Source of the DNA: Streptomyces sp. NBC_00250 | Lineage (GTDB): Bacteria > Actinomycetota > Actinomycetes > Streptomycetales > Streptomycetaceae | Length of the DNA stretch: 64,000 nt | Direction: 5' to 3' | Assembly (NCBI RefSeq): GCF_036192275.1 | Contig: NZ_CP108088.1 | Location: 8,294,001-8,358,000, forward strand | Part shown: positions 1-64,000 of the stretch, piece after piece | Layout of the letters: each line of letters begins with the position of its first letter | How positions within the stretch are numbered: the stretch's first letter is position 1 | Position numbers and translations under genes: made by a program | The notes under the pieces: generated by a model | The model's database searches: none | The model's input: only the letters and a program-made list of their open reading frames with translations | Told to the model about the DNA's origin: nothing

Positions 1-1
1 C

Positions 2-502
2 TTCCAGCGACTGGGCTACGACCGCATCGGCCCGGTCCCCGTCTCAGCCCTGCTGTGGGCCGCGATCGCGGTGGCGGCCTGGTTCCTGCTGCGCCGCACC
101 ACCCTCGGCTACCGGATCCACGCCGTCGGCGGGGACCCCGACGTCGCCCGGCTGTCGGGCGTGCGCACCGACCGCGTCATCATCACCGCCCACGTGCTCT
201 GCTCGCTCTTCGCGGGGGTGGCCGGCCTGCTGCTGGCAGCCCGGCTCGGTGCCGGAGCGCCCACAGTCGGCACGGACGGCGGCTACGACCTGGAGTCCAT
301 CGCCGCCGTCGTCCTCGGCGGCACCGCTCTCGCCGGCGGCCGGGGCGGCGTGGCGGGCACCGTCGGAGGCGTCCTGCTCCTGGCCGTGCTGGACAGCGTC
401 TTCAACCAGCTCGAAGTCAACTCCTTCGCCAAGGACGTCGTACGCGGCATCGTTCTCGTCGCCGCCCTGGCGATCTATGCCCGACGGAGGCGTTCCCAGT
501 GA
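2..502 (+). CDS. Ribose-type sugar ABC transporter permease, C-terminal part (truncated by window start)
   Basis: The frame is open from base 2, so the start lies outside the window and only the last 166 codons are seen. They carry hydrophobic segments and the glycine-rich motif GGTALAGGRGGVAGT found near the C-terminus of RbsC/XylH-type inner-membrane permeases of sugar ABC importers (known family feature). It probably pairs with the permease that follows, whose GTG start overlaps this stop codon by four bases (GTGA), so the two are translationally coupled. No ATPase is visible; it is presumably upstream. The substrate cannot be read from the sequence, but the neighbours suggest a sugar or cyclitol. 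Confidence 0.88.
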   Translation, partial: FQRLGYDRIGPVPVSALLWAAIAVAAWFLLRRTTLGYRIHAVGGDPDVARLSGVRTDRVIITAHVLCSLFAGVAGLLLAARLGAGAPTVGTDGGYDLESIAAVVLGGTALAGGRGGVAGTVGGVLLLAVLDSVFNQLEVNSFAKDVVRGIVLVAALAIYARRRRSQ

Positions 503-1467
503 GGCGCAACCTGCCCGTCTTCGCGGTCCTCGCCGCGCTGCTCATCGCCATCGCGGTGGCGAACCCGTACTTCCTCGAACTCCCGGGCTTCCTCGCCTTC
601 GTCAAGCGAGCCGCCCCGTTGGCGATCCTTGCCGCCGGCCAGTACTTCGTCGTCGTCTCCGGCGAGTTCGACCTGTCGGTCGGCTCGCTCGTCACCGCCG
701 AGGTCGTCGTCGCCGCCGCGCTGATCGACGGGGACCCGGGTGCCACCTGGCCCGTGCTGCTCCTCCTGCTCGTCCTCGGAACCTTCGTCGGCCTCGTCAA
801 CGGCCTGGTGACGACCGTCCTGCGGGTACCGTCGTTCATCGCCACCCTCGGCATGATGCTGGTGCTCGCCGGTGCTGTCTTCCTGTGGACCGGCGGTGCC
901 CCGCGGGGCGCGGTGACCGAGCAGTTCCGTACCTTCGGGCGCGGCAGCCTCGGGACCGTACCGTGGTCCGTCCTGATCCTGCTGGCGGTCACGGCCGCCG
1001 TTGTCGTGGCGATGCGCGCCGACTTCGGCCGTACCCTCGTCGCCACCGGCGACAATCCGCGGGCCGCCGCCCTTTCGGGCGTGCGCGTGCTGCGGGTCAA
1101 GACCGTCGCCTTCGCCCTGTCCGGGCTTTCGGCGGCCGTCTGCGCGATCCTGCTCGGCGGGTTCGCCGGCGTCTCCGCCCAGGTCGGCCAGGGCCTGGAG
1201 TTCCAGGCCGTCACCGCGGTCGTGCTCGGCGGGGTCGTGCTCGGCGGCGGCCGTGGCTCGGTCGTCGCAGCCATGGCGGGCGCCTTCACGCTGGAGGCAC
1301 TGTTCACCCTGCTCAACCTGTACGGCATCTCGGGCGCGCTGGAAGCCACCGTGCAGGGCGTCATCCTCATCGCCGCCGTGGCCCTGGGCTCCGTACGCCT
1401 GCCTTCCTGGGCGGTACCCACCCGTACCACACCCGCCGCACCCACCCCCGCCCCCTCGAAGGGATAG
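499..1467 (+). CDS. Ribose-type sugar ABC transporter permease
   Basis: A 322-residue integral membrane protein of the RbsC/AraH permease family. The GTG at 499 was chosen because it overlaps the upstream TGA and starts just before the first hydrophobic helix (FAVLAALLIAIAVANP). The motif SGEFDLSVGSLV and the late motif GGVVLGGGRGSVVA are both hallmarks of the family. It would form the membrane channel with the preceding permease as a heterodimer. The binding-protein gene starts two bases after this stop, so the three genes form one transcription unit. Confidence 0.93.
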   Translation: MRRNLPVFAVLAALLIAIAVANPYFLELPGFLAFVKRAAPLAILAAGQYFVVVSGEFDLSVGSLVTAEVVVAAALIDGDPGATWPVLLLLLVLGTFVGLVNGLVTTVLRVPSFIATLGMMLVLAGAVFLWTGGAPRGAVTEQFRTFGRGSLGTVPWSVLILLAVTAAVVVAMRADFGRTLVATGDNPRAAALSGVRVLRVKTVAFALSGLSAAVCAILLGGFAGVSAQVGQGLEFQAVTAVVLGGVVLGGGRGSVVAAMAGAFTLEALFTLLNLYGISGALEATVQGVILIAAVALGSVRLPSWAVPTRTTPAAPTPAPSKG

Positions 1468-1469
1468 TC

Positions 1470-2666
1470 ATGCCGCCCACCCCCCGACGCTTCGTCGCAG
1501 GCGCCGTACTCGCCGCTCTCATCCCCCTGGCCGGCTGTTCCACCGACAGCCCCGGAGGCCCGGCGGCCACGGGCGGCAAGGAGGCCGGCAAGTCGAAGAC
1601 CGGCGCGCAGTCGAAGTTCTTCGTCCAGGCCGACTACGATGCCCAGCTCGCGATGCGCGCGAAGCAGCCCACCGGCCCCGCCGACAAGCCGTGGGAGCAG
1701 GCCATCGACCCGCAGCCGATCGACACTTCCGCCCACAAGAAGGCGGGCCCGTACAACCTGTGCTTCTCCAATGCCGCGGTGAACAACCCCTGGCGGCAGG
1801 TCGGTTGGAAGACGATGCAGGCCGAGGTCGCGCTCCACAAGGAGATCGCGAAGTTCACCGTCCTCGACGCCGAGGGCAAGGACGACAAGCAGATCTCCGA
1901 CATCGCCGAACTGCAGGCGAAGGGCTGCGACGCCCTGATCGTCTCACCCAACACCACCGCCACGCTCACCCCCGCGGTCAAGGGAGCCTGTTCCAAGATC
2001 CCCGTGATCGTCTTCGACCGGGGCGTGCAGACGGACTGCCCCGTCACCTTCATCAAGCCCATCGGCGGGTACGCCTTCGGCGCCGACGCGGCCGAGTTCC
2101 TGATCGACAAGGTCAAGCCCGGCGGAAAGATCCTCGCCCTGCGCATCCTGCCCGGCGTGGACGTCCTGGAGACCCGCTGGTCCGCCGCCAAGGAAGCCCT
2201 CGACAAGAGCGAACTCGACGTCGTCGGCGTGGAGTTCACCGACGGTGATGCCGCCAAGACCAAGGCTGTGGTCAGCGACTACATCCAGCGCTTCGGCAAG
2301 ATCGACGGGGTCTGGATGGACGCGGGCGCCAACTCCGTCGCCGCCGTGGAGGCCTTCGAGGACGCCGGCCTGCCCGTCCCGCCGATCAACGGGGAGGACC
2401 AGCAGGACTTCCTGCAGAAGTGGAAGGACGCCGGCCTGACGGCCGTCGCGCCGACCTACCCCACCTACCAGTGGCGCACCCCGGTCATCGCGGCACTGAA
2501 GATCCTCAAGGGCGAGAGCGTGCCGAAGGTCTGGAACCTGCCCCAGCCCAAGGTCACCCAGGACAACCTCGACCAGTACCTCAAGCCCGGACTGCCGCCC
2601 CTGCACTACGCGCTTTGCGGCTGCGAGGACATGCCCGGATACCCGCAGAAGTGGGGCGGGAAGTAG
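1470..2666 (+). CDS. Sugar ABC transporter substrate-binding lipoprotein
   Basis: A 398-residue exported lipoprotein. After a basic N-terminus and hydrophobic stretch comes the lipobox LAGC with Cys23 as the lipidated residue. The mature part has the periplasmic-binding-protein type 1 fold pattern of RbsB/TorT-like proteins: an AVNNPWRQVGW segment, then DIAELQAKGCDALIVSPN and a late GEDQQDF segment. It captures the ligand for the two permeases upstream. The insert of about 60 residues before the binding domain and the cysteine-containing C-terminus (CGCEDMPGYP) are longer than in minimal RbsB. The next gene begins at the base after the stop. Confidence 0.92.
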   Translation: MPPTPRRFVAGAVLAALIPLAGCSTDSPGGPAATGGKEAGKSKTGAQSKFFVQADYDAQLAMRAKQPTGPADKPWEQAIDPQPIDTSAHKKAGPYNLCFSNAAVNNPWRQVGWKTMQAEVALHKEIAKFTVLDAEGKDDKQISDIAELQAKGCDALIVSPNTTATLTPAVKGACSKIPVIVFDRGVQTDCPVTFIKPIGGYAFGADAAEFLIDKVKPGGKILALRILPGVDVLETRWSAAKEALDKSELDVVGVEFTDGDAAKTKAVVSDYIQRFGKIDGVWMDAGANSVAAVEAFEDAGLPVPPINGEDQQDFLQKWKDAGLTAVAPTYPTYQWRTPVIAALKILKGESVPKVWNLPQPKVTQDNLDQYLKPGLPPLHYALCGCEDMPGYPQKWGGK

Positions 2667-3500
2667 ATGCGTTCCCTCGGGGTCAACACCTGGGTCTGGG
2701 CCTCACCGCTGACCGACGGGGGAGTGGAACGGCTCGCCCCTCGCATCGCCGAGTGGGGGTTCGACGTCATCGAGCTCCCGGTGGAGCAGCCGGGCGACTG
2801 GGACCCGGCCCGGGCCGCGGACCTGCTGGCCCGGCTGGGCCTGGCCGCCTCCGTGGTGCTCGTCATGCCGCCGGGCCGGGAACTGGTCGCCGCGCCCGCC
2901 GAGGTGGTCCGCGAGACCCAGGACTACCTGCGGCACTGCGTAGACGTCGCGGTGACCCTGGGCGCCCCCGCCATCAGCGGGCCGGCGTACGCCTCGGTCG
3001 GACGGACCTGGAAGCTCAACGGCGACGAGCGCAGGTCCGCCTACGCCGAACTGAGCGAGAACCTCAAGCCGGTGGTGGCCTACGCCGCCGACCGGGGGGT
3101 GCGGATCGGCGTGGAGCCGCTCAACCGCTACGAGACGAGCCTGATCAACACCGTTGAGCAGGCCCTGGAGGCGTTGCCCGAGGAATGCGGGCTCGCCCTC
3201 GACACCTATCACCTCAACATCGAGGAAAGGAGCCCGCTGCAGGCGATCCGGGACGCCGGATCCCGGATCGCACATCTCCAGGTGTGCGGGACGGACCGCG
3301 GAGCTCCCGGAGCCGACCACTTCGACTGGCCGGGTTTCGCCCTGGCCGTCGACGAGGCCGGCTACCGAGGCCCGCTGGTCATCGAGTCCTTCACCCCGGA
3401 CAACGCGACGATCGCGACCGCCGCCTCCGTGTGGCGGCCGCTGGCCGTGACCCAGGACGCCCTGGCCAAGGACGGCCTGGCGTTCCTTCGAACCCTCTGA
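2667..3500 (+). CDS. Sugar phosphate isomerase/epimerase (ketose 3-epimerase-like TIM barrel)
   Basis: A 277-residue cytoplasmic TIM-barrel protein of the xylose-isomerase-like superfamily, closest by eye to D-tagatose/D-psicose 3-epimerases. The segments VEPLNRYETSLINT (Glu150) and LDTYHLNIEE (Asp179) match metal-binding strands of that family, and Glu240 in PLVIESF matches the last ligand. Spacing places Gln205 (AHLQV) where the epimerases usually have a metal-binding His; hydroxypyruvate isomerases have Gln there, so activity is not excluded. The gene follows the binding protein without a gap and probably processes the imported sugar. Confidence 0.85.
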   Translation: MRSLGVNTWVWASPLTDGGVERLAPRIAEWGFDVIELPVEQPGDWDPARAADLLARLGLAASVVLVMPPGRELVAAPAEVVRETQDYLRHCVDVAVTLGAPAISGPAYASVGRTWKLNGDERRSAYAELSENLKPVVAYAADRGVRIGVEPLNRYETSLINTVEQALEALPEECGLALDTYHLNIEERSPLQAIRDAGSRIAHLQVCGTDRGAPGADHFDWPGFALAVDEAGYRGPLVIESFTPDNATIATAASVWRPLAVTQDALAKDGLAFLRTL

Positions 3501-3535
3501 GGCTGACTTTCCGCCCCCTACCAGGGAGACTTCCA

Positions 3536-6500
3536 GTGCATCGCTCACGCCTGAGCCGCGCGCTCTCGGTACTCACCGGGACGCTGTTGGCGCTGCTTCT
3601 CGTCCAGATACCAGCCCAACAGGCCTTCGCCGCACCGGCGTTCAAGGTGCTGCTGTTCACCAAGACGGCTGCCGGTGCCTTCCGGCACGGCTCCATCTCC
3701 GCCGGCACCACGATGTTCGAGCAGCTCGCCAAGGACAACAACTTCCAGCTCGACAAGAGCGAGGACTCCTCGATCTTCACTTCGTCGACGCTGAACACAT
3801 ACGACGCCGTCATCATGTTCCAGACCTCCGGGATGGTCTGGGACAACGACGCACAGCGCCAGGGCATGCAGAAGTACGTCCGTAGCGGCCGCGGCGTCGT
3901 CGCCGTCCACAACGCCACGGACATGAACATCGACTCTCAGTTCCCCTGGTGGGACGACACCGTCATGGGCGGCGCGCACATGACGGCGCACTCCACCATC
4001 CAGCAGGGAACCGCCAAGGTCGCCGACCGGGTGCACCCGTCCACCAAGGGCCTCCCGGAGAAGTGGGTGCGCTCCGAGGAGTGGTACAACTTCGACAAGA
4101 ACGCGCGTGGCAACGTCCACGTGCTCGTCACCGCGGACGAGACCACCTACGACGCGGGCGGCTCCAAGATGGGCGCCGACCACCCGATCTCCTGGTGCCG
4201 TGTCGCCGAGACCGGCAAGGTCTGGGCCACTGCGATGGGCCACGAAGCGTCCTCGTACTCCGACGCGAACTTCAAGAAGCACCTGCTCGGCGGCGTGAAG
4301 TGGGCCGCGGGCGCGGAGGCCGGAGACTGCGGCGGTACCGTCTCCAGCCGCTTCCAGAAGGTGACGCTCGACGGCGCGCCCGACCAGCCCATGGAGCTGG
4401 ACGTGGCATCCGACGGCAAGGTCTTCTACATCTCTCGCTCCGGGTCCGTGCACGTCATCCACGAACACGAGGGCGAGACGGAGACGCACACCGCGGGCAT
4501 CCTGGACGTCTACGACGGCGGTGAGGACGGCGGCATCGGTCTCGCACTGGACCCGAATTTCGCCACCAACCGCTTCATCTACCTCAACTACTCGCCCGCC
4601 GGCACGGCCGAGGTCAACCGGGTCTCCCGGTTCAAGGTCAACGCGAACGACACGCTGGACATGACCAGTGAGAAGAAGCTCATCGAGGTGCCGGCCTACC
4701 GCACCGTCGACGAGCCCGGCCACACCGGCGGCTACCTCGCCTTCGGCCCCGGCGGCAACCTGTACATCGGGACGGGCGACGACACCAACCCGTTCGCCTC
4801 GGACGGCTTCTCGCCGATCGACGAACGGCAGGGCCGCGAGCACTACGACGCTCAGCGCAGCTCTGCCAACACCAATGACCTTCGCGGCAAGCTCCTGCGG
4901 ATCCACCCCGAGGCCGACGGCACCTACACCATCCCGTCGGGCAACCTGTTCGCCCCCGGCACCGCCAAGACCCGGCCCGAGATCTACGCCATGGGCTTCC
5001 GCAACGGGTTCCGGTTCGCGGTCGACAAGGACACCGGCTGGATCTCCCTCGGCGACTACGGTCCCGACTCGCACGCGGCCAACCCCGACCGCGGCCCCGA
5101 GGGCACGGTCGAGTGGAACCTGATCAAGACGCCGGGCTTCTACGGGTGGCCGTACTGCACGGGCAACAACACGCCGTTCAACAACTACGACTTCACCACC
5201 CGCACTTCGGGGGCGAAGTTCGACTGCGCGGCCCCCGTGAACGACTCGCCGAACAACACCGGCCTGACCAAGCTGCCCGCGGCCAAGCCGGCGACGGTCT
5301 GGTACAACTACCACGAATCCAAGGAGTTCCCCGAGATAGCGACCGGCGGCGGCGGTGCCCCGATGGGCGGCCCCTTCTACCACTACGACGCGGCCAGCAC
5401 CTCGGAGCGCAAGTTCCCCCAGTACTACGACAAGACGCCGTTCTTCTACGAGTGGAGCCGCAACACCGTCAAGGAGTTCCGCCTCGACGCCAACGGCGGC
5501 CTGCTGAAGATCAACCCGCTGGTCGCGCAGATCGCCCCGCACGCGGCCATCGACATGAAGTTCGGCCCCGACGGAGCGATGTACCTCGCTGAATGGGGCC
5601 TCGGCTACGGCCACGCCAACACCGACGACGGCATCTACCGGATCGAATACGTCGCCGGCAACCGCACCCCGGTCGCCAAGGCATCCGCCACCCCGGACTC
5701 CGGCCAGGGACCGCTCCAGGTCACCTTCTCCGCCGCCGGCTCCGCCGACCCGGACGGTGACGCGCTCACCTACTCGTGGAACTTCGGCGACGGGTCCAGC
5801 TCCACAGCTCAGAACCCCACCCACACCTACACCGCCAACGGCGACTACACCGCGCGGCTGACGGTGAAGGACGCCGGCGGGAAGACCGGCACCACCAGCG
5901 TGCCCGTGGTCGTCGGCAACACCCGTCCCAAGGTCACGTTCACCGCGCCCGGCAACGGCGGGGTCATCGCGTTCGGCGACAAGATCAAGTACACGGTGAA
6001 GGTCACCGACCCCGAGGACGGCACCGTCGACTGCTCGAAGGTCGTCGTGACCGCGGCGCTGGGACACGACAGCCACAGCCACGACACCGGCCAGTTCACC
6101 GGGTGCTCGGGCGAGATCCAGACGACCGCCTCCGGTCACGATGCGGACGCGAACACGTTCTACGTCCTCTCCGCCGACTACACCGACAAGGGAGGCCTGC
6201 AGGGCACCACCACCGCCACCCTGCAGCCCCGGCACAAGCAGGCCGAGTACTTCACTGCTCAGTCCGGCGTGCGCATCGTCGAGCAGAGCGGCGCCGAGGG
6301 CGGCAAGCGCATCGGGGACATCTCCAACGGCGACTGGATCTCCTTCTCGCCGCTGAACCTGTCCGGCGTCACGTCGGTGTCGGTGCGGGCGTCTTCGCCC
6401 GCCGCCTCCGGCGGCTCCGTCGAACTGCGCGCGGGCTCGCCCACGGGCACGCTCATCGCCACCGTCCCGGTGACGAGCACCGGTGGATGGGACACCTACC

Positions 6501-7072
6501 AGACACTGCCGCCCGTCGCCGTGACCGACCCGGGCGGCACCCAGACCGTGTACGCCGTCTTCAAGGGCCGCACCGGGAGCGGGTTCGACCTGGACGCGCT
6601 CACCTTCCTCCGCGCGGGCGACAGCTCGTCCACCGGCCCGCAGGCCGGGAAGACGTACACCCTGACGAACGCCGGAAACAGCAAGGCCGTCGATGTGAGC
6701 AGGAGCTCCGCCACGGACGGCGCCGCGGTCGTCCAGTACACCGCCACCGGCAGCACCAACCAGAAGTGGAAGCTGACGGACGCCGGCAACGGCACATTCA
6801 CCCTGACCGCGCAGCACAGCGGCAAGTGCCTGGACGTCTACGGCCAGTCCAGCGCCGACGGCGCGAAGCTGATCCAGTGGGCCTGTCACACCGGCGCGAA
6901 CCAGAAGTGGAAGCTGGAGTCCGTCGGCACCGACACCTACCGGATCGTCTCGGTGGCCAGCGGCAAGTGCGTGGACGTTCCGAACCAGTCCACCGCGAAT
7001 GACGAGCAGCTGATCCAGTGGGCCTGCCACACCGGATCGAACCAGAAGTGGAAGCTCACCCAGGTGGGCTGA
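3536..7072 (+). CDS. Secreted ThuA / glucose-sorbosone dehydrogenase-like / PKD / CBM6 / ricin-type multidomain protein
   Basis: An 1178-residue exported protein. The GTG at 3536 has a GGGAGA ribosome site and starts a signal peptide (about residues 1-31 ending AFAAP). Domains in order: ThuA-like (32-260, FTKTAAGAFRHGSI), a six-blade beta-propeller of the glucose/sorbosone dehydrogenase (GSDH) type (about 265-695, with MGFRNGFRFAV and GPDGAMYLAEWG), PKD (708-793, YSWNFGDG), a linker domain, CBM6 (902-1028, QAEYFT...GDWISF) and a three-repeat ricin/CBM13 lectin (1038-1178, repeated NQKWKL). Family knowledge suggests PQQ-dependent oxidation of a sugar or glycan end outside the cell; substrate unknown. 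A paralogue lies at 17345-20770 and lacks the lectin. Confidence 0.9.
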   Translation: MHRSRLSRALSVLTGTLLALLLVQIPAQQAFAAPAFKVLLFTKTAAGAFRHGSISAGTTMFEQLAKDNNFQLDKSEDSSIFTSSTLNTYDAVIMFQTSGMVWDNDAQRQGMQKYVRSGRGVVAVHNATDMNIDSQFPWWDDTVMGGAHMTAHSTIQQGTAKVADRVHPSTKGLPEKWVRSEEWYNFDKNARGNVHVLVTADETTYDAGGSKMGADHPISWCRVAETGKVWATAMGHEASSYSDANFKKHLLGGVKWAAGAEAGDCGGTVSSRFQKVTLDGAPDQPMELDVASDGKVFYISRSGSVHVIHEHEGETETHTAGILDVYDGGEDGGIGLALDPNFATNRFIYLNYSPAGTAEVNRVSRFKVNANDTLDMTSEKKLIEVPAYRTVDEPGHTGGYLAFGPGGNLYIGTGDDTNPFASDGFSPIDERQGREHYDAQRSSANTNDLRGKLLRIHPEADGTYTIPSGNLFAPGTAKTRPEIYAMGFRNGFRFAVDKDTGWISLGDYGPDSHAANPDRGPEGTVEWNLIKTPGFYGWPYCTGNNTPFNNYDFTTRTSGAKFDCAAPVNDSPNNTGLTKLPAAKPATVWYNYHESKEFPEIATGGGGAPMGGPFYHYDAASTSERKFPQYYDKTPFFYEWSRNTVKEFRLDANGGLLKINPLVAQIAPHAAIDMKFGPDGAMYLAEWGLGYGHANTDDGIYRIEYVAGNRTPVAKASATPDSGQGPLQVTFSAAGSADPDGDALTYSWNFGDGSSSTAQNPTHTYTANGDYTARLTVKDAGGKTGTTSVPVVVGNTRPKVTFTAPGNGGVIAFGDKIKYTVKVTDPEDGTVDCSKVVVTAALGHDSHSHDTGQFTGCSGEIQTTASGHDADANTFYVLSADYTDKGGLQGTTTATLQPRHKQAEYFTAQSGVRIVEQSGAEGGKRIGDISNGDWISFSPLNLSGVTSVSVRASSPAASGGSVELRAGSPTGTLIATVPVTSTGGWDTYQTLPPVAVTDPGGTQTVYAVFKGRTGSGFDLDALTFLRAGDSSSTGPQAGKTYTLTNAGNSKAVDVSRSSATDGAAVVQYTATGSTNQKWKLTDAGNGTFTLTAQHSGKCLDVYGQSSADGAKLIQWACHTGANQKWKLESVGTDTYRIVSVASGKCVDVPNQSTANDEQLIQWACHTGSNQKWKLTQVG

Positions 7073-7104
7073 CACACCCGACCGGCCGTCCCGGCGCCTC
7101 CGCA

Positions 7105-7166
7105 CCCCAGCGCCTGGGGCGGCCCCCGGACCTCACCGCCCCGGCGCCCGCACACTCGGGCGCCGG
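7105..7166 (+). terminator. Two GC-rich hairpins after the ThuA/GSDH gene
   Basis: Two inverted repeats lie in the gap before the next operon: CCCCAG/CTGGGG with a 3-base loop at 7105-7119, and a perfect 10-bp stem CCGGCGCCCG/CGGGCGCCGG with a 6-base loop at 7141-7166. No T-run follows, as is usual for streptomycete terminators. They may end or attenuate transcription from the transporter genes. Confidence 0.55.
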
Positions 7167-7246
7167 GCCCCGGTCTATGCGCTCCCCGCGCCGCACCCGC
7201 ACCGCACACACGCTCCGGCCCGCGCGCCAGAACTGGAACCCCGTCG

Positions 7247-8275
7247 ATGAATCGTCCGATCACCCTGTTCACCGGCCAATGGGCGGACCTCCCCTTCGAG
7301 GAGGTGTGCCGGCTCGCCTCCCAATGGGGGTACGACGGCCTCGAAATCGCTTGCTGGGGCGACCACTTCGCAGTCGACCGCGCCCTTGCGGAACCCGACT
7401 ACGTGGTGAGCAAGCGGGCGGTCCTGGCCCAGTACGGATTGGACGTCTGGGCCATCTCCAACCACCTCGTGGGCCAGGCCGTCTGCGACCACCCCATCGA
7501 CACCCGCCACCAGCTGATCCTGCCCGCCCGGCTCTGGGACGAGAACCCGGAACAGGTCCGCCGGAACGCGGCCCGCGAGATGCAGGACACGGCCAGAGCC
7601 GCCGCCCTGCTCGGCGTCGACACGGTGGTGGGTTTCACCGGTTCGTCGATCTGGCATACCGTCGCGATGTTCCCTCCCGTCCCGCCCGCCGCCATCGAGG
7701 ACGGCTACCGCGACTTCGCCGAACGCTGGCACCCCATCCTCGACGTGTTCGAGGAGCAGGGCGTACGGTTCGCGCTGGAGGTCCATCCCAGCGAGATCGC
7801 CTACGACTTCTGGACGACTCGGCGCACCCTGGAGGCCATCGGCCACCGCTGGTCCTTCGGGCTGAACTGGGACCCGTCCCACATGATCTGGCAGGACATC
7901 GATCCGGTGGACTTCATCCTGGAGTTCGGCGACCGGATCTACCACGCCGACTGCAAGGACACCCGGGTCCGCGCCCGCGACGGCCGCCGCGGCCGGCTCT
8001 CCTCTCACCTGCCCTGGGGGGACCCGCGCCGCGGCTGGGATTTCGTCTCCACCGGCCACGGAGACGTCCCCTGGGAGGACTGCATCCGCGCGCTGAACAC
8101 CATCGGATACCGCGGCCCACTCTCCGTGGAATGGGAGGACGCCGGCATGGACCGCCTGACCGGCGCCGCCGAAGCACTTGGTTTCCTGCAGGAGCTGTCC
8201 CGCATAGCCCCCCCGGCCACCGCCTTCGACGCCGCATTCGCAAGCCAGTCCGCAGAAGGAGACGGCCATGAGTGA
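7247..8275 (+). CDS. Sugar phosphate isomerase/epimerase (TIM barrel), first gene of Ebo-type cluster
   Basis: A 342-residue xylose-isomerase-like TIM-barrel protein. Candidate metal ligands are all present: Glu in FALEVHPSE, Asp in [10 protein letters not shown], His in IYHADCKD and Glu in SVEWEDAG. The long insert between strands, with CWGDHFAVD near the N-terminus, is typical of large epimerases in inositol and sugar catabolism (known family). No signal peptide is seen, so it is cytoplasmic. Its last codons overlap the start of the inositol-phosphate-synthase-like gene (8268), making it the first member of the overlapping run to 15147. The reaction is unknown. Confidence 0.87.
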
Positions 8276-9455
8276 CACCCCCTCCCGGAACACCGGCCGG
8301 ACCGGCGTATGGCTCGTCGGAGCCCGCGGTTCGGTCGCCACGACCGCAGTCGTCGGCGCCGCCGCGGTCAGCGGCGGATTCGTCCCCCCTACCGGCATGG
8401 TCTCCCAGCTGGCGGAGTTCGCCCACAGCGGCCTGCCCGCCCTGGAGGACCTGGTGTTCGGCGGACACGACGTCACGGACACCCCGCTCTCCAAGCGGGC
8501 CGAGCAGCTGGCCGAGGCCGGCGTCTTCCCCGCCACACTCCTCCCCCTCGTCGCCGACGCGCTCCAGGCGGCCGACGCGGAGATCAGGACCGGTACGACC
8601 GGCGGACCGGGAGGCCCCACGCAAGCCGAAACCGCGGCCTCCCTCATCGATGACCTGACCTCCTTCCGGCAACGCCACCGGCTCGGCCAGGTCGTGGTCG
8701 TCGACGTCTCCTCGACGGAACCCCTGCCCGTCCCCCGTCCCGCCCACGAGAAGCTCGACACACTGGAGCAGGCTCTGGCCTCCGGAGACGCAGAGCTCCC
8801 GCCGAGCTCCCTCTACGCCTACGCCGCCCTGCGCGCCGGATGCGGCCACGTCGGCTTCACCCCCTCGCCGGGAATGCGGCTGCCCGCGCTGCGCCGGCTC
8901 GCCGAAGCGCAGGGCCTGCCCTACGCGGGCTGCGACGCCAAGACCGGCGAAACCCTGATCCGCACCGCACTCGCGCCAGCGTTCGCCCACCGCGCCCTGC
9001 GTGTGCGGTCCTGGTCCGGTACGAACCTGCTCGGCGGCGGAGACGGCGCCACCCTCGCCGACCCGGCCGCCGCGGCCAGCAAGAACGCCTCCAAGCGCAG
9101 CGGTCTCGACGCCCTGCTCGGCGAGCGGGTGGAAGGACTCACCCACATCGACAACGTGCCGAGCATGGGGGAGCGGAAGACCGCCTGGGACCACGTCGAC
9201 TTCCAGGGCTTCCTCGGCGCGCCGATGACCCTGCAGTTCACCTGGCAGGGCTGGGACTCGGCCCTGGCCGCACCCCTCGTCCTCGACCTCGTCCGGTTCC
9301 TCGCCCGGGCCCGCCAGGCGGGCGCCTCCGGACCGCAGCGACAGCTCGGCTTCTTCTTCAAGGACCCGATCGCGCACGACCGCATCGCTCCCGACCACCG
9401 GCTCGTCATCCAGTTCGAAGAGCTCCGCGCCTGGTACGCCGGAGTCGTCCGATGA
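8268..9455 (+). CDS. Inositol-3-phosphate synthase-like protein
   Basis: A 395-residue protein of the myo-inositol-1-phosphate synthase family. It has an N-terminal NAD-binding motif ([14 protein letters not shown]) and the conserved stretch [15 protein letters not shown] region ([15 protein letters not shown]), followed by [18 protein letters not shown] and [10 protein letters not shown]. Authentic synthases cyclise glucose-6-phosphate to inositol-3-phosphate using NAD. This member may act on another sugar phosphate, since genome maintenance copies are usually elsewhere. It overlaps genes on both sides (8 bp upstream, ATGA downstream). In other Ebo clusters a dehydroquinate-synthase-like cyclase is present; this gene may fill that role (inference). 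Confidence 0.88.
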
Positions 9456-10321
9456 CCGGCCTGCGCGCCCTGCTGGAACTGGTTCGTGCCCCCGCAGCGC
9501 TCACCGTCCCGGGCGACACCCTGGCCGGGGCCACTGCCGCCGGCCGGCCGCTCGGCGCCGAAACCGCCGGGCTCGCGGCGGCCTCCGTCTGCCTGTACTG
9601 GGCCGGAATGGCGCTGAACGACTGGGCCGATCGGGAGGTCGACGCCGAGGAGCGGCCCGGCCGCCCCCTTCCCTCCGGCCGGATCAGCCCCGGTACCGCA
9701 CTGGGCGCCGCCGCCGCACTCACCGGCGCCGGCCTGGCATTGGCCGCGGCGGCAGGGGGGCGGCGGCACCTTGGCATCGCCGTGCCGCTCGCCGCCACCG
9801 TGTGGGCGTACGACCTGGCCGTCAAGGAGACCCCGTTCGGGCCGGCCGCCATGGCGGCCGCCCGCGGGCTCGACGTACTCATGGGCGCGGGCCCCGACCA
9901 GTGGCGCAGCGCGCTGCCCGCGGCCCTCACGATCGGCTGCCACACCTACACACTCACCTTGGTGAGCCGGCGGGAGGTCGAGGGGGCGACTGCGGGGCTG
10001 CCCGCAGCGGCCCTGGGGGCCTCCACCGCCCTGGCGCTGGTCACCTCCGCCTTCCCCGCAAGCGGCACGGAACCCGTCCACCGTGCCGCATCGACCGTGC
10101 TGTTGGCCGCCTACCTCGCTGCAGGGGGCCCGGCACAGCTGGCCGCGACCGCCCGCCCGGATCCTCCCCGCCTCCGGCGGGCGGTCGCTTCCGGCATCCA
10201 CGCCCTGATCCCGCTCCAGGCGGCGCTGACCGCACGCGCGGGCAACGTGGGCGCCGCCCTGCCGCTGATGGCCGCGTTCCCGCTGGCCCGGCGGCTGTCG
10301 CGAAAGGTGTCCCCGACATGA
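9452..10321 (+). CDS. eboC: UbiA-type prenyltransferase (SCO3242-like, EboC role)
   Basis: A 289-residue polytopic membrane protein of the UbiA superfamily. The first Asp-rich motif is visible as LNDWADREVDAEERPGRPL (NDxxDxxxD), followed by Pro-rich GRISPG. The second conserved region is YDLAVKETPFGPAAM...ARGLDVLMG. At least seven hydrophobic segments follow. UbiA enzymes transfer a prenyl chain to an acceptor at the membrane. By content and neighbours it matches the SCO3242-family prenyltransferases of streptomycetes and the EboC position of Ebo clusters. ATGA overlaps with both neighbours indicate translational coupling. Acceptor and prenyl donor are unknown. Confidence 0.88.
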   Translation: MTGLRALLELVRAPAALTVPGDTLAGATAAGRPLGAETAGLAAASVCLYWAGMALNDWADREVDAEERPGRPLPSGRISPGTALGAAAALTGAGLALAAAAGGRRHLGIAVPLAATVWAYDLAVKETPFGPAAMAAARGLDVLMGAGPDQWRSALPAALTIGCHTYTLTLVSRREVEGATAGLPAAALGASTALALVTSAFPASGTEPVHRAASTVLLAAYLAAGGPAQLAATARPDPPRLRRAVASGIHALIPLQAALTARAGNVGAALPLMAAFPLARRLSRKVSPT

Positions 10322-11715
10322 CCGCGCTGCGCTTCGGCTACGGCACCAACGGCTTCGCCAACCACCGTCTCGACGACGCCCTGGAGGTCATCGCCGGGCT
10401 GGGGTACTCCGGGGTGGCACTCACCCTGGACCACGGCCACCTCGACCCGTACGCTCCCGGCCTCGCCCGGCAGCTGACCCGGGTGCACCGCAAGCTCTCC
10501 GCGCTCGGCCTCGGCGCGGTAGTGGAGACCGGCGGCCGCTACCTCCTCGACCCGTGGCACAAGCACGCACCCACCCTGCTGGACCCGGAGCCCGAACGGC
10601 GCGCCCACCGCCTGGACTTCCTCACCCGTGCCGTGCACATCGCCTCGGAACTGGGGGCCGAGGCGGTGTCGCTGTGGAGCGGGATACCCGACCCGGGAAT
10701 GCCCGGGGAGGAGGCGTGGGAGCTGCTCGTCGACGGCTGCGCCGCCCTGACCGAGGTGGCGCGGCAGTCCGGCGTACGGCTCGGATTCGAACCCGAGCCG
10801 GGCATGCTGGTCGCCGACCTGGACGGCTACGAGCGCCTCCGGAACGCGCTCGGCGGCCCGCACGCCTTCGGCCTCACCCTGGACGTCGGGCACTGCCGCT
10901 GCCTGGAGGACGACAGCCCGGCCGACTGTGTCCGGCGCGCCGCCCCCTGGTTGGTCAACGTCCAGATCGAGGACATGCGGCGCGGCGTCCACGAACACCT
11001 GCAGTTCGGCGAGGGCGAGGTCGACTTCCCCTCGGTGCTGCAGGCACTGACGGAGACCGGCTACCGCGGACTCGTGGCCGTAGAGCTGCCCCGCCACTCG
11101 CACAGTGCCCCGCAGACCGCGTTGCACTCGCTGGACGCCCTGCGCGCGGCTTCCGCACCGCCGTGGACGATCAAGGCACTCGATCAGCTGGAGTCCGACT
11201 CTGCAGCGATCACCCGGCTCTTCCCGGTGGCCGCGCGGAGCGTCGGCCCCGACCCCGGACTCGGCGAGGCGACGCGGATCCAACTGCTCCAAGCCCTGCC
11301 CGGCGCCGGAGCCGAACTCGCCGCCGTCCTCAAGGAGCTGTACGAGCGAGGGGACACGGCCGAGCGGACCGCCGTGCTGCGCGCCCTGCCCCTGCTCGAC
11401 CGGGCCGGACGGATCGGGGCGCATGCCAAGGGCCTGGTCGAGGACGCACTGCGGACCAACGACGCCCGGCTCGTCACCGCGGCGGCCGGACCGTACGCCG
11501 CCCGCCGCCTCGACCAGGAGCAGTGGCGGCAGGCCGTGCTGAAGTGCGTGTTCCTCGGCGTGCCCTTGGACGCCGTGGCGGGCCTGGCCCGCCGCCGCGA
11601 TCCCGAACTGGACCGCATGTTCGCGGCCTTCGCTGCCGAACGCATCGCCGCCGGGCGGCGCGTCCCCGACGATGTTCGCCGGCAGCTGCAGCTCGATCAG
11701 GACCTCCCCGTATGA
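10318..11715 (+). CDS. TIM-barrel isomerase fused to a C-terminal EboA domain
   Basis: A 465-residue two-domain protein. Residues 1 to about 275 are a xylose-isomerase-like TIM barrel (FGYGTNGFANHRL at the start; Glu in RLGFEPEPGML, Asp in TLDVGHCRCL, Gln in NVQIEDMRRG and Glu in VAVELPRHSH as candidate metal ligands). Residues about 285-465 match EboA, a helical domain of unknown function (LLQALPGAGAELAAVL, LKCVFLGVPLDAVAGL). In many Ebo clusters EboA is a separate protein, so the fusion ties the barrel enzyme physically to the Ebo system. ATGA overlaps occur at the 5' end and next to the downstream gene. Confidence 0.87.
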   Translation: MTALRFGYGTNGFANHRLDDALEVIAGLGYSGVALTLDHGHLDPYAPGLARQLTRVHRKLSALGLGAVVETGGRYLLDPWHKHAPTLLDPEPERRAHRLDFLTRAVHIASELGAEAVSLWSGIPDPGMPGEEAWELLVDGCAALTEVARQSGVRLGFEPEPGMLVADLDGYERLRNALGGPHAFGLTLDVGHCRCLEDDSPADCVRRAAPWLVNVQIEDMRRGVHEHLQFGEGEVDFPSVLQALTETGYRGLVAVELPRHSHSAPQTALHSLDALRAASAPPWTIKALDQLESDSAAITRLFPVAARSVGPDPGLGEATRIQLLQALPGAGAELAAVLKELYERGDTAERTAVLRALPLLDRAGRIGAHAKGLVEDALRTNDARLVTAAAGPYAARRLDQEQWRQAVLKCVFLGVPLDAVAGLARRRDPELDRMFAAFAAERIAAGRRVPDDVRRQLQLDQDLPV

Positions 11716-11729
11716 CAGGAGCCCGCGCC

Positions 11730-12596
11730 ATGCGCATCTTCGACCCCCACATCCACATGACCTCCCGGACGACCGACGACTACCGGGCGATGCACGCGGC
11801 CGGCGTACGGGCCCTCGTCGAGCCGGCGTTCTGGCTCGGCCAGCCCCGCACATCGGTCGGCAGCTTCATCGACTACTTCGACGCCCTGTTGGGCTGGGAG
11901 CCGTACCGCGCCGCCCAGTACGGGATCCAGCACTTCTGTGCCCTCGCCCTCAACCCCAAGGAAGCCAACGACGAGCGGTGCGCGCCGGTCCTCGACGAGT
12001 TGCCCCGGTACCTGCTCAAGGACCGTGTCGTGGCAGTCGGCGAGATCGGCTTCGACTCGATGACCGAAGCCGAGGAGCGGGCGTTCACGGTCCAGCTCGG
12101 CCTCGCCAAGGAGTTCGGCCTCCCGGCCCTGGTGCACACCCCGCACCGCGACAAGGCCGTGGGAACCGCCCGCACCCTCGAGCTCGTGAATGCGTCCGGC
12201 ATCGGACCCGGCAGGGTCCTGGTCGACCACCTCAACGAGGTGACCGCGCCGCTCGTCGCCGACTCCGGCTGCTGGATGGGCTTCTCCATCTACCCCGACA
12301 CCAAGATGACCCCGGACCGCATGGTGCGCATCCTCCAGGATCACGGCACCTCCCGCGTGCTGGTCAACTCGGCTGCCGACTGGGGTCACAGCGACCCGCT
12401 GCTGACCTTCGTCACCGCCTCCGCCATGCGCGCCGCCGGCTTCACCGAGAACGACGTTGACCAGGTGCTCTGGCGCAACCCGGTGGAGTTCTACGCACAG
12501 AGCGGGCGGCTCACGCTGGAGGGCGTGTCCGAGGGGGGCTGCCCGTCGGACACCTCGGAGTACGCCGGCAACTCCGTACGCAGGGGCGGCAACTGA
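11730..12596 (+). CDS. eboB: TatD-family metal-dependent hydrolase (EboB-like)
   Basis: A 288-residue amidohydrolase-superfamily protein. The metal site is visible: HxH in FDPHIHMTS at the N-terminus, Glu in VGEIGFDSM, His in ALVHTPHRD, His in LVDHLNEV and Asp in NSAADWGHSD. TatD proteins are deoxyribonucleases or hydrolases, but Ebo-cluster members have no established substrate. I chose ATG 11730 because AGGAG ends nine bases upstream and the family consensus starts at MRIFDPH. The ATG at 11712, which overlaps the previous stop as ATGA, would add six residues and is also plausible. The stop overlaps the next start (TGATG). Confidence 0.88.
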   Translation: MRIFDPHIHMTSRTTDDYRAMHAAGVRALVEPAFWLGQPRTSVGSFIDYFDALLGWEPYRAAQYGIQHFCALALNPKEANDERCAPVLDELPRYLLKDRVVAVGEIGFDSMTEAEERAFTVQLGLAKEFGLPALVHTPHRDKAVGTARTLELVNASGIGPGRVLVDHLNEVTAPLVADSGCWMGFSIYPDTKMTPDRMVRILQDHGTSRVLVNSAADWGHSDPLLTFVTASAMRAAGFTENDVDQVLWRNPVEFYAQSGRLTLEGVSEGGCPSDTSEYAGNSVRRGGN

Positions 12597-13783
12597 TGAG
12601 GTTCCGTCACGGCAGTGGCGAGGATGTCCACCTCGGCTACTGCACCAACGTGCACCCTGCCGAAGACCTCGCCGGGATCCTGGACCAGCTCGACACCTAC
12701 GCGGTCCCCGTCCGGGAGCAGCTGGCAGCGGACCGGCTGGGAGTCGGCCTGTGGCTCGCTCAGCCCGTCGCCTCCGTCCTGGCCGGTGATCCCGGTGCCA
12801 CGCTCCGGTTCCGCGCCGAACTCGACCGGCGCGGGCTGGAGGTGGTCACCCTCAACGGCTTCCCCTACCAAGGCTTCCACGAGCCGGTGGTCAAGGGCGC
12901 GGTCTACCGGCCCGACTGGTCCTCGCAGCTGCGGCTGGAGCTCACGGCCGACCTCGCGCGGGTGCTCGCCCTGCTGTTGCCCGACGACGTCCCGACCGGT
13001 TCCATCTCCACCCTCCCGTTCGGCTGGCGCGCCGACTGGACCCCGGAGCGCCATCTTCGGGCCCTGCGGAACCTGGACGAACTCGGGCGCAGGCTCGAGG
13101 GCATCCGCCACCACACCGGCCGCACGATCAGGGTCGCTCTGGAGCCGGAGCCCGGCTGTGTCGTGGAGACGACCGGCCAGGCCGCCCATCATCTGAGCCA
13201 TCTGGACCCGGAGTATTTCGGCGTCTGCCTCGACGTGTGCCATCTCGCCGTCGCCTTCGAGGACCCATACGCGGCCCTGCGGGAGCTGGACCGGGCCGGG
13301 TTGGGCGTCGTCAAGGCGCAGCTGTCCTGTGCCCTGCACGCCGAACGGCCGGCCGACCCGGACGTCCGCCGGGCGCTGGCCGCTTTCACCGAACCCCGGT
13401 TCCTCCACCAGACCCGGCGAGCCGGGGTACCTCGCACCGGGGTCGACGACCTGCCCCAGGCGCTGGCCGGTCCTCTGGCGATGGACCGCGACGCACCCTG
13501 GCGCTCCCACTTCCACGTCCCCCTGCACGCCGACCCCGAGCCGCCGCTGACCAGCACACGGCCGGTACTGCTGCGAGCCCTCGCCGCGTTGCTCGCCACC
13601 GACCGGCCCGGCACCACGCACCTGGAGGTCGAGACGTACACCTGGTCGGTTCTGCCCTCCCCGCCGCGCACCGCGAAGGAACTGGCCGCGGGCATCGCCG
13701 CCGAACTCGACTGGACCCGCCGGGAGCTGCTCACCCTGGGCCTCACCGAGGCGCCCCTCTCCGCCGTGAAAAGGAGTTCGTGA
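12596..13783 (+). CDS. eboE: EboE-like metabolite traffic protein (TIM barrel)
   Basis: A 395-residue protein with the EboE signature start GYCTNVHPAEDL and the segment TLNGFPYQGFHEPVVKGAVY, a xylose-isomerase-like barrel. Candidate metal ligands are Glu in ALEPEPGCVVET and Asp in VCLDVCHLAVAFE; SHFHVPLHAD and THLEVETYTWSVLP near the end are also conserved in the family. EboE is named for involvement in moving a metabolite in cyanobacterial scytonemin clusters, but no activity is firmly assigned. The TGATG overlap upstream and TGATG overlap downstream place it in the middle of a polycistronic unit. Confidence 0.9.
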   Translation: MRFRHGSGEDVHLGYCTNVHPAEDLAGILDQLDTYAVPVREQLAADRLGVGLWLAQPVASVLAGDPGATLRFRAELDRRGLEVVTLNGFPYQGFHEPVVKGAVYRPDWSSQLRLELTADLARVLALLLPDDVPTGSISTLPFGWRADWTPERHLRALRNLDELGRRLEGIRHHTGRTIRVALEPEPGCVVETTGQAAHHLSHLDPEYFGVCLDVCHLAVAFEDPYAALRELDRAGLGVVKAQLSCALHAERPADPDVRRALAAFTEPRFLHQTRRAGVPRTGVDDLPQALAGPLAMDRDAPWRSHFHVPLHADPEPPLTSTRPVLLRALAALLATDRPGTTHLEVETYTWSVLPSPPRTAKELAAGIAAELDWTRRELLTLGLTEAPLSAVKRSS

Positions 13784-15147
13784 TGAGTGTCGTGGTCCTC
13801 GATGTCGTCGGGCTCACCCCGCGCGCGCTCGCTGACATGCCCCGCCTGAGTGCGGTCGCCGACGCCGGCTTCAGCGCCGAGCTGGAGACGGTCCTTCCCG
13901 CGGTCACCTGCTCGGTACAGTCCACCTTCCTGACCGGCGAACTGCCGTCCGGGCACGGGATCGTCGGCAACGGCTGGTACGACCGGGACATGGGCGAGGT
14001 CGCGTTCTGGCGCCAGCACAACCGACTGGTCGGCGGCGAGAAGCTCTGGCAGACCGCCCGGCGGACCCGGCCCGACCTGACGGTGGCCAACATCTGCTGG
14101 TGGTACGCGATGGGCGCCGACGTGGACGTCACCATCACCCCGCGTCCGGTGTACCACTACGACGGCCGCAAGTCCCCCGACTGCTACACGAACCCGCCGG
14201 AACTCCGGGACGCCCTGACGGCCGAACTGGGCGTCTTCCCGCTGTTCGACTACTGGGGACCCAGGGCCGGTCTCGCGTCCACGCGGTGGATCGTCGACGC
14301 CGCCCGGCGGGTCGTCGACCGGTATGACCCGGACCTCACGCTCGTCTACGTACCGCACCTCGACTACGACCTGCAACGCCACGGCCCGGACTCGGCACAG
14401 GCGCGGAAGGCCGCCCGTGACCTCGACGAGGTCCTGGGCCCCTTCCTCGACGAGACCCTCGCCCGGGGCGCGACGGTCGTGGCCCTGAGCGAGTACGGCA
14501 TCACCGAGGTGCGCCGCCCCGTCGACATCAACCGGGCCCTGCGCCGGGCGGGGCTGCTCAACGTGCACGTGCAGCAGGGCATGGAGTACCTCGACCCGTG
14601 GACCTCCCGGGCGTTCGCCACCGCGGACCACCAGATCGCCCACGTCTACGTGGCCGACCCGGCGGACGTGCCGCGCGTACACGAGGTGCTCCGCGAGCTC
14701 GACGGCATCGAGGAGGTCCTGGACCGCTCGGGACAGGCCGAACACGGCCTCGACCACGCCCGGTCCGGCGAGCTCGTCGCCATTGCCGCCCCCGACAGCT
14801 GGTTCACGTACTACTACTGGCTGGACGACGGGCACGCCCCGGACTTCGCCCGCGGCGTGGACATCCACCGCAAGCCGGGGTACGACCCGGCGGAGCTGTT
14901 CTTCGACCCTGGTGATCCACTCGTCATGGCACGCGCCGCCGTTGCCCTGGCCAAGCTGAAGCTCGGCATCCGCGGCACCATGTCCGTCGTGCCGACCGAC
15001 CCCGGATGCGTCCGCGGCAGCCACGGCCGCCTCCCCGTGAATGCCGAAGACGCTCCCGTCCTGCTGTGCTCCGCTCCCGACCAGGCCCGCGCGCGCTTCC
15101 ACGCCACCGAAGTCAAGCAGTTCCTGCTGTCCTGTCTTTCCCGTTGA
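13783..15147 (+). CDS. eboF: Type I phosphodiesterase / alkaline phosphatase superfamily protein (EboF-like)
   Basis: A 454-residue protein of the nucleotide pyrophosphatase/phosphodiesterase branch of the alkaline phosphatase superfamily. The nucleophile motif PAVTCSVQSTFLTG (Thr near residue 43), YVPHLDYDLQRHG with metal-binding Asp/His, and ALSEYGITEV are visible. It has no clear signal peptide, so the reaction is probably cytoplasmic or at the inner membrane face. A strong AAAGGAG ribosome site lies at 13770-13776 and the start overlaps the EboE stop (TGATG). It is the last gene of the cluster and is followed by a hairpin. Likely role: hydrolysis of a phosphate ester of the cluster metabolite (inference). 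Confidence 0.88.
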   Translation: MSVVVLDVVGLTPRALADMPRLSAVADAGFSAELETVLPAVTCSVQSTFLTGELPSGHGIVGNGWYDRDMGEVAFWRQHNRLVGGEKLWQTARRTRPDLTVANICWWYAMGADVDVTITPRPVYHYDGRKSPDCYTNPPELRDALTAELGVFPLFDYWGPRAGLASTRWIVDAARRVVDRYDPDLTLVYVPHLDYDLQRHGPDSAQARKAARDLDEVLGPFLDETLARGATVVALSEYGITEVRRPVDINRALRRAGLLNVHVQQGMEYLDPWTSRAFATADHQIAHVYVADPADVPRVHEVLRELDGIEEVLDRSGQAEHGLDHARSGELVAIAAPDSWFTYYYWLDDGHAPDFARGVDIHRKPGYDPAELFFDPGDPLVMARAAVALAKLKLGIRGTMSVVPTDPGCVRGSHGRLPVNAEDAPVLLCSAPDQARARFHATEVKQFLLSCLSR

Positions 15148-15190
15148 GAGCGCTGGATGCCATCCTGCGGGGTGGCGGCCACCAGTGCTC
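15148..15190 (+). terminator. Hairpin after the Ebo-type cluster
   Basis: Immediately after the stop codon an interrupted inverted repeat pairs GAGCGCTGG with CCAGTGCTC and, inside it, GCCATCC with GGGTGGC around a TGCG loop, with G-T wobbles. It is well placed to terminate the long operon before the convergent LuxR-type gene. Confidence 0.55.
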
Positions 15191-15270
15191 TCCCACACAT
15201 CACGGCGACGGTGACGCCGGCGCCGAAGTCCGGCAGGCGACGGACGAACGGACTTGTCCACAGGAGAACT

Positions 15271-15600
15271 TCAGGCGTCAGCCGTGCGGGTCACGCGCTC
15301 GGCCGGCCGAGCCGGAGGGCCCGATGTGGGAACCCATTGCAGAACATGGATGAGAAGCCCCAGCTGGAACCGGGATTGAGCACCGAGGTGCTGCTGCACG
15401 CGGGTGATCCTTCTGAGGACGGTCCGTTCGCTGACGCCCAGCATCCTGGCGATGGCCCGGTCCGTGGCGCCCGTCGCCATCAATGCCAGAAGATGTCGCG
15501 TCTCCTCGGTCACTTCGCCAGCGCAGGCGGAAGCGGCACCGTCAGGTCCTGGAGGGAGCGGGTGGCGCAGAACCTGGGTTTCAACCGTGAGTCTCGCCAT
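15271..15600 (-). CDS. Small LuxR-type helix-turn-helix protein
   Basis: A 109-residue protein whose middle is a LuxR-type DNA-binding domain: TEETRHLLALMATGATDRAIA, then RMLGVSERTVLRRITRV as the recognition helix region and HLGAQSRFQLGLLI. No receiver or ligand domain precedes it, so it is a stand-alone HTH. A GAGGA ribosome site lies five bases before the ATG, which argues for an intact start rather than a C-terminal fragment. It converges on the Ebo-type operon. Targets are unknown. Confidence 0.75.
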   Translation of the reverse strand: MARLTVETQVLRHPLPPGPDGAASACAGEVTEETRHLLALMATGATDRAIARMLGVSERTVLRRITRVQQHLGAQSRFQLGLLIHVLQWVPTSGPPARPAERVTRTADA

Positions 15601-15970
15601 GGTGTCCTCAAGGGTGTGAGGCGGTCCGGAGGGGACCGGTGTGACGGATGGGTTGTTGCCGCAGGGCGGCGCTCAGGGCCGTACCGCGGCCCGAGGTGAC
15701 GTCGTGCCCCTTGAACCGACAAGATGCAGGCCCACAGAGTGTGGAAAGCCCTTTCCCTTGTCCGGATACAAGGCTAGAGAGGGGTGCGATCGCAGTCAAC
15801 GTGCACCCCGTGGTTGACTCGACGACACGCTCGGGACATGCGGGGGAGGCGTTCCTACGCGTGGGACAGCGCCTACCGTCTTCCTCTCGCGAGAAGGTGC
15901 GCCGGTCGCTACGGCCGGCCGGGCAGACCCATGCCTGTGAGTGCGGGCGCCCGCCGTAGATGGCTCTGCG
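15601..15970. other. Intergenic region with one inverted repeat
   Basis: No convincing gene is seen between the small HTH gene and the LacI gene. An inverted repeat CCTTGT-N6-ACAAGG lies at 15756-15773, about 155 bases before the HTH gene start. It could be an operator for that gene. Nothing else stands out. Confidence 0.4.
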
Positions 15971-17011
15971 TCAGCGCCGGTCACGTGGTGGCGTGCTCGC
16001 CCGGACGACGACCTCGCCTTTGACCCGCCGCAGGCGGGGGGCCGCGTGGGGCTCCGCGGTGACCACGAGATCGACCGCGGTCTCCCCGATGTGTTCCAGC
16101 GGCAGCCGCACCGTGGTCAGTGCGGGGGTGACGTCCCGCAGGGTGCTGATGTCGTCGAAGCCCGCGAAGGCGATGTCATCGGGGACGGCGATGCCGAGAT
16201 CCCGGCACTTCGCCATCGCGCCGACGGCCATGATGTCGGTCGCCGCGAAGACGCAGTCGAGGGTGAGGTTCTGCGCGAGGAGCTGCCCCATGGACTCGTG
16301 ACCCCCGTCGCGGGTGAAGTCACCGTGGACGACTGCTTCGACGGAGGCACCGGGTACGTGGGCCAGCCCTTCCCGGAAGCCCTGGAGACGGTGGCGGGTG
16401 GTGAGCAGATCCGCGGGACCGCCCACCACGCCGAACCGGCGGTGGCCGAGGTCGCCCAGCGCCTGGGCGAGCCGCCGGGCGCCGGCACGGTTCTCCAGGA
16501 CGACGGTGTCGACCGGCAGCCGGTGCTGGCCGATGATCACGACGCGGCCTCCCGCTGCATGGTAGGCGTCGACTTCCGCCCGCAGGGCATCGTTGAGCTT
16601 TGCATCGGCGACGCGGCTGCCGGCGAGGATGACGGCCCGGCAGCGCCTGCTGCGCAGCGCGGTGAAGTGGTCGATCTCGCGTTCCGGACTGCATGCCGTG
16701 TTGCCGAGCGTGACGAGGAGGCCGTGTGCGTCCGCGGCCCGCATGACACCGGCGGCGATGGCGGAGAAGTACGGGTCGGCGATGTCGTGGACGAGCAGGC
16801 CGATCTCCTTGCTGGTTCCGCTCGCGACTGCCTGTGCCTGAACGTTCGTGGAGTAGTTGAGCCTGCGCGCGGCGTCCCGGACCTTGGCCTTGAGATTCTC
16901 CCTGACCCGACGGGCTCCCGGGTGCAGCGCGCGCGAGGCGGTCGCCAGCGAGACACCCGCCTCGGCGGCGACGTCAGCGAGGGTGACCGGATGGCGCTGC
17001 GGCCGGTTCAT
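15971..17011 (-). CDS. LacI-family transcriptional repressor
   Basis: A 346-residue repressor. The N-terminal LacI helix-turn-helix reads VTLADVAAEAGVSLATASRAL, followed by a hinge helix and a type 1 periplasmic-binding-like sensor domain (IGLLVHDIADPYFSAIAAGV, VFAATDIMAVGAMAKCRDLG, IAFAGFDDISTLRDVTPALT). It would bind DNA as a dimer and release on binding a sugar or sugar derivative. It is transcribed away from the ThuA/GSDH gene at 17345, with a 20-bp inverted repeat between them, so that gene is the likely target, plus autoregulation. Confidence 0.93.
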   Translation of the reverse strand: MNRPQRHPVTLADVAAEAGVSLATASRALHPGARRVRENLKAKVRDAARRLNYSTNVQAQAVASGTSKEIGLLVHDIADPYFSAIAAGVMRAADAHGLLVTLGNTACSPEREIDHFTALRSRRCRAVILAGSRVADAKLNDALRAEVDAYHAAGGRVVIIGQHRLPVDTVVLENRAGARRLAQALGDLGHRRFGVVGGPADLLTTRHRLQGFREGLAHVPGASVEAVVHGDFTRDGGHESMGQLLAQNLTLDCVFAATDIMAVGAMAKCRDLGIAVPDDIAFAGFDDISTLRDVTPALTTVRLPLEHIGETAVDLVVTAEPHAAPRLRRVKGEVVVRASTPPRDRR

Positions 17012-17344
17012 GCGCGGACTCCTTGAGCGGGCGGCACGGGCCCAGCGGCGAAGTCGGCGCGGAAAGCCCATTCCGTCGGATGGTATCCGTCCTGTGCCGC
17101 CTCGGTTCCTGCTCGGGTTTGTCCGTAGGTCCGGTCCGACGGAACCCCTCGCGAGCCTGCCGCATGCGAAGGCATGTGGCGGTGTCGTGTATACGACACC
17201 CCAACTTCGACCGCGCGGCCCAGGCGTAGGGTGACCTCGGTCGCAAGAAGTGATTGGAAATGACCGAAAGAGTTCCGCAAGCCGCATTTTTGCGCAATGA
17301 GCCTGCGCGTTTCCCCTGGCAGTCCAGCATGATTTGGAGCGCCG
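17012..17344. other. Divergent promoter region between lacI-type gene and ThuA/GSDH gene
   Basis: This 333-base gap holds the inverted repeat at 17181-17200. At 17300-17335 it also holds a stretch resembling the left end of the IS1380-type element found at 25558 (AGCCTGCGCGT, then ATGAT and GGA spaced similarly). No gene is seen. Confidence 0.5.
17181..17200. promoter_or_regulatory. Candidate LacI-family operator
   Basis: A perfect inverted repeat with 8-bp arms GGTGTCGT and ACGACACC around a 4-base centre GTAT. It lies 170 bases upstream of the LacI-type start and 145 bases upstream of the ThuA/GSDH start. Position and symmetry fit a repressor binding site; assignment to this LacI protein is inference. 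Confidence 0.6.
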
Positions 17345-20300
17345 ATGAAACATATCCGATGGGTGGCGGCGATTGTCGCTGCCGTCCTGTCCGTCCTCGT
17401 GACCGCGGTGCCGTCCGCCGCTCACGAACCACGATTCAGGGTGCTGGTCTTCTCCAAGACCACGTTCTTCACCCACGACTCGATCGGCGCGGGTATAGCC
17501 GCGATCGAGAAGATGGGCACCGACCACGACTTCGAGGTCGAGTCCACGACGGACGCCGCCAAGTTCACCGACGAGAACCTGGCGCGTTTCGACGTCATCG
17601 TGTTCAACAACACGAACTCCAACGAGACCTCGCCGGCGCTGCTCGACGCGAACCAGCGCGCGGCGTTCCAGAAGTTCATTCGCAACGGGGGCGGCTGGAC
17701 CGGCCTGCACGCCGCGACCGCGAGTGAGCGGAACTGGGACTGGTACGCCGGTCTCGTCGGCACCATCTTCGACTTCCACCCCGACTACAACGCTACCGGC
17801 GGCACCGGACCTGGCCGCATCAAGGTCCTCGACCGCGCCCACCCGTCGACGAAGAACCTGCCGGAGCTCTGGGAGCGCAGCGAGGAGTGGTACAACTGGC
17901 GCACGAACCCGACGGGGAACGTGCATACGCTCGCCCAGATCAAGGTGCGTGACGGCGACGACAAGCTGGACGAGGGCGTCGACCACGCGTACTCGTGGTG
18001 CCAGAACTACGACGGCGGCCGGTCCTGGTACACGGCCGGCGGCCACTCGGCCTCGGCGTTCAGCGAGCCGGCGTTCCTGGAACACCTGCGGTACGGCATC
18101 GAGTGGGCCGCCGGCGCCGTCGAGGGTGACTGCAGCGCCTCGAAGAAGAGCTCCTTCACACGCGTCCCGCTGATCACCGAGAGCCTGTCGGACCCGTTCG
18201 AGCTGGCCGTGGCGCCCGACAAGCGGGTCTTCTACATCGAGCGCACCGGCGCCCTGAAGGTCATCGACCAGAGCACCCTGGCCGTCACCACCCTGCTGGA
18301 CTTCGACTACACCGCCGAGCAGACCAGCCAGTCCGGCGGGCTGGTCGGTCTGACCCTGGACAAGGACTTCGCCACCAACAAGTGGTTATACATCCTGTGG
18401 TCCGACAAGACCGAGTCACAGTTCAACCTGTCGCGGTTCACCGTATCGGGCACATCGGTCGCCCTCTCCTCGGAGAAGCGACTGCTGACCATCCCGGTCT
18501 TCGCGCCCAGCGGCAGCCGGGCGGCCTCGCACCTGGCCGGCTCGCTCGCCATGGACAAGTCGGGCCATCTGTACGCCGCGATCGGTGACAACACCGACCC
18601 GTTCCAGTCCTCGGGCTACACCCCGATCGACGAACGGCCGGGCCGTGCCGCGTTCGACGCGCAGGCCACCTCGGGCAACACCAACGACCTGCGCGGCAAG
18701 ATCCTTCGCATCAAGCCGAAGGCCGACGGCACCTACACCATCCCGGCGGGCAACCTGTTCGCTCCGGGCACCGCGAAGACCAAGCCCGAGATCTACGCGA
18801 TGGGCTTCCGCAACCCGTTCCGCATCACCGTCGACTCGCAGACCAACGCCGTGCTGGTGGGCGACTACGGCCCGGACGCGGGCAGCGCCAACGCGACCCG
18901 CGGTCCCGAGGGCACCGTCGAGTTCGACCGGATCACCTCCGCAGGCAACTACGGCTGGCCATACTGCGTCGGGAACAACACGCCGTTCAACGACTACGAC
19001 TTCGCCACCAACACCTCCGGTGCGAAGTTCGACTGCGCGGCCCCGGTCAACGAATCCCCGAACAACACCGGCCTGAAGAACCTGCCGGCGTCCAAGCCGC
19101 CGCTGGTGTGGTACGCGTACTCCGCCTCCGCCGAGTTCCCCGAGCTGGGTACCGGCGGCGGTGGCCCGATGAGCGGTCCGGTCTACGCCTACGACCCGGG
19201 CAACACCAACCTCAACAAGTTTCCCGAGTACTTCGACGGGAAGTGGATCACCTACGAGCTGACGCGCAAGTGGTGGAAGTCGCTGTCCGTCCACAAAACC
19301 GCGCAGACGTTCTCCAACTCGAAGTTCGCGCCTACGAAGGTCGGCGACCTGTTGTCGATCAACGGGATCTTCGGTGACATGACGTGGACCCAGCCGTTCG
19401 AGGCCGAGTTCGGCCCCGATGGTGCGCTGTACGTCATCGACTTCGGCGAGGGCGCCGGCTCGGGCCGCGGCGGCAGCAACGAGGGCTCGGGCATCTACCG
19501 GATCGACTACACCCCCAACGGGCCGACGCCGGTCGCGAACATCATGGTCGACAAGGACAGCGGGAAGGCGCCGCTGACGGTGGCCTTCTCCAGCAGCGGG
19601 TCCACCGGGACGAACCTCACTTACAAGTGGGACTTCGACAACAACGGCACGGTCGACTCGACCGCGGCCAACCCGACCTTCGCCTACAGCACGACGGGCA
19701 AGAAGACCGCGAAGCTGACGGTCACCAACGCGGCCGGATCGAACTCTGCCCTCAAGGACATCGTCGTCGGCAACACCCGGCCCACGGTGAAGATCAACAT
19801 TCCGGACGGCGGCATCTATGAATGGGGCGATCGGATTCCGTACACGGTGACGGTCACCGATCCCGAGGACGGCACCATCGACTGCTCCCGTGTGATAGTC
19901 CAGACCAAGCTCGGGCACGACTCGCACGCCCACCCGCTGGACACCTACACCGGGTGCAGCGGCACGCTGCTCACCGACCCGAGCGGTGCTGACGGCCACG
20001 GGGAGGGCCAGAACCTCTACGCCGTGGTCAGCGGGCAGTACACCGACGGCGGCGCGCTGAACGGCGCCGTCCCGGCCCTGGCCGGCTCCACCGAGGTGGA
20101 GCTGCGGCCGAGGTTCATGGAGGCTGAGCACTTCGACGCCACCAGCGGTGCGGTGAGCCTCAACCGGACCACCGCGCACGGTGGTGTCCGGGTCGGCGAC
20201 CTCGACCACGGTGACTGGATCAAGTTCTCCCCGCAGAACCTTCAGCTGATCAACTCGGTCACGCTCGGCGCGTCGTGCGGGGCGGCCGGGGCCACCGTCG

Positions 20301-20770
20301 AATTCCGTGCCGACTCGCCCACGGGCCAACTGCTCGGATCGGTGGCCATTCCGAACACCGGAAGCTACGACCAACTGGTCTCGCCCACGGTGCCGCTGAC
20401 CAACCCGAACCGGACGTTCGACCTGTACCTGGTCGTCAACAACCCGAACGCGACGGGCGACCTGCTGTCGCTGGACTGGCTGCGGTTCAACGGCCGGGGC
20501 GTCAAGCAGGAGTCCGGCGCGGGCGGAACGGCCACCGTCACCGCTTCGACGACGACGGCGCGGACGATGAACTTCTCCGCGACGGTCACGCCGCCCCCGG
20601 GGCGGACGATCGTCGACAAGGTGTGGTCCTTCGGTGACAACAGCGCGGGTGTGCACAGCTACAGCACCACTCACACCTACGCTGCGCCGGGAACGTACAC
20701 GGCCTGGCTCACGGTGACCGACAGCGCGGGCGCGAAGCACTCGTTCACGCGCCCGTTCACGATCACCTGA
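17345..20770 (+). CDS. Secreted ThuA / glucose-sorbosone dehydrogenase-like / PKD / CBM6 / PKD protein with a TTA codon
   Basis: A 1141-residue exported protein. A signal peptide (residues 1-26, ending PSAAH) precedes a ThuA-like domain (about 28-260; VFSKTTFFTHDSIG, GLHAAT). A GSDH-type beta-propeller follows (about 265-720; MGFRNPFRITV, GPDGALYVIDFGEG), then PKD (YKWDFDNNG), a linker shared with the 3536 paralogue (DPEDGTIDCSRV), CBM6 (MEAEHFDATSG, DHGDWIKF) and a C-terminal PKD-like domain (DKVWSFGDN) in place of the paralogue's ricin domain. Leu348 is encoded by TTA at 18386-18388 (NKWLYILW), the only TTA I found in these genes, which implies dependence on the bldA tRNA. Probably controlled by the divergent LacI protein. 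Confidence 0.9.
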   Translation: MKHIRWVAAIVAAVLSVLVTAVPSAAHEPRFRVLVFSKTTFFTHDSIGAGIAAIEKMGTDHDFEVESTTDAAKFTDENLARFDVIVFNNTNSNETSPALLDANQRAAFQKFIRNGGGWTGLHAATASERNWDWYAGLVGTIFDFHPDYNATGGTGPGRIKVLDRAHPSTKNLPELWERSEEWYNWRTNPTGNVHTLAQIKVRDGDDKLDEGVDHAYSWCQNYDGGRSWYTAGGHSASAFSEPAFLEHLRYGIEWAAGAVEGDCSASKKSSFTRVPLITESLSDPFELAVAPDKRVFYIERTGALKVIDQSTLAVTTLLDFDYTAEQTSQSGGLVGLTLDKDFATNKWLYILWSDKTESQFNLSRFTVSGTSVALSSEKRLLTIPVFAPSGSRAASHLAGSLAMDKSGHLYAAIGDNTDPFQSSGYTPIDERPGRAAFDAQATSGNTNDLRGKILRIKPKADGTYTIPAGNLFAPGTAKTKPEIYAMGFRNPFRITVDSQTNAVLVGDYGPDAGSANATRGPEGTVEFDRITSAGNYGWPYCVGNNTPFNDYDFATNTSGAKFDCAAPVNESPNNTGLKNLPASKPPLVWYAYSASAEFPELGTGGGGPMSGPVYAYDPGNTNLNKFPEYFDGKWITYELTRKWWKSLSVHKTAQTFSNSKFAPTKVGDLLSINGIFGDMTWTQPFEAEFGPDGALYVIDFGEGAGSGRGGSNEGSGIYRIDYTPNGPTPVANIMVDKDSGKAPLTVAFSSSGSTGTNLTYKWDFDNNGTVDSTAANPTFAYSTTGKKTAKLTVTNAAGSNSALKDIVVGNTRPTVKINIPDGGIYEWGDRIPYTVTVTDPEDGTIDCSRVIVQTKLGHDSHAHPLDTYTGCSGTLLTDPSGADGHGEGQNLYAVVSGQYTDGGALNGAVPALAGSTEVELRPRFMEAEHFDATSGAVSLNRTTAHGGVRVGDLDHGDWIKFSPQNLQLINSVTLGASCGAAGATVEFRADSPTGQLLGSVAIPNTGSYDQLVSPTVPLTNPNRTFDLYLVVNNPNATGDLLSLDWLRFNGRGVKQESGAGGTATVTASTTTARTMNFSATVTPPPGRTIVDKVWSFGDNSAGVHSYSTTHTYAAPGTYTAWLTVTDSAGAKHSFTRPFTIT

Positions 20771-20782
20771 CAGGGGCTCAGC

Positions 20783-20813
20783 AGGTCGCAGGATCGAATC
20801 CTGCCGAGTGCAC
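20783..20813 (+). other. tRNA 3'-end remnant (possible attachment site)
   Basis: A T-arm is recognisable: stem GCAGG (20788-20792), loop ATCGAAT, stem CCTGC (20800-20804), followed by a likely acceptor 3' strand CGAGTGCA. No D-arm or anticodon arm precedes it, as the upstream bases are the end of the GSDH gene. A tRNA 3' end with its own terminator is what integrative elements leave as attL or attR. Identity of the tRNA is uncertain. Confidence 0.55.
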
Positions 20814-20820
20814 AACAGTT

Positions 20821-20854
20821 CAGAGGCCCTGTGGAGTGATCCACAGGGCCTCTG
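20821..20854 (+). terminator. Strong hairpin terminator
   Basis: A perfect 15-bp stem (20821-20835 with 20840-20854) around the loop GTGA. It lies directly after the tRNA remnant and probably also ends the ThuA/GSDH transcript. Confidence 0.75.
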
Positions 20855-20871
20855 GCTCCTGGCTCGTTGCC

Positions 20872-21034
20872 GTCACCACTCAGCGCATCCCCATCGATCA
20901 CGGGCATGAGCTGTCCGTCGCGGAACTGGCAGGCGGACTTCGGGCGCTTGTAGCGGGCGAAGTACGTCGACGGCGACAGGTTCAGCTCCCTGTAGACGGA
21001 CCGACCACGAGGCGGGTCGCGGCGGTTGCGCATT
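20872..21034 (-). pseudogene. IS3-family transposase fragment
   Basis: On the minus strand the frame reads VYRELNLSPSTYFARYKRP then SACQFRDGQLMPVI, which resembles the start region of IS3-type OrfB transposases (known consensus of the VYRELGIAPSTYYA type). The frame breaks on both sides, so only about 50 codons remain. It is a dead insertion-sequence scrap. Confidence 0.65.
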
Positions 21035-21088
21035 GGTGCCGTTTGGAGGGTTGACGGGGGAGTGGTGGTGCTGGAGCATCTCCACACA

Positions 21089-21104
21089 AGTGGTTTAGAC
21101 CACT
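21089..21104. promoter_or_regulatory. DasR-type operator (dre) upstream of GH20 gene
   Basis: The 16-base palindrome AGTGGTTTAGACCACT differs at one base from the streptomycete dre consensus AGTGGTCTAGACCACT, to which the GlcNAc regulator DasR binds. It lies 105 bases before the GH20 start, which fits control of a hexosaminidase by GlcNAc metabolites. Confidence 0.8.
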
Positions 21105-21208
21105 GGTGTGATGGCGTGGTGCCGTGCCCTTGAGGGGCGACTTTCGGGCCGGCAGCGTTGGTGAGTATGGGTGTGTATTCCCCCTTTGTCCTGACACGGA
21201 GGACCGAA

Positions 21209-23575
21209 ATGAGAACCTTTTGTCGCGCACGTCTGTCGCGGCTGTTGCTTGTCGGAGCGGTCGTTGTGGGGTTGGTGCCTGCCATGGGGTTGGCCCTTGC
21301 GCAGGGGGCGACGCAGGCGGAGGTGAACTCGGCGCCGCCGGGCGTGGTGCCCGCGCTGCAGCAGTGGACGGGGGGAACAGGGCGGCTCGTGTTGTCGGCC
21401 GGGAGCCGGGTCGTCGTGCCGACGGGGGCGTCGGCCGGGTTGAAGGAGCTGGCCAACCAGGTGGCGTCCGACGTGGCGGAGATGACCACGCTGCATCCCC
21501 CTGTCGTGACCGGGACAGCCGCGGACGGTGACATCGCCCTCCGCGTCGACGCGAAGGCCGACTTCGGGGCAGCCAAGTCGCAGTTGCGGCCCGAGGCGTA
21601 CCGGCTCACCGTCGGTACCAAGGCCGAGATCGTCGGCGGGAGCGACAAGGGCGCCTACTACGGCTCGCGCAGCCTGCTGCAGGCCGTCCTCGCCTCACCG
21701 GACCGGTCGAGCCTCCCGGTGGGCTCCGCGGTCGACTACCCGGACTACGCCGTGCGCGGGTTCATGCTCGATGTCGGGCGCCGGTTCTTCACGCCCGAGT
21801 ACATTCAGGCCCAGCTGCGCTGGATGGGCTGGCTGAAGATGAACACCCTGCAGATCCACCTCAACGACAACGGGTTCGCCTCGGACTACGACAACGACTA
21901 CGCGAAGACTCAGGCCGCGTTCCGGCTCGCGAGCACCAACCCGAAGTTCGCGGGGCTCGCGGCAAAGGACGGGTCCTACTCGCGCGCCGACTGGGACGGC
22001 TTCGAGACCACGGCGGCGAAGAATGCGGTCACGATCATCCCGGAGATCGACTCGCCCGCGCACTCGCTGGCGTTCATCCACTTCAAGCCCGAGCTGGGGC
22101 TCAACAACGGCAAATCGGACCACCTCGACCTGAGCAAGCCCGCCACCACCGAGTTCATGAAGAGCGTGTTCGCCGAGTTCACGCCGTGGTTCCGCGGCCC
22201 CAGCGTCCACATCGGCATCGACGAGTACCCCACGTCGAAGGCGGCCGAGTACAGGACCTACGTCAACACCATCGCACCGTATGTACGGTCCCTCGGCAAG
22301 AGCGTCAACGCGTGGGGCAGCTTCACCCAGATGTCCGGGGGCGGCGCGGGCTACGACAAGGACATGGTGATCAACAGCTGGAACAACGGCTGGTACTCGC
22401 CCAAGTCCGCCATCGCCGACGGCTACAAGGTGATCAACTCCAACGACGGTCTGCTCTATGTGGTGCCGTTCGCGAACTACTACCACGGCCAGGGGCTCGA
22501 CGGCAGCTACATCTTCAAGAGCTGGGCGCCCAACATCTTCGGCGGCACCAACAACCTCGAAGCACAGGACCCGAACCTGCTGGGCGCGATGCCCGCGGTC
22601 TGGAACGACAAGACCTTGTTGACCTACACCGAACTGCAGGTCCATGGGCTGATCGAGAAGAGCTTCGCCGCACTCGCCCAGAAGATGTGGTCACCCACGG
22701 CCGGCGGGACCGACTACGCGGCCTTCCTCGCCAAGGCGGCAACGGTCGGCCAAGGCCCGGGCACCAGCTACCTTCCCGACACCATCACGCCCAACCGCAC
22801 CCCCGGCGACCTCGCCATCGGCCGGCCGGCGACGGCGTCGTCGGCCGAGACGAGCGGACTCGGCGCGGCCAATACGGTGGACGGCTTCGACGCGACCCGC
22901 TGGGCGAGCGCTTACAGCGACAACCAGTGGCTCCAGGTCGACCTCGGCAGTGCCAGGACGTTCAGCTCGGTCCGCCTGAACTGGGAAGGCGCCTACGGGA
23001 AGGACTACGACATCCAGACATCGGCCGACGGCACCACGTGGACCACCGTCGCCCAGCGCCGCGGTCGGACGAGCGCTGGTGTGGACACCCTCACCTTCCC
23101 GGCCGCCACCGGCCGGTACGTCCGGATGAAGGGCATCGCCCGCGGCACTACGTTCGGCTACTCGCTCTACGCGTTCGAGGTGATCAGCGACGACCTCGCG
23201 CAAGGGCGACGGGCGATCGCGTCGTCCACCGAGACGGCGAACTTCCCCGGGGCCAACGCGGTGGACGGTCTCGACGCGACCCGCTGGGCGAGCGCTTACA
23301 GCGACAACCAGTGGCTCCAGGTCGACCTCGGCAGTGCCAGGACGTTCAGCTCGGTCCGCCTGAACTGGGAAGGCGCCTACGGGAAGGACTACGACATCCA
23401 GACATCGGCCGACGGCACCACGTGGACCACCGTCGCCCAGCGCCGCGGTCGGACGAGCGCTGGTGTGGACACCCTCACCTTCCCGGCCGCCACCGGCCGG
23501 TACGTCCGGATGAAGGGCATCGCCCGCGGCACCGGCTACGGCTACTCGCTCTACTCGTTCCAGGTCCGGGCCTGA
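21209..23575 (+). CDS. Secreted GH20 beta-N-acetylhexosaminidase with two F5/8-type (CBM32) modules
   Basis: A 788-residue exported enzyme. ATG 21209 follows a GGAGGA ribosome site and opens a signal peptide (residues 1-33). The GH20 N-terminal domain (EIVGGSDKGAYYGSRSLLQ) leads into the catalytic barrel (RGFMLDVGRRFFTPEYIQ, LQIHLNDNGF) with the Asp338-Glu339 catalytic pair in HIGIDEY. Two discoidin-type carbohydrate-binding modules follow (about 533-660 and 661-788), encoded by DNA that contains a perfect 261-bp repeat. The enzyme would release GlcNAc or GalNAc from chitin-type or other glycans outside the cell. A DasR-type box lies upstream. A damaged paralogue is at 50001-51488. Confidence 0.92.
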   Translation: MRTFCRARLSRLLLVGAVVVGLVPAMGLALAQGATQAEVNSAPPGVVPALQQWTGGTGRLVLSAGSRVVVPTGASAGLKELANQVASDVAEMTTLHPPVVTGTAADGDIALRVDAKADFGAAKSQLRPEAYRLTVGTKAEIVGGSDKGAYYGSRSLLQAVLASPDRSSLPVGSAVDYPDYAVRGFMLDVGRRFFTPEYIQAQLRWMGWLKMNTLQIHLNDNGFASDYDNDYAKTQAAFRLASTNPKFAGLAAKDGSYSRADWDGFETTAAKNAVTIIPEIDSPAHSLAFIHFKPELGLNNGKSDHLDLSKPATTEFMKSVFAEFTPWFRGPSVHIGIDEYPTSKAAEYRTYVNTIAPYVRSLGKSVNAWGSFTQMSGGGAGYDKDMVINSWNNGWYSPKSAIADGYKVINSNDGLLYVVPFANYYHGQGLDGSYIFKSWAPNIFGGTNNLEAQDPNLLGAMPAVWNDKTLLTYTELQVHGLIEKSFAALAQKMWSPTAGGTDYAAFLAKAATVGQGPGTSYLPDTITPNRTPGDLAIGRPATASSAETSGLGAANTVDGFDATRWASAYSDNQWLQVDLGSARTFSSVRLNWEGAYGKDYDIQTSADGTTWTTVAQRRGRTSAGVDTLTFPAATGRYVRMKGIARGTTFGYSLYAFEVISDDLAQGRRAIASSTETANFPGANAVDGLDATRWASAYSDNQWLQVDLGSARTFSSVRLNWEGAYGKDYDIQTSADGTTWTTVAQRRGRTSAGVDTLTFPAATGRYVRMKGIARGTGYGYSLYSFQVRA
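22888..23148 (+). repeat. 261-bp perfect direct repeat, copy 1
   Basis: Identical base for base to 23272-23532 by eye, offset 384 bp. It encodes most of the first CBM32-type module of the GH20 enzyme. The flanking parts of the modules differ, so the identity reflects recent duplication or gene conversion. Confidence 0.9.
23272..23532 (+). repeat. 261-bp perfect direct repeat, copy 2
   Basis: Second copy of the repeat at 22888-23148, encoding most of the second CBM32-type module. An offset of 384 bp equals 128 codons, so the reading frame is kept. Confidence 0.9.
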
Positions 23576-23581
23576 CACCGA

Positions 23582-23615
23582 CCGTGGGTCACCACCGGCA
23601 CGTGGTGACCCACGG
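23582..23615 (+). terminator. Terminator of GH20 gene
   Basis: A perfect 14-bp stem CCGTGGGTCACCAC/GTGGTGACCCACGG with a 6-base loop, starting seven bases after the stop codon. Confidence 0.8.
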
Positions 23616-23834
23616 CCAGGAGCGGTCGCCCCGGTAGGGCTGCCCGCCCAGCGCGGGGACACGGTCGCAGCGCACCGGTAGGAGCGCCGGCCCGGCGACC
23701 CTGCCGGTCCCGGCGGCCCGCGCGCCCGCCTGCTACGGAGAGTGACGCCCGGCGCACTGAGCACCTGAGTATCAACTACTCAGGCAGGTGGTCACCGGTG
23801 CTCCGAGCATGGAGAGAACTACGGGCCTGCGGTT

Positions 23835-24104
23835 AGCCTGCGCGTTTCATCCGGGGTCGTGCCCGGATCATGATCGGAAGGGCGAAAGTGCCTTCTGAGC
23901 TGCAACGATGAGGCTTGTCTAAGGTCCCAGCCGTACCAGTAGGACGGCACTTTCCGTGTGCACGCTGCCCGGTCACACCCCAAACTCGTCGTCAGCGCCG
24001 ATGCTGAGGATTCGCGAGCTCGCGCCTGCTCGCAGATCTGGCCGACGCCACCTCGCTGACCAGCGCCTTCAGTGACGCTCTGCACCGGCTGCGGCCGCGC
24101 GGGC
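23835..24104 (+). mobile_element. Degraded left end of an IS1380-family element
   Basis: Aligns with 25558-25840 of the intact element: shared AGCCTGCGCGT end, GCCTTCTGAGCTGCAACGAT, then the transposase start region up to CACCGGCTGCGGCCGCGCGGG. A short stretch after CAGCGCCGA is deleted or scrambled relative to the intact copy, so the transposase frame is broken, and homology stops at about 24104. Only the first 50 or so codons are represented. Confidence 0.85.
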
Positions 24105-24177
24105 CGGTACAACCCCGCTGAGCTGCGGTAACACAGATCAAAGTCGACTCGCGTTCGGCGCCGGACCGTGATCAAGC

Positions 24178-25344
24178 TCAGGTTGCGGGGGCGCCCCGCA
24201 ACGAGAGCGTCAGCTTGCGGTGGGCCCGTGCGAGGACTGTGGCGGTCACGATGAGGATGGCGTCGAGGAGGGCGAGGGAGGCAAGCGGGGGCAGCCACAC
24301 GGCCGCGACGCCTCCGGCGGCGAGGGCGACGCAGGCGACCAGGCGTTCGATCCAGGCGCCACCCGTGGTGGTGCGGTAGAACCAGGCCGCGGTGGCGAGG
24401 TAGAACGCGGGTCCGCCGAACAGGAGCAGAGCGAGGGTCGCCGAGCCGTGGCCGAGCGGATGGGCGATGGTCAGTTCGCTGCCGACGGCGAAGGCGACCA
24501 GCGCGGCCATGAGCACGTAGGCGCTGTTCACACCCAGCCGGACGGCCCCCACCGGGTCCGTGGTGTGGGCGACGAAGGTGGTGACGACCTCCTCGCCGCC
24601 GCCGAAGTATGTGGCCCACAGGCACACCAGCGCGGTGAAGACACCTGCGGTTGCCAGCATGCTGGGCGCGTCGACGGGGGCGTCGGACATCGCGCGGCCG
24701 GCGGTGAGGACGGTCTCGCCGAGCAGGATGATGAGGAACAGCCGAAGGCGTTCGAGCATGTGGGGCACGTCGAGGGGGAATTCCCGGCTCCTGAACGTGC
24801 GGCCGGGCAGCGGGTGGGCGAGCCAGGTACCGGAGAGGTCGATGAGCGCGGCGGCGGCCCACCACCACAGGCGGGGCCCGCTGTCGACGGCGGCCCCGAC
24901 GATCCATAGCGGGGCGGCGGCCGCCATCCAGACCAGGGTGCGGCGGTAGTGCTCGCGCTGGACTTCCGTGCGCGCGGCCAGAGCCGTCACGGTACCCGCC
25001 GACAACAGGACGAACAGCAGGGCTGTCACGAAGGCCCAGGCACGGTCCTGGAAGGCGTGGGGGATCGCGGAGTTCGCGAACAGGCCGATACCCATGACCA
25101 CGACGACCATCCACCGCGTGACCCGACGGTCGATGCCCAGGAGAGTCGCCTCGTAACTGGTGAAGACCCAGGTGCCGACGACGGCGACCAGGAGGACGGC
25201 CGTCTCGGCGGCGCCCCGCCAGGTGAGGTGCTCCAGGAGATGGTGGGAGAGCTGGGAGACGGCAAAGACGAAGACGAGGTCGTAGAAGAGCTCCAGCGGG
25301 GACACGTCCCGCCGCAGCGTCTTTGACTCGTGCACGCTGCTCAT
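24178..25344 (-). CDS. ltrA: Low-temperature-requirement A (LtrA) family membrane protein
   Basis: A 388-residue membrane protein. The family signature is at the N-terminus: VSPLELFYDLVFVFAVSQLS, followed by about ten hydrophobic helices and the conserved LFLIILLGETVLTAGRAMS. LtrA was named from a Listeria locus needed for growth in the cold; its biochemical role is not established. The gene is intact and lies between a broken and a complete IS1380-type element, so it may have been moved or preserved by them. No operon partner is seen. Confidence 0.92.
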   Translation of the reverse strand: MSSVHESKTLRRDVSPLELFYDLVFVFAVSQLSHHLLEHLTWRGAAETAVLLVAVVGTWVFTSYEATLLGIDRRVTRWMVVVVMGIGLFANSAIPHAFQDRAWAFVTALLFVLLSAGTVTALAARTEVQREHYRRTLVWMAAAAPLWIVGAAVDSGPRLWWWAAAALIDLSGTWLAHPLPGRTFRSREFPLDVPHMLERLRLFLIILLGETVLTAGRAMSDAPVDAPSMLATAGVFTALVCLWATYFGGGEEVVTTFVAHTTDPVGAVRLGVNSAYVLMAALVAFAVGSELTIAHPLGHGSATLALLLFGGPAFYLATAAWFYRTTTGGAWIERLVACVALAAGGVAAVWLPPLASLALLDAILIVTATVLARAHRKLTLSLRGAPAT

Positions 25345-25680
25345 GATCGGGCTCTCCTACGCCTGGGCGACGTGCCGGTCGGCACGTCGGGCTTGTCCAC
25401 GGGTCCGCATGCCGGCAGCCGGACGCATGCGTGCCCGGTCGCCGGCAATCCGTAACGCGGCCTGGTCTTCGGTGCCCGAAGCGGCTCACGAAACAACTTA
25501 ACGTACCGCTCATCTCACACTAGGTGATGTGAGCAGCGGTGAACGCACGCCGTCATCAGCCTGCGCGTGTCCTCGTGGGTCGCGTCCAAAACATGATCGG
25601 AAAAGCGAGATTGCCTTCTGAGCTGCAACGATGAGGATTGCCCAACATCCCGGTCGTACCGCTAGGAAGGCGATTTCTGC
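25345..25680. other. Gap between ltrA and IS transposase
   Basis: Contains the ltrA upstream region and, from 25558, the left end and leader of the IS1380-type element. No separate gene is seen. Confidence 0.6.
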
Positions 25681-27087
25681 GTGCGCACTGCACGGCCACG
25701 CCCCAAACTCGTCGTCAGCGCCGACGGGCACGGGGTGGTCAACCACGCCGGCTCGCGCCTGCTCGCGGATCTGGCCGACGCTACCTCGCTGACCAGCGCC
25801 TTCAGCGACGCTCTGCACCGGCTGCGACCGCGCGGGACCGGGCACGACCCCGGCCGCGTCGCGGTGGACCTGGCGGTGATGCTCGCCGACGGAGGCGAGG
25901 CGATCCGGGACCTGGCCGCGCTGCGCGACCAGCGCGACGTGTTCGGCCCCGTCGCCTCCACCCCGACCGCCTGGCGAGTGCTGGCCGGCATCGACACCGC
26001 AGCCCTGAACGCACTACGGGCAGCCCGGGCCCAGGCCCGCGAGATCGCCTGGCTGCAAGCGGACGAGACCGGACACCACACACCCGCATCACACGCCGGA
26101 GGACGTGAACTACCAGGCCTGGTCCTGGACATCGACGCCACCCTGGTCACCTGCCACTCCGAGAAGGAACAGTCCGCTGCCACCTACAGACGCGGCTTCG
26201 GCTACCACCCGATGCTCTGCTTCCTAGTCAACACCGGCGAGGCCCTCGCCGGCATCCTGCGGCCGGGCAACGCCGGAGCGAACACCGCAGCCGACCACAT
26301 CACCGTCCTCGATCAAGCCCTCGCCCAGATCCCCGAAGCCCACCGCCACGGCACCCCGGTCCTCATCCGCGCCGACAGCGCGGGCAGCGCGAAAGCCTTC
26401 CTCGCCCACCTACGTGCCCTGCGACAGCGAGGCATCCGGGCCACCTTCTCCGTCGGACACGCCGTCACCGAACAGATCCGCAAAGCCATCCGGGCCCTGC
26501 CCGACCAGGTCTGGCACCCCGCACTGGAACAGGACGGCGCCCTTCGCGTCGGCGCCGAGGTCGCCGAGCTGACCGACCTGGTCGACCTCACCGGATACCC
26601 GGACGGCACCCGCATCATCGTCCGCCGCGAGCGTCCCCACCCAGGCGCCCAGCTGTCCCTGTTCGACCAGGACGAAGGCATGCGCCACCACGTCTTCCTC
26701 ACCGACACACCCGTCACCGGCGGCGGCTCCATCCAGTACCTGGAGGTCCGCCACCGGGCTCACGCCCGGGTCGAGGACCACATCCGCTGCGGCAAGACCA
26801 CCGGCTTCGGCCGCTTCCCCTCCCGCCACTTCGCCATCAACCAGGCCTGGCTGGAGCTGTCCCTGACCGCCATCGACCTGCTGGCCTGGGCGCGAACCCT
26901 GCTGCTGGACGGCGAGTTGGCCACCGCCGAACCCAAGAAGCTCCGCTACCGCCTCCTGCACGCTGCCGCCCGGATCACGCGCGGAGCCCGCCGCCTATAC
27001 CTGCGGATCGCCGCCACCTGGCCCTGGCGCCACGAACTAACCGTGGCGTTCAACCGCCTGGTGGCACTACCCCGACCGGCCACCTGA
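25558..27087 (+). mobile_element. IS1380-family insertion sequence (right end not fixed)
   Basis: The left end is placed at AGCCTGCGCGT (25558) by alignment with the remnant at 23835. The element includes one transposase gene and extends past its stop at 27087 to a right end somewhere before 27205, where the XRE gene resumes. I could not identify matching terminal inverted repeats or a target duplication by eye. Confidence 0.75.
25681..27087 (+). CDS. IS1380-family transposase
   Basis: A 468-residue DDE transposase starting with GTG. Catalytic acidic residues are visible in LVLDIDATLVTCHSEKEQ (first Asp), VLIRADSAGSAKAFL (second Asp) and the C-terminal FGRFPSRHFAINQAWLEL region after the glutamate of RVEDHIRCGKTTG. 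Length and motifs fit IS1380-family enzymes common in streptomycetes. The frame is uninterrupted, so the element may be active. Confidence 0.92.
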   Translation: MRTARPRPKLVVSADGHGVVNHAGSRLLADLADATSLTSAFSDALHRLRPRGTGHDPGRVAVDLAVMLADGGEAIRDLAALRDQRDVFGPVASTPTAWRVLAGIDTAALNALRAARAQAREIAWLQADETGHHTPASHAGGRELPGLVLDIDATLVTCHSEKEQSAATYRRGFGYHPMLCFLVNTGEALAGILRPGNAGANTAADHITVLDQALAQIPEAHRHGTPVLIRADSAGSAKAFLAHLRALRQRGIRATFSVGHAVTEQIRKAIRALPDQVWHPALEQDGALRVGAEVAELTDLVDLTGYPDGTRIIVRRERPHPGAQLSLFDQDEGMRHHVFLTDTPVTGGGSIQYLEVRHRAHARVEDHIRCGKTTGFGRFPSRHFAINQAWLELSLTAIDLLAWARTLLLDGELATAEPKKLRYRLLHAAARITRGARRLYLRIAATWPWRHELTVAFNRLVALPRPAT

Positions 27088-27204
27088 CAGACCAAGCAGC
27101 CCCTGACCACCCACGACCCCAGGACCCAGGAGCACCCGGCCATCGCGCCGGGCCCTCTCCATGCCCAACGTCCGACGGCAGTCCCGCGACCTTCAACCTG
27201 GAGA

Positions 27205-27468
27205 TCACCCCAGATCAGCCGACGCGAAGCGAAACACGGAGGCTAGCTTCTCGACCGCGTCATGCGGGAGGCGGGGAACCGCGCCCCGTTCCAGCTGCCC
27301 GTACCACTTCTCGGACATGCCGATGGCGTGCGCCACCTCTGCCTGAGGGATCGCGCGACCGCGTCCCTCCTTCAGCCCCGCAGCGAGGCGCCAGGCCCTG
27401 AGCAGACCGGCCAGCCCCATCAGCTCTTCCGGGCCGAGTTCTCCCTCGTCGCTTTCGCCGAGACCCAT
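27205..27468 (-). pseudogene. XRE-type helix-turn-helix regulator, probably truncated by the IS
   Basis: The remaining 87 residues read LAGLLRAWRLAAGLKEGRGR then PQAEVAHAIGMSEKWYGQLE and AVPRLPHDAVEKLASVF, an N-terminal XRE domain of the kind found in MmyB-like regulators of about 280 residues. The frame ends just where the IS1380 element begins, so the C-terminal ligand-like domain is missing. ATG 27468 has GGAG upstream; an ATG at 27525 is a longer alternative. Confidence 0.65.
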
Positions 27469-29088
27469 GCGGCACCAGCTCCCATCACGTGCCGCCAGCT
27501 TGAGGCAGCCCGAAGGAGCCGACAACTCGAGTCACGTCGACAGGGACGCGAGACCTTTCTCCTGCAGATTCCTCTGAAGCGCAGCCCGGACCGGTAGGCC
27601 TGTTCCGGTAGCCGTGTTCCGGTACTCCAGTTCCGATTCTTCCCTGAGAACCTGTGTGAGCCGGGGGCGGAGACGACTTTCCGCCCCTGAACTTCCATGT
27701 CAGGCACCAATCATCCTGCTATTCGTGCGGGCGTCGTGCCGGTCGAGTAGTTCCGCGATGAGGGGGAAGTTCGTCCTCCTTGGTGCGCTGCACGATGGCC
27801 CGTTAGCTGGCGAGGTTTTCGTGCGGGAGGTCTGGGAGCGCGGCGGGGTGCCGGCGGTGTGCGAGGCGAGATGGCCACGCGGCGGCTCCGGTGTGAGGGG
27901 TGCGTCGGCGGTGTGGCGGGTTCTGTGGCCTCCGTGTCAGAGGCTGTTGGGTGTGCTCAGAAGGAGCCCAGCTTCTTCGGCGAGTAGCTGACCAGCAGGT
28001 TCTTCGTCTGCTGGTGGTACAGCCGTCGCGCACACGCTGACCAGCGAAAACTGCGGTGCCTACGGCTTGTTGGACGCGACTGGTCCGGGAATAGTCCGGA
28101 TCTTGGTGCACGCCGCCCCTGCGAGGGTTCAAGCCAGGCCTTTGAGGGTGTGCGGGGTGGATGGATTGGCGGAGGCTGGGGGTTGAGGCCGTACGGACAT
28201 CAGCCGCGCAGGATTGGCGCCAGATTGTCGGTGTGGTCCGGCGTTCTCCAGCAGCCGCAGGGGCCGCGATTCTCGGCCATCCCGAAGGACGACTGCCATT
28301 CGGCGCCGGCCGATCTCGCTCTCTGGCACTCCGCTCGTTGCGCCCCGTGCTGGACGGCATTCGTCATCAGCTCCGACACGATGAGGACCGTGTCGGCCGC
28401 CACCTCCGGGGGATGCCGTCCCAACGCTCGATGGCGCCGGCCGTGATCCGACGCGACATTCCGACGTACGGCGGTGCGCTGGGCAAGAACACCTCGACGG
28501 TGTTCCACAACGGTTGGGCGAGCAACGGCGGACGTTCGGGGGTTTGGGGGGAAGTGCTCATGTGCCAGAGGGGGCTCCTCAGGCGTACGAGGTGACGGCA
28601 GGGGTGGGCGCGGCTCAGTCTCTCACCAACGAGGCCTCGTTCCCCCAGCGGAGGCAGCTTGTGGCGGCGGATTGCCACTGGCTGGGTGGCTGCGGAAGAA
28701 CCGCGGGTTTGTGCCATCCTCGCGCCCGAGTGGCGCACCACCCGGCCCGGTCAGGGCCCCGCCCGGTACGACAGACTTCGGGGCGAGCAGATTCACCTCA
28801 CCGGTCTTGCCGTGGCTTCCACGTCTACCTGTGCAGACGCGGTATCGCGCACGGTATCCCGGAGAAGGTCACCAGCGGCGGCGCCGGCACGACCGCGGCC
28901 GCCGCGGTGCGCGGCCACCGGCATTCGACCGGCAGATCTACCGTCCACGCAACATCGTCCAGCGCTGCTTCAACCGCCTCATAGGCTTCTGTGGAATCGC
29001 AACCGGAGAGGACGAGACCGCCACTTCGTACGAAGCGGAGGTCTCGCGTCATTCCTGCTCGGGGCAAGATCCGTTTGGAGGCGGACCT
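27469..29088. other. Decayed region with gene scraps
   Basis: About 1.6 kb without an intact gene. It holds a frameshifted ATP-binding protein on the minus strand (28140-28561) and an IS5-type transposase scrap on the plus strand (about 28880-29090). Nothing recognisable is seen in 27530-28130. Confidence 0.65.
28140..28561 (-). pseudogene. Frameshifted ATP-binding (anti-sigma-factor-like) protein
   Basis: From ATG 28561 the minus strand reads MSTSPQTPERPPLLAQPLW and FLPSAPPYVGMSRRITAGAIERW, then needs a shift of frame to continue as VAADTVLIVSELMTNAVQHGA. The latter is the N-box helix (SELMTNAVQHG) of HATPase_c proteins related to SpoIIAB/RsbW, which are abundant in streptomycetes. The downstream G-box part is also out of frame. 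At least one frameshift makes this a pseudogene. Confidence 0.65.
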
Positions 29089-29090
29089 CT
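28880..29090 (+). pseudogene. IS5-family transposase C-terminal scrap
   Basis: The frame reads RPPAFDRQIYRPRNIVQRCF and NRLIGFCGIATGEDETATSYE, matching the C-terminal region of IS5-type transposases (FDxxxYxxRNxVERCFNRLKxxRGIATR). The catalytic domain is gone and the last part (ASFLLGARSV) is in another frame. Confidence 0.75.
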
Positions 29091-30555
29091 AGTACACGGC
29101 TTGAGTGATCCTGTACCTACCGCTGGCGGCCACGACTCTGGCGAGGTAGGCCCAGGCGGCGTGGTGGGAGACCCATTCCTCCCGGCCGGGGTAGTAGTCT
29201 TCGCCTGCGCCGATGTAGGTGCGTCGGTCGGTGGATCGTTCCTGCATCTTCTGGACCTTGGTGAGGTGGGGCACTGCCCAGGTGGCTCCCTTCACGCTGG
29301 CGTATGCGTCTTCCTTGAAGCTGTCGGCGAAGACGTCCATGGTGGCGAAGTGCATGCGGCGGGAGTTGCCCCAGTCGTTGCCCATGGGGTAGTAGATGTC
29401 GCTGTTGTCGGTCGGGTTGGTGCTGGTGCCCGCGTAGATCTTCCCGCCGGGCGCCCTGAACGTCTTGCCCGCCATGTTCGGGTCGGAGTAAGGCATGGTC
29501 CCGGCAGGTAGGTTGAGGTCGACCAGGGCGGCGTACATGCGGTCGTAGCTGCGGCGCACGGCGTAGGGGGTGTCCTGCTTGGACAGGGCCAGGGTGAGTG
29601 CGCCGCTGAGGTTGATCGCGAAGGACTCCATGTAGTCGGGGTGGACGAGGTTGTGGTTGACGACGGTGCAGTCCTGGTTGATGTTGGTGCCCGTCATGCT
29701 GCCGAGTTTGAAGCCGTTGACGGTCTTCCACGCGTCCGGGCCGGTACCGACGTCCGAGGGCCGGGAGTTGGCCTTGAGTGACAGCGCGACGACCTGCTTC
29801 ATCCACGTCGCCTTGTTGGGGTGGTTGGGCATCATCGAGGCAGCCAGAGCGATCAAGGAGTTGTTCCAGGCGATGGTCTCGGACTGAGTGTCGCCGGGCC
29901 AGATGTAGGTGCCGTCGACCCTGCGGTAGTAGTCGGGCTGCCAGGTGTTGAAGCGGTTGGCCTCGTACTCCACCATCTTGCGGACGTACTCGCGGTCCGT
30001 GGTGGACAGCTTGGCCCACAGGAGCCAGCCCGCGGTCCCAGCGAATGCCGCCCAGTGCGCGGACTGACCTGCGTCGCCCCAGCCGCCGGCCAGGTTGGCC
30101 TTGTGTCGGTAGGCCAGCGACCGGATCAGCTTCGTGGTCATCGACTCCGCCGCCGCCTGGGTGACCCCGGTCTGCGTCGCGGAGTACACGCCCAGGCTCA
30201 GCGCCGTCGCCAGACCGAAAGCCTGGGCAGCCCCCGGCCGGATGTTGTTCTCACCGTTGCCGCCGAAGTCCAGGTACGCGCCGGTCTGCGCGTCGAAGTT
30301 CTTCGTCGTGTTCCACCAGGTGGTCACCGCGAACTGGTTGGAGTTGCGCAGCACCGTGGCGACGCTGTTGGTGATCGTGTCCGTGGGCTTGACCAGTCCG
30401 GTGAAATCGATCGCGACGACGTCGGCAGCGGCGGCACTGGCCGGGCCGGCCAACAGCAGTGAGCCTGCACCCGCGGGCACGGCTGCCGCGACCACACGCA
30501 AACCGATGGCGCCCAACGCGCCCCGGCCGAACTGCCGACGACTGAGGTCAGACAT
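29089..30555 (-). CDS. Tat-exported protein of unknown function (tandem copy 1)
   Basis: A 488-residue protein with a twin-arginine signal (SRRQFGRGALG, hydrophobic segment, cleavage near ASAAAADV). The mature part is rich in helices, aromatics and small motifs such as TTWWNTTKNFDAQTGAYLDF, QSAHWAAFAGTAGWLLW, VVNHNLVHPDYMESFAINLS and YYPMGNDWGNSRR. The spaced helical pattern suggests an alpha/alpha-barrel of the kind seen in polysaccharide lyases and unsaturated-glycan hydrolases (inference). I do not recognise a named family. The ATG has an AAGGAGTC site. A close paralogue follows upstream on the same strand; the uronate genes nearby suggest a glycan-degrading role. Confidence 0.85.
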   Translation of the reverse strand: MSDLSRRQFGRGALGAIGLRVVAAAVPAGAGSLLLAGPASAAAADVVAIDFTGLVKPTDTITNSVATVLRNSNQFAVTTWWNTTKNFDAQTGAYLDFGGNGENNIRPGAAQAFGLATALSLGVYSATQTGVTQAAAESMTTKLIRSLAYRHKANLAGGWGDAGQSAHWAAFAGTAGWLLWAKLSTTDREYVRKMVEYEANRFNTWQPDYYRRVDGTYIWPGDTQSETIAWNNSLIALAASMMPNHPNKATWMKQVVALSLKANSRPSDVGTGPDAWKTVNGFKLGSMTGTNINQDCTVVNHNLVHPDYMESFAINLSGALTLALSKQDTPYAVRRSYDRMYAALVDLNLPAGTMPYSDPNMAGKTFRAPGGKIYAGTSTNPTDNSDIYYPMGNDWGNSRRMHFATMDVFADSFKEDAYASVKGATWAVPHLTKVQKMQERSTDRRTYIGAGEDYYPGREEWVSHHAAWAYLARVVAASGRYRITQAVY

Positions 30556-31011
30556 GGCGACTCCTTGATCGATGGGGACGGAGCAGTGGTAAGGGACCGT
30601 CCCGGGGTTGGTGTGCGGGACATACGGCAACCGGCTGGCGGGGATCGCTCCTCGGCTGTTCGGCGAAGAAGGCGAGGCCGTCCGGTCACCACGTAGGAGG
30701 TGATCTAACTGGCCGGACACAAGAAGCGGAAGACCCTATTCCATACGAAAATGCATGATCATGGCCTGTCTGAATAGATACATGCATTTGACATGTAAAA
30801 CGGGAGTGAATGGCTCTCATGCAGGCCATCGCCGAGCCGGGCCACGCCGAACGGCGGGCCCTCACGGGCACCTGGCCCTCTCGTTGATGCCGACGATCCG
30901 GCATGCCTCTCTGTTGTCTCTCGGATCTTGACGCCCATCGCCCGCTGGGCTGGGGTGTTGCGATGCGGCGACCACCGGAGCAGAGGCCCAGGAGGTCCTG
31001 ACTGTCGGCGA
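30556..31011. other. AT-richer promoter region between tandem genes
   Basis: 456 bases without a gene. A conspicuously AT-rich stretch at 30740-30800 carries inverted repeats: AAATGCATG (30749-30757) with CATGCATTT (30781-30789), and TACATG (30779-30784) with CATGTA (30792-30797). It lies about 200 bases upstream of the 29089-30555 gene and may hold its promoter and operator. Confidence 0.5.
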
Positions 31012-32481
31012 CTAGTAGCTGGCCGAAGTGATCTTGTACCTGCCGCTGGCAGTGACGACTCTGGCGAGGTAGGCCCAGGCGGCGTGGTGGGAGACCCACT
31101 CCTCCGCCCCGTTGTAGTTGAACTCGCTGGAGCTGATGAACGTGCGGCGGTCCGTGGATCGCTCTTGCTGCTTCTGGACCTTGGTCAGGTGCTGAGTCGC
31201 CCAGGTGGCGCCCTTCACGCTGGCCAGGTCGTCTTCCTTGAAGCTGTCGGCGAAGACGTCCATGGTGGCGTAGTTCATCCGATGACCGGTTCCCCAGTCG
31301 TTGCCCATCGGATAGTAGATGTCGCTGGTGTCGTCCGGGTTGGTGGTGGTGCCCGCGTAGATCTTCCCGCCCGGTGTCCGGATGGTCTGGGTTACGAGCT
31401 TGGGGTCGGTGTAAGGCATGGTGCCCGCGGGGAAGTTGTGGTCGACCAGTGCCGCGTACATGTTGTTGTAGCTGCGGCGTACGGCGTAGGGCGTGTCCTG
31501 TTTGGACAGGGCCAGGGTGAGTGCGCCGCTGAGATTGATCGCGAACGACTCCATGTAGTCGGGATGGATCCTGTCGTGGTTGACGACAGTGCCGTCCTGG
31601 TTGACGTTGGTGCCGGTCATGCTGCCGAGCCTGAAGCCGTTGATGGTCTTGCCGGAGCTCGGTCCGGTGCCGACGTCGTCGGGCCGTGAGTTGGCCTTGA
31701 GCGACAGTGCGACGACCTGCTTCATCCATGTCGTCTTGTTGGCGTGGTTGGGCATCATGGACGCCGCCAGGGCGACGACGGTGTTGTTCCAGGCGACCGA
31801 TTCGGCCTGGGTGTCGCCGGGGGAGGCGTAGGTGCCGTCGACGTTGCGGTAGTAGGCGGGCTGCCAGGTGTTGAAGCGGTTGGCTTCGTACTCGACCATC
31901 TTGCGGACGTACTCGCGGTCGGTGGTGGAGAGCTTGTCCCAGAGGAGCCAGCCTGCGGTGCCCGCGAATGCCGCCCAGTGCGCGCTCTGCCAGACGCTGC
32001 CCCAGCCGGTGCTGCCCAGGTTGACCCGGTGCCGGTAGGCCAGGGAGCCGATCAGTCTGACCGCCATTGCCTGGGCGTTGGCGAGGGTCACGCCGGTCTG
32101 TGTCGCGGAGTACACACCCAGGCTCAGGGCCGTGGCCAGACCGAACGCCTGGGCAGCGGGTGGGCGGATGATGCTCTCGGCAGTACCGCCGAAGTTCAGG
32201 TAGGCGCCGGTCTGCGCGTCATAGTTCTTCGTGGTGTTCCACCACGTGGTGACCGCGAACTGGTTGGTGTTGCGCAGGATCGTGGCAACGCGGTTGGTGA
32301 TCGCGTCCGTGGGCTTCACCAGCGAGGCGAAGTCGATCGGGACGACGGCGGTGGACGCGGCGTCGGCCGGGCCGGTCAGCAGCAGCGAGCCCGCGCCCGC
32401 GGGCACGGCTGCCGCGACCACACGCAGCCCGATGGCGCCCAGCGCGCCTCGGCTGAACTGTCGACGACTGATGTCTGACAT
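31012..32481 (-). CDS. Tat-exported protein of unknown function (tandem copy 2)
   Basis: A 489-residue paralogue of the 29089-30555 product, very similar along its whole length. The twin-arginine signal is SRRQFSRGALG. Shared blocks include TTWWNTTKNYDAQTGAYLNF, STTDREYVRKMVEYEANRFN, VVNHDRIHPDYMESFAINLS and YYPMGNDWGTGHRM. A few substitutions cluster near the C-terminus (FISSSEFNYNGAEEW against YIGAGEDYYPGREEW), so ligand specificity may differ. The AAGGAGCC ribosome site is at the same distance from ATG. Probably a folded, exported glycan-active protein; family not recognised. Confidence 0.85.
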   Translation of the reverse strand: MSDISRRQFSRGALGAIGLRVVAAAVPAGAGSLLLTGPADAASTAVVPIDFASLVKPTDAITNRVATILRNTNQFAVTTWWNTTKNYDAQTGAYLNFGGTAESIIRPPAAQAFGLATALSLGVYSATQTGVTLANAQAMAVRLIGSLAYRHRVNLGSTGWGSVWQSAHWAAFAGTAGWLLWDKLSTTDREYVRKMVEYEANRFNTWQPAYYRNVDGTYASPGDTQAESVAWNNTVVALAASMMPNHANKTTWMKQVVALSLKANSRPDDVGTGPSSGKTINGFRLGSMTGTNVNQDGTVVNHDRIHPDYMESFAINLSGALTLALSKQDTPYAVRRSYNNMYAALVDHNFPAGTMPYTDPKLVTQTIRTPGGKIYAGTTTNPDDTSDIYYPMGNDWGTGHRMNYATMDVFADSFKEDDLASVKGATWATQHLTKVQKQQERSTDRRTFISSSEFNYNGAEEWVSHHAAWAYLARVVTASGRYKITSASY

Positions 32482-32761
32482 GAGCGGCTCCTTGATCGAT
32501 TCGGGCAGAGCGATGAGACGGGGACCATCCCGGGTTTTGTGCTGGAGATGCGGATCGGTCGGCGGGGGCTGCCGGCGTCCGGCGGCGAGCAGGTGTGAAC
32601 AGTCGGGTTTGACTCGGGCGGCGCCCAAGGTGATGAGAACGCCCTGAGCCTGTGCAGCGCGGTGCGGTGACGGCACAGCGTGGTGTCGGCCCTCGACGCG
32701 AGGAATGCGGTGCGTGCGGACCTTTGCCCGAACGCACCGGCCCACGCCCGGCGCATGAGGG

Positions 32762-33391
32762 CTATCGGGCCAGGGAGCTCATGAACGCCGCGGTGCGGCG
32801 CGTGATCTCGTCCCAGTTGCCCTCGGCGACGGCTACCGGCGGGACGACCTCGGATCCGGCACAGACGGCGAGGGCTCCGTGGGCGAGGTATTCGCCGGCG
32901 TTGGCGGCGTTGACGCCGCCGGAGGCGATGAGGGGGATGCCCGGGTAGGGGCCGTGAAGGTCCTTGAGGTAACGGGGGCCGAACCCGCTGGCAGGGAAGA
33001 TCTTCACGGCGGCTGCGCCGAGGTCGACGGCCTGGGCCACTTCGGTGGGAGTGAGGGCGCCGAGGACAGCGGGAATCCCCGCTTCGTGGGCGACTTCGGC
33101 TACTTCGGGGCGGCATCCGGGTGTGACGAGGAACCGGGCGCCGGCTTGGACGGCGAGTTCGGCCTGGCGGCGGGTGAGGACGGTGCCGACGCCGACGTGG
33201 GCGCTGGTGGCGGCGGCTTGGGCGAGGTGGCGGGTGACGTCCGGGGTGGTGAAGGTGAACTCCACGTGGCGGATGCCGCCTTGGGCGAGAGCTGCGCACA
33301 GAGCGGGTGCGTCTGCGATGTGGGGTGCGCGGATGACGGCGATGACCGGGTCGGCGGTGAGCTCCGCCGGAAAGGACTCGGGCGTGGTCAT
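32762..33391 (-). CDS. eda: 2-keto-3-deoxy-6-phosphogluconate (KDPG) aldolase
   Basis: A 209-residue class I aldolase of the KDPG/KHG family, the usual length. The Schiff-base lysine is in AAVKIFPASGFGP, with IAVIRAPH at the N-terminus, HVEFTFTTPD and VGVGTVLT as phosphate and carboxylate binding strands, and FLVTPGC. It splits KDPG to pyruvate and glyceraldehyde-3-phosphate, the last step of uronate or aldonate breakdown. Its ATG overlaps the stop of the kinase gene upstream (ATGA), so the two steps are coupled. Confidence 0.93.
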   Translation of the reverse strand: MTTPESFPAELTADPVIAVIRAPHIADAPALCAALAQGGIRHVEFTFTTPDVTRHLAQAAATSAHVGVGTVLTRRQAELAVQAGARFLVTPGCRPEVAEVAHEAGIPAVLGALTPTEVAQAVDLGAAAVKIFPASGFGPRYLKDLHGPYPGIPLIASGGVNAANAGEYLAHGALAVCAGSEVVPPVAVAEGNWDEITRRTAAFMSSLAR

Positions 33392-34464
33392 GGTCTGGTG
33401 CTCCCGGACTGGGTCGGCGTGGGGCGGGTGGAGGTGCGCGGTCGGGGCAGCGCGGGGGAGTGGACCACTGCGGCGGTGACCCGGGTCGCGGCCCATTCGT
33501 CGGGCGTGGCGGCGAGTAGAGCGGTGGTGAGCTCCGCGGAGTGCGGGGTGCCGTGATCGCCGCGGGTGGTGAGGGCGGTTGCGGCGGTGAGGTGCCCCAG
33601 ACGCAGGCGGGATCGCTGGTCCAGGCCGCGCAGGGTCGCGGCGAGATAGCCGGCGGCGAACGCGTCACCCGCGCCGGTGGGTTCGACGACCTCGACGGCG
33701 AGAGCAGGTTCGCTGACGGCGGTGCCGTCCGAGTGGAGCGCGACGACCTGGTGCTCGGAGTTCTTGACAACCACGGTCGCGGGGGCGGGGAACGCTGCCC
33801 GGATGGCGGTGTGGCCGACGAGGCCGAAGGCGGCTTCGGCCTCATCGGCTCCGAGGAGGAGGAGATCGGCGGCGTTGGCGAGTTCGAGGAGGACGTCCGG
33901 GTCTCGGTCGCGCCACAGGCCGGGCCGCCAGTTGAGGTCGAAACTGACGGTGAGGCCGGGGCGGCGGGAACCGAGCAGGGCGCGGACCAGTGCGAAGCAA
34001 TCGGCAGAGAGTGCGGGGGTGATCCCCGAGAGGTGCAGCAGCCTGGCGCCGGACAGGAGTTGGGTGACAGCGGGGTCGGTGAGAGTGCCGAGGCCGAGGG
34101 CGGAAGCGGCGGAGCCGGCACGGTAGTAGCGCATCCGGCTGTGCGGGTGCGTTTCTTTGAGGTAGAGGCCGGTCGGACGTACGGGATCGACGGCAACGGC
34201 CGAGATGTCGACCCCGTGTGAGGCGAGTTCGCTGGTGATGCGCCGGCCGAAGCCGTCGTCGCCGACGCGGCTGACCCAGGCGGTGGGGATCCCGTGACCG
34301 GCGAGGCCGCAGGCGACGTTGGACTCGGCGCCGCCCACGGCGATCCGGAACTCTTCGACGGATTCGGTGGGGCCGGGGTGTCCGGGCAGCAGGACGGCCA
34401 TGGTCTCGCCTAGGCACACTGCTTGCGGGTTGTCGACTGCTGGTTCGGTGCCGACGTACGCCAT
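33388..34464 (-). CDS. kdgK: 2-keto-3-deoxygluconate kinase (PfkB family)
   Basis: A 358-residue PfkB/ribokinase-type sugar kinase. The N-terminal glycine motif AVGGAESNVACGLAGHG and the C-terminal signature VEPTGAGDAFAAGYLAA with the catalytic Asp are present. YLKETHPHSRMRYYRAGSAAS fits the substrate lid seen in KDG kinases. It is assigned as KDG kinase because the next gene, overlapping by ATGA, is KDPG aldolase and mannonate dehydratase is in the same locus. The extra C-terminal tail after residue 335 is proline and threonine rich. Confidence 0.9.
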   Translation of the reverse strand: MAYVGTEPAVDNPQAVCLGETMAVLLPGHPGPTESVEEFRIAVGGAESNVACGLAGHGIPTAWVSRVGDDGFGRRITSELASHGVDISAVAVDPVRPTGLYLKETHPHSRMRYYRAGSAASALGLGTLTDPAVTQLLSGARLLHLSGITPALSADCFALVRALLGSRRPGLTVSFDLNWRPGLWRDRDPDVLLELANAADLLLLGADEAEAAFGLVGHTAIRAAFPAPATVVVKNSEHQVVALHSDGTAVSEPALAVEVVEPTGAGDAFAAGYLAATLRGLDQRSRLRLGHLTAATALTTRGDHGTPHSAELTTALLAATPDEWAATRVTAAVVHSPALPRPRTSTRPTPTQSGSTRP

Positions 34465-34531
34465 GGGTCTGGGGTCCTTCCGTGTTCCGTCCGGTGCCGG
34501 AGCCCGGTCTGTTGCGAGCGGGCCCCTGGCC

Positions 34532-35482
34532 TCAGGGGAGATCGGTGATGCTGAGAACGATGTCGCTGGTCCAGCTGCTGTCGGCCGGCAGGAGGGGGGC
34601 CCTGCCGCGGGTGGGGCAGCCCGGGGAAGGGCCGCCGGGCAGGACGTTGGCGGGTTCGATGGCGACGACGTAGGCGCGTCGAAACCAGGGGAATCCCGGG
34701 CTTGCGTGGCACTCCTGCCACAGCCAGGCGTGCGGGAACGGGGTGGTGTCCCAGGCGAGTCGGATGCCGAAGCCGGCGGTGGGGCTGTCGATGGTGAACC
34801 AGCCGGCGTCGAAGTCCGTGAGGCAGGCGAAGACGGACCGTCCACTGCTCGGGCCGGGGACGTGCCGGAGGTCGACGGTTGCGCCGTCGGCGGTGGTGAC
34901 GAGCGGAAAGGCGGCGCTGGTGTCCGGTGGCAGCAGATTGCCCGGCTGTTCGGCGTCGGTGAGAACGGTGCGGGCGGGGGTGGTGATGATGCAGTGCTCG
35001 TCGATGAAGGGGGCGCCGAATCCCGGGTGTTGGACCCACATGACGGGCACTGGCTGGTCGGCGGTGTTGTGCACGGTGTCGCGGACGTTCAGTGCGGGGC
35101 CGTCCAGACGCAGGGTGCGGGTGAGCCGGAGCGGGGCGGTGATGAGGTCGGTGGCCAGCTGGATCCGGGAGTCGTCGGCGTCGATCACCGACCAGGGCAC
35201 GATCGCTGCCTCGCCGTGGTAGCCGAGGCGGGCGCCGTCGACGGTGCGCTCGTCGCCCGCGTTGGGGACCAGCTGCTGCCAGCCGCCGCCGTACCGGGCG
35301 AGCCAGTCGGTTCGGCTGTCGCCCGTGACGGGTGCGTCGGCGAGGTCGCTGCGTCCCCAAGGGGTGCGGAAGAGGATGTCGATTCCGGTGGCGCGTTCGG
35401 TGATCGAGGTGATGTCGGCGCCCTTGTCGGGACGGACCTCCACGGAAAGGTGGTCGTTGTGCAGCCACAGAGAGGATGTCAT
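34532..35482 (-). CDS. Aldose 1-epimerase-like protein (galactose mutarotase superfamily)
   Basis: A 316-residue beta-sandwich protein of the aldose-1-epimerase/DUF4432 type. Visible features are LSVEVRPDKGADITSITER at the start, TPWGRSDL, WQQLVPNAGDE, the histidine in WVQHPGFGAPF and the C-terminal Glu in AYVVAIEPANVL. Members interconvert sugar anomers or bind carbohydrate. It sits between the kinase and the lactonase in the same transcription direction, with a gap of six bases to the lactonase, and probably prepares the sugar for oxidation. Its exact substrate cannot be read. Confidence 0.83.
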   Translation of the reverse strand: MTSSLWLHNDHLSVEVRPDKGADITSITERATGIDILFRTPWGRSDLADAPVTGDSRTDWLARYGGGWQQLVPNAGDERTVDGARLGYHGEAAIVPWSVIDADDSRIQLATDLITAPLRLTRTLRLDGPALNVRDTVHNTADQPVPVMWVQHPGFGAPFIDEHCIITTPARTVLTDAEQPGNLLPPDTSAAFPLVTTADGATVDLRHVPGPSSGRSVFACLTDFDAGWFTIDSPTAGFGIRLAWDTTPFPHAWLWQECHASPGFPWFRRAYVVAIEPANVLPGGPSPGCPTRGRAPLLPADSSWTSDIVLSITDLP

Positions 35483-35488
35483 GGCCGG

Positions 35489-36352
35489 TCAGGCTCCGAA
35501 TCGGTTGACGGGCAGGCCGCGTACGCCGAGACCGTGGACGGCCAGGACGGATCCTGCGGGACCGGCAGGGTGGGGTCCGAGGCCCTCTCTGGCGGTGGTG
35601 ACGTACAGGACGTCGAGTCCGGGGCCGCCGAAGGCGCAGGAGGAGGGCTGGGCGACGGGCACGGGGATTTCCTTCAGGAGGCGGCCCTCGGGGTCGAGGC
35701 GGACGAGCCGGCCGCCGCCCCACATGGCGATCCACAGGCAGCCTTCGGCGTCGATCGCCATCCCGTCCGGTTCTCCGTCGCCTTGGGGGAAGAGTGCGAG
35801 ACTGCGACGGTTGCCGGGTGCAAGCCGGCCGGGCAGGAGGCTGAAGGCGTTGACCTCGCGGGCAACCGTGTCGATCAGGTAGAAGGTTCGGCCGTCGGGG
35901 CTCCAGCCGAGCCCGTTGGGCTGGGTCAGGTCGCTCAGGACCTGATGGACGGTCCAGTCGGTGTCCAGAACGTGCAGATCACCACGTGCGGTGGCGAATT
36001 CCAGGTCGCAGCTGCCGGCCCACAGCCTGCCGGCCGGGTCGCACTTGGCGTCGTTCATTCGGCGACCGGCCTGTAGGACGGTACGGCGGGTGGTCCAGCT
36101 GCCGTCCTGGCGGATGTCCGTGAAGCCCTCCGTTGTGGCCGCGACGAAACCGCCGGAGCGTTTGGGGACGGCGGCGCCGACGAAGGTCGGCAAAGTGGTG
36201 GTACGCGGGTCCGGCTGGATGGGGTCGGACGTGTGGATGGCACCGCCGAGGATGTCGACCCAGGTGAGTTCGCTGGTGGCCGGATCCCAGAACGGCCCTT
36301 CGCCCACCCGGGCGGTCCCCGGGACGGCGACGGTGATGTGGATGTCCGACAT
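35489..36352 (-). CDS. SMP-30/gluconolactonase family lactonase
   Basis: A 287-residue six-blade beta-propeller of the SMP-30 (regucalcin) family. Metal-site residues are visible: Glu in VGEGPFWDP, Asn in TQPNGLGWSPDG and Asp in GEPDGMAIDAEG; RMNDAKCDPAGRLWAG is also conserved. Such enzymes open aldonolactones, so it would follow an aldose or uronate dehydrogenase. The SDR gene is just upstream on the same strand, giving a plausible dehydrogenase-lactonase pair. Confidence 0.9.
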   Translation of the reverse strand: MSDIHITVAVPGTARVGEGPFWDPATSELTWVDILGGAIHTSDPIQPDPRTTTLPTFVGAAVPKRSGGFVAATTEGFTDIRQDGSWTTRRTVLQAGRRMNDAKCDPAGRLWAGSCDLEFATARGDLHVLDTDWTVHQVLSDLTQPNGLGWSPDGRTFYLIDTVAREVNAFSLLPGRLAPGNRRSLALFPQGDGEPDGMAIDAEGCLWIAMWGGGRLVRLDPEGRLLKEIPVPVAQPSSCAFGGPGLDVLYVTTAREGLGPHPAGPAGSVLAVHGLGVRGLPVNRFGA

Positions 36353-36386
36353 CGCTGCTCCGGTGGTCGGTTGGCTTTGGCGAGGA

Positions 36387-37157
36387 TCAGTCGGGAAGCG
36401 CGACGGCCACTTGGGCGAGCAGGCCGCCGTCCACAGGCAGCGCGATCCCGGTGATGAAGGAGGCGCGCTCGCTCGCGAGGAAGGCGATGGCCTCGGCGAC
36501 CTCCTCGGGACGGGCTACCCGCCCGAGCGGGTGGCTGCGGCCCCAGGTGGCGACGAGTGCGTCCGCCTCCTCCGGGCTGCCGGCGAACCTGGCCGCGGCG
36601 GCTCGCAGCATGGGGGTGTCGACGGAACCCGGGCAGACGGTGTTGGCGCGTACGCCGAAGGATGCCTCGTCGACGGCGAGGGAGCGGGCGAAAGCGTTGA
36701 GCGCGCCTTTGCTGGCGGTGTACGCGGCGACGTTCCTCTGGGTGACGAAGGCCTGGACGGACGAGACGAGCACGATCGAACCTGCCGCGGAGGCGCGCAG
36801 AGCGGGCAGGGCGTGCTTGGCGGCGAGGAAGGCTCCCTCGACGTTGACGGCCATCACCTCCTGCCAGGTCGTGCGCGGGGTGTCGGCGGCGGTGCCGTAG
36901 CGCTGGATGCCGGCGCAGGCGACGAGGATGTCGATTCCGCCGTGGTGCCGGACGGCGTGATCGACGGCGGCGGCGACCGATGGTTCGTCGGTGACGTCGG
37001 TCTCGACGTAGGTGATCGCGCCGTCGACTTCGCCCTCGGGAGGTGCGACGGATGCGCACACCACCCGCGCACCACGGGCGGCCAGGAGCTTGGCCGCGGC
37101 AAGGCCGATGCCGCTGGATCCGCCGGTGACCAGCGCGGATTTGCCGTCCAGTTCCAT
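36387..37157 (-). CDS. Short-chain dehydrogenase/reductase (SDR)
   Basis: A 256-residue classical SDR. The NAD(P) motif TGGSSGIG, the ACAG motif (VACAGIQRYG), catalytic Ser in VLVSSVQAF and the YTASK active site are all present, and the C-terminus has the usual SFITGIALPVDGG. Within this locus it could oxidise an aldose or uronate to its lactone for the SMP-30 enzyme, or reduce a ketouronate to mannonate; the sequence does not decide. It is co-directional with the lactonase, mutarotase, kinase and aldolase genes. Confidence 0.92.
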   Translation of the reverse strand: MELDGKSALVTGGSSGIGLAAAKLLAARGARVVCASVAPPEGEVDGAITYVETDVTDEPSVAAAVDHAVRHHGGIDILVACAGIQRYGTAADTPRTTWQEVMAVNVEGAFLAAKHALPALRASAAGSIVLVSSVQAFVTQRNVAAYTASKGALNAFARSLAVDEASFGVRANTVCPGSVDTPMLRAAAARFAGSPEEADALVATWGRSHPLGRVARPEEVAEAIAFLASERASFITGIALPVDGGLLAQVAVALPD

Positions 37158-37248
37158 GAGTCTCGCGTCCTTGTCGGGTCGGGTCTTAGGGGGAGGTGTC
37201 CCGGGGGCCGCCGGGGGCGGACGACCCGGGACGTTCAGGGAAGCCGCA

Positions 37249-38235
37249 CTACTTGTAGAGCGCGGTCTGCGAGGCCGGCTCGTCGAGGTTGTCCTTGGTG
37301 ATCACCAGGGGAGTGAGCGGCTGGTCCTTGGGCATGCTGTGGTCGCCGTCGAGGTACTTGACGGAGTTTTCGATGGCCAACTGGCCTATCTGGTAAGGGT
37401 TCTGTGAGACGAGTGCGGTGAGTGTGCCCGCCTTGAGTTCGGTGACCTCGTTCGGGCTGGCGTCGTAGCCGAGTACCGCGATCTTGCCGGTCTTGCCGGC
37501 TGCCTTGACGGCGTTGGCGGCGCCCTCGGCGGTGATGACGTTGGAGGCGAAGACGGCGACCAGATCGGGGTTGGCGGTGATGGCGGCCTGGACGAGGCCG
37601 GCGGCCTGCGTGGCGGAGTCGTTGCCGGCGTACAGGTTGGGCAGCACCTTGTACCCGGACTTACCGGCGAATGCCTCCCGGAAGCCCTTCTCACGGTCGT
37701 CGATGGAGCTGATCCCGGGCTTGATGTGGACGAACACCACCTTGCCGCCCTGGGGCTTCTGCTTGATGAGTTCCTCTGCGCCGAGCTTGCCGCCCATGGT
37801 GGAGCTGGCCGCGACGGCGGTGAAGATCTTGTCGCTGTTGACGTTGTTGCCGGTGGTCATGACCGGGATGCCCTGGGCGACGGCCGCGGCGATCGGGGCG
37901 GCGAGCGCGGTGGCATCGGTGGGATCGATGACGATCGCGTCGGGCTTCTTCTGAATGACGGCCTGGAGGACGGGGATCTGCTCGGACGCCTGGAAGTTGG
38001 CTGCGCCCTGGACGATCGGGGTGACGCCGGCCTTCCTGGCCGCGTCCTCGAAGCCCTTGATCTCGGTGGAGTAGTACGGGTCACACGTACAGCCGGGGAT
38101 GAAAGCAATGGTGCGGTGCTTGCCGCCGGTGGTCTCCTGGCCGCCGGAGCCGGTGGTCGAGGAGCACGCCGAAAGGGCGAGAGCAGCGGCTGCGGCCGTG
38201 ACCGCGAGTGCGACCCGGGTGGTCTTGTGGAACAT
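37249..38235 (-). CDS. Sugar ABC transporter substrate-binding lipoprotein
   Basis: A 328-residue RbsB-type binding protein. The lipobox LSAC follows a hydrophobic signal; ATG 38235 was chosen because it starts this signal. The mature part has IAFIPGCTCDPYYSTEIKGF, IQKKPDAIVIDPTD and AVLGYDASPNEV, typical of the type 1 periplasmic fold. The unusual CTCDPYY segment puts two cysteines near the ligand site. With the permease and ATPase that follow it makes a complete importer of the uronate-type locus. Confidence 0.92.
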   Translation of the reverse strand: MFHKTTRVALAVTAAAAALALSACSSTTGSGGQETTGGKHRTIAFIPGCTCDPYYSTEIKGFEDAARKAGVTPIVQGAANFQASEQIPVLQAVIQKKPDAIVIDPTDATALAAPIAAAVAQGIPVMTTGNNVNSDKIFTAVAASSTMGGKLGAEELIKQKPQGGKVVFVHIKPGISSIDDREKGFREAFAGKSGYKVLPNLYAGNDSATQAAGLVQAAITANPDLVAVFASNVITAEGAANAVKAAGKTGKIAVLGYDASPNEVTELKAGTLTALVSQNPYQIGQLAIENSVKYLDGDHSMPKDQPLTPLVITKDNLDEPASQTALYK

Positions 38236-38303
38236 GGTGCGGTCCGTTCTGTTCACGGGTACGGGGAGGGGGATGCCGGTGACAGCGGGGATACGACGGT
38301 GGT

Positions 38304-39359
38304 TCAGGAGGCCCGTAGCTGCTTGCGGCGCTTGATGTCGTCGACGGCGACCGCGATGATGAGGATCGCGCCGATGGCGACGGTCTGCCAGAACGGCTGG
38401 ACGTTGACGATGACCAGGCCGTTGTTGAGGACGGCGGGGATCATGACGCCGACGGCGGTGCCGAATACGGTGCCGCGCCCGCCGAAGAGGCTCGCTCCGC
38501 CGATGATCACGGCAGCGATCGCGACGAGGTTGTCGGCACTGTGGCCACTGACGGCGCTGGTGGTGAACCGAGCCACGTCGAGCACGCCGGCCAGGCCGGC
38601 GAGGGCACCCATGAACGTGAAGAGCACGATCTGGTGCCGGGTCACCTTGATACCGCTGCGGCGCGCACCCTCGGGGTTGGAGCCGATGGCGTAGGTATAG
38701 CGGCCGAACTGTGTTCTGGCAAGGATGAGTCCAGCCACGACAGCGATGATGCCGGCGATCCACACGGGCAGCGGCAGCCCGAGCACCTGGCGCATGCCGA
38801 TGCTGGTGACCATCTGCGGCGGCAGCCCGGTGACGTCGGTGCCCTTGGTGATGACCTGTGCCAGGCCGAGCCCCATGCCGAGGGTGCCGAGCGTGATGAT
38901 GAACGAGGGAATCTTCAGCCGGGTGACGAGGATTCCGTTGAACAGACCCCACGCCGCGCCAACGGCCACGGCAACGACGAGGCCGAGCGCGATGGCGGCT
39001 CCGGCGTTGGGGTATCCGTCCGTCGCGGACCCGCTGACCGCGACGATCACCTTGGCGGCGATGACCTGGCTGAAGACCAGGACGGATCCCACCGACAGGT
39101 CGAGTTGACCTCCGATGATGAGGTAGGCGGTGCCGACGGCAAGGAGCATCGTGCCAGAGGCGTTGAACAGGATGTTGCGGAAGTTGTCCACATTGAAGAA
39201 CGTTGCGCCGGCCTGAACCGAGAAGGCCAGAACGAGGATGACCAGCGCCAGGAAGACCCAGTTGCTCGTCAGTGCGGCGGCTGTGCGACGAACACGGTTC
39301 GCCAGGTCCGGACCGGACGCGTCCGTGCCGATGGTGGGGGTGGGTAGATGGGGAGTCAT
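38304..39359 (-). CDS. Ribose-type sugar ABC transporter permease
   Basis: A 351-residue polytopic permease of the RbsC family. The motifs GGQLDLSVGSVL and ASLFGGRGTVFGT are diagnostic, with about nine hydrophobic segments. The start overlaps the ATPase stop by four bases (ATGA), so ATPase and permease are coupled. It forms the channel for the ligand captured by the 37249-38235 lipoprotein. Confidence 0.93.
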   Translation of the reverse strand: MTPHLPTPTIGTDASGPDLANRVRRTAAALTSNWVFLALVILVLAFSVQAGATFFNVDNFRNILFNASGTMLLAVGTAYLIIGGQLDLSVGSVLVFSQVIAAKVIVAVSGSATDGYPNAGAAIALGLVVAVAVGAAWGLFNGILVTRLKIPSFIITLGTLGMGLGLAQVITKGTDVTGLPPQMVTSIGMRQVLGLPLPVWIAGIIAVVAGLILARTQFGRYTYAIGSNPEGARRSGIKVTRHQIVLFTFMGALAGLAGVLDVARFTTSAVSGHSADNLVAIAAVIIGGASLFGGRGTVFGTAVGVMIPAVLNNGLVIVNVQPFWQTVAIGAILIIAVAVDDIKRRKQLRAS

Positions 39360-40186
39360 GGCGTGCTTCCCTGCGAGTCGGTCGAGGTTCCGGTAGCCGC
39401 GCCGGTGATGGCGGCGACGATCTCGTCGTGCGAGGTGGTGGCGGGCGACAGCGTGGCGGCGGTGGTGCCCAGACGGAGTACGACGATTCGGTCGGCCACG
39501 TCGGTCACGAACGGCACGCTGTGGCTGATGACGATGACGGCGATGCCCCGGTCCCGAGTGCGCTTGATCAGCTGGGCGACCTGCTCGGTCTGGACGAGGC
39601 CCAGCGCGGCGGTGGGTTCGTCCATGATGACCAGCTCACGGGCCCAGATCCCGGCCCGGGCGATTGCCACCGTCTGGCGCTGGCCGCCGGAGAACATCCG
39701 CACCGGAGCCTGGTAGTCCGGAACGCGGGCGCCGAGGGTTCGCAGATAGTCCTCCGTCTCGGTCCGCATCCGCTTGTTGTCGAGAACGCCCACACGGCCC
39801 AGCAGTCCCGCCTTGCGGCGCTCACGGCCCAGGAACAGGTTGGCGGGGGCGGATAGGTCGTCGGCCAGCGCGAGGTCCTGGTAGACGGTCTCGATGCCGG
39901 CGGCGCGAGCGTCCGAGGGGTTGGCGAAGTGGACCTGTCCACCTCGCACGCGCAGCTCGCCGCTGTCCGGAGTGAGGGCGCCCGACAGGATCTTGATCAG
40001 CGTGGACTTACCCGCGCCGTTGTCGCCCATCAGGGCCACGACCTCGCCGGGGGCCACCTCCAGGGACACGTCGGTCAGTGCCGTGACGTGGCCGAAGCGC
40101 TTGGAGATCCCGGTGGCCGAGAGCACGGGGACGTTCGGGCCGGAGGTGCCGGGGGATGGTGTCGTATTCGACTGATGCGTCAGCAC
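39356..40186 (-). CDS. Sugar ABC transporter ATP-binding protein (single domain)
   Basis: A 276-residue ATPase with Walker A GDNGAGKST, signature SGGQRQTVAIA, Walker B LVIMDEPTA and a switch histidine in VIVISHSV. RbsA-type importers usually have a 500-residue double ATPase; this one has a single nucleotide-binding domain, as in FrcA-type fructose importers, and so probably works as a homodimer. It is the first gene of the transporter operon, divergent from the GntR gene whose operator lies in between. Confidence 0.92.
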   Translation of the reverse strand: MLTHQSNTTPSPGTSGPNVPVLSATGISKRFGHVTALTDVSLEVAPGEVVALMGDNGAGKSTLIKILSGALTPDSGELRVRGGQVHFANPSDARAAGIETVYQDLALADDLSAPANLFLGRERRKAGLLGRVGVLDNKRMRTETEDYLRTLGARVPDYQAPVRMFSGGQRQTVAIARAGIWARELVIMDEPTAALGLVQTEQVAQLIKRTRDRGIAVIVISHSVPFVTDVADRIVVLRLGTTAATLSPATTSHDEIVAAITGAATGTSTDSQGSTP

Positions 40187-40283
40187 GAGTCTTCCTCTCT
40201 CGTTGGCGACTCAGCTGCTTTCCGCAAGAAGCTCCAGGTGCATCTGCTCGTAACCCGGAGACAGCCTGGCGGTAACGCGGATA

Positions 40284-40311
40284 CTTGCATACAAGTTTTC
40301 CAGTATGCAAG
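40284..40311. promoter_or_regulatory. GntR operator between transporter and regulator genes
   Basis: A perfect inverted repeat with 9-bp arms CTTGCATAC and GTATGCAAG separated by ten bases. Its right arm runs into the AAGGA ribosome site of the GntR gene, and it lies about 100 bases upstream of the ATPase start. The site could let the regulator repress both itself and the transporter operon. Confidence 0.75.
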
Positions 40312-40321
40312 GATCACTTTC

Positions 40322-41041
40322 GTGAAATCGAGTCGAAACCTCTCGCGCAGCCCACCGGCCCTCGCATCCGTGGGTAGTCCCCCTAAGCGTCAGCGAACCT
40401 CGGACCGTGTGTACAGGGAGCTGGCCGCGGCCATCCGTGACCTGCGGGTCGAGCCGGGTGCGTCGTTGTCGGAGACGGATCTGGCTGAGCAGTTGCAGGT
40501 CAGCCGTACGCCGCTGCGCGAGGCCATCGCGCGGCTTGTCGACGGCGGTCTGGTTTCGGTCGTGCCGCAGGTCGGCACCCGGGTGGAGCCGATCCGGCTC
40601 CATGACGTGGAGCAGGCTCGCTTCGTCCGCGAGAGCCTGGAGCTGGCCGCGTTCGCCGCGGCCTGCGAGAAGCCGGAGCGGGACGTCAGCGAACTGCGCG
40701 CCCTTCTCGCCGAGCAGGAACGCTGTCACGAGGCCCACGACCTCGACGGTTTCTTCGCCGCCGATGAGGCGCTTCACCGGCAGATCTTCGAGATCAGCGG
40801 CTACCTCGGCGCGTGGCAGCTGATGCAGCCCATGAAGATGCACCTGGACCGCTTCCGACGCCTCAGCCTCCCCGACCCCGAAACAGTCCAGGTCCTCATC
40901 GACGAGCACACGGCGATCGTGGACGCGCTCGAAGCCGGCGACGCGGTACACGGACCCACCCACATCAGCAGGCACGCCCGCAGGGTCCTGGATACCGCCC
41001 CCGGCCTCCAGGGCCGCCACCCCGGGTACTTCGCCGAATGA
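40322..41041 (+). CDS. GntR-family regulator (FCD domain), copy 1
   Basis: A 239-residue FadR-subfamily regulator. The winged helix reads RTSDRVYRELAAAIRDLRVE then LAEQLQVSRTPLREAIARL, followed by an all-helical FCD ligand domain with metal-binding type residues (ERCHEAHDLDGFFAADEALH, later EHTAIVDALEAGD). FCD proteins sense organic acids such as uronates or keto acids. GTG 40322 follows AAGGA. It is divergent from the transporter and just upstream of the FAH and mannonate dehydratase genes. A near-identical paralogue is at 44852. Confidence 0.93.
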   Translation: MKSSRNLSRSPPALASVGSPPKRQRTSDRVYRELAAAIRDLRVEPGASLSETDLAEQLQVSRTPLREAIARLVDGGLVSVVPQVGTRVEPIRLHDVEQARFVRESLELAAFAAACEKPERDVSELRALLAEQERCHEAHDLDGFFAADEALHRQIFEISGYLGAWQLMQPMKMHLDRFRRLSLPDPETVQVLIDEHTAIVDALEAGDAVHGPTHISRHARRVLDTAPGLQGRHPGYFAE

Positions 41042-41132
41042 GCGCCGGACGAGCCGAACAGGCGGCGGTACCGGCCACTGACGGCGGGCTCCGCATGGGG
41101 CCCGCATTGCCTCCCTCGCGGAAAGGGTCATC

Positions 41133-41984
41133 ATGAGATTCCTACGTGTGGGCCCGCCCGGCGCCGAGACGCCGGTCGTGGCCACCCCGGACGGCGCGTA
41201 CCACTGCCTTCGCTCCGTCACCGCAGACATCGACGGCGTCTTCCTGGGCGGCGGCGGAGTGGACCGCGCCCGCGCCGCGCTCGAGGCGGGCGATCTGCCG
41301 CTCATCGACGTCACCGGTCGGCGCATCGGCCCGCCCGTCGCCCGCCCGGGCGTCGTGCTGTGCGTCGGCCTGAACTACACCGCCCACGCCGCAGAGTCCG
41401 GAGTGCTGCCGCCGGAGCACCCGGTGGTGTTCTACAAGGCCCCCAACACGGTAGTCGGCCCGCACGACGACCTCCTGCTCCCGCGCGGATCGGACCGGAC
41501 CGACTGGGAGGTCGAACTTGCCGTAGTGATAGGCCGGAAGGCCCGCTACCTGGAGTCGCCCGAGGAGGCGCTCGTCTGCATCGGCGGCTACACCGTCTCC
41601 AACGACCTCTCGGAGCGCCGGCTCCAGCTGGAGACCAGCGGTGGCCAGTGGTCGAAGGGCAAGAGCTGCGAGACGTTCAACCCATTGGGTCCCTGGCTAC
41701 TGACTCCCGACGAGGTTCCCGACCCCCAGGCGCTCGGGCTGCGGTCCTGGGTCAACGGCGAGCCCCGGCAGTCCTCCTCGACGTCAGACATGATCTTCGA
41801 CGTTGCCACGCTGATTCACCTGCTCAGCCAGGTAACGGTCCTGGAGCCCGGCGACATCGTCAACACCGGCACACCCGAGGGCGTCGCGCTCTCCGGCCGG
41901 TTCCCCTATCTCACCGAAGGCGACCTCGTCGAGGTCGAAATCGACGGCCTCGGCCGGCAGACCCAGAAGGCGGTACGAGCATGA
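41133..41984 (+). CDS. Fumarylacetoacetate hydrolase (FAH) family protein
   Basis: A 283-residue FAH-fold enzyme. LCVGLNYTAHAAESG, PVVFYKAPNTVVGPHDD and the metal-binding acidic residues in RTDWEVELAVVIGRKA are characteristic, as is VNTGTPEGVAL. Members hydrolyse or decarboxylate beta-diketo acids; in fuconate and rhamnonate routes they cleave 2,4-diketo-3-deoxy acids. Its stop overlaps the start of the mannonate dehydratase gene (ATGA), so it acts in the same pathway. Reaction not settled from sequence. Confidence 0.9.
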   Translation: MRFLRVGPPGAETPVVATPDGAYHCLRSVTADIDGVFLGGGGVDRARAALEAGDLPLIDVTGRRIGPPVARPGVVLCVGLNYTAHAAESGVLPPEHPVVFYKAPNTVVGPHDDLLLPRGSDRTDWEVELAVVIGRKARYLESPEEALVCIGGYTVSNDLSERRLQLETSGGQWSKGKSCETFNPLGPWLLTPDEVPDPQALGLRSWVNGEPRQSSSTSDMIFDVATLIHLLSQVTVLEPGDIVNTGTPEGVALSGRFPYLTEGDLVEVEIDGLGRQTQKAVRA

Positions 41985-43015
41985 CGCTGAGGCTCTCCCT
42001 CGGTCACATCGATGTCTACGACGACAGGACAGCGACCTTCGCCCATCAACTCGGCCTCACCGGCGTCCAGTTCCACACCCCCAACCTGCTGCCCGGCGAG
42101 GCGGGTTACTGGAGCCTGGAGGAGCTGCGGGCGCTGCGTGATCGCTGCGACGCCGACGGGCTGCGGATCGACGGCCTGGAGAACGTCCCCCTGGCCCACT
42201 TCTGGAAAGTCCAGCGGGGCCTTCCCGGGCGGGACGAACAGATCGAGAACTACCGCACGACCATCCGGAACATGGGCGCGGTAGGCATAGACATGCTCGG
42301 CTACAACTGGCTTCCGACGTTCGTGTGGCGCACCGACATGGACGTGGCCGGCCGCGGCGGCGCCAAGGTCACCTCCTTTGACCTGGCCGACATCGGCGCC
42401 GGCAACGCGCTCGCCTCCTATCGCCTCTCGCCCACCGAGCCGCTGGCAGATCCCATATCGGCCGAGCAGATGTGGGCCAACCACCAGTACTTTCTCGACG
42501 CCGTCCTGCCGGTCGCCGAGGAAGCCGGGGTACGGCTGGCACTGCACCCGGACGACCCGCCGGTGGACGAGCCTTTGGGCGGCGCGGCGCGCATCTTCAA
42601 CTCGCCGGCCTCGCTGGCCGCAGCGCGAGAACAGGCGAAGGGAAGCCGGGCCTGGGGACTGGACTTCTGCCTCGGCACCGTCTCCGAGATGGGCGGCGAA
42701 GACGCCATCAACGAGGTCATCGATACGCTCGGTCCGCTCGGCGCGATCCACTACGTCCATTTCCGGGACGTCCAGGGAAGCGTCCCGTCCTTCCGCGAGT
42801 GCTTCCTCGGCGAGGGCAACTACAACCCCGCCCGTGTCATACGCCGCCTCCACGACGTGGGATTCGACGGCTTCATCATCGACGACCATGTACCGGCCAT
42901 GGTCGGCGACCCCGACACCTGGCTCGACATCTCCTCCGACGCATACTGCAGCCGCGGCCGCGCCCACGCGATCGGCTATCTCCAGGGCGTCCTCAACGCC
43001 CTCGGCCTCGACTGA
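41981..43015 (+). CDS. uxuA: Mannonate dehydratase
   Basis: A 344-residue TIM-barrel dehydratase of the UxuA family. Recognisable segments are FHTPNLLPGEAGYW, YNWLPTFVWRTDM, LALHPDDPPVDEPLGGAARIF, GLDFCLGTVSEMGG and HYVHFRDVQGSVPSFRE, which carry the Mn-binding His, Cys and Asp residues of the family. It dehydrates D-mannonate to 2-keto-3-deoxygluconate, the substrate of the KdgK gene at 33388. It is coupled to the FAH gene by ATGA. Confidence 0.93.
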   Translation: MTLRLSLGHIDVYDDRTATFAHQLGLTGVQFHTPNLLPGEAGYWSLEELRALRDRCDADGLRIDGLENVPLAHFWKVQRGLPGRDEQIENYRTTIRNMGAVGIDMLGYNWLPTFVWRTDMDVAGRGGAKVTSFDLADIGAGNALASYRLSPTEPLADPISAEQMWANHQYFLDAVLPVAEEAGVRLALHPDDPPVDEPLGGAARIFNSPASLAAAREQAKGSRAWGLDFCLGTVSEMGGEDAINEVIDTLGPLGAIHYVHFRDVQGSVPSFRECFLGEGNYNPARVIRRLHDVGFDGFIIDDHVPAMVGDPDTWLDISSDAYCSRGRAHAIGYLQGVLNALGLD

Positions 43016-43203
43016 CGCGCGATTTGCTCCGGAGAATCCAGTGGAAAGCTCCGGACGCGCACGCGTGGGTTCTCTGGCGATCACGAGAAGCTGGGGCCAG
43101 TCTGGACGCGGCAGCCCTCTGGGTTCTGTCTGACAAATCGTGTCGGATCAGGCCGGGCGAGCCGAACCTGACGGGAGGTGGCAGACAGGCCCAAGGTCGG
43201 ACC

Positions 43204-43623
43204 CTACGGCCAGGCCGTTTCGTCCGGCACCGGCGTGGCCTGGTGGTAGTAGAGCCGGTACTCCCCGGCGGCGTCGCGGCGCCAGATCGACGAATGGCGG
43301 GCGTGCCGGTCCGCGATGCGGGTCTCGTAGGTGAGGTGGACGATGCCGGGGGCGAGGAGCGTGCCCTCGAAGTGCTCTGCGGTGATGGGGGTGCTGTTCT
43401 CGGCGCCGCCGTGGAGCGTGGGCAGGGCGGCCACCATCTCCGCATGCGTCCACCGCCGCCCGGAGGCGCCGACCTCGATGAGATCGGGGTCGAAGAGGGC
43501 TTCGGCGAGGGGGTCGGAGAGGCGGACGGAGGGGTCGTGGAGGCGTCGCTCCCGGACGATCGCCTCGGTGACGTCCGGATGCTGCGGGAGCGCCTCGGGC
43601 GTGTGCAGGCCGTTCTGGATCAT
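43204..43623 (-). CDS. NTF2-like (DUF4440-type) protein
   Basis: A 139-residue small alpha+beta protein. The pattern HPDVTEAIVRERRLHDPSVR, LFDPDLIEVGASGRRWTHAE and IVHLTYETRIADRHARHSSI, then WRRDAAGEYRLYYHQATPV, matches DUF4440/NTF2-like proteins found as stand-alone domains in many bacteria. Function unknown. ATG 43623 was chosen as the start of the conserved region; an upstream in-frame extension runs into IS DNA. Its promoter region abuts an IS5 fragment. Confidence 0.8.
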   Translation of the reverse strand: MIQNGLHTPEALPQHPDVTEAIVRERRLHDPSVRLSDPLAEALFDPDLIEVGASGRRWTHAEMVAALPTLHGGAENSTPITAEHFEGTLLAPGIVHLTYETRIADRHARHSSIWRRDAAGEYRLYYHQATPVPDETAWP

Positions 43624-43681
43624 GGCGACGTGATGCCCGGTCGCGGCCGGCGGGCCCTGGTGTCGTCTGATAGTTGATCTT

Positions 43682-43945
43682 GTGGTGGGTCGTGGTGAGC
43701 TGACGGATGCGGCATGGGCACGGAGAGCGCCTCTGCTGCCGGGGGTTGATGGACGAGGGCGTCCGTGGCGGGATCGCCGGCAGGTGATCAACAGGGTGTC
43801 GTGGCGGTCGCGGACTGGTGCGCCGCGGCGTGACCTGCAGGAACGCTATGGGCCGTGGCAGAGAGTCTATGAGCGGTTCGCCGCCCAAGATCATTTGCCG
43901 GACAGGTCCTATGGGCTCTTGTCGATCAATGGTCGAGCCAAGTGA
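43682..43945 (+). pseudogene. IS5-family transposase N-terminal scrap
   Basis: The frame reads RGELTDAAWARRAPLLPG, WRDRRQVINRVSWRSRTGAP and RDLQERYGPWQRVYERFAAQ, the N-terminal domain of IS5-type transposases. It ends at about residue 75 where a second IS remnant begins on the other strand. Confidence 0.85.
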
Positions 43946-44705
43946 GGGTGCTGGCGAGGGCCATCGCGGCGAGGTAGCGGTCGGGGTGTATGTCGTAGCG
44001 GGTGGCGATGCCGCGCCATTGCTTGAGGCGGTGGAAGCAGCTCGACGACGTTGCGGCGCCGGTAGGTGGCCCTGTCGAAGGCGCAGGGTCGTTCCCGGTG
44101 CCCTCTGCGGCCGACGAGCTGGTCGGCGCGTTCGGGGACCGTCGTTCTGATCCCGCGCCGTCGCAGGCAGGCCCGGAACGCGCGGGCCGAGTACCCCATG
44201 TCTGCGACCACATGGTCAGGCCGGGTGCGGGGTCTGCCCGGCCCCCGCCCAGGGGCGCGGATCTTGCTGATGCCGGCTTCGGTCTGGGTGCAGTCGTTGC
44301 GGTTGCCGACGGTGACGAGGAAGGCCAGGGGTCGGCTTCGGCCGTCGCAGGCGAGGCGGAGTTTGCTGATCCGCCCGCCGCGGGAGCGACCGAGGCCGCG
44401 TTCCTCGAGCCCCTTTCAGCGGCCGCATGCTGGTGGGCGCGGACGATCGTGGAGTCGATCGCGACCAGCCAGTCCACGTCCGCCCGCGGCTGGGCCGCTG
44501 ACAGGACGGTCGAAGGTGCCGCCGGCGGCCCAGCGGGCGAACCCGTCCGTGGATGGTCTGCCAGGGACCGAACAGTTCGGGCAGGTCCCTCCAGGGCAGG
44601 CCGGTGCGGAACTCGAACGCGATGCCCTGGAGGACCTGGCGGTGATCTCGCCACCGGCCACGAGCTCGGCCCGCAGGTGGAGCAACGGTGCGATCACTGC
44701 CTAAG
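43926..44705 (-). pseudogene. IS5-family transposase with several frameshifts
   Basis: Transposase pieces occur in order but in different minus-strand frames: LHLRAELVAGGEITA near the start, RADVDWLVAIDSTIVRAHQH with the first catalytic Asp, VVADMGYSARAFRACLRRRG with the second, then AFDRATYRRRNVVE and CFHRLKQWRGIATRYD. At least three shifts are needed, so the copy is dead. Confidence 0.8.
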
Positions 44706-44816
44706 CGGGGTCAGGAATCTCCTCATCCCTCACGACCCGACCAACGATCCGATGATCGGAAAGGCACCCCCTGGGGGCCGCGTCCTGACCCGTCGGACGC
44801 CCTCAACCCCTGGCGG

Positions 44817-44830
44817 GATACTTGGATACA
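44817..44830. promoter_or_regulatory. Conserved half-site upstream of GntR copy 2
   Basis: GATACTTGGATACA differs at one base from GATACTTGCATACA at 40280-40293 in front of GntR copy 1. Only one arm of the inverted repeat is conserved here. It suggests that both regulators came from one duplicated ancestor and may recognise related DNA. Confidence 0.55.
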
Positions 44831-44851
44831 TGGCGTGCGATGATGAGAGAC

Positions 44852-45571
44852 GTGAAGACGGAGCGTAGTGGTGTGAACGCAGTGTCGGCGCTGGCGTCGA
44901 TCGAGCGTCCCAGGACGCGCCAGCGAACCTCCGACCGTGTGTACAAGGAGCTGGCGGCGGCCATTCGTGACCTGCGGATCGAGCCGGGTGCGTCGTTGTC
45001 GGAGACGGATCTGGCCGAGCAGTTGCAGGTCAGTCGTACGCCGCTGCGCGAGGCCATCGCGCGCCTCGCGGAGACGGGGCTGGTTTCGGTCGTGCCGCAG
45101 GTGGGCACCCGGGTGGAGCCGATCCGGCTGTATGACGTGGAACAGGCGTGTTTCGTCCGCGAGAGTCTGGAGCTGGCCGCGTTCGCCGTGGCCTGCGAGA
45201 AGCCGGAGCGGGACGTCAGCGAACTGCGTGCCCTTCTCGCCGAGCAGGAACGCTGTCACGAGGCCCATGATCTCGACGGTTTCTTCGCCGCCGATGAGGC
45301 GCTTCACCGGCAGATCTTCGAGATCAGCGGCTACCTCGGCGCGTGGCAGCTGATGCAGCCGATAAAGATGCACCTGGACCGCTTCCGACGCCTCAGCCTC
45401 CCCGACCCCGAAACGGTCCAGGTCCTCATCCATGAGCACACGGCGATCGTGAACGCGCTCGAAACCGGCGACGCGGTACACGGCCACACTCACATCAGCA
45501 GGCACGCCCGCAGGGCCCTGGAGGATGCCCCGGTCTTCCGGGCCCGTTACCCCGACTACTTCGCGGACTGA
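44852..45571 (+). CDS. GntR-family regulator (FCD domain), copy 2
   Basis: A 239-residue close paralogue of the 40322-41041 product, nearly identical from RQRTSDRVY to the C-terminus, including SETDLAEQLQVSRTPLREAI and ERCHEAHDLDGFFAADEALH. Differences are concentrated in the first 20 residues, in the wing (ARLAETGLV for ARLVDGGLV) and at the end. The start is uncertain: GTG 44852 matches the first copy best, GTG 44873 has GGAG nine bases upstream, and a TTG at 44822 is also in frame. It lies next to the secreted beta-helix gene, a possible target. Confidence 0.88.
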   Translation: MKTERSGVNAVSALASIERPRTRQRTSDRVYKELAAAIRDLRIEPGASLSETDLAEQLQVSRTPLREAIARLAETGLVSVVPQVGTRVEPIRLYDVEQACFVRESLELAAFAVACEKPERDVSELRALLAEQERCHEAHDLDGFFAADEALHRQIFEISGYLGAWQLMQPIKMHLDRFRRLSLPDPETVQVLIHEHTAIVNALETGDAVHGHTHISRHARRALEDAPVFRARYPDYFAD

Positions 45572-46039
45572 GTTCCGGGAACACGGTGCAGGGAGACGCG
45601 GTGGCACTCGTGGTGCCACCGTGCCTTCTCTCGCAGGCGTCGTACCGTCGCCGGCTGGAAGCTCCTGGGATACTGGACCTGGGGTCGGCTCCCAGTCCGA
45701 GGCCCACTCCAGCCGGGCGATCCGGCACCTTCCGCGGCGTCGGCCATCGCCGTCGCGATCTCCGAACGCCGCGACCAGGCGGCCAACCGCCGGCGCCGAG
45801 GGCGCCTCGCAGGCCGGCCGCCCGCCTTCGACAAGGAGGTCTACCGCGACGGCAACGTGGTCGAGCGGCGCTTCGCACGTCTCAAGCCGTTCCACGCGAT
45901 CGCGACCGGGTTCGACAAGCTCGCCGACCGCCACAGCGCCGAAGTCTTCCTGGCCCCGAAACCAGTCCGTGATCATTTGTCAGACACTGTCTGGAACCCA
46001 AGGCCATGTGACCGGCTGCGCTGTGAGCTGCTCGTCGGC
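45572..46039. other. Gap with IS5-type scrap
   Basis: 468 bases between the GntR gene and the convergent beta-helix gene. Bases 45572-45740 show nothing; 45744-45985 hold a transposase remnant. Confidence 0.6.
45744..45985 (+). pseudogene. IS5-type transposase C-terminal scrap
   Basis: The frame reads ISERRDQAANRRRRGRLAG, RPPAFDKEVYRDGNVVERRF and LKPFHAIATGFDKLADRHSA, the C-terminal third of IS5-type transposases. A 28-base segment of it (45902-45929) recurs exactly at 51808-51835. Confidence 0.8.
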
Positions 46040-49000
46040 TCAGCCGGTGGTCGAGAAGCCGTCGAGCGTCGTGTACGAGCCGGACAGCTTGGTCACGACG
46101 ATGGTGTGCTCGGCGTTCGTGAGACCCGCCGCCGAGTAGAGGACGACGTTGGCTTTTCGCACTCCGTCGGCGGGCACGGTACTCACGACCTTCTGCGTTC
46201 CACCGTCGATGGTGATGCCGATGTCGCCCTGGTCCGTGTACTTCTCGCCATAGACCGCGACGGTCGTGCCGGTGAACTTGTAGGTCGCGGTCGACCCGTT
46301 CGCCGAAGCGTAGTGGATGTTGTCGTTGTAGTCGCCGAATCCGCGGTTGCTGTCAGTCGAGAAACCGCTGTAGGCGATGGCGGGATCGGTGTCGTCGACG
46401 CGGCCCGCGAGGTCGGGCAAAGCGTGGGTGGGGGTGAATCCGTCCAGCACCGCGTACGAGCCGGACAGCTTCGTCACGACGATCTTGTGCGTGCCCTCAT
46501 CGAGCCCGCCCGTGGCGAACACGCTGACGTTGCTACGGCGTTGCGTGTCACTGGTGCTGACCCGCTGCTGTGGACCACCGTCGATGCTGACGCCGATGTC
46601 ACCCTGATCGGTGTTCTCCTCTCCGTATACCTGGATGCCCGTGGCGGTGAAGGTGTAGGTCGCGGTCGAGCCGTTGGCGGTGGCGTAGTGGACGTCGTTG
46701 TGGTAGTCGCCTTGAGTTCGGTTGGACGAGAGGCTGAACCCGCTGTACGTGATGTCGGCGTCGGTGTCGTCGACGCGGGCGCCGACCGCGATCTGACCGG
46801 CGGTGGTGCCGGCCGGGACCGGTACGAGGAGGAATCCGGTGGACAGGCGCGTGACACCGCTTGCCGGGATGTTCTTCACGTACACCGTGGTCGCGGAGTT
46901 GAAGCCCTCGCCTGCGACCAGCACCTGCGTGGCACCGCCAGTCGGCGAGACGTAGGTGATCCTCGGTTCCGCGGTGCCCGCGAAGGTGGAGTTCGCCTCC
47001 CGGACACCGGCGCCCGACAGCATGGTGCTGGGGATGTCCGTGGGGCCAGGGGCCGTCGGAATGGTCGTGTTGCCGCTCGCGTGGGTGTCGATCGGCTGGC
47101 CGCATGGGTAGTACTGGATCTTGTTGGAGAAGTAGTTGTCGGTGATCCACAGGTGGCCGGTCGGCGAGCATCCGCCTTGGGACGCGGCGCCGCCGGCGAA
47201 GCCGACGTTGCCCTTCCAGTTGACCCACTCGGCGCCCGCGTCGTCGTAGTAGGTGAAGTTCGCGGCGGGGCTGCCGTAGGCGACGTTGCCGGGGACTTGC
47301 AGACCGTGCGCGAGGGTCTGGACCGGGTCGATGGTCCCGTCGGGCTTGTAGTGGTACTTGGCCTGGTGGCCCTCCACGTACACCGCGCCCCCGTCGTGCC
47401 GGACGGACAGGTAGTGGTGGATGAGGTTGTTGCTGATCGTGTTGTCGGCGTTGATGTTGGTCGAGTTCTGCGGGTGGTTCGCGTCATCGACGTGGCCCTG
47501 GATCACACCTGCGGTGATGCCGGTGTACGGCAGGTCGTAGAGGTTGTTGTGGGTGATCGTGGTACCGCGGGAGAACAGCAGCGTTATCCCGCACGCGGAG
47601 GCGTAGTCGATCCCGATCCTGTGGATGATGTTGTCCGACACCGTGGTCCCGGTGAGGATCTCGTTCTCACCGATTGTGTCACCACTCACGGCGGCCGAGT
47701 CGGGCGTGCAGTTCTTCCTGATCCCGTCGGCGTGGGTCGGATCGGTGGGCGTCGGATCGTAGGTGCAGCCGAGAATGATCGCGGTGGAGGCGATGTCGGT
47801 GAACTCGTTTCCTTGAATGAGGGTGTTCCTCGACCCGTACATGACGCTCAGCCCGGCGCCGCCGAGCGCCGTGAACCTGTTCCCCTTCAAAGTGACGTTG
47901 TTCGACGCCGTGAAGGCCACGTTGCCCAGGGGCTGCGTCAGCGCGCCGAACGGGCAGGTTCCGGCAGGTGAGGAGAAGGTACAGAGGCCTTGGTTCCTGC
48001 CGAGCGACATCCGCAGGTTGCTCTGGACGTCGGAGAATCCGCCCGGGCCGGACGGCGCGTTCCACGTGGCATAGGAGAACTGAAGGCCCTGGAAGGTGAC
48101 GTCGTGCAGTGGTTTGGCCAGCGTCCCGGCGCCCTGCAACAGCGATTCCAGCTTGGGGAGCTTGACGTCGAGCGAGCTCATCTGCTGACCGGCCAGGGGC
48201 TGGTAGTAGAGCCTGCTCGCCGCCGAGTCGAGGTACCATTCCCCCGCGCTCAGCAGCGACTTGGCGTTCTGCACCATGGTCGGCTTGTTGTTTCTCGACA
48301 TCGATGGCAGCAAGCCGCTGGCGTTCGAGAACCCCGATCGCGAGGTGGTGCTCTCCCAGCAGGGCTGCGTCATGTTCAGCGCACCGGTTGACGCCGTAAA
48401 GCTCGCGACCCGGCACCGGGAGTCCGTCCACTGCCCGTTGCCACCGGGATAGGTGAATTCGACGCCGGAGACCTGAGCGGCTGTCAGAGCGCCGAACCAG
48501 GCCGTCGCGGCGCTGTCGCCACTGATCGTGTACCCCGTCGACGTACCGGTCCACACGCTGTTGAAGCCCAGATCGGCCCTGCTCGCCTGGGAGATCTTCG
48601 CCGACTTGCCGTCGACGTACAGCTGCCTGGTCTCACTGCCCGCGGGCACCGGCGCCGACCAGACACCGGAGGTGCCGACCTGCGTCCACCCGGTGACCGT
48701 CGTCGCGCCGGAGACCACCGGACGGGCACCCGCAGCCGCCCTCCACACCACGGGGTGTCCGGCGGTGCCGGAGTCCGCCGGACCGAATTTCCATGTGGTG
48801 CCCAGTTGGTAGGTTCCGTCCCCGATCAGAACGGTCACATCCGCGCCCGGGGTTGCCGCCAGCTTCGCCCGCACCGCGCTCTGCGCCCCGGTCAGGGAAC
48901 ACGGCGCGGACTGGGAGCACACGGAGCCGGATCCAGTCGGGGACGCGTACAGACTCACCGCTGTCGCGCCCGAGGCGGACGTGCTCGCCCCGAGTCCCGC

Positions 49001-49063
49001 ACCGGACAGCAAAAGCGCCAGCAGGCTTACGCCGGCGGTCAATCGACGTAGATTGGTCCACAT
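46040..49063 (-). CDS. Secreted right-handed beta-helix protein with two C-terminal repeat modules
   Basis: A 1007-residue exported protein with a signal peptide (residues 1-38, MWTNLRRLTAGVSLLALLLSG region). A parallel beta-helix occupies about 40-690: YASPTGSGS at the start, EWYLDSAASRLYYQPLAGQQ, then NNVTLKGNRFTALGGAGLSV, TVSDNIIHRIG and TNINADNTISNNLIHHYLS as helix rungs. A linker IPT-like segment (PRITYVSPTGG) and two similar modules follow, each with the pattern VDDTD-YSGFS-DYxNDxHYA, EExTDQGDIGVSIDGG and VVTKLSGSY. The layout resembles GH141-type or polysaccharide-lyase-like beta-helix enzymes (inference). Substrate unknown; it is convergent with the GntR copy 2 gene. Confidence 0.87.
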   Translation of the reverse strand: MWTNLRRLTAGVSLLALLLSGAGLGASTSASGATAVSLYASPTGSGSVCSQSAPCSLTGAQSAVRAKLAATPGADVTVLIGDGTYQLGTTWKFGPADSGTAGHPVVWRAAAGARPVVSGATTVTGWTQVGTSGVWSAPVPAGSETRQLYVDGKSAKISQASRADLGFNSVWTGTSTGYTISGDSAATAWFGALTAAQVSGVEFTYPGGNGQWTDSRCRVASFTASTGALNMTQPCWESTTSRSGFSNASGLLPSMSRNNKPTMVQNAKSLLSAGEWYLDSAASRLYYQPLAGQQMSSLDVKLPKLESLLQGAGTLAKPLHDVTFQGLQFSYATWNAPSGPGGFSDVQSNLRMSLGRNQGLCTFSSPAGTCPFGALTQPLGNVAFTASNNVTLKGNRFTALGGAGLSVMYGSRNTLIQGNEFTDIASTAIILGCTYDPTPTDPTHADGIRKNCTPDSAAVSGDTIGENEILTGTTVSDNIIHRIGIDYASACGITLLFSRGTTITHNNLYDLPYTGITAGVIQGHVDDANHPQNSTNINADNTISNNLIHHYLSVRHDGGAVYVEGHQAKYHYKPDGTIDPVQTLAHGLQVPGNVAYGSPAANFTYYDDAGAEWVNWKGNVGFAGGAASQGGCSPTGHLWITDNYFSNKIQYYPCGQPIDTHASGNTTIPTAPGPTDIPSTMLSGAGVREANSTFAGTAEPRITYVSPTGGATQVLVAGEGFNSATTVYVKNIPASGVTRLSTGFLLVPVPAGTTAGQIAVGARVDDTDADITYSGFSLSSNRTQGDYHNDVHYATANGSTATYTFTATGIQVYGEENTDQGDIGVSIDGGPQQRVSTSDTQRRSNVSVFATGGLDEGTHKIVVTKLSGSYAVLDGFTPTHALPDLAGRVDDTDPAIAYSGFSTDSNRGFGDYNDNIHYASANGSTATYKFTGTTVAVYGEKYTDQGDIGITIDGGTQKVVSTVPADGVRKANVVLYSAAGLTNAEHTIVVTKLSGSYTTLDGFSTTG

Positions 49064-49119
49064 CTCGCCACTTCTTTCCGTCAGTCCCGGGCGTCTTGGC
49101 GTCAAATGGGCGGACCTTA

Positions 49120-49137
49120 AATCGCCAGTTTGCGATT
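49120..49137. promoter_or_regulatory. Inverted repeat upstream of the beta-helix gene
   Basis: Six-base arms AATCGC and GCGATT separated by CAGTTT, 57 bases upstream of the start codon. The AT-rich setting within GC-rich DNA suggests a promoter or operator. Confidence 0.4.
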
Positions 49138-49448
49138 AGCTCGAAATCCATTCATCGGCATTACCTGGGATGTTGTCCTAGGTTCATCGTTTCGGGCCCA
49201 TCGAACATGGGGTGCCTATGCGGCGTGGAGCGTAGATGCGCCGCTACTCTCGGTCGAGAGCTCCGCGGATACCTCTGTGGCGTCCCGACCAGACCTCGCG
49301 GACCCGCTGCAGAAGTCCCCTGCGGCCCCGCTCGGTTGACAGCGACCGAGTCGCCCAGACGGCTCGGACAGTCCACCGCCGCGCGTTGTCTGCCACGGCC
49401 GCTCGGCCTGGTTGGGCCGCCCAGTATTCCGCAAGATTCATTCAAAAT

Positions 49449-49464
49449 ACATGTCTAGACCACT
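49449..49464. promoter_or_regulatory. Degenerate DasR-type box
   Basis: ACATGTCTAGACCACT matches the dre consensus AGTGGTCTAGACCACT at 13 of 16 positions, with an intact right arm. It lies 537 bases upstream of the GH20 paralogue, much farther than the box of the intact gene. Confidence 0.45.
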
Positions 49465-50000
49465 GTTGACACCGGCTCGCGGCCGCACACATCATGAACG
49501 CCTCGGACACGTCCGCAGCGAGTGGCGAACCGCCTGTGCGGCATGGGTCCGACGTCTGCCTCACCGACCCGTTCGGCCCGTCGCGAGGAACCCCATCATG
49601 AGACGAACGGCGCTGCCGCACGGCCAGAAACTGCTGACTGCCGCCATGCCCACGCTTCCTGCCCGGCCCTCCAGGAGGAGCGTCGCAAGGGCCACCCTGC
49701 CGCCGGCGGATGCCAACCGTCTCCCTGTCCATGCCGACGGCCGGCGAACCGTGTGATCGACATCGACCACGGCCGCTCACTTCGCCTGCGTCAGGTCCTG
49801 ACCGAGAAGCGGACCCGTGCCGGATCGCGGTGCCAGGGCGAGTTCGCCCGGCCGCGACGAGGGCGGCACGGGAGCGCTCCGCCTGCATCCCGCCTCGGCC
49901 AGGGGGTGAGGACCGGGTCCAGCCTGGCCTCCCCTCTCCGGGCCCGACAAGCCGCAATCACAGTGACGTTACTCAGTCGTTCTCAAACAGGAGGTTCCGG

Positions 50001-51488
<1,488 letters not shown>

Positions 51489-52664
51489 GGTTCCCCGCGG
51501 GATGCGGAGGTGGGGAGTTCTCCTCTCCGCATCCCGCGGCGACCCGTGCGGTCCGTCAGCCACCCGCTGACATCACGATGTCCGTGAGGGCATCGCGCTC
51601 GGCGCAATCGGGACGGGATCTTCCGCGGTGGATTCGCTCGAATCGCTGCCGGACGCCGCCCTGAGGGCCATTCCTGCCTGCCCGTGTCGAGAGTGCTCAC
51701 GCCCGGCGACGTCAACGACGCCACCGCCTTCGGTCAGGTCCTCGACTCGACCTGCGTTTCGCGAGCCGGCACCGGCATCCCGCGCACGACACCGACCCGG
51801 GTCCTGCGCGACCGGGTTCGACAAGCTCGCCGACCCTCGGCTTCGCTGTCCACGTGGCCCGCGATCTCGGCACGCCGGTGTCGGGAAGGTGGCAATCGAA
51901 CTCGCCCGCCTCTGCCCCTCCGTATCCATCACTACCTCGGAAGCCAGCTCGACCTCACGAGATGTCGCCCGCAGAATCGCCACCCGGAGCCGACTCGGCT
52001 CCCTGGTCTGGTCCGCGGCGATCAGCCCTGCACTGGTGGGTGGTTGCCGCCAGGACGCCGTACACCAGGGCCACGGACTCTCGGCCTGCTTCCGCAGGGA
52101 TGTCAGGCGGGCGTTGTGAACCGGCAGCTGCGTTGGGCGACGGCCACCCCGCGCAGACAGGTCGCGCCGGGTGGCGAGTCGTGGCTCTGGCTGGTCACCC
52201 GATGAGGCGGGTGGGGGCGGATGCCGGCGGGGAGGTCGGCGTCTTGGATCTCGACGTGCCGTGAGGGTGAAGGCACACCAGAGGGCTGCGAGGTCGTCGC
52301 TGCTGACGTCGGTCTTGGCGCCGAGGGGAGCGCTGAAGTCCGCAACACGGAGGACATCACCCCGACTCGGTGGATGCTCGGGTGGCGGTCGTCCTTCGGT
52401 GCGGCCGAGGATCGCGACGTGCTCGGCTCCGCGCAGGTGCTCCACTCCCCGTACAGAGGGTGCCTTCGGCGAGCTTCAGCGGCTCGCGTAGCCGGACCAG
52501 TTCCGCGTGGAGCACGTCATCGTTACGTGAGTCCGACCTCGCAGGAAGCCGCCGACGTTCTCGTGCTCAGTGGTTCGGCTTTGGCCGCTTTGCATTCTCA
52601 GCGCACGGGAATCGAAACGCGGGGGAAATCGAGAGCGCTCAGCAGCTGGTCGGACAGCGTCGCA
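51489..52664. other. Gene-poor region with transposase scrap
   Basis: 1.2 kb without a supported gene. It starts with a terminator hairpin and includes a 28-base exact match (51808-51835) to the IS5-type scrap at 45902-45929. On the minus strand around 52270-52440 the frame reads LGAKTDVSSDDLAALWCAFTL, which looks protein-coding in composition but is broken downstream; I do not recognise it. Confidence 0.55.
51495..51539 (+). terminator. Terminator of GH20 paralogue
   Basis: A perfect 15-bp stem CCGCGGGATGCGGAG/CTCCGCATCCCGCGG with a 15-base loop, starting six bases after the stop codon. Confidence 0.75.
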
Positions 52665-53816
52665 TCAGGCCACGACGGTGGCACGAAAGACCGTGCCCGT
52701 GCCGGAGAGGTGGTTCGTCTCGCCGGCCGGTACGAAGACCGACTTGCCGGGGGAGAGGGCCACTCCGCCCGCCTTGGGCCGACCTGCGACGGCGAGCAGG
52801 ATCTGAGGCGTGGGGGCGGTGAGGTCGGTGGGCGCGTCGTTTTCCGACCGTACGAAGCGGGAGAGCCGGAACTCATCGACGGGGGTGTCGTAGATCTCCT
52901 CGCCCGACGCCAAGGACCGGGGGCGCAGGACGGCCGGTTCGTTCGATTCGAAGTGCACGACCTTCAGCAGCTCCGGGACGTCGACGTGCTTGGGCGTGAG
53001 CCCGCAGCGCAGCACGTTGTCCGAGTTGGCCATGATCTCGACGCCGAGGCCGTCGAGGTAGGCGTGTGGGACGCCCGCGCCGAGAAAGAGGGCGTCTCCG
53101 GGCTGGAGTTGGACCTGGTTGAGCAACATGGCGGCGATGACGCCGGGGTCGCTCGGGTAGTGGTGGGCGAGGGCGGCGTACTGGGCATGGGGGCCGCCGA
53201 GGCGGGCGGCGGCTGCCGCGGCCTCGGCGACCGTGTGCGCCATCTGCTCGCGGTCGGCGGTGAGAAGGGCCGTCATGACCTCGCGCAGCGCCGCGTCTTC
53301 CGGGTGAGTGCGCAGCACGTCGACGTAGGGCTTGAGGGAGTCGACGCCGAGCGCGCCGATGGTGTTGGCGGCCTCGACGGACGTACGGAAGCCACACAGA
53401 CCGGTGAACGGAGTGAGGGCACAGATCAGTTCGGGCTTGTGATTGGCATCCTTGTAGTTGCGGTGGGGTGCGTCGATGGGGACCGCGGCGGCTTCCTCTG
53501 CGGCGAATCCGGCCTGTGCCCGGGCGAGGTCGGGGTGTACCTGAAGGGAGAGCGGGGCGCCGGCGGCGAGGACCTTGAGGAGAAAGGGCAAGCGCGGACC
53601 GAATGTACCGACGGCCGCGGCGCCCAGTTCGCGTACGGGATCGGCGTCGATGACCTCGTTGAGAGGTCCGCGTGCCGTCAGGGACGGAGCGCCGGGGTGG
53701 GAACCCATCCATATCTCGGCCTGCGGCTCGCCGGTGGGGGCGGCGCCGACAAGATCCGCGATAGCGGTTGTGGAGCCCCAGGGGTAGGGGCGGACGGTGT
53801 TGTCGAGGAGGTCCAT
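52665..53816 (-). CDS. manA: Mannose-6-phosphate isomerase, class I
   Basis: A 383-residue cupin-type isomerase of the usual length. The start MDLLDNTVRPYPWGS is the family pattern, and zinc ligands are visible in LSLQVHPD (Gln and His), NHKPELICALT (Glu) and GVPHAYLDGLGVEIMANSDN (His). ATG 53816 begins the conserved region. It interconverts mannose-6-phosphate and fructose-6-phosphate in the cytoplasm, linking mannose and GDP-mannose metabolism to glycolysis. No operon partner is visible, and the upstream 250 bases carry no intact gene. Confidence 0.95.
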   Translation of the reverse strand: MDLLDNTVRPYPWGSTTAIADLVGAAPTGEPQAEIWMGSHPGAPSLTARGPLNEVIDADPVRELGAAAVGTFGPRLPFLLKVLAAGAPLSLQVHPDLARAQAGFAAEEAAAVPIDAPHRNYKDANHKPELICALTPFTGLCGFRTSVEAANTIGALGVDSLKPYVDVLRTHPEDAALREVMTALLTADREQMAHTVAEAAAAAARLGGPHAQYAALAHHYPSDPGVIAAMLLNQVQLQPGDALFLGAGVPHAYLDGLGVEIMANSDNVLRCGLTPKHVDVPELLKVVHFESNEPAVLRPRSLASGEEIYDTPVDEFRLSRFVRSENDAPTDLTAPTPQILLAVAGRPKAGGVALSPGKSVFVPAGETNHLSGTGTVFRATVVA

Positions 53817-54075
53817 CGAAGGTTTCAGCTTTCCACGAGGGGGCTCAGCAACGCGAGGAGGTGCGGTGCGATGAGGCGGAGAGGACCGAGCCCGGCGACG
53901 CCGGCCTGTGGCCCAGGGCGACGACGGTGTTCCGGGTGGTCTCCGGCCCTGGTGTCGCCGGGGGAGGCGTAGGCGCGCCGTCGGTGTGCCCGCGGACACC
54001 TGCCCGTAGGGACCTCCGAGCCGGCATACGGCGACGCGCGCGCCGGCGGTACCGGCGCGCGCGACCTTGGTGCGG

Positions 54076-55182
54076 TTACTTGGTGAGTGCGGCCAGCTTG
54101 GGGTCGTTGGCGTAGGCCTCGGCCGCGTTGGCCTTGGTCACGATCACCGGCGGAAGCAGGTAGGCCGGGACGACCTTGACACCGTTGTTGTACGACTTGG
54201 TGTCATTGACCTGCGGCGCAGCGCCCTCCTGCAGCGCCTTGACCATGTTGATGGTCTCCGCGACCAGCTTGCGGGTGTCCTTGTTGATCGTGGAGTACTG
54301 CTGACCGGCCACGATGGACTTGACCGACTCGACCTCGGAGTCCTGGCCGGTGACGACCGGCAGCGGCTTGCCGGCGCCCTTGATCGAGGTGAGGATCGCG
54401 CGGGCGAGGGTGTCGTTCGGCGAGAGGACGCCGTCGAGGGTCTTGCCGCCGTTGTAGGTGGAGGTCAGCAGGGAGTCCATGCGCTGCTGGGCGTTCTCGG
54501 CCTTCCAGCCCTGGATGGCGGTCTGCTTGACCGTGGTCTGGCCGGAGCCGACCACGACGTCGCCCTTCTCGATGAGCGGCTTGAGGACGTCCATCGCACC
54601 GTTGAAGAACACCGCGGAGTTGTTGTCGTCCGGCGAGCCGGAGAACAGCTCGATGGTCCACGGCCCCTTCGGCTTCTTGGCCTTCATGCCCTCCAGCAGC
54701 GCCTTGCCCTGCAGCTGGCCGACCTCGAAGTTGTCGTACGCGATGTAGTAGTCCACGTCCGCGGTGTTGGTGATGAGCCGGTCGTAGGCGATGACGGTCG
54801 CACCCGACTCCTTGGCCTGCTTCACCTGGGTCGCGAGCTGCGCGGCGTCGGTCGCGCCGATCACGATGACCTTCGCGCCCTTGGTGACCATGGCGGATAT
54901 CTGGGCCTGCTGGTCGGCGACGGTGGTCGAGGCCCCCGCGTACTGGACGTCGGCCTTGAAGCCCGCCTCCTTGAGCCCGTTGACGAACAGGTCACCGGCG
55001 AGGACCCAGTTCTCCGAGGTCTTGGACGGCATCGCCACACCGATGAGGGAGTCGGCCGCGAAGCCCTTGGCGGAGGCCGCACCGCCCCCCTGGCCGTCGC
55101 GCTCGTTGGAACAGGCGGTGGCGCCGAGCGCCAGCATGGTCACGGCACCGACCGCGACTGCCTTCATGAAGAGGTTGCGCAT
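54076..55182 (-). CDS. chvE: Multiple-sugar ABC transporter substrate-binding lipoprotein (ChvE-like)
   Basis: A 368-residue lipoprotein with lipobox ATAC and a type 1 periplasmic-binding fold. GVAMPSKTSENWVLAGD, VTKGAKVIVIGATDAAQL, VIAYDRLITNTADVDYYIAY and VVTGQDSEVESVKSI closely follow the ChvE/MmsE pattern for aldose binding (galactose, glucose, arabinose, xylose). It is followed, on the same strand and upstream, by the matching permease and ATPase genes. ChvE proteins bind monosaccharides; exact specificity cannot be read. Confidence 0.93.
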   Translation of the reverse strand: MRNLFMKAVAVGAVTMLALGATACSNERDGQGGGAASAKGFAADSLIGVAMPSKTSENWVLAGDLFVNGLKEAGFKADVQYAGASTTVADQQAQISAMVTKGAKVIVIGATDAAQLATQVKQAKESGATVIAYDRLITNTADVDYYIAYDNFEVGQLQGKALLEGMKAKKPKGPWTIELFSGSPDDNNSAVFFNGAMDVLKPLIEKGDVVVGSGQTTVKQTAIQGWKAENAQQRMDSLLTSTYNGGKTLDGVLSPNDTLARAILTSIKGAGKPLPVVTGQDSEVESVKSIVAGQQYSTINKDTRKLVAETINMVKALQEGAAPQVNDTKSYNNGVKVVPAYLLPPVIVTKANAAEAYANDPKLAALTK

Positions 55183-55239
55183 GGTGAATTCCTTTTTCGT
55201 GGGCTATCGCGGGAGGTGAGTCCAGCGGGAGGTGTCCGC

Positions 55240-56562
55240 CTAGACGGAGGTCTTGCGGTGCGTCAGCGGGCGGACGGGGGTCCGGTCGCTGTCGCTGGGT
55301 GAATCAGGCCGTTCGGCCGTGGGCGATGACCCCTGGCGGCGGAACGGACGTGTGAGGGAGCCGATGACCGAGAAGCGGCCCTGGCTCTTGTTGTAGACGT
55401 CGAGTGCGACGGCGAGCAGCAGCACGAGGCCCTTGATGATCTGCACCAGGTCGACGCCGACCCCCATGAGCTGCAGCCCGTTGTTGAGCAGCGCCATGAC
55501 CAGGCCGCCGACGATCGAGCCGCCGATGGTGCCCAGGCCGCCGGAGACCGCCGCCCCGCCGATGAACACCGCCGCGATCGCGTCGAGTTCCCAGCTCAGC
55601 CCGTCCTGTGGACCGGAAGCCGCCGAGCGGGCCACGAAGATCATGCCGGCCAGGGCGGAGAGGATGCCCATGTTCGTCATGACGAGGAAGTTGACGCGCT
55701 TGAGCTTCACTCCGGACAGCTCGGCCGCGCGTGCGTTGCCGCCCACCGCGTAGATGCTCCGGCCGCCGACGGTGTTGCGGGTGTAGAAGGAGTAGGCCAG
55801 CACCAGGACGATCAGGATGATGCCCGACACCGGCAGGCTCGTCCCCACGCGACCGCCGGCGAAGCGCAGCGTGGCGAAGACGATGACGCCCACCATCAGG
55901 GCCAGGCGTACGCCGGAGATCCACAGGGGCGCGTTCTGTGTGCCCATCTCTCGCCGAGTGCTCCGGGCACGCGACTCCCGCCACACCACGGCGACACAGG
56001 CGATGATGCCCAGCAACAGTGTCAGGTTGTTGTAGCCGGTGCTGGGGCCGACCTCGGGCAGGTAGCCCGCGCCGATCTCACGGAAGCCCTCGGGGACCGG
56101 GACGGTGTCGGCGTTGCCGATGAACTGATTGCCGCCACGGAACACCAGCATGCCCGCCAGCGTGACGATGAACGCCGGGACGCCGACATAGGCCACCCAG
56201 AATCCCTGCCAGGCCCCGATGGCCGCGCCGACCACCAGGCCGAGCAGGATCGCCAGCGGCCACGGCAGGTCGAAGTGCTGCATCGACTTGGCGACCACGA
56301 TCCCGGTGAACGCCGCGATGGAGCCGACCGAGAGGTCGATGTGCCCCGCGACGATCACCATCAGCATCCCGATGGCGAGGATGAGGATGTAGGAGTACTG
56401 ACTGACGACCGCGATGAGGTTGCCCGATGTCAGCGTGAGCCCGTTGGTCAGGACCTGGAACAGGAGGATGATCGCCACCAGGGTGAAGATCATGCCGAAC
56501 TGCCGGCTGACGGAGGTGCTGCCTCCGAAGAGGTTCTTCTTGACTTCTTGGAATCCGCTCAT
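55240..56562 (-). CDS. mmsB: Multiple-sugar ABC transporter permease (MmsB-like)
   Basis: A 440-residue polytopic permease, longer than RbsC-type permeases because of an extra central loop, as is usual for XylH/MmsB/GguB proteins. [37 protein letters not shown] ([20 protein letters not shown]) and [19 protein letters not shown] are the diagnostic stretches. ATG 56562 overlaps the ATPase stop by four bases. It works with ChvE and MmsA as a high-affinity monosaccharide importer. Confidence 0.92.
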
Positions 56563-58106
56563 GACACCGGCATCTTCTTGGTAGTGGTCATCTGGGTCAT
56601 CAGGCGTTCGGGGTCGACATCGGCGCGTGCTACCTCGCCCGTGATGGTCCCCTCGAACATCGTGTAGATGCGGTCGCACAGACCGATCAGCTCGGGGAGT
56701 TCCGAGGAGATGACAACGACTCCCCGGCCCTGCGCGGCGAGCCGCTGGATGATCCCGTAGATCTCGAACTTCGCGCCGACGTCGATACCGCGTGTCGGCT
56801 CGTCGAGGATCAGCAGGTCCGGGTCGGTGAACATCCACTTGGCCAGGACAACCTTCTGCTGGTTGCCGCCGGAGAGCTTGGCGACGCCCTCATCGACCGT
56901 GGGTGTCTTGATCCGCAGATCGCGGCGGTACTCCTCGGCTGTGCGGTACTCGGCGACCTGGTCGATCACACCACGCCGCGCGACCTTGGCGGGCTTGGCC
57001 GCCACGACGGAGGTCTTGATGTCGTCGAGGAGGTTGAGACCGATCGCCTTGCGATCCTCGCTGACGTATGCCAGACCGTGCTTGATGGCGTCGGAGACCG
57101 ACTTCACCTGTATCTCCACGCCGTTCTTGTAGATGCGGCCTCCCAGCCACACCCCGTAGGACCGGCCGAACAGGCTCATCGCGAGCTCGGAGCGACCAGA
57201 CCCCATCAGACCTGCGAAGCCGACGACCTCGCCGCGACGCACGGTGAAGTTGGACCCCTTGCACACCAGTCGCTCGGTGGAGATCGGGTGGCGCACCGTC
57301 CAGTCGCGGACCTCGAAGAGCACCTCGCCGATGTCGGGCGTGTGGTCGGGGAAGCGGCTGCTGAGCTCGCGTCCCACCATGCCCCGAACGATCCGGGCCT
57401 CGTTGACCCCGTCGGCCCGCACGTCGAGCGTCTCGATGGTCCGGCCGTCGCGCAGGATCGTGATGGAGTCGGCGATCGCCTCGATCTCGTTGAGCTTGTG
57501 CGAGATGATGATCGAGGTGATGCCCTGCCGCTTGAACTCGCGCAGCAGGTCGAGAAGGTGCCGGGAGTCGGCCTCGTTGAGCGCGGCGGTCGGCTCGTCG
57601 AGGATCAGCAGTTTCACGTCCTTCGCGAACGCCTTGGCGATCTCGACGAGCTGCTGCTTGCCGACGCCGATGTCCATGATGAGCGTGTCGGGGTCCTCTT
57701 TGAGGCCCACCTGCTCCATGAGTTCCAGGGCGCGGCGCTGGGCGACTTTCCAGTCGATGGCCCCGCGCTTGCGCGGCTCGTTGCCGAGGAAGATGTTCTC
57801 GGTGATCGACATGCCGGGCACCAATGCCAGTTCCTGGTGGATGATGACGATGCCGGCGTCTTCGCTAGCCCGGATGCCTCTGAAGCGGACCTCGTCGCCG
57901 CCGTAGAAGATCTCGCCGCCATAGGTGCCGTGCTGATGCACCCCGCTGAGCACCTTCATCAGCGTCGACTTCCCGGCGCCGTTCTCCCCGCAGATCGCGT
58001 GGATCTCGCCTGCGCGCACGATCAGGTCGACCCCAGCTAGGGCAGTCACGCCCGGGAAGGACTTGGTGATCGAGCGCATCTCGAGCAAGGCCGGGGCGGC
58101 GCTCAT
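56559..58106 (-). CDS. mmsA: Multiple-sugar ABC transporter ATP-binding protein (MmsA-like)
   Basis: A 515-residue double-domain ATPase. Domain 1 has Walker [10 protein letters not shown] and Walker [15 protein letters not shown]; domain 2 has the degenerate Walker [10 protein letters not shown], the signature [15 protein letters not shown] and [11 protein letters not shown], as in RbsA/XylG/MmsA. It powers the MmsB permease. It is the first gene of the operon, divergent from the ROK regulator; the ATG lies 252 bases from the regulator start. Confidence 0.94.
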
Positions 58107-58286
58107 GACAGGAGCTCCGCTCCGCGCCGCTGGCTGGGACGGGACCGAACCGGTCCCAGCGAGACAAAGGGTGATGTTGGCATCGTTTTCTCCCAGATCC
58201 TCTCCCGCATCCGGACCGCAGTGAGTGGGGTGACACATCCACTGCTTGGACCTCATGTGCTGCGGGGTGTTGCGTGTGGCGAGACT

Positions 58287-58305
58287 GTAAATCCAATTGT
58301 TTTAC
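58287..58305. promoter_or_regulatory. AT-rich inverted repeat in the mmsA-ROK intergenic region
   Basis: GTAAA (58287-58291) and TTTAC (58301-58305) form an inverted repeat in an AT-rich stretch that continues TTAGTCAAC. It lies 54 bases before the ROK start. ROK/XylR repressors bind AT-rich palindromes of this type; the assignment is inference. Confidence 0.45.
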
Positions 58306-58358
58306 TTAGTCAACGCCCTGGTGCACAATGTCGTCAGCGGCAGATCAGGGAGGCCTCC

Positions 58359-59597
58359 ATGCGGCGAGCGGGAACGAATTTGCCCAAAGTCGGGCGTTAC
58401 AACCAGGCGGTAGTGCTGGAGCAGATCCAGAGGGCCGATGGCACCAGCAGGCTGGAGATCGCCCAGAAGACCGGCCTGACCCCGCAGACCGTGTCCGGGA
58501 TCGTCCGACGGTTGCTCGACGAGGGGACCGTGCGCGAGGACGGGGCGAGCCGGGTGAGCAGCGCCGGCAAGCCTCGCACCACCCTGCGGATCAACGCCGA
58601 CGCGGGCAGCGCCGTGGGCGTGCACTTCGATCCGACCGAACTCGCGTGTGTCGTGGTGGACCTGCTCGGCAGGCCGCTGGTCACGAAGCGGGTCCCGACA
58701 CCGGCGGGCGCGGAGCCGGCTGAAGTCGTGGCCGCGATGGCGGACCTGGTCGAGGAAGTGCTGACGGAGGCGGCTGTGCCCCGTGAGCGCGTCCTCGGCC
58801 TCGGGCTGGCCAGCCCCGGCCCGATCGACCAGGAACACGGCATGGTGGTCGCGCCGCCACAACTGGCACACTGGGCCAGGGTCCCGATCAAGCAGATGCT
58901 CGGCAAAGCCACCGGTCTGGCCGTGACCCTGGACAACGACTCCAGCGCCGCGGCGATCGGCGAACGGTGGGCGGGCGCCGGACGAAGCGCCGCGAACTTC
59001 GCGTACTTCTTCATCGGTACCGGCATCGGTGGCGGACTGATCCTCAATCACCAAGTCCACCGTGGCGGGTCGTTCAACGCCGCGGAGTTCGGTCACATCT
59101 CCGTCGTGCCGGACGGTCTGCAGTGCTACTGCGGGAACCGGGGCTGCCTGGAGACCCTGGTGAGCCCGGCCGCGATCGTCGTCGAGACGCATCGCAGGCT
59201 CCTCGCGGGCGTGGGGAGTTCGCTGGCCGAGCGCTTCCGAGCCGATCCCGCCTCGGTCGACCGTGCGGCCGTCCGTGACGCGTTGGCCGCCGGTGACCCG
59301 CTGGCCACCGCCGTCTTTGGTCAAGCTGCGCAGCACCTCGCCACCGCGGTGGTGAACGTCGTCAATGTGACCGACGTCGACCTGGTCGTCTTCGGCGGCC
59401 ACGGCATCCGTCAGGTCGGAGATCTCTATGTCGAAGCGGCCAGGGAAGCCGTCTCCACCAGGGTGATGTCCCGTCACATTCGCGTAGTGGATGTGACGTT
59501 GTCCCCGCTGGGCGCCGATGCTGCTGTAGTGGGCGCCGCGGCGCTCGTCCTCCACACCACTTATTCGCCGCACCTGTCGGCACTCCTCTCGGACTGA
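58359..59597 (+). CDS. ROK-family transcriptional regulator (XylR-type)
   Basis: A 412-residue regulator. An N-terminal winged helix (SRLEIAQKTGLTPQTVSGIV then RRLLDEGTV) precedes a ROK sugar-kinase-like domain: AVGVHFDPTELA, TLDNDSSAAAIGERWAGAG and the zinc motif CYCGNRGCLE. AGGGAGG lies before ATG 58359. It is divergent from the ChvE/MmsAB transporter and followed by a ROK sugar kinase, so it probably represses the transporter until a sugar or phosphorylated sugar is present. Confidence 0.93.
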   Translation: MRRAGTNLPKVGRYNQAVVLEQIQRADGTSRLEIAQKTGLTPQTVSGIVRRLLDEGTVREDGASRVSSAGKPRTTLRINADAGSAVGVHFDPTELACVVVDLLGRPLVTKRVPTPAGAEPAEVVAAMADLVEEVLTEAAVPRERVLGLGLASPGPIDQEHGMVVAPPQLAHWARVPIKQMLGKATGLAVTLDNDSSAAAIGERWAGAGRSAANFAYFFIGTGIGGGLILNHQVHRGGSFNAAEFGHISVVPDGLQCYCGNRGCLETLVSPAAIVVETHRRLLAGVGSSLAERFRADPASVDRAAVRDALAAGDPLATAVFGQAAQHLATAVVNVVNVTDVDLVVFGGHGIRQVGDLYVEAAREAVSTRVMSRHIRVVDVTLSPLGADAAVVGAAALVLHTTYSPHLSALLSD

Positions 59598-59637
59598 ACG
59601 CGTCAGCTCGGACTGGCCGCAACAGAAAGGACCCTCC

Positions 59638-60561
59638 ATGGACCAGGAAGCCGTGCTCGCGGTGGACATCGGGGGCACGAAGATCAGCGCGGGCCTCGTA
59701 GACGCGAAGGGCCGGGTGTACCGGCACGCCGAGGTCCCCACACCCGCCACCGGTCCCTTGCTCGACGACGCGCTGCGGCACCTGCTCACATCAGTGCTGG
59801 ACGGCGCGATACCCCGGGCCGTGGGACTGGCGTGCGCAGGGCCGGTGGATCCGCCGCGCGGCACGGTGAGTCCGGTGAACATCCCGGCCTGGCGGGACTT
59901 CCCGCTGGTGAGCCTGGTCGGCGACATCGTGCCCGGTGTGCAGGTGGGCCTCGTGGGTGACGCCATCGCCGCCGCGCTGGGCGAGCACTGGCTCGGCGCC
60001 GGACAGGGGGCGGTCGCGATGCTCGGCATCGTCGTGTCCACCGGCATCGGAGGAGGCCTCGTGCTCAACGGGATGGCGTACCCGGGTCCCAGCGGCAACG
60101 CCGGCCACATCGGCCACGTGGTGGTCGACCCGGCCGGCCCGCCCTGTGTGTGCGGTGCGACCGGCTGCGTCGAGACGTACGCCAGTGGCCCGTCCATGGT
60201 CCGCTGGGCCCGCGAGCAGGGCTGGACCGGATCCGACGCCCGTGCCCTCGCTGCAGACGCGGCAGACGGCCAGGTCGTGGCCGTGGCTGCGTTCGACCGC
60301 GGCACCCGAGCTCTGGCGCGCGGAATCATCGACACCGCGACGCTGTGTGACGTCGACCGGGTCGTGATCGGCGGTGGGGTGGCGGCCGCGGGCCCGGTGC
60401 TGTTCGAACCCCTGCGGCAGCACCTGGCACAGTCGGCCACTCTGAGCTTCGTGCGGCGCGTGACCGTGGAACCGTTCGCGATGGGACGGCACGGCGGCCT
60501 GCTCGGCGCCGCACGCACCGCATGGCTCGCGTCGCAGGCCGACACGGTGGTGTGCCGATGA
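59638..60561 (+). CDS. ROK-family sugar kinase (glucokinase-like)
   Basis: A 307-residue ROK kinase without a DNA-binding domain. The phosphate-binding start AVDIGGTKISAGLVDAKG, catalytic VGDAIAAALGEHWLGAGQG, GIVVSTGIGGGLVLNGMA and zinc motif CVCGATGCVETYASG are all present. It would phosphorylate a hexose such as glucose delivered by the MmsAB importer. A GAAAGGA ribosome site lies before the ATG, 40 bases after the regulator stop, so the two form an operon. Confidence 0.92.
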   Translation: MDQEAVLAVDIGGTKISAGLVDAKGRVYRHAEVPTPATGPLLDDALRHLLTSVLDGAIPRAVGLACAGPVDPPRGTVSPVNIPAWRDFPLVSLVGDIVPGVQVGLVGDAIAAALGEHWLGAGQGAVAMLGIVVSTGIGGGLVLNGMAYPGPSGNAGHIGHVVVDPAGPPCVCGATGCVETYASGPSMVRWAREQGWTGSDARALAADAADGQVVAVAAFDRGTRALARGIIDTATLCDVDRVVIGGGVAAAGPVLFEPLRQHLAQSATLSFVRRVTVEPFAMGRHGGLLGAARTAWLASQADTVVCR

Positions 60562-61199
60562 CGGGCGCCGCGACGCGGCAGACGGCCGACGCACTGACCT
60601 GATGTGCGCGCGGTCCGGCGCCGGCGCGATAGGGCGGAACGATTCAGTTCCTCCGGCGAGCGTCCCGCGGGGCTCCGGCAAGGCCGGGGCCCCGCGTCCC
60701 TCACCTCGGCTTTTACCTTTCGGTATGTCGTTCGGCCCCTTTGGCCGCGAGCAGGGCCGCCCGCGGCCAAAGGGCGCGGGATCGGGGATGCGCAGGGGAC
60801 CGAAGGGCAGGAAGGAAGCGGCTGCTGTGGTCATCGGAACTCCCTGAAGCGTGGGCAATGCCTACACGCTCCCCGGTACCCGCGCCGCACACATCCGTAG
60901 GACTACCTACTCCCTACCTGGACGCCCCTCGGTCGGGTAGGGGCGTGCCCGGTCAGGGGTCTCAGGCTCCTCCGCGCCCTGGCGGCCGGTGGGGGATGCC
61001 TGCAGCCGGTGGCCCACCGCAGACCTGCTGTTGCCTTTTGACCCCGCCCGCAGGGAACTGACCTGTGGCTCTGCGTGATGCCCGGGAATGTGGAGCCTCA
61101 CGTTCAAGCGGCCATGATCAACGTCGCCACCACACTCATCTGACCGTCCGCGTCGGAGCGATCGGACCAGGGCAACGTCGACCTCGGGGCGCCCCGCGA
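60562..61199. other. Intergenic region with strong hairpins
   Basis: 638 bases between convergent genes. A perfect 13-bp stem CCCTTTGGCCGCG/CGCGGCCAAAGGG with a 12-base loop lies at 60737-60774, and ACGCCCCT/AGGGGCGT at 60922-60946. A proline- and glycine-rich open frame on the minus strand (from about 60858) has no recognisable family and is not called. Confidence 0.5.
60737..60774. terminator. Strong hairpin between ROK kinase and LuxR-type gene
   Basis: 13-bp perfect stem, 12-base loop. It lies between two convergent genes and may be a bidirectional terminator, although it is 175 bases after the kinase stop. Confidence 0.5.
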
Positions 61200-63548
61200 T
61201 CAGCTCTTGCCGTGTCGGGTGGCCCAGGCGGCGACGTGGGCACGGGAGGTCAAGCCGAGCTTGGTGAGGACGTGGTCGACGTGCCCTTCGACCGTGCGCG
61301 GGGAGATCACCAGCTTCGCGGCGATCTGCTTGTTGGACATGCCCTGCGCGACCAGCTCCGCGACTTGCTGTTCGCGCGCGGTCAGCGGATTGGGCTCGGC
61401 CGGTGCGGCGCTCGCCTCGGCTGCCGGCACGGGCTCCTCCTCGGCGCCGAGTGCGTAGTCGACCGCGGTGTCGAGGTCGAAGGCGAAGCCGCGGGCCCCC
61501 CCCGCCTCGAACGGGGTCTCGCCGAGTCCCTGCCTGATCTGCGAGGTGGCGGTGTCGACGAGGGCGGACTCGGCGTCGCTGACGAACTCGGAAATGCCGA
61601 ACACGCGGGAGATGCGTCGGCGTGCGCCGAGCAGGACGGCAGCGCGTGCGAGATCGCCGTCAGCCGCTGTTGAGCACAACAGGACCACTAGGGCCGCCGA
61701 CAGACCAAGCGGGTTGTTGAACTCGTGCGCGATTCTGATGGCTTCGCGCGTGTACGTGATCGCGGAGGTGTTCTCACCGGCGCCGTACTCCGCGACGGCC
61801 CGACTGATCAGCGTCCAGGACAGGGCGAAACGCTCACCGAACTCGATATTGCAGCGCTGCGTCTGCTCGAAGGCGGAGACCGCCTCGTCGTAGTTGCCGA
61901 GCAACGCATGCGCGACGGCCAGCATGCTGTGCGAGGCTGCGCGCTCGGGAGCTCCGGCGTACTCCGGGCAGGAAAGGGCCTCCCTCGCGTGGGCGATCGC
62001 CGCGACAAAATCGCCGCGGTGTACCGCGAGCTCCGCCCCGACAGCGAGAGCACGTGCGGTCAGCAGCGGATCGTGCAGCGTGCGCGCCAGCGCCAGGCCT
62101 TCCTCCCAGGCCGCCTCCGCAGCGGCGAGGTCCTGCTGGCTGGCGCAGATCGAGGCCAGGTTCCGCAGGGACATGACGCGTGCAGGGCTCGGCTCCGTGC
62201 TTGCGGTCAGGGCACGCTCCAGCCACGCCCGCCCCTCGGCCATTTGGCCGCTGCCGTGCCAGTACTGCAGGAGGGCGGCGGTGAACCTGAGTCCGGCGTG
62301 TTCCTCCCCCTGCGTGGAGAGGCAGTGCTCCATGGCGGCGCGCAGGTTGCGGTAGTCGCGGCGCAGACGGCGTGACCACGACAGCTGGTCGGGGCCGTAC
62401 CACTGCGCTGCCATCTGCTCGGCGAGCTGGAGGTACCAGTCGCGGTGGCGTCGGACCAGTTCCGCTTCCTGGCCCGTGGCGCGCAGCCGGGTGCGTCCGT
62501 AGTGGGCCAGGGTCTCCAGCAGCCGGTACTGCGCCTGCCCGAGATGCTCCTCTTGGACGAGGACGGACTTGTCCAGCAGCCCGGCGACCAGCACCATGAC
62601 CGCCTCGGGCGGGACGTCCTCGCCGGAGCAGACTCCCTCGGCCGCGTCGAGGTCGAACCAGCCGGCGAAGACCGAGGCACGTGCCCACAGCAGCCGCTCC
62701 TGCGGCGAGCAGAGCTCATAGCTCCAGTCGATCGCCGCCTCAAGGCTGCGATGCCGGGCCGGCGCCGTGCGGTCGGAGGTGCCCAGAGAGCCCAGCCGCT
62801 CCTCGAAGCCCCGCACGAGCTGTCCCGGTGTGAACATCCGGGTTTGGACCGCGGCCAGCTCGATGGCCAGCGGCAGGCCGTCCAGCCGTCGGCACAGCCG
62901 AGCCACGTCGGGCCAGTCGTCCCGGGCCAGGGCGGCCCCACCGACTGCGGCGGCTCGCTCCGCGAACAGCACCAGCGCCGGGTACTGCGGGGGCCCGGTG
63001 GAGCTGCGGGCGAAGTCCTCACCGGGCTCCGGATCCGCGGCCGGGACGGACAGCGGTGGCACCCGCCACACGTGCTCACCGGTGAGCCACAGCCGTTCGC
63101 GGCTCGTCGCCAGCACCCGTACCTGCGGAGCCTGCCGGATGACGGCGTTGATGAGGGCCGCGCACTCTTCGACGACCTGCTCGCAGTTGTCGAAGACCAG
63201 CAGCATCTGCCGCTCGCGCAGGAACTCGGTGATGATCTCTGTCGGATCACGGTCCGACTGGTCGTGGATCTCCAGGGTCTCCACCACGGCGGATCCCAGT
63301 GCTGACCGATCCGACACCGAGGAGAGGTCGAGGAAGCGCACCCCGTCCGAGAACGCCCGACGCAGTCCTGTCGCCACACGCGTCGCCAGCCGTGTCTTGC
63401 CGATGCCGCCGACGCCCGTCAGGGTTACCACCCGGGCCTCGGACAGCGCGGCCTTGACCGCGCCGATCTCCTGTCGCCGCCCCACGAAGCTCGTCAACTC
63501 GACCGGCAGGCCGGCGTCACCCCAGCGGGTCTGCACGGCAGTGGCCAT
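61200..63548 (-). CDS. Large ATPase-type LuxR regulator
   Basis: A 782-residue regulator. An N-terminal NB-ARC/AAA-like ATPase has Walker A GVGGIGKTRLA and Walker B MLLVFDNCEQV, with SRERLWLTGEHVWRVPPLSV after it. A winged segment and helical TPR-like repeats occupy about 330-690. The C-terminal LuxR helix-turn-helix reads LTAREQQVAELVAQGMSNKQ then RTVEGHVDHVLTKLG. Such proteins activate operons after ligand and ATP binding. ATG 63548 starts the conserved ELTSFVGRRQE region; no ligand or target is visible. Confidence 0.93.
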   Translation of the reverse strand: MATAVQTRWGDAGLPVELTSFVGRRQEIGAVKAALSEARVVTLTGVGGIGKTRLATRVATGLRRAFSDGVRFLDLSSVSDRSALGSAVVETLEIHDQSDRDPTEIITEFLRERQMLLVFDNCEQVVEECAALINAVIRQAPQVRVLATSRERLWLTGEHVWRVPPLSVPAADPEPGEDFARSSTGPPQYPALVLFAERAAAVGGAALARDDWPDVARLCRRLDGLPLAIELAAVQTRMFTPGQLVRGFEERLGSLGTSDRTAPARHRSLEAAIDWSYELCSPQERLLWARASVFAGWFDLDAAEGVCSGEDVPPEAVMVLVAGLLDKSVLVQEEHLGQAQYRLLETLAHYGRTRLRATGQEAELVRRHRDWYLQLAEQMAAQWYGPDQLSWSRRLRRDYRNLRAAMEHCLSTQGEEHAGLRFTAALLQYWHGSGQMAEGRAWLERALTASTEPSPARVMSLRNLASICASQQDLAAAEAAWEEGLALARTLHDPLLTARALAVGAELAVHRGDFVAAIAHAREALSCPEYAGAPERAASHSMLAVAHALLGNYDEAVSAFEQTQRCNIEFGERFALSWTLISRAVAEYGAGENTSAITYTREAIRIAHEFNNPLGLSAALVVLLCSTAADGDLARAAVLLGARRRISRVFGISEFVSDAESALVDTATSQIRQGLGETPFEAGGARGFAFDLDTAVDYALGAEEEPVPAAEASAAPAEPNPLTAREQQVAELVAQGMSNKQIAAKLVISPRTVEGHVDHVLTKLGLTSRAHVAAWATRHGKS

Positions 63549-63714
63549 ATTCGGAACTGTAGGTCGGCCCTGGAGGAACGTCAAAAGGTGCTCGGCCCGG
63601 TGGCCGGCCGCTGCTGGTGTGTTGTTGCAGGTGTGGATATAACGTTTTGCCCGATTTGATGGTGGCGTAGGGCGCCGAAGCTCATGATCGCGGCGGCCTA
63701 GTCGAGGTGCCGGT

Positions 63715-64000
63715 GTGTCCAGCCCCGCGGTGTTCCGAGCGCTGGCTGCGCTGGCGGGTGCCTGGGTGGTGGAGTTCCTGGTAACCGAGGACAGCGGCGC
63801 CGGCCGCCCCGCGGCGCGCTCGGTTCCCGTGGAATGCGGGCACGTGACGGGCGTCGACATCGGCCCCCACGAGCTCTTTGTGACGGTCGCCGACCCGGCG
63901 GGCACCGTGCTTGCAGAGCGGCGTGTGGTCACTCCACTCGGGGCGGCCGCAGTCACGGCGGTACGTCCTTCAGTGGCGCATTGTCCAGCAGTGCCTGCTG
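63715..64000 (+). CDS. ROK-family protein, N-terminal part (runs off the window)
   Basis: From GTG 63715 the frame stays open to the window end (95 codons). It reads SSPAVFRALAALAGAWVVEF, then GRPAARSVPVECGHVTGVDI and FVTVADPAGTVLAERRVVTP, matching the end of a winged helix and the first strand of a ROK domain (GVDIG phosphate-binding turn). The first helices expected for a ROK repressor are missing because an in-frame stop at 63685 precedes the GTG. It may be a 5'-truncated pseudogene or use an unusual start. Confidence 0.6.
   Translation, partial: MSSPAVFRALAALAGAWVVEFLVTEDSGAGRPAARSVPVECGHVTGVDIGPHELFVTVADPAGTVLAERRVVTPLGAAAVTAVRPSVAHCPAVPA

What the first reader, a model, noticed from the sequence alone, without database searches (positions are those of the whole stretch)
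7247..15147. Ebo-type cluster with an inositol-phosphate-synthase homologue instead of eboD
Seven genes overlap or nearly touch and contain recognisable EboA (fused), EboB, EboC, EboE and EboF members. Ebo clusters are known from cyanobacterial scytonemin loci and other bacteria and are thought to traffic or modify a metabolite, often with a dehydroquinate-synthase-like EboD. Here no EboD is present, but a myo-inositol-3-phosphate synthase homologue sits next to the prenyltransferase. Both EboD-like and inositol synthases are NAD-dependent sugar-phosphate cyclases, so the cluster may make a prenylated or membrane-anchored cyclitol or cyclised sugar. The swap is inference from gene content.
Basis: partly seen in the sequence, partly recalled or inferred. 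Interest (0 to 1): 0.8.

Follow-up and report, generated by a model that had tools for sequence, protein, structure and literature searches.

The report
Ebo cluster using an inositol synthase
A widespread but poorly understood bacterial gene cluster (ebo), thought to build a lipid-linked ring sugar, here carries an inositol-synthase-type enzyme in place of its usual ring-forming enzyme, which gives a concrete clue to what the cluster may make.

Summary
Window 7247-15147 is a tight seven-gene operon: TIM barrel, MIPS homologue, UbiA prenyltransferase, TIM-EboA fusion, EboB, EboE, EboF. The genome has a second such cluster with its own MIPS; its housekeeping INO1 is a third gene, 23% identical. 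The EboD model passes its cut-off in 0 of 394 actinomycete genomes, EboE in 90 of 394. Of 139 core-complete actinomycete loci, 133 have MIPS. Of 11 non-actinobacterial ebo plasmids, 6 have EboD only, 4 MIPS only, 1 neither. MIPS-type clusters also occur in Gemmatirosa and haloarchaea; trees reject a single origin. Catalytic residues are kept. MIPS travels with an isomerase (TIM2), so a two-gene module stands in for EboD. Secreted ThuA-GSDH proteins and a 2-hydroxy-3-keto-glucal-hydratase-like gene flank many MIPS-type clusters. The prenylated cyclitol product remains inference. Verdict: a real, widespread variant of ebo; no paper describing the swap was found in the held library.

The parts
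3185..7072 (+). Multidomain protein ThuA + GSDH + PKD + CBM6 + ricin-B lectin, probably secreted; flanking partner
   Evidence: Pfam; holds one of 5 GSDH domains of the genome, 3 of which flank the two ebo clusters. Secretion is inferred from the domains
7247..8275 (+). TIM1: xylose-isomerase-like TIM barrel, 2-hydroxy-3-keto-glucal hydratase-like; overlaps MIPS by 8 bp
   Evidence: PF01261 145 bits; PDB 2zds 541 bits and 8ro4 E 3.4e-37; overlap
8268..9455 (+). MIPS homologue, the cyclase standing where EboD is missing
   Evidence: PF07994 and PF01658; closest PDB chain A. fulgidus Ino1 1u1i E 1.1e-68; catalytic residues kept; tree
9452..10321 (+). EboC-position UbiA prenyltransferase (SCO3242 family)
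   Evidence: NF045897 389 bits over cut-off 260; EboC model NF035940 125 bits, below cut-off 250
10318..11715 (+). TIM2-EboA fusion
   Evidence: PF01261 126 bits; NF035938 159 bits
11730..12596 (+). EboB, TatD-like metallohydrolase (start 11712 also possible)
   Evidence: PF01026 43 bits; H9, E105, H136, H167, D217 invariant in 40 EboB rows, H7 nearly so
12596..13783 (+). EboE
   Evidence: NF035939 427 bits, cut-off 250
13783..15147 (+). EboF, type I phosphodiesterase / nucleotide pyrophosphatase family
   Evidence: PF01663 212 bits
15971..17050 (-). LacI-family regulator, candidate regulator of the locus (start approximate)
   Evidence: LacI 46.5 bits and Peripla_BP_3 101 bits
17345..20770 (+). 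Second ThuA-GSDH-CBM6-PKD protein
   Evidence: Pfam

Best explanation
This is a MIPS-type variant of the ebo cluster. The canonical sugar-phosphate cyclase EboD is replaced by an archaeal-like myo-inositol-phosphate synthase working with a partner isomerase (TIM2). The likely route: MIPS oxidises and cyclises a hexose phosphate, probably glucose 6-phosphate, to an inositol phosphate; TIM2 and EboE isomerise, epimerise or dehydrate the ring; EboF removes or rearranges a phosphate; EboC attaches a prenyl chain at the membrane; EboB hydrolyses an intermediate; EboA scaffolds. The product would be a lipid-linked cyclitol. Shown: gene content, no co-occurrence with EboD, kept catalytic residues, recurrence in several lineages. 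Inferred: the reactions, their order and the product.
For: Operon structure. Second MIPS-type cluster in the same genome. MIPS in 133 of 139 core-complete actinomycete loci with at least 5.2 kb upstream (57 of 60 and 76 of 79), with the order MIPS-EboC-TIM2-EboA-EboB-EboE-EboF in 52 of 57 and 71 of 76. EboD model over cut-off in 0 of 394 genomes, with positive controls at 532-594 bits. 11 non-actinobacterial ebo plasmids: 6 EboD only, 4 MIPS only, 1 neither, 0 both. N255, K274, K278, K306, D332 and K367 (A. fulgidus numbering) in 146-147 of 147 ebo-context MIPS, the odd cells being one X and two gaps. All ebo MIPS as one clade rejected, p-AU 1.1e-5; EboB of MIPS-type and actinobacterial clusters as one clade rejected, p-AU 3.4e-46, with MIPS-type Gemmatirosa beside EboD-type Deinococcus at 100/100. 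TIM2 in 57 of 57 and 73 of 76 MIPS loci, and no TIM2 call in six EboD-type loci. Yurchenko et al. argued for an isoprenoid-cyclitol product of canonical ebo (PMC5133447 section 21).
Against: The only ebo enzyme activity seen in the papers read is farnesylation of quinolines by EboC homologues (PMC9235831 abstract), which is not a cyclitol. MIPS keeps its phosphate and is expected to use a hexose phosphate, unlike EboD-type cyclases, so the two products cannot be identical. The prenyltransferase falls below the EboC model cut-off. Six core-complete actinomycete loci have no MIPS hit: L077, L099, L104, L128, L141, L182; L242 from another class has none either. Haladaptatus has the haloarchaeal core with neither cyclase on its plasmid. 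Ketogulonicigenium, EboD-type, has a sugar isomerase of another kind beside its cluster. Actinobacterial ebo MIPS carry G at A. fulgidus position 259, where the other rows have N or D, so the substrate may not be glucose 6-phosphate.
Confidence: 0.62

Rival explanations
1. The cluster makes a membrane-bound or diffusible cyclitol-derived redox cofactor or electron mediator for secreted beta-propeller dehydrogenases, the GSDH proteins here, rather than a secreted end product.
For: ThuA-GSDH hits lie in 47 of 52 and 43 of 73 core loci with at least 8.5 kb on both sides. In the own genome 3 of 5 GSDH domains flank the two ebo clusters (P about 2e-6 under uniform placement, region chosen after the fact). 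Natronococcus L245 has a GSDH-cupredoxin protein beside its MIPS-type cluster. PqqE passes its cut-off in 4 of 45 genomes with GSDH in the ebo locus. Some UbiA-family enzymes make quinones (recalled). Klicki et al. considered a cofactor role (PMC6282210 section 6).
Against: [quoted passage not shown] 5 of 52 and 30 of 73 loci have no ThuA-GSDH hit in range. No ThuA-GSDH hit in the six EboD-type loci, though a DUF7133 protein lies near Ketogulonicigenium ebo. PQQ may be scavenged and GSDH domains may not need it. The PqqE search scored at most five candidates per genome.
Confidence: 0.15
2. The cluster supports translocation of a small molecule across the membrane (lipid carrier), as proposed for scytonemin; MIPS only changes the head group.
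For: Each Nostoc ebo deletion made accumulates scytonemin monomer in the cytoplasm; eboD was not tested (PMC6282210 sections 6 and 8 and passages).
Against: None of the seven window genes is a transporter; no lipid conjugate was seen in Nostoc. Compatible with the best explanation rather than exclusive.
Confidence: 0.15
3. MIPS simply feeds free inositol or inositol phosphate into a neighbouring sugar-catabolic locus (LacI, sugar-binding protein, TIM1, ThuA-GSDH), and the ebo genes are not chemically linked to it.
For: LacI regulator and sugar-binding protein flank the operon; TIM1 overlaps MIPS by 8 bp.
Against: EboC follows MIPS within 800 bp in 127 of the 133 MIPS loci, while TIM1 is in only 38 of 52 and 32 of 73 loci; the exclusion with EboD would be unexplained.
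Confidence: 0.05
4. The MIPS homologue has drifted to another cyclisation (other sugar phosphate or ring size), as five-membered cyclitol phosphate synthase has. This is a sub-case of the swap and not exclusive with it.
For: G at position 259 in all 143 actinobacterial ebo MIPS examined; a five-membered cyclitol phosphate synthase, 6k96, is a relative in PDB.
Against: The window protein is far closer to A. fulgidus Ino1 (E 1.1e-68) than to 6k96 (E 3.1e-12).
Confidence: 0.25

Closest known systems
Canonical ebo operon (eboABCDEF; Bacteroidetes, Cyanobacteria and others; EDB cluster of P. fluorescens)
   Same: EboA, EboB, EboE and EboF members plus a UbiA prenyltransferase in one tight operon
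   Different: No EboD; MIPS plus TIM2 instead; prenyltransferase of the SCO3242 family, below the EboC model cut-off
Archaeal-type myo-inositol-1-phosphate synthase (A. fulgidus Ino1, 1u1i)
   Same: 41% identity, same family by sequence, catalytic residues kept
   Different: G instead of D at position 259; sits in ebo context
Mycothiol INO1, the genome's own housekeeping inositol-3-phosphate synthase (L010)
   Same: Same Pfam family
   Different: 23% identity to the window protein; TIGR03450 734 bits for L010 against 36 for the window protein
SCO3242-SCO3243 of S. coelicolor (putative transferase and myo-inositol phosphate synthase)
   Same: The window prenyltransferase belongs to the SCO3242 family
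   Different: Listed among CDA-cluster genes in a transcriptome paper (PMC3610822, two passages), not called ebo in those passages; locus not fetched here

Membership tests
ebo operon | EboA domain | tested here: met
   NF035938 159 bits, cut-off 50
ebo operon | EboB metallohydrolase | tested here: met
   PF01026 43 bits, cut-off 27; 53 and 56% identity to EboB of Azospirillum and Mycetohabitans
ebo operon | EboC UbiA prenyltransferase | tested here: inconclusive
   UbiA-type, but NF035940 125 bits under cut-off 250; SCO3242 family 389 bits instead. EboC of L220-L223, EboD-type, also miss the EboC cut-off (4 of 4), that of L256 meets it
ebo operon | EboD sugar phosphate cyclase | tested here: not met
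   Absent from the cluster; best match in the genome 212 bits, cut-off 333
ebo operon | EboE | tested here: met
   NF035939 427 bits, cut-off 250
ebo operon | EboF | tested here: met
   PF01663 212 bits, cut-off 23; 50.6-53.4% identity to the EboF of Deinococcus, Azospirillum, Ketogulonicigenium and Mycetohabitans rows listed
ebo operon | Role in metabolite export or synthesis | not testable with these tools
   Needs mutants or metabolomics
MIPS family | NAD_binding_5 and Inos-1-P_synth domains over cut-off | tested here: met
   164 bits (cut-off 25) and 104 bits (cut-off 27)
MIPS family | Catalytic residues of A. fulgidus Ino1 | tested here: met
   Window N253, K272, K276, K304, D330, K365 align to N255, K274, K278, K306, D332, K367; that these are catalytic is partly recalled
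MIPS family | Cyclises glucose 6-phosphate | not testable with these tools
   Needs enzyme assay
Mycothiol INO1 (TIGR03450) | Model score over 638 bits | tested here: not met
   36 bits

The most novel reading that the evidence does not exclude
Ebo clusters of both types build a membrane-anchored cyclitol cofactor that serves oxidation outside the cytoplasm. In the MIPS type its clients are the ThuA-GSDH sugar dehydrogenases, which in 41 of 45 genomes examined stand without a PqqE over cut-off; in the EboD type the clients are oxidative enzymes such as the periplasmic scytonemin enzyme ScyE. The cyclase module (EboD, or MIPS plus TIM2) is exchangeable because only the head group changes.
Probability: 0.12. 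Interest if true: 0.88.

Novelty: new variant of a known kind. Interest (0 to 1): 0.64.

Why it matters
The chemistry of ebo has been open since it was named in 2016. Replacement of EboD, whose substrate is only conjectured, by a family with a well-understood reaction turns the question into testable predictions: label from glucose or inositol should enter the product, and a prenylated inositol derivative should vanish in MIPS and EboC deletions. The variant is common: 90 of 394 actinomycete genomes carry an EboE over cut-off, and 79 of 83 genomes with a core ebo cluster in the fetched regions have MIPS in it. It also occurs in haloarchaea and in Gemmatirosa. Repeated exchange of unrelated cyclases on one core is itself of interest.

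Tried and rejected
Housekeeping role of the window MIPS: rejected. EboD elsewhere in the genome: the 380-aa DHQS-like gene at C1:9016266 scores 212 bits against the EboD cut-off of 333 and lies about 0.7 Mb away; the other strong DHQ_synthase hit, at C1:7394751, I take for aroB (not scanned against NCBIfam). Single origin of MIPS-type clusters: rejected for MIPS and for EboB, although actinobacteria plus Gemmatirosa as one MIPS clade is not rejected (p-AU 0.108).

A mistake and its correction: I mixed flipped and original coordinates for minus-strand loci and took a Gfo/Idh gene in L128 for the gene upstream of EboC. Searches show a FAD amine-oxidase-like gene there and in L141; Gfo/Idh lies upstream of EboC in L182. 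Note 4 numbers some window MIPS residues one off; the numbers here were recounted.

Rows set aside: core loci with less than 5.2 kb upstream of EboE (19 of 79 and 8 of 87); loci without EboB and EboF nearby (1 of 80, 6 of 93); four loci of below-cut-off EboE-like hits, fetched but not counted (L216-L219); MIPS hits of under about 280 aligned residues; in the MIPS tree, 35 of 143 actinobacterial rows kept and L254 dropped, and L010 and L253 dropped for the clade tests. L168, L199, L202, L213 and L215 hold an EboE with no other ebo hit. The EboB clade test counted four actinobacterial rows without MIPS and Haladaptatus, also without MIPS on its plasmid, on the MIPS side. The TIM2 profile is broad: it also scored TIM1 of Gemmatirosa at 251 bits, so the haloarchaeal barrels (154-189 bits) are only TIM2-like. 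One paper search for ThuA with GSDH and 3-keto in Streptomyces, one for 3-keto-glucal terms and one for ThuA/ThuB listed no paper that I took to be about these loci (listings only).

Not run: structure prediction. The machine was busy.
Full report
What is there. Window 7247-15147 (G000:C1:8301247-8309147) holds seven + strand genes whose junctions overlap by 1-8 bp or leave 14 bp: TIM1, MIPS, UbiA prenyltransferase, TIM2-EboA fusion, EboB, EboE, EboF. The host is a 9.27-Mb genome; 73 of the 80 best named loci for its EboE are titled Streptomyces, so the host is most likely one. Upstream is a ThuA-GSDH-PKD-CBM6-ricin protein; downstream are a LacI regulator and a second ThuA-GSDH protein.

A second copy. 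An EboA-domain search found a second EboA at C1:1865837. The region (L009) carries TIM1 (cut by the locus edge), a ThuA-GSDH-DUF1080 protein, MIPS, UbiA, TIM2, EboA, EboB, EboE, EboF and a further TIM barrel. The shared proteins are 54-71% identical to those of the window, the ThuA-GSDH protein 39-51%. Both clusters of this genome are MIPS-type.

Not the housekeeping synthase. The genome has three MIPS homologues. The one at C1:4667550 scores 734 bits to the mycothiol INO1 model (cut-off 638); the window protein scores 36 and is 23% identical to it. The window protein is 41% identical to A. fulgidus Ino1 and 56% to the L009 copy.

No EboD. The NCBIfam model NF004852, which EboD proteins match at 532-594 bits, passes its cut-off in 0 of 394 actinomycete genomes, against 90 of 394 for EboE. 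That search scored at most four candidates per genome.

How general. From 80 named loci and 93 regions of class genomes, 60 and 79 are core-complete with at least 5.2 kb upstream; 57 and 76 of them have MIPS, in the order MIPS-EboC-TIM2-EboA-EboB-EboE-EboF in 52 and 71. The 80 named loci are the best hits to the window EboE, so this set leans to Streptomyces; the class set was drawn evenly. The six exceptions are L077 (two interleaved clusters, possibly an assembly join), L099, L104, L128, L141 and L182; the genomes of L128 and L141 each have a second cluster with MIPS (L142, L155). Of five regions from other classes of the phylum, four are MIPS-type and one, L242, has neither cyclase.

Beyond actinobacteria. 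I fetched 11 of the 21 non-actinobacterial plasmids with an EboB hit, one per genus for 11 genera. Azospirillum, Ketogulonicigenium, Mycetohabitans, Deinococcus, Aureibacter and Gloeothece (the last with only EboB and EboD in the locus) have EboD and no MIPS; Gemmatirosa, Halocatena, Halobaculum and Natronococcus have MIPS and no EboD; Haladaptatus has neither on that plasmid. The other ten of the 21 (Salipiger, Roseivivax and further strains of genera above) appear among the EboD hits of 52-100% identity in the list, and none appears in the full MIPS list. So of 21, 16 have EboD, 4 MIPS, 1 neither, 0 both. Only the plasmids were searched, not the chromosomes of these organisms. The haloarchaeal clusters show no EboA hit and have two TIM2-like barrels instead of a clear EboE.

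More than one exchange. Actinobacterial ebo MIPS form one clade (100/99). Ebo MIPS of all three groups as one clade is rejected (p-AU 1.1e-5), as is actinobacteria plus haloarchaea (4.8e-7); actinobacteria plus Gemmatirosa is not (0.108). In the EboB tree MIPS-type Gemmatirosa pairs with EboD-type Deinococcus (100/100), and holding actinobacterial, haloarchaeal and Gemmatirosa EboB together is rejected (3.4e-46). The rows are few outside actinobacteria, the haloarchaeal MIPS lie among other haloarchaeal MIPS, and the direction of exchange is not shown.

The swap is a module. TIM2 accompanies MIPS in 57 of 57 and 73 of 76 loci, in Gemmatirosa, and in Roseomonas, Hymenobacter and Methylobacterium clusters that are not ebo; it was called in none of six EboD-type loci. 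The TIM2 profile is broad, see Tried and rejected. MIPS plus TIM2 looks like a portable cyclitol module.

Chemistry. The residues changed to alanine in A. fulgidus Ino1 chains 3qvw, 3qvx and 3qw2 (K278, K367, N255, read from the alignments), and K274, K306 and D332, are kept in 146-147 of 147 ebo-context MIPS (the roles are recalled). Position 259 is G in all 143 actinobacterial ones and N or D in the other rows, a hint of altered specificity. All 152 EboC of sufficient length keep NDxxDxxxD. EboB keeps candidate TatD-like metal ligands (H9, E105, H136, H167, D217 invariant in 40 rows; ligand roles recalled).

Neighbourhood. TIM1's named structural relative is 2-hydroxy-3-keto-glucal hydratase (8ro4, E 3.4e-37), and the L009 neighbour protein carries a 3-keto-disaccharide hydrolase domain. 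ThuA-GSDH hits are in 47 of 52 and 43 of 73 core loci with 8.5 kb on both sides; TIM1 in 38 and 32. In the own genome 3 of 5 GSDH domains flank the two clusters. PqqE passes its cut-off in 10 of 394 genomes, in 7 of 83 with a core ebo cluster and in 4 of 45 with GSDH in the ebo locus (at most five candidates scored per genome). This suggests a link to extracellular 3-keto-sugar chemistry and leaves open what cofactor these GSDH domains use.

What is known. Yurchenko et al. 2016 named ebo, placed EboD in the sugar phosphate cyclase superfamily, proposed an isoprenoid-cyclitol and noted actinobacterial EboA fusions (PMC5133447: abstract, first part of section 12, sections 16, 18, 21 and passages); the word inositol does not occur in its main text. 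They also reported an eboD-less operon in Leeuwenhoekiella and no eboD in two of three Planctomycetes. Klicki et al. 2018 showed that ebo deletions trap scytonemin monomer in the cytoplasm (PMC6282210: abstract, first part of section 6, section 8, passages). Amiri Moghaddam et al. 2022 showed farnesylation of quinolines by EboC homologues and compared Saccharomonospora clusters (PMC9235831: abstract and section 5); whether those have EboD or MIPS was not checked here. A search of ebo terms with inositol and one of inositol-3-phosphate synthase with UbiA, EboA and TatD listed no paper that describes the swap; further ebo papers were seen only as listings. The library holds open PMC papers only.

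Verdict. A real and common variant of ebo in which an inositol-synthase module stands in for EboD. The exchange is well supported; the product and its use are inference.

Noticed in passing
L247, L248, L250: MIPS plus TIM2-type isomerase outside ebo in Roseomonas, Hymenobacter and Methylobacterium; with Gfo/Idh/MocA oxidoreductase and YcaO-like protein in the two annotated ones.
   Followed up: partly
L223, L255, L256: EboD-type clusters of Mycetohabitans, Gloeothece and Aureibacter lie beside a ferritin-like protein (PF12902 tested in L256, annotated in the others) and a protein of 587-675 aa; the two of these scanned (L223, L255) have no Pfam hit.
   Followed up: partly
G000:C1:9015708-9016820 (L011): A DHQS-like sugar phosphate cyclase below the aroB and EboD model cut-offs, function open.
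   Followed up: partly
L246, L257: Halomarina plasmid MIPS close to the haloarchaeal ebo MIPS; the annotated one (L246) sits near glycosyltransferase genes, L257 is unannotated.
   Followed up: partly
L245:12568-15231: Natronococcus GSDH protein with a plastocyanin-like copper domain beside a MIPS-type ebo cluster.
   Followed up: no
L222:1-2083: Ketogulonicigenium ebo cluster lies a few kb from a DUF7133 dehydrogenase and a c-type cytochrome.
   Followed up: no
L216-L219: Truncated EboE-like proteins with no ebo neighbours found, next to a ClpC-like ATPase in the two scanned (L216, L217).
   Followed up: no
L077:7079-16866: Two interleaved ebo clusters, possibly an assembly join.
   Followed up: no
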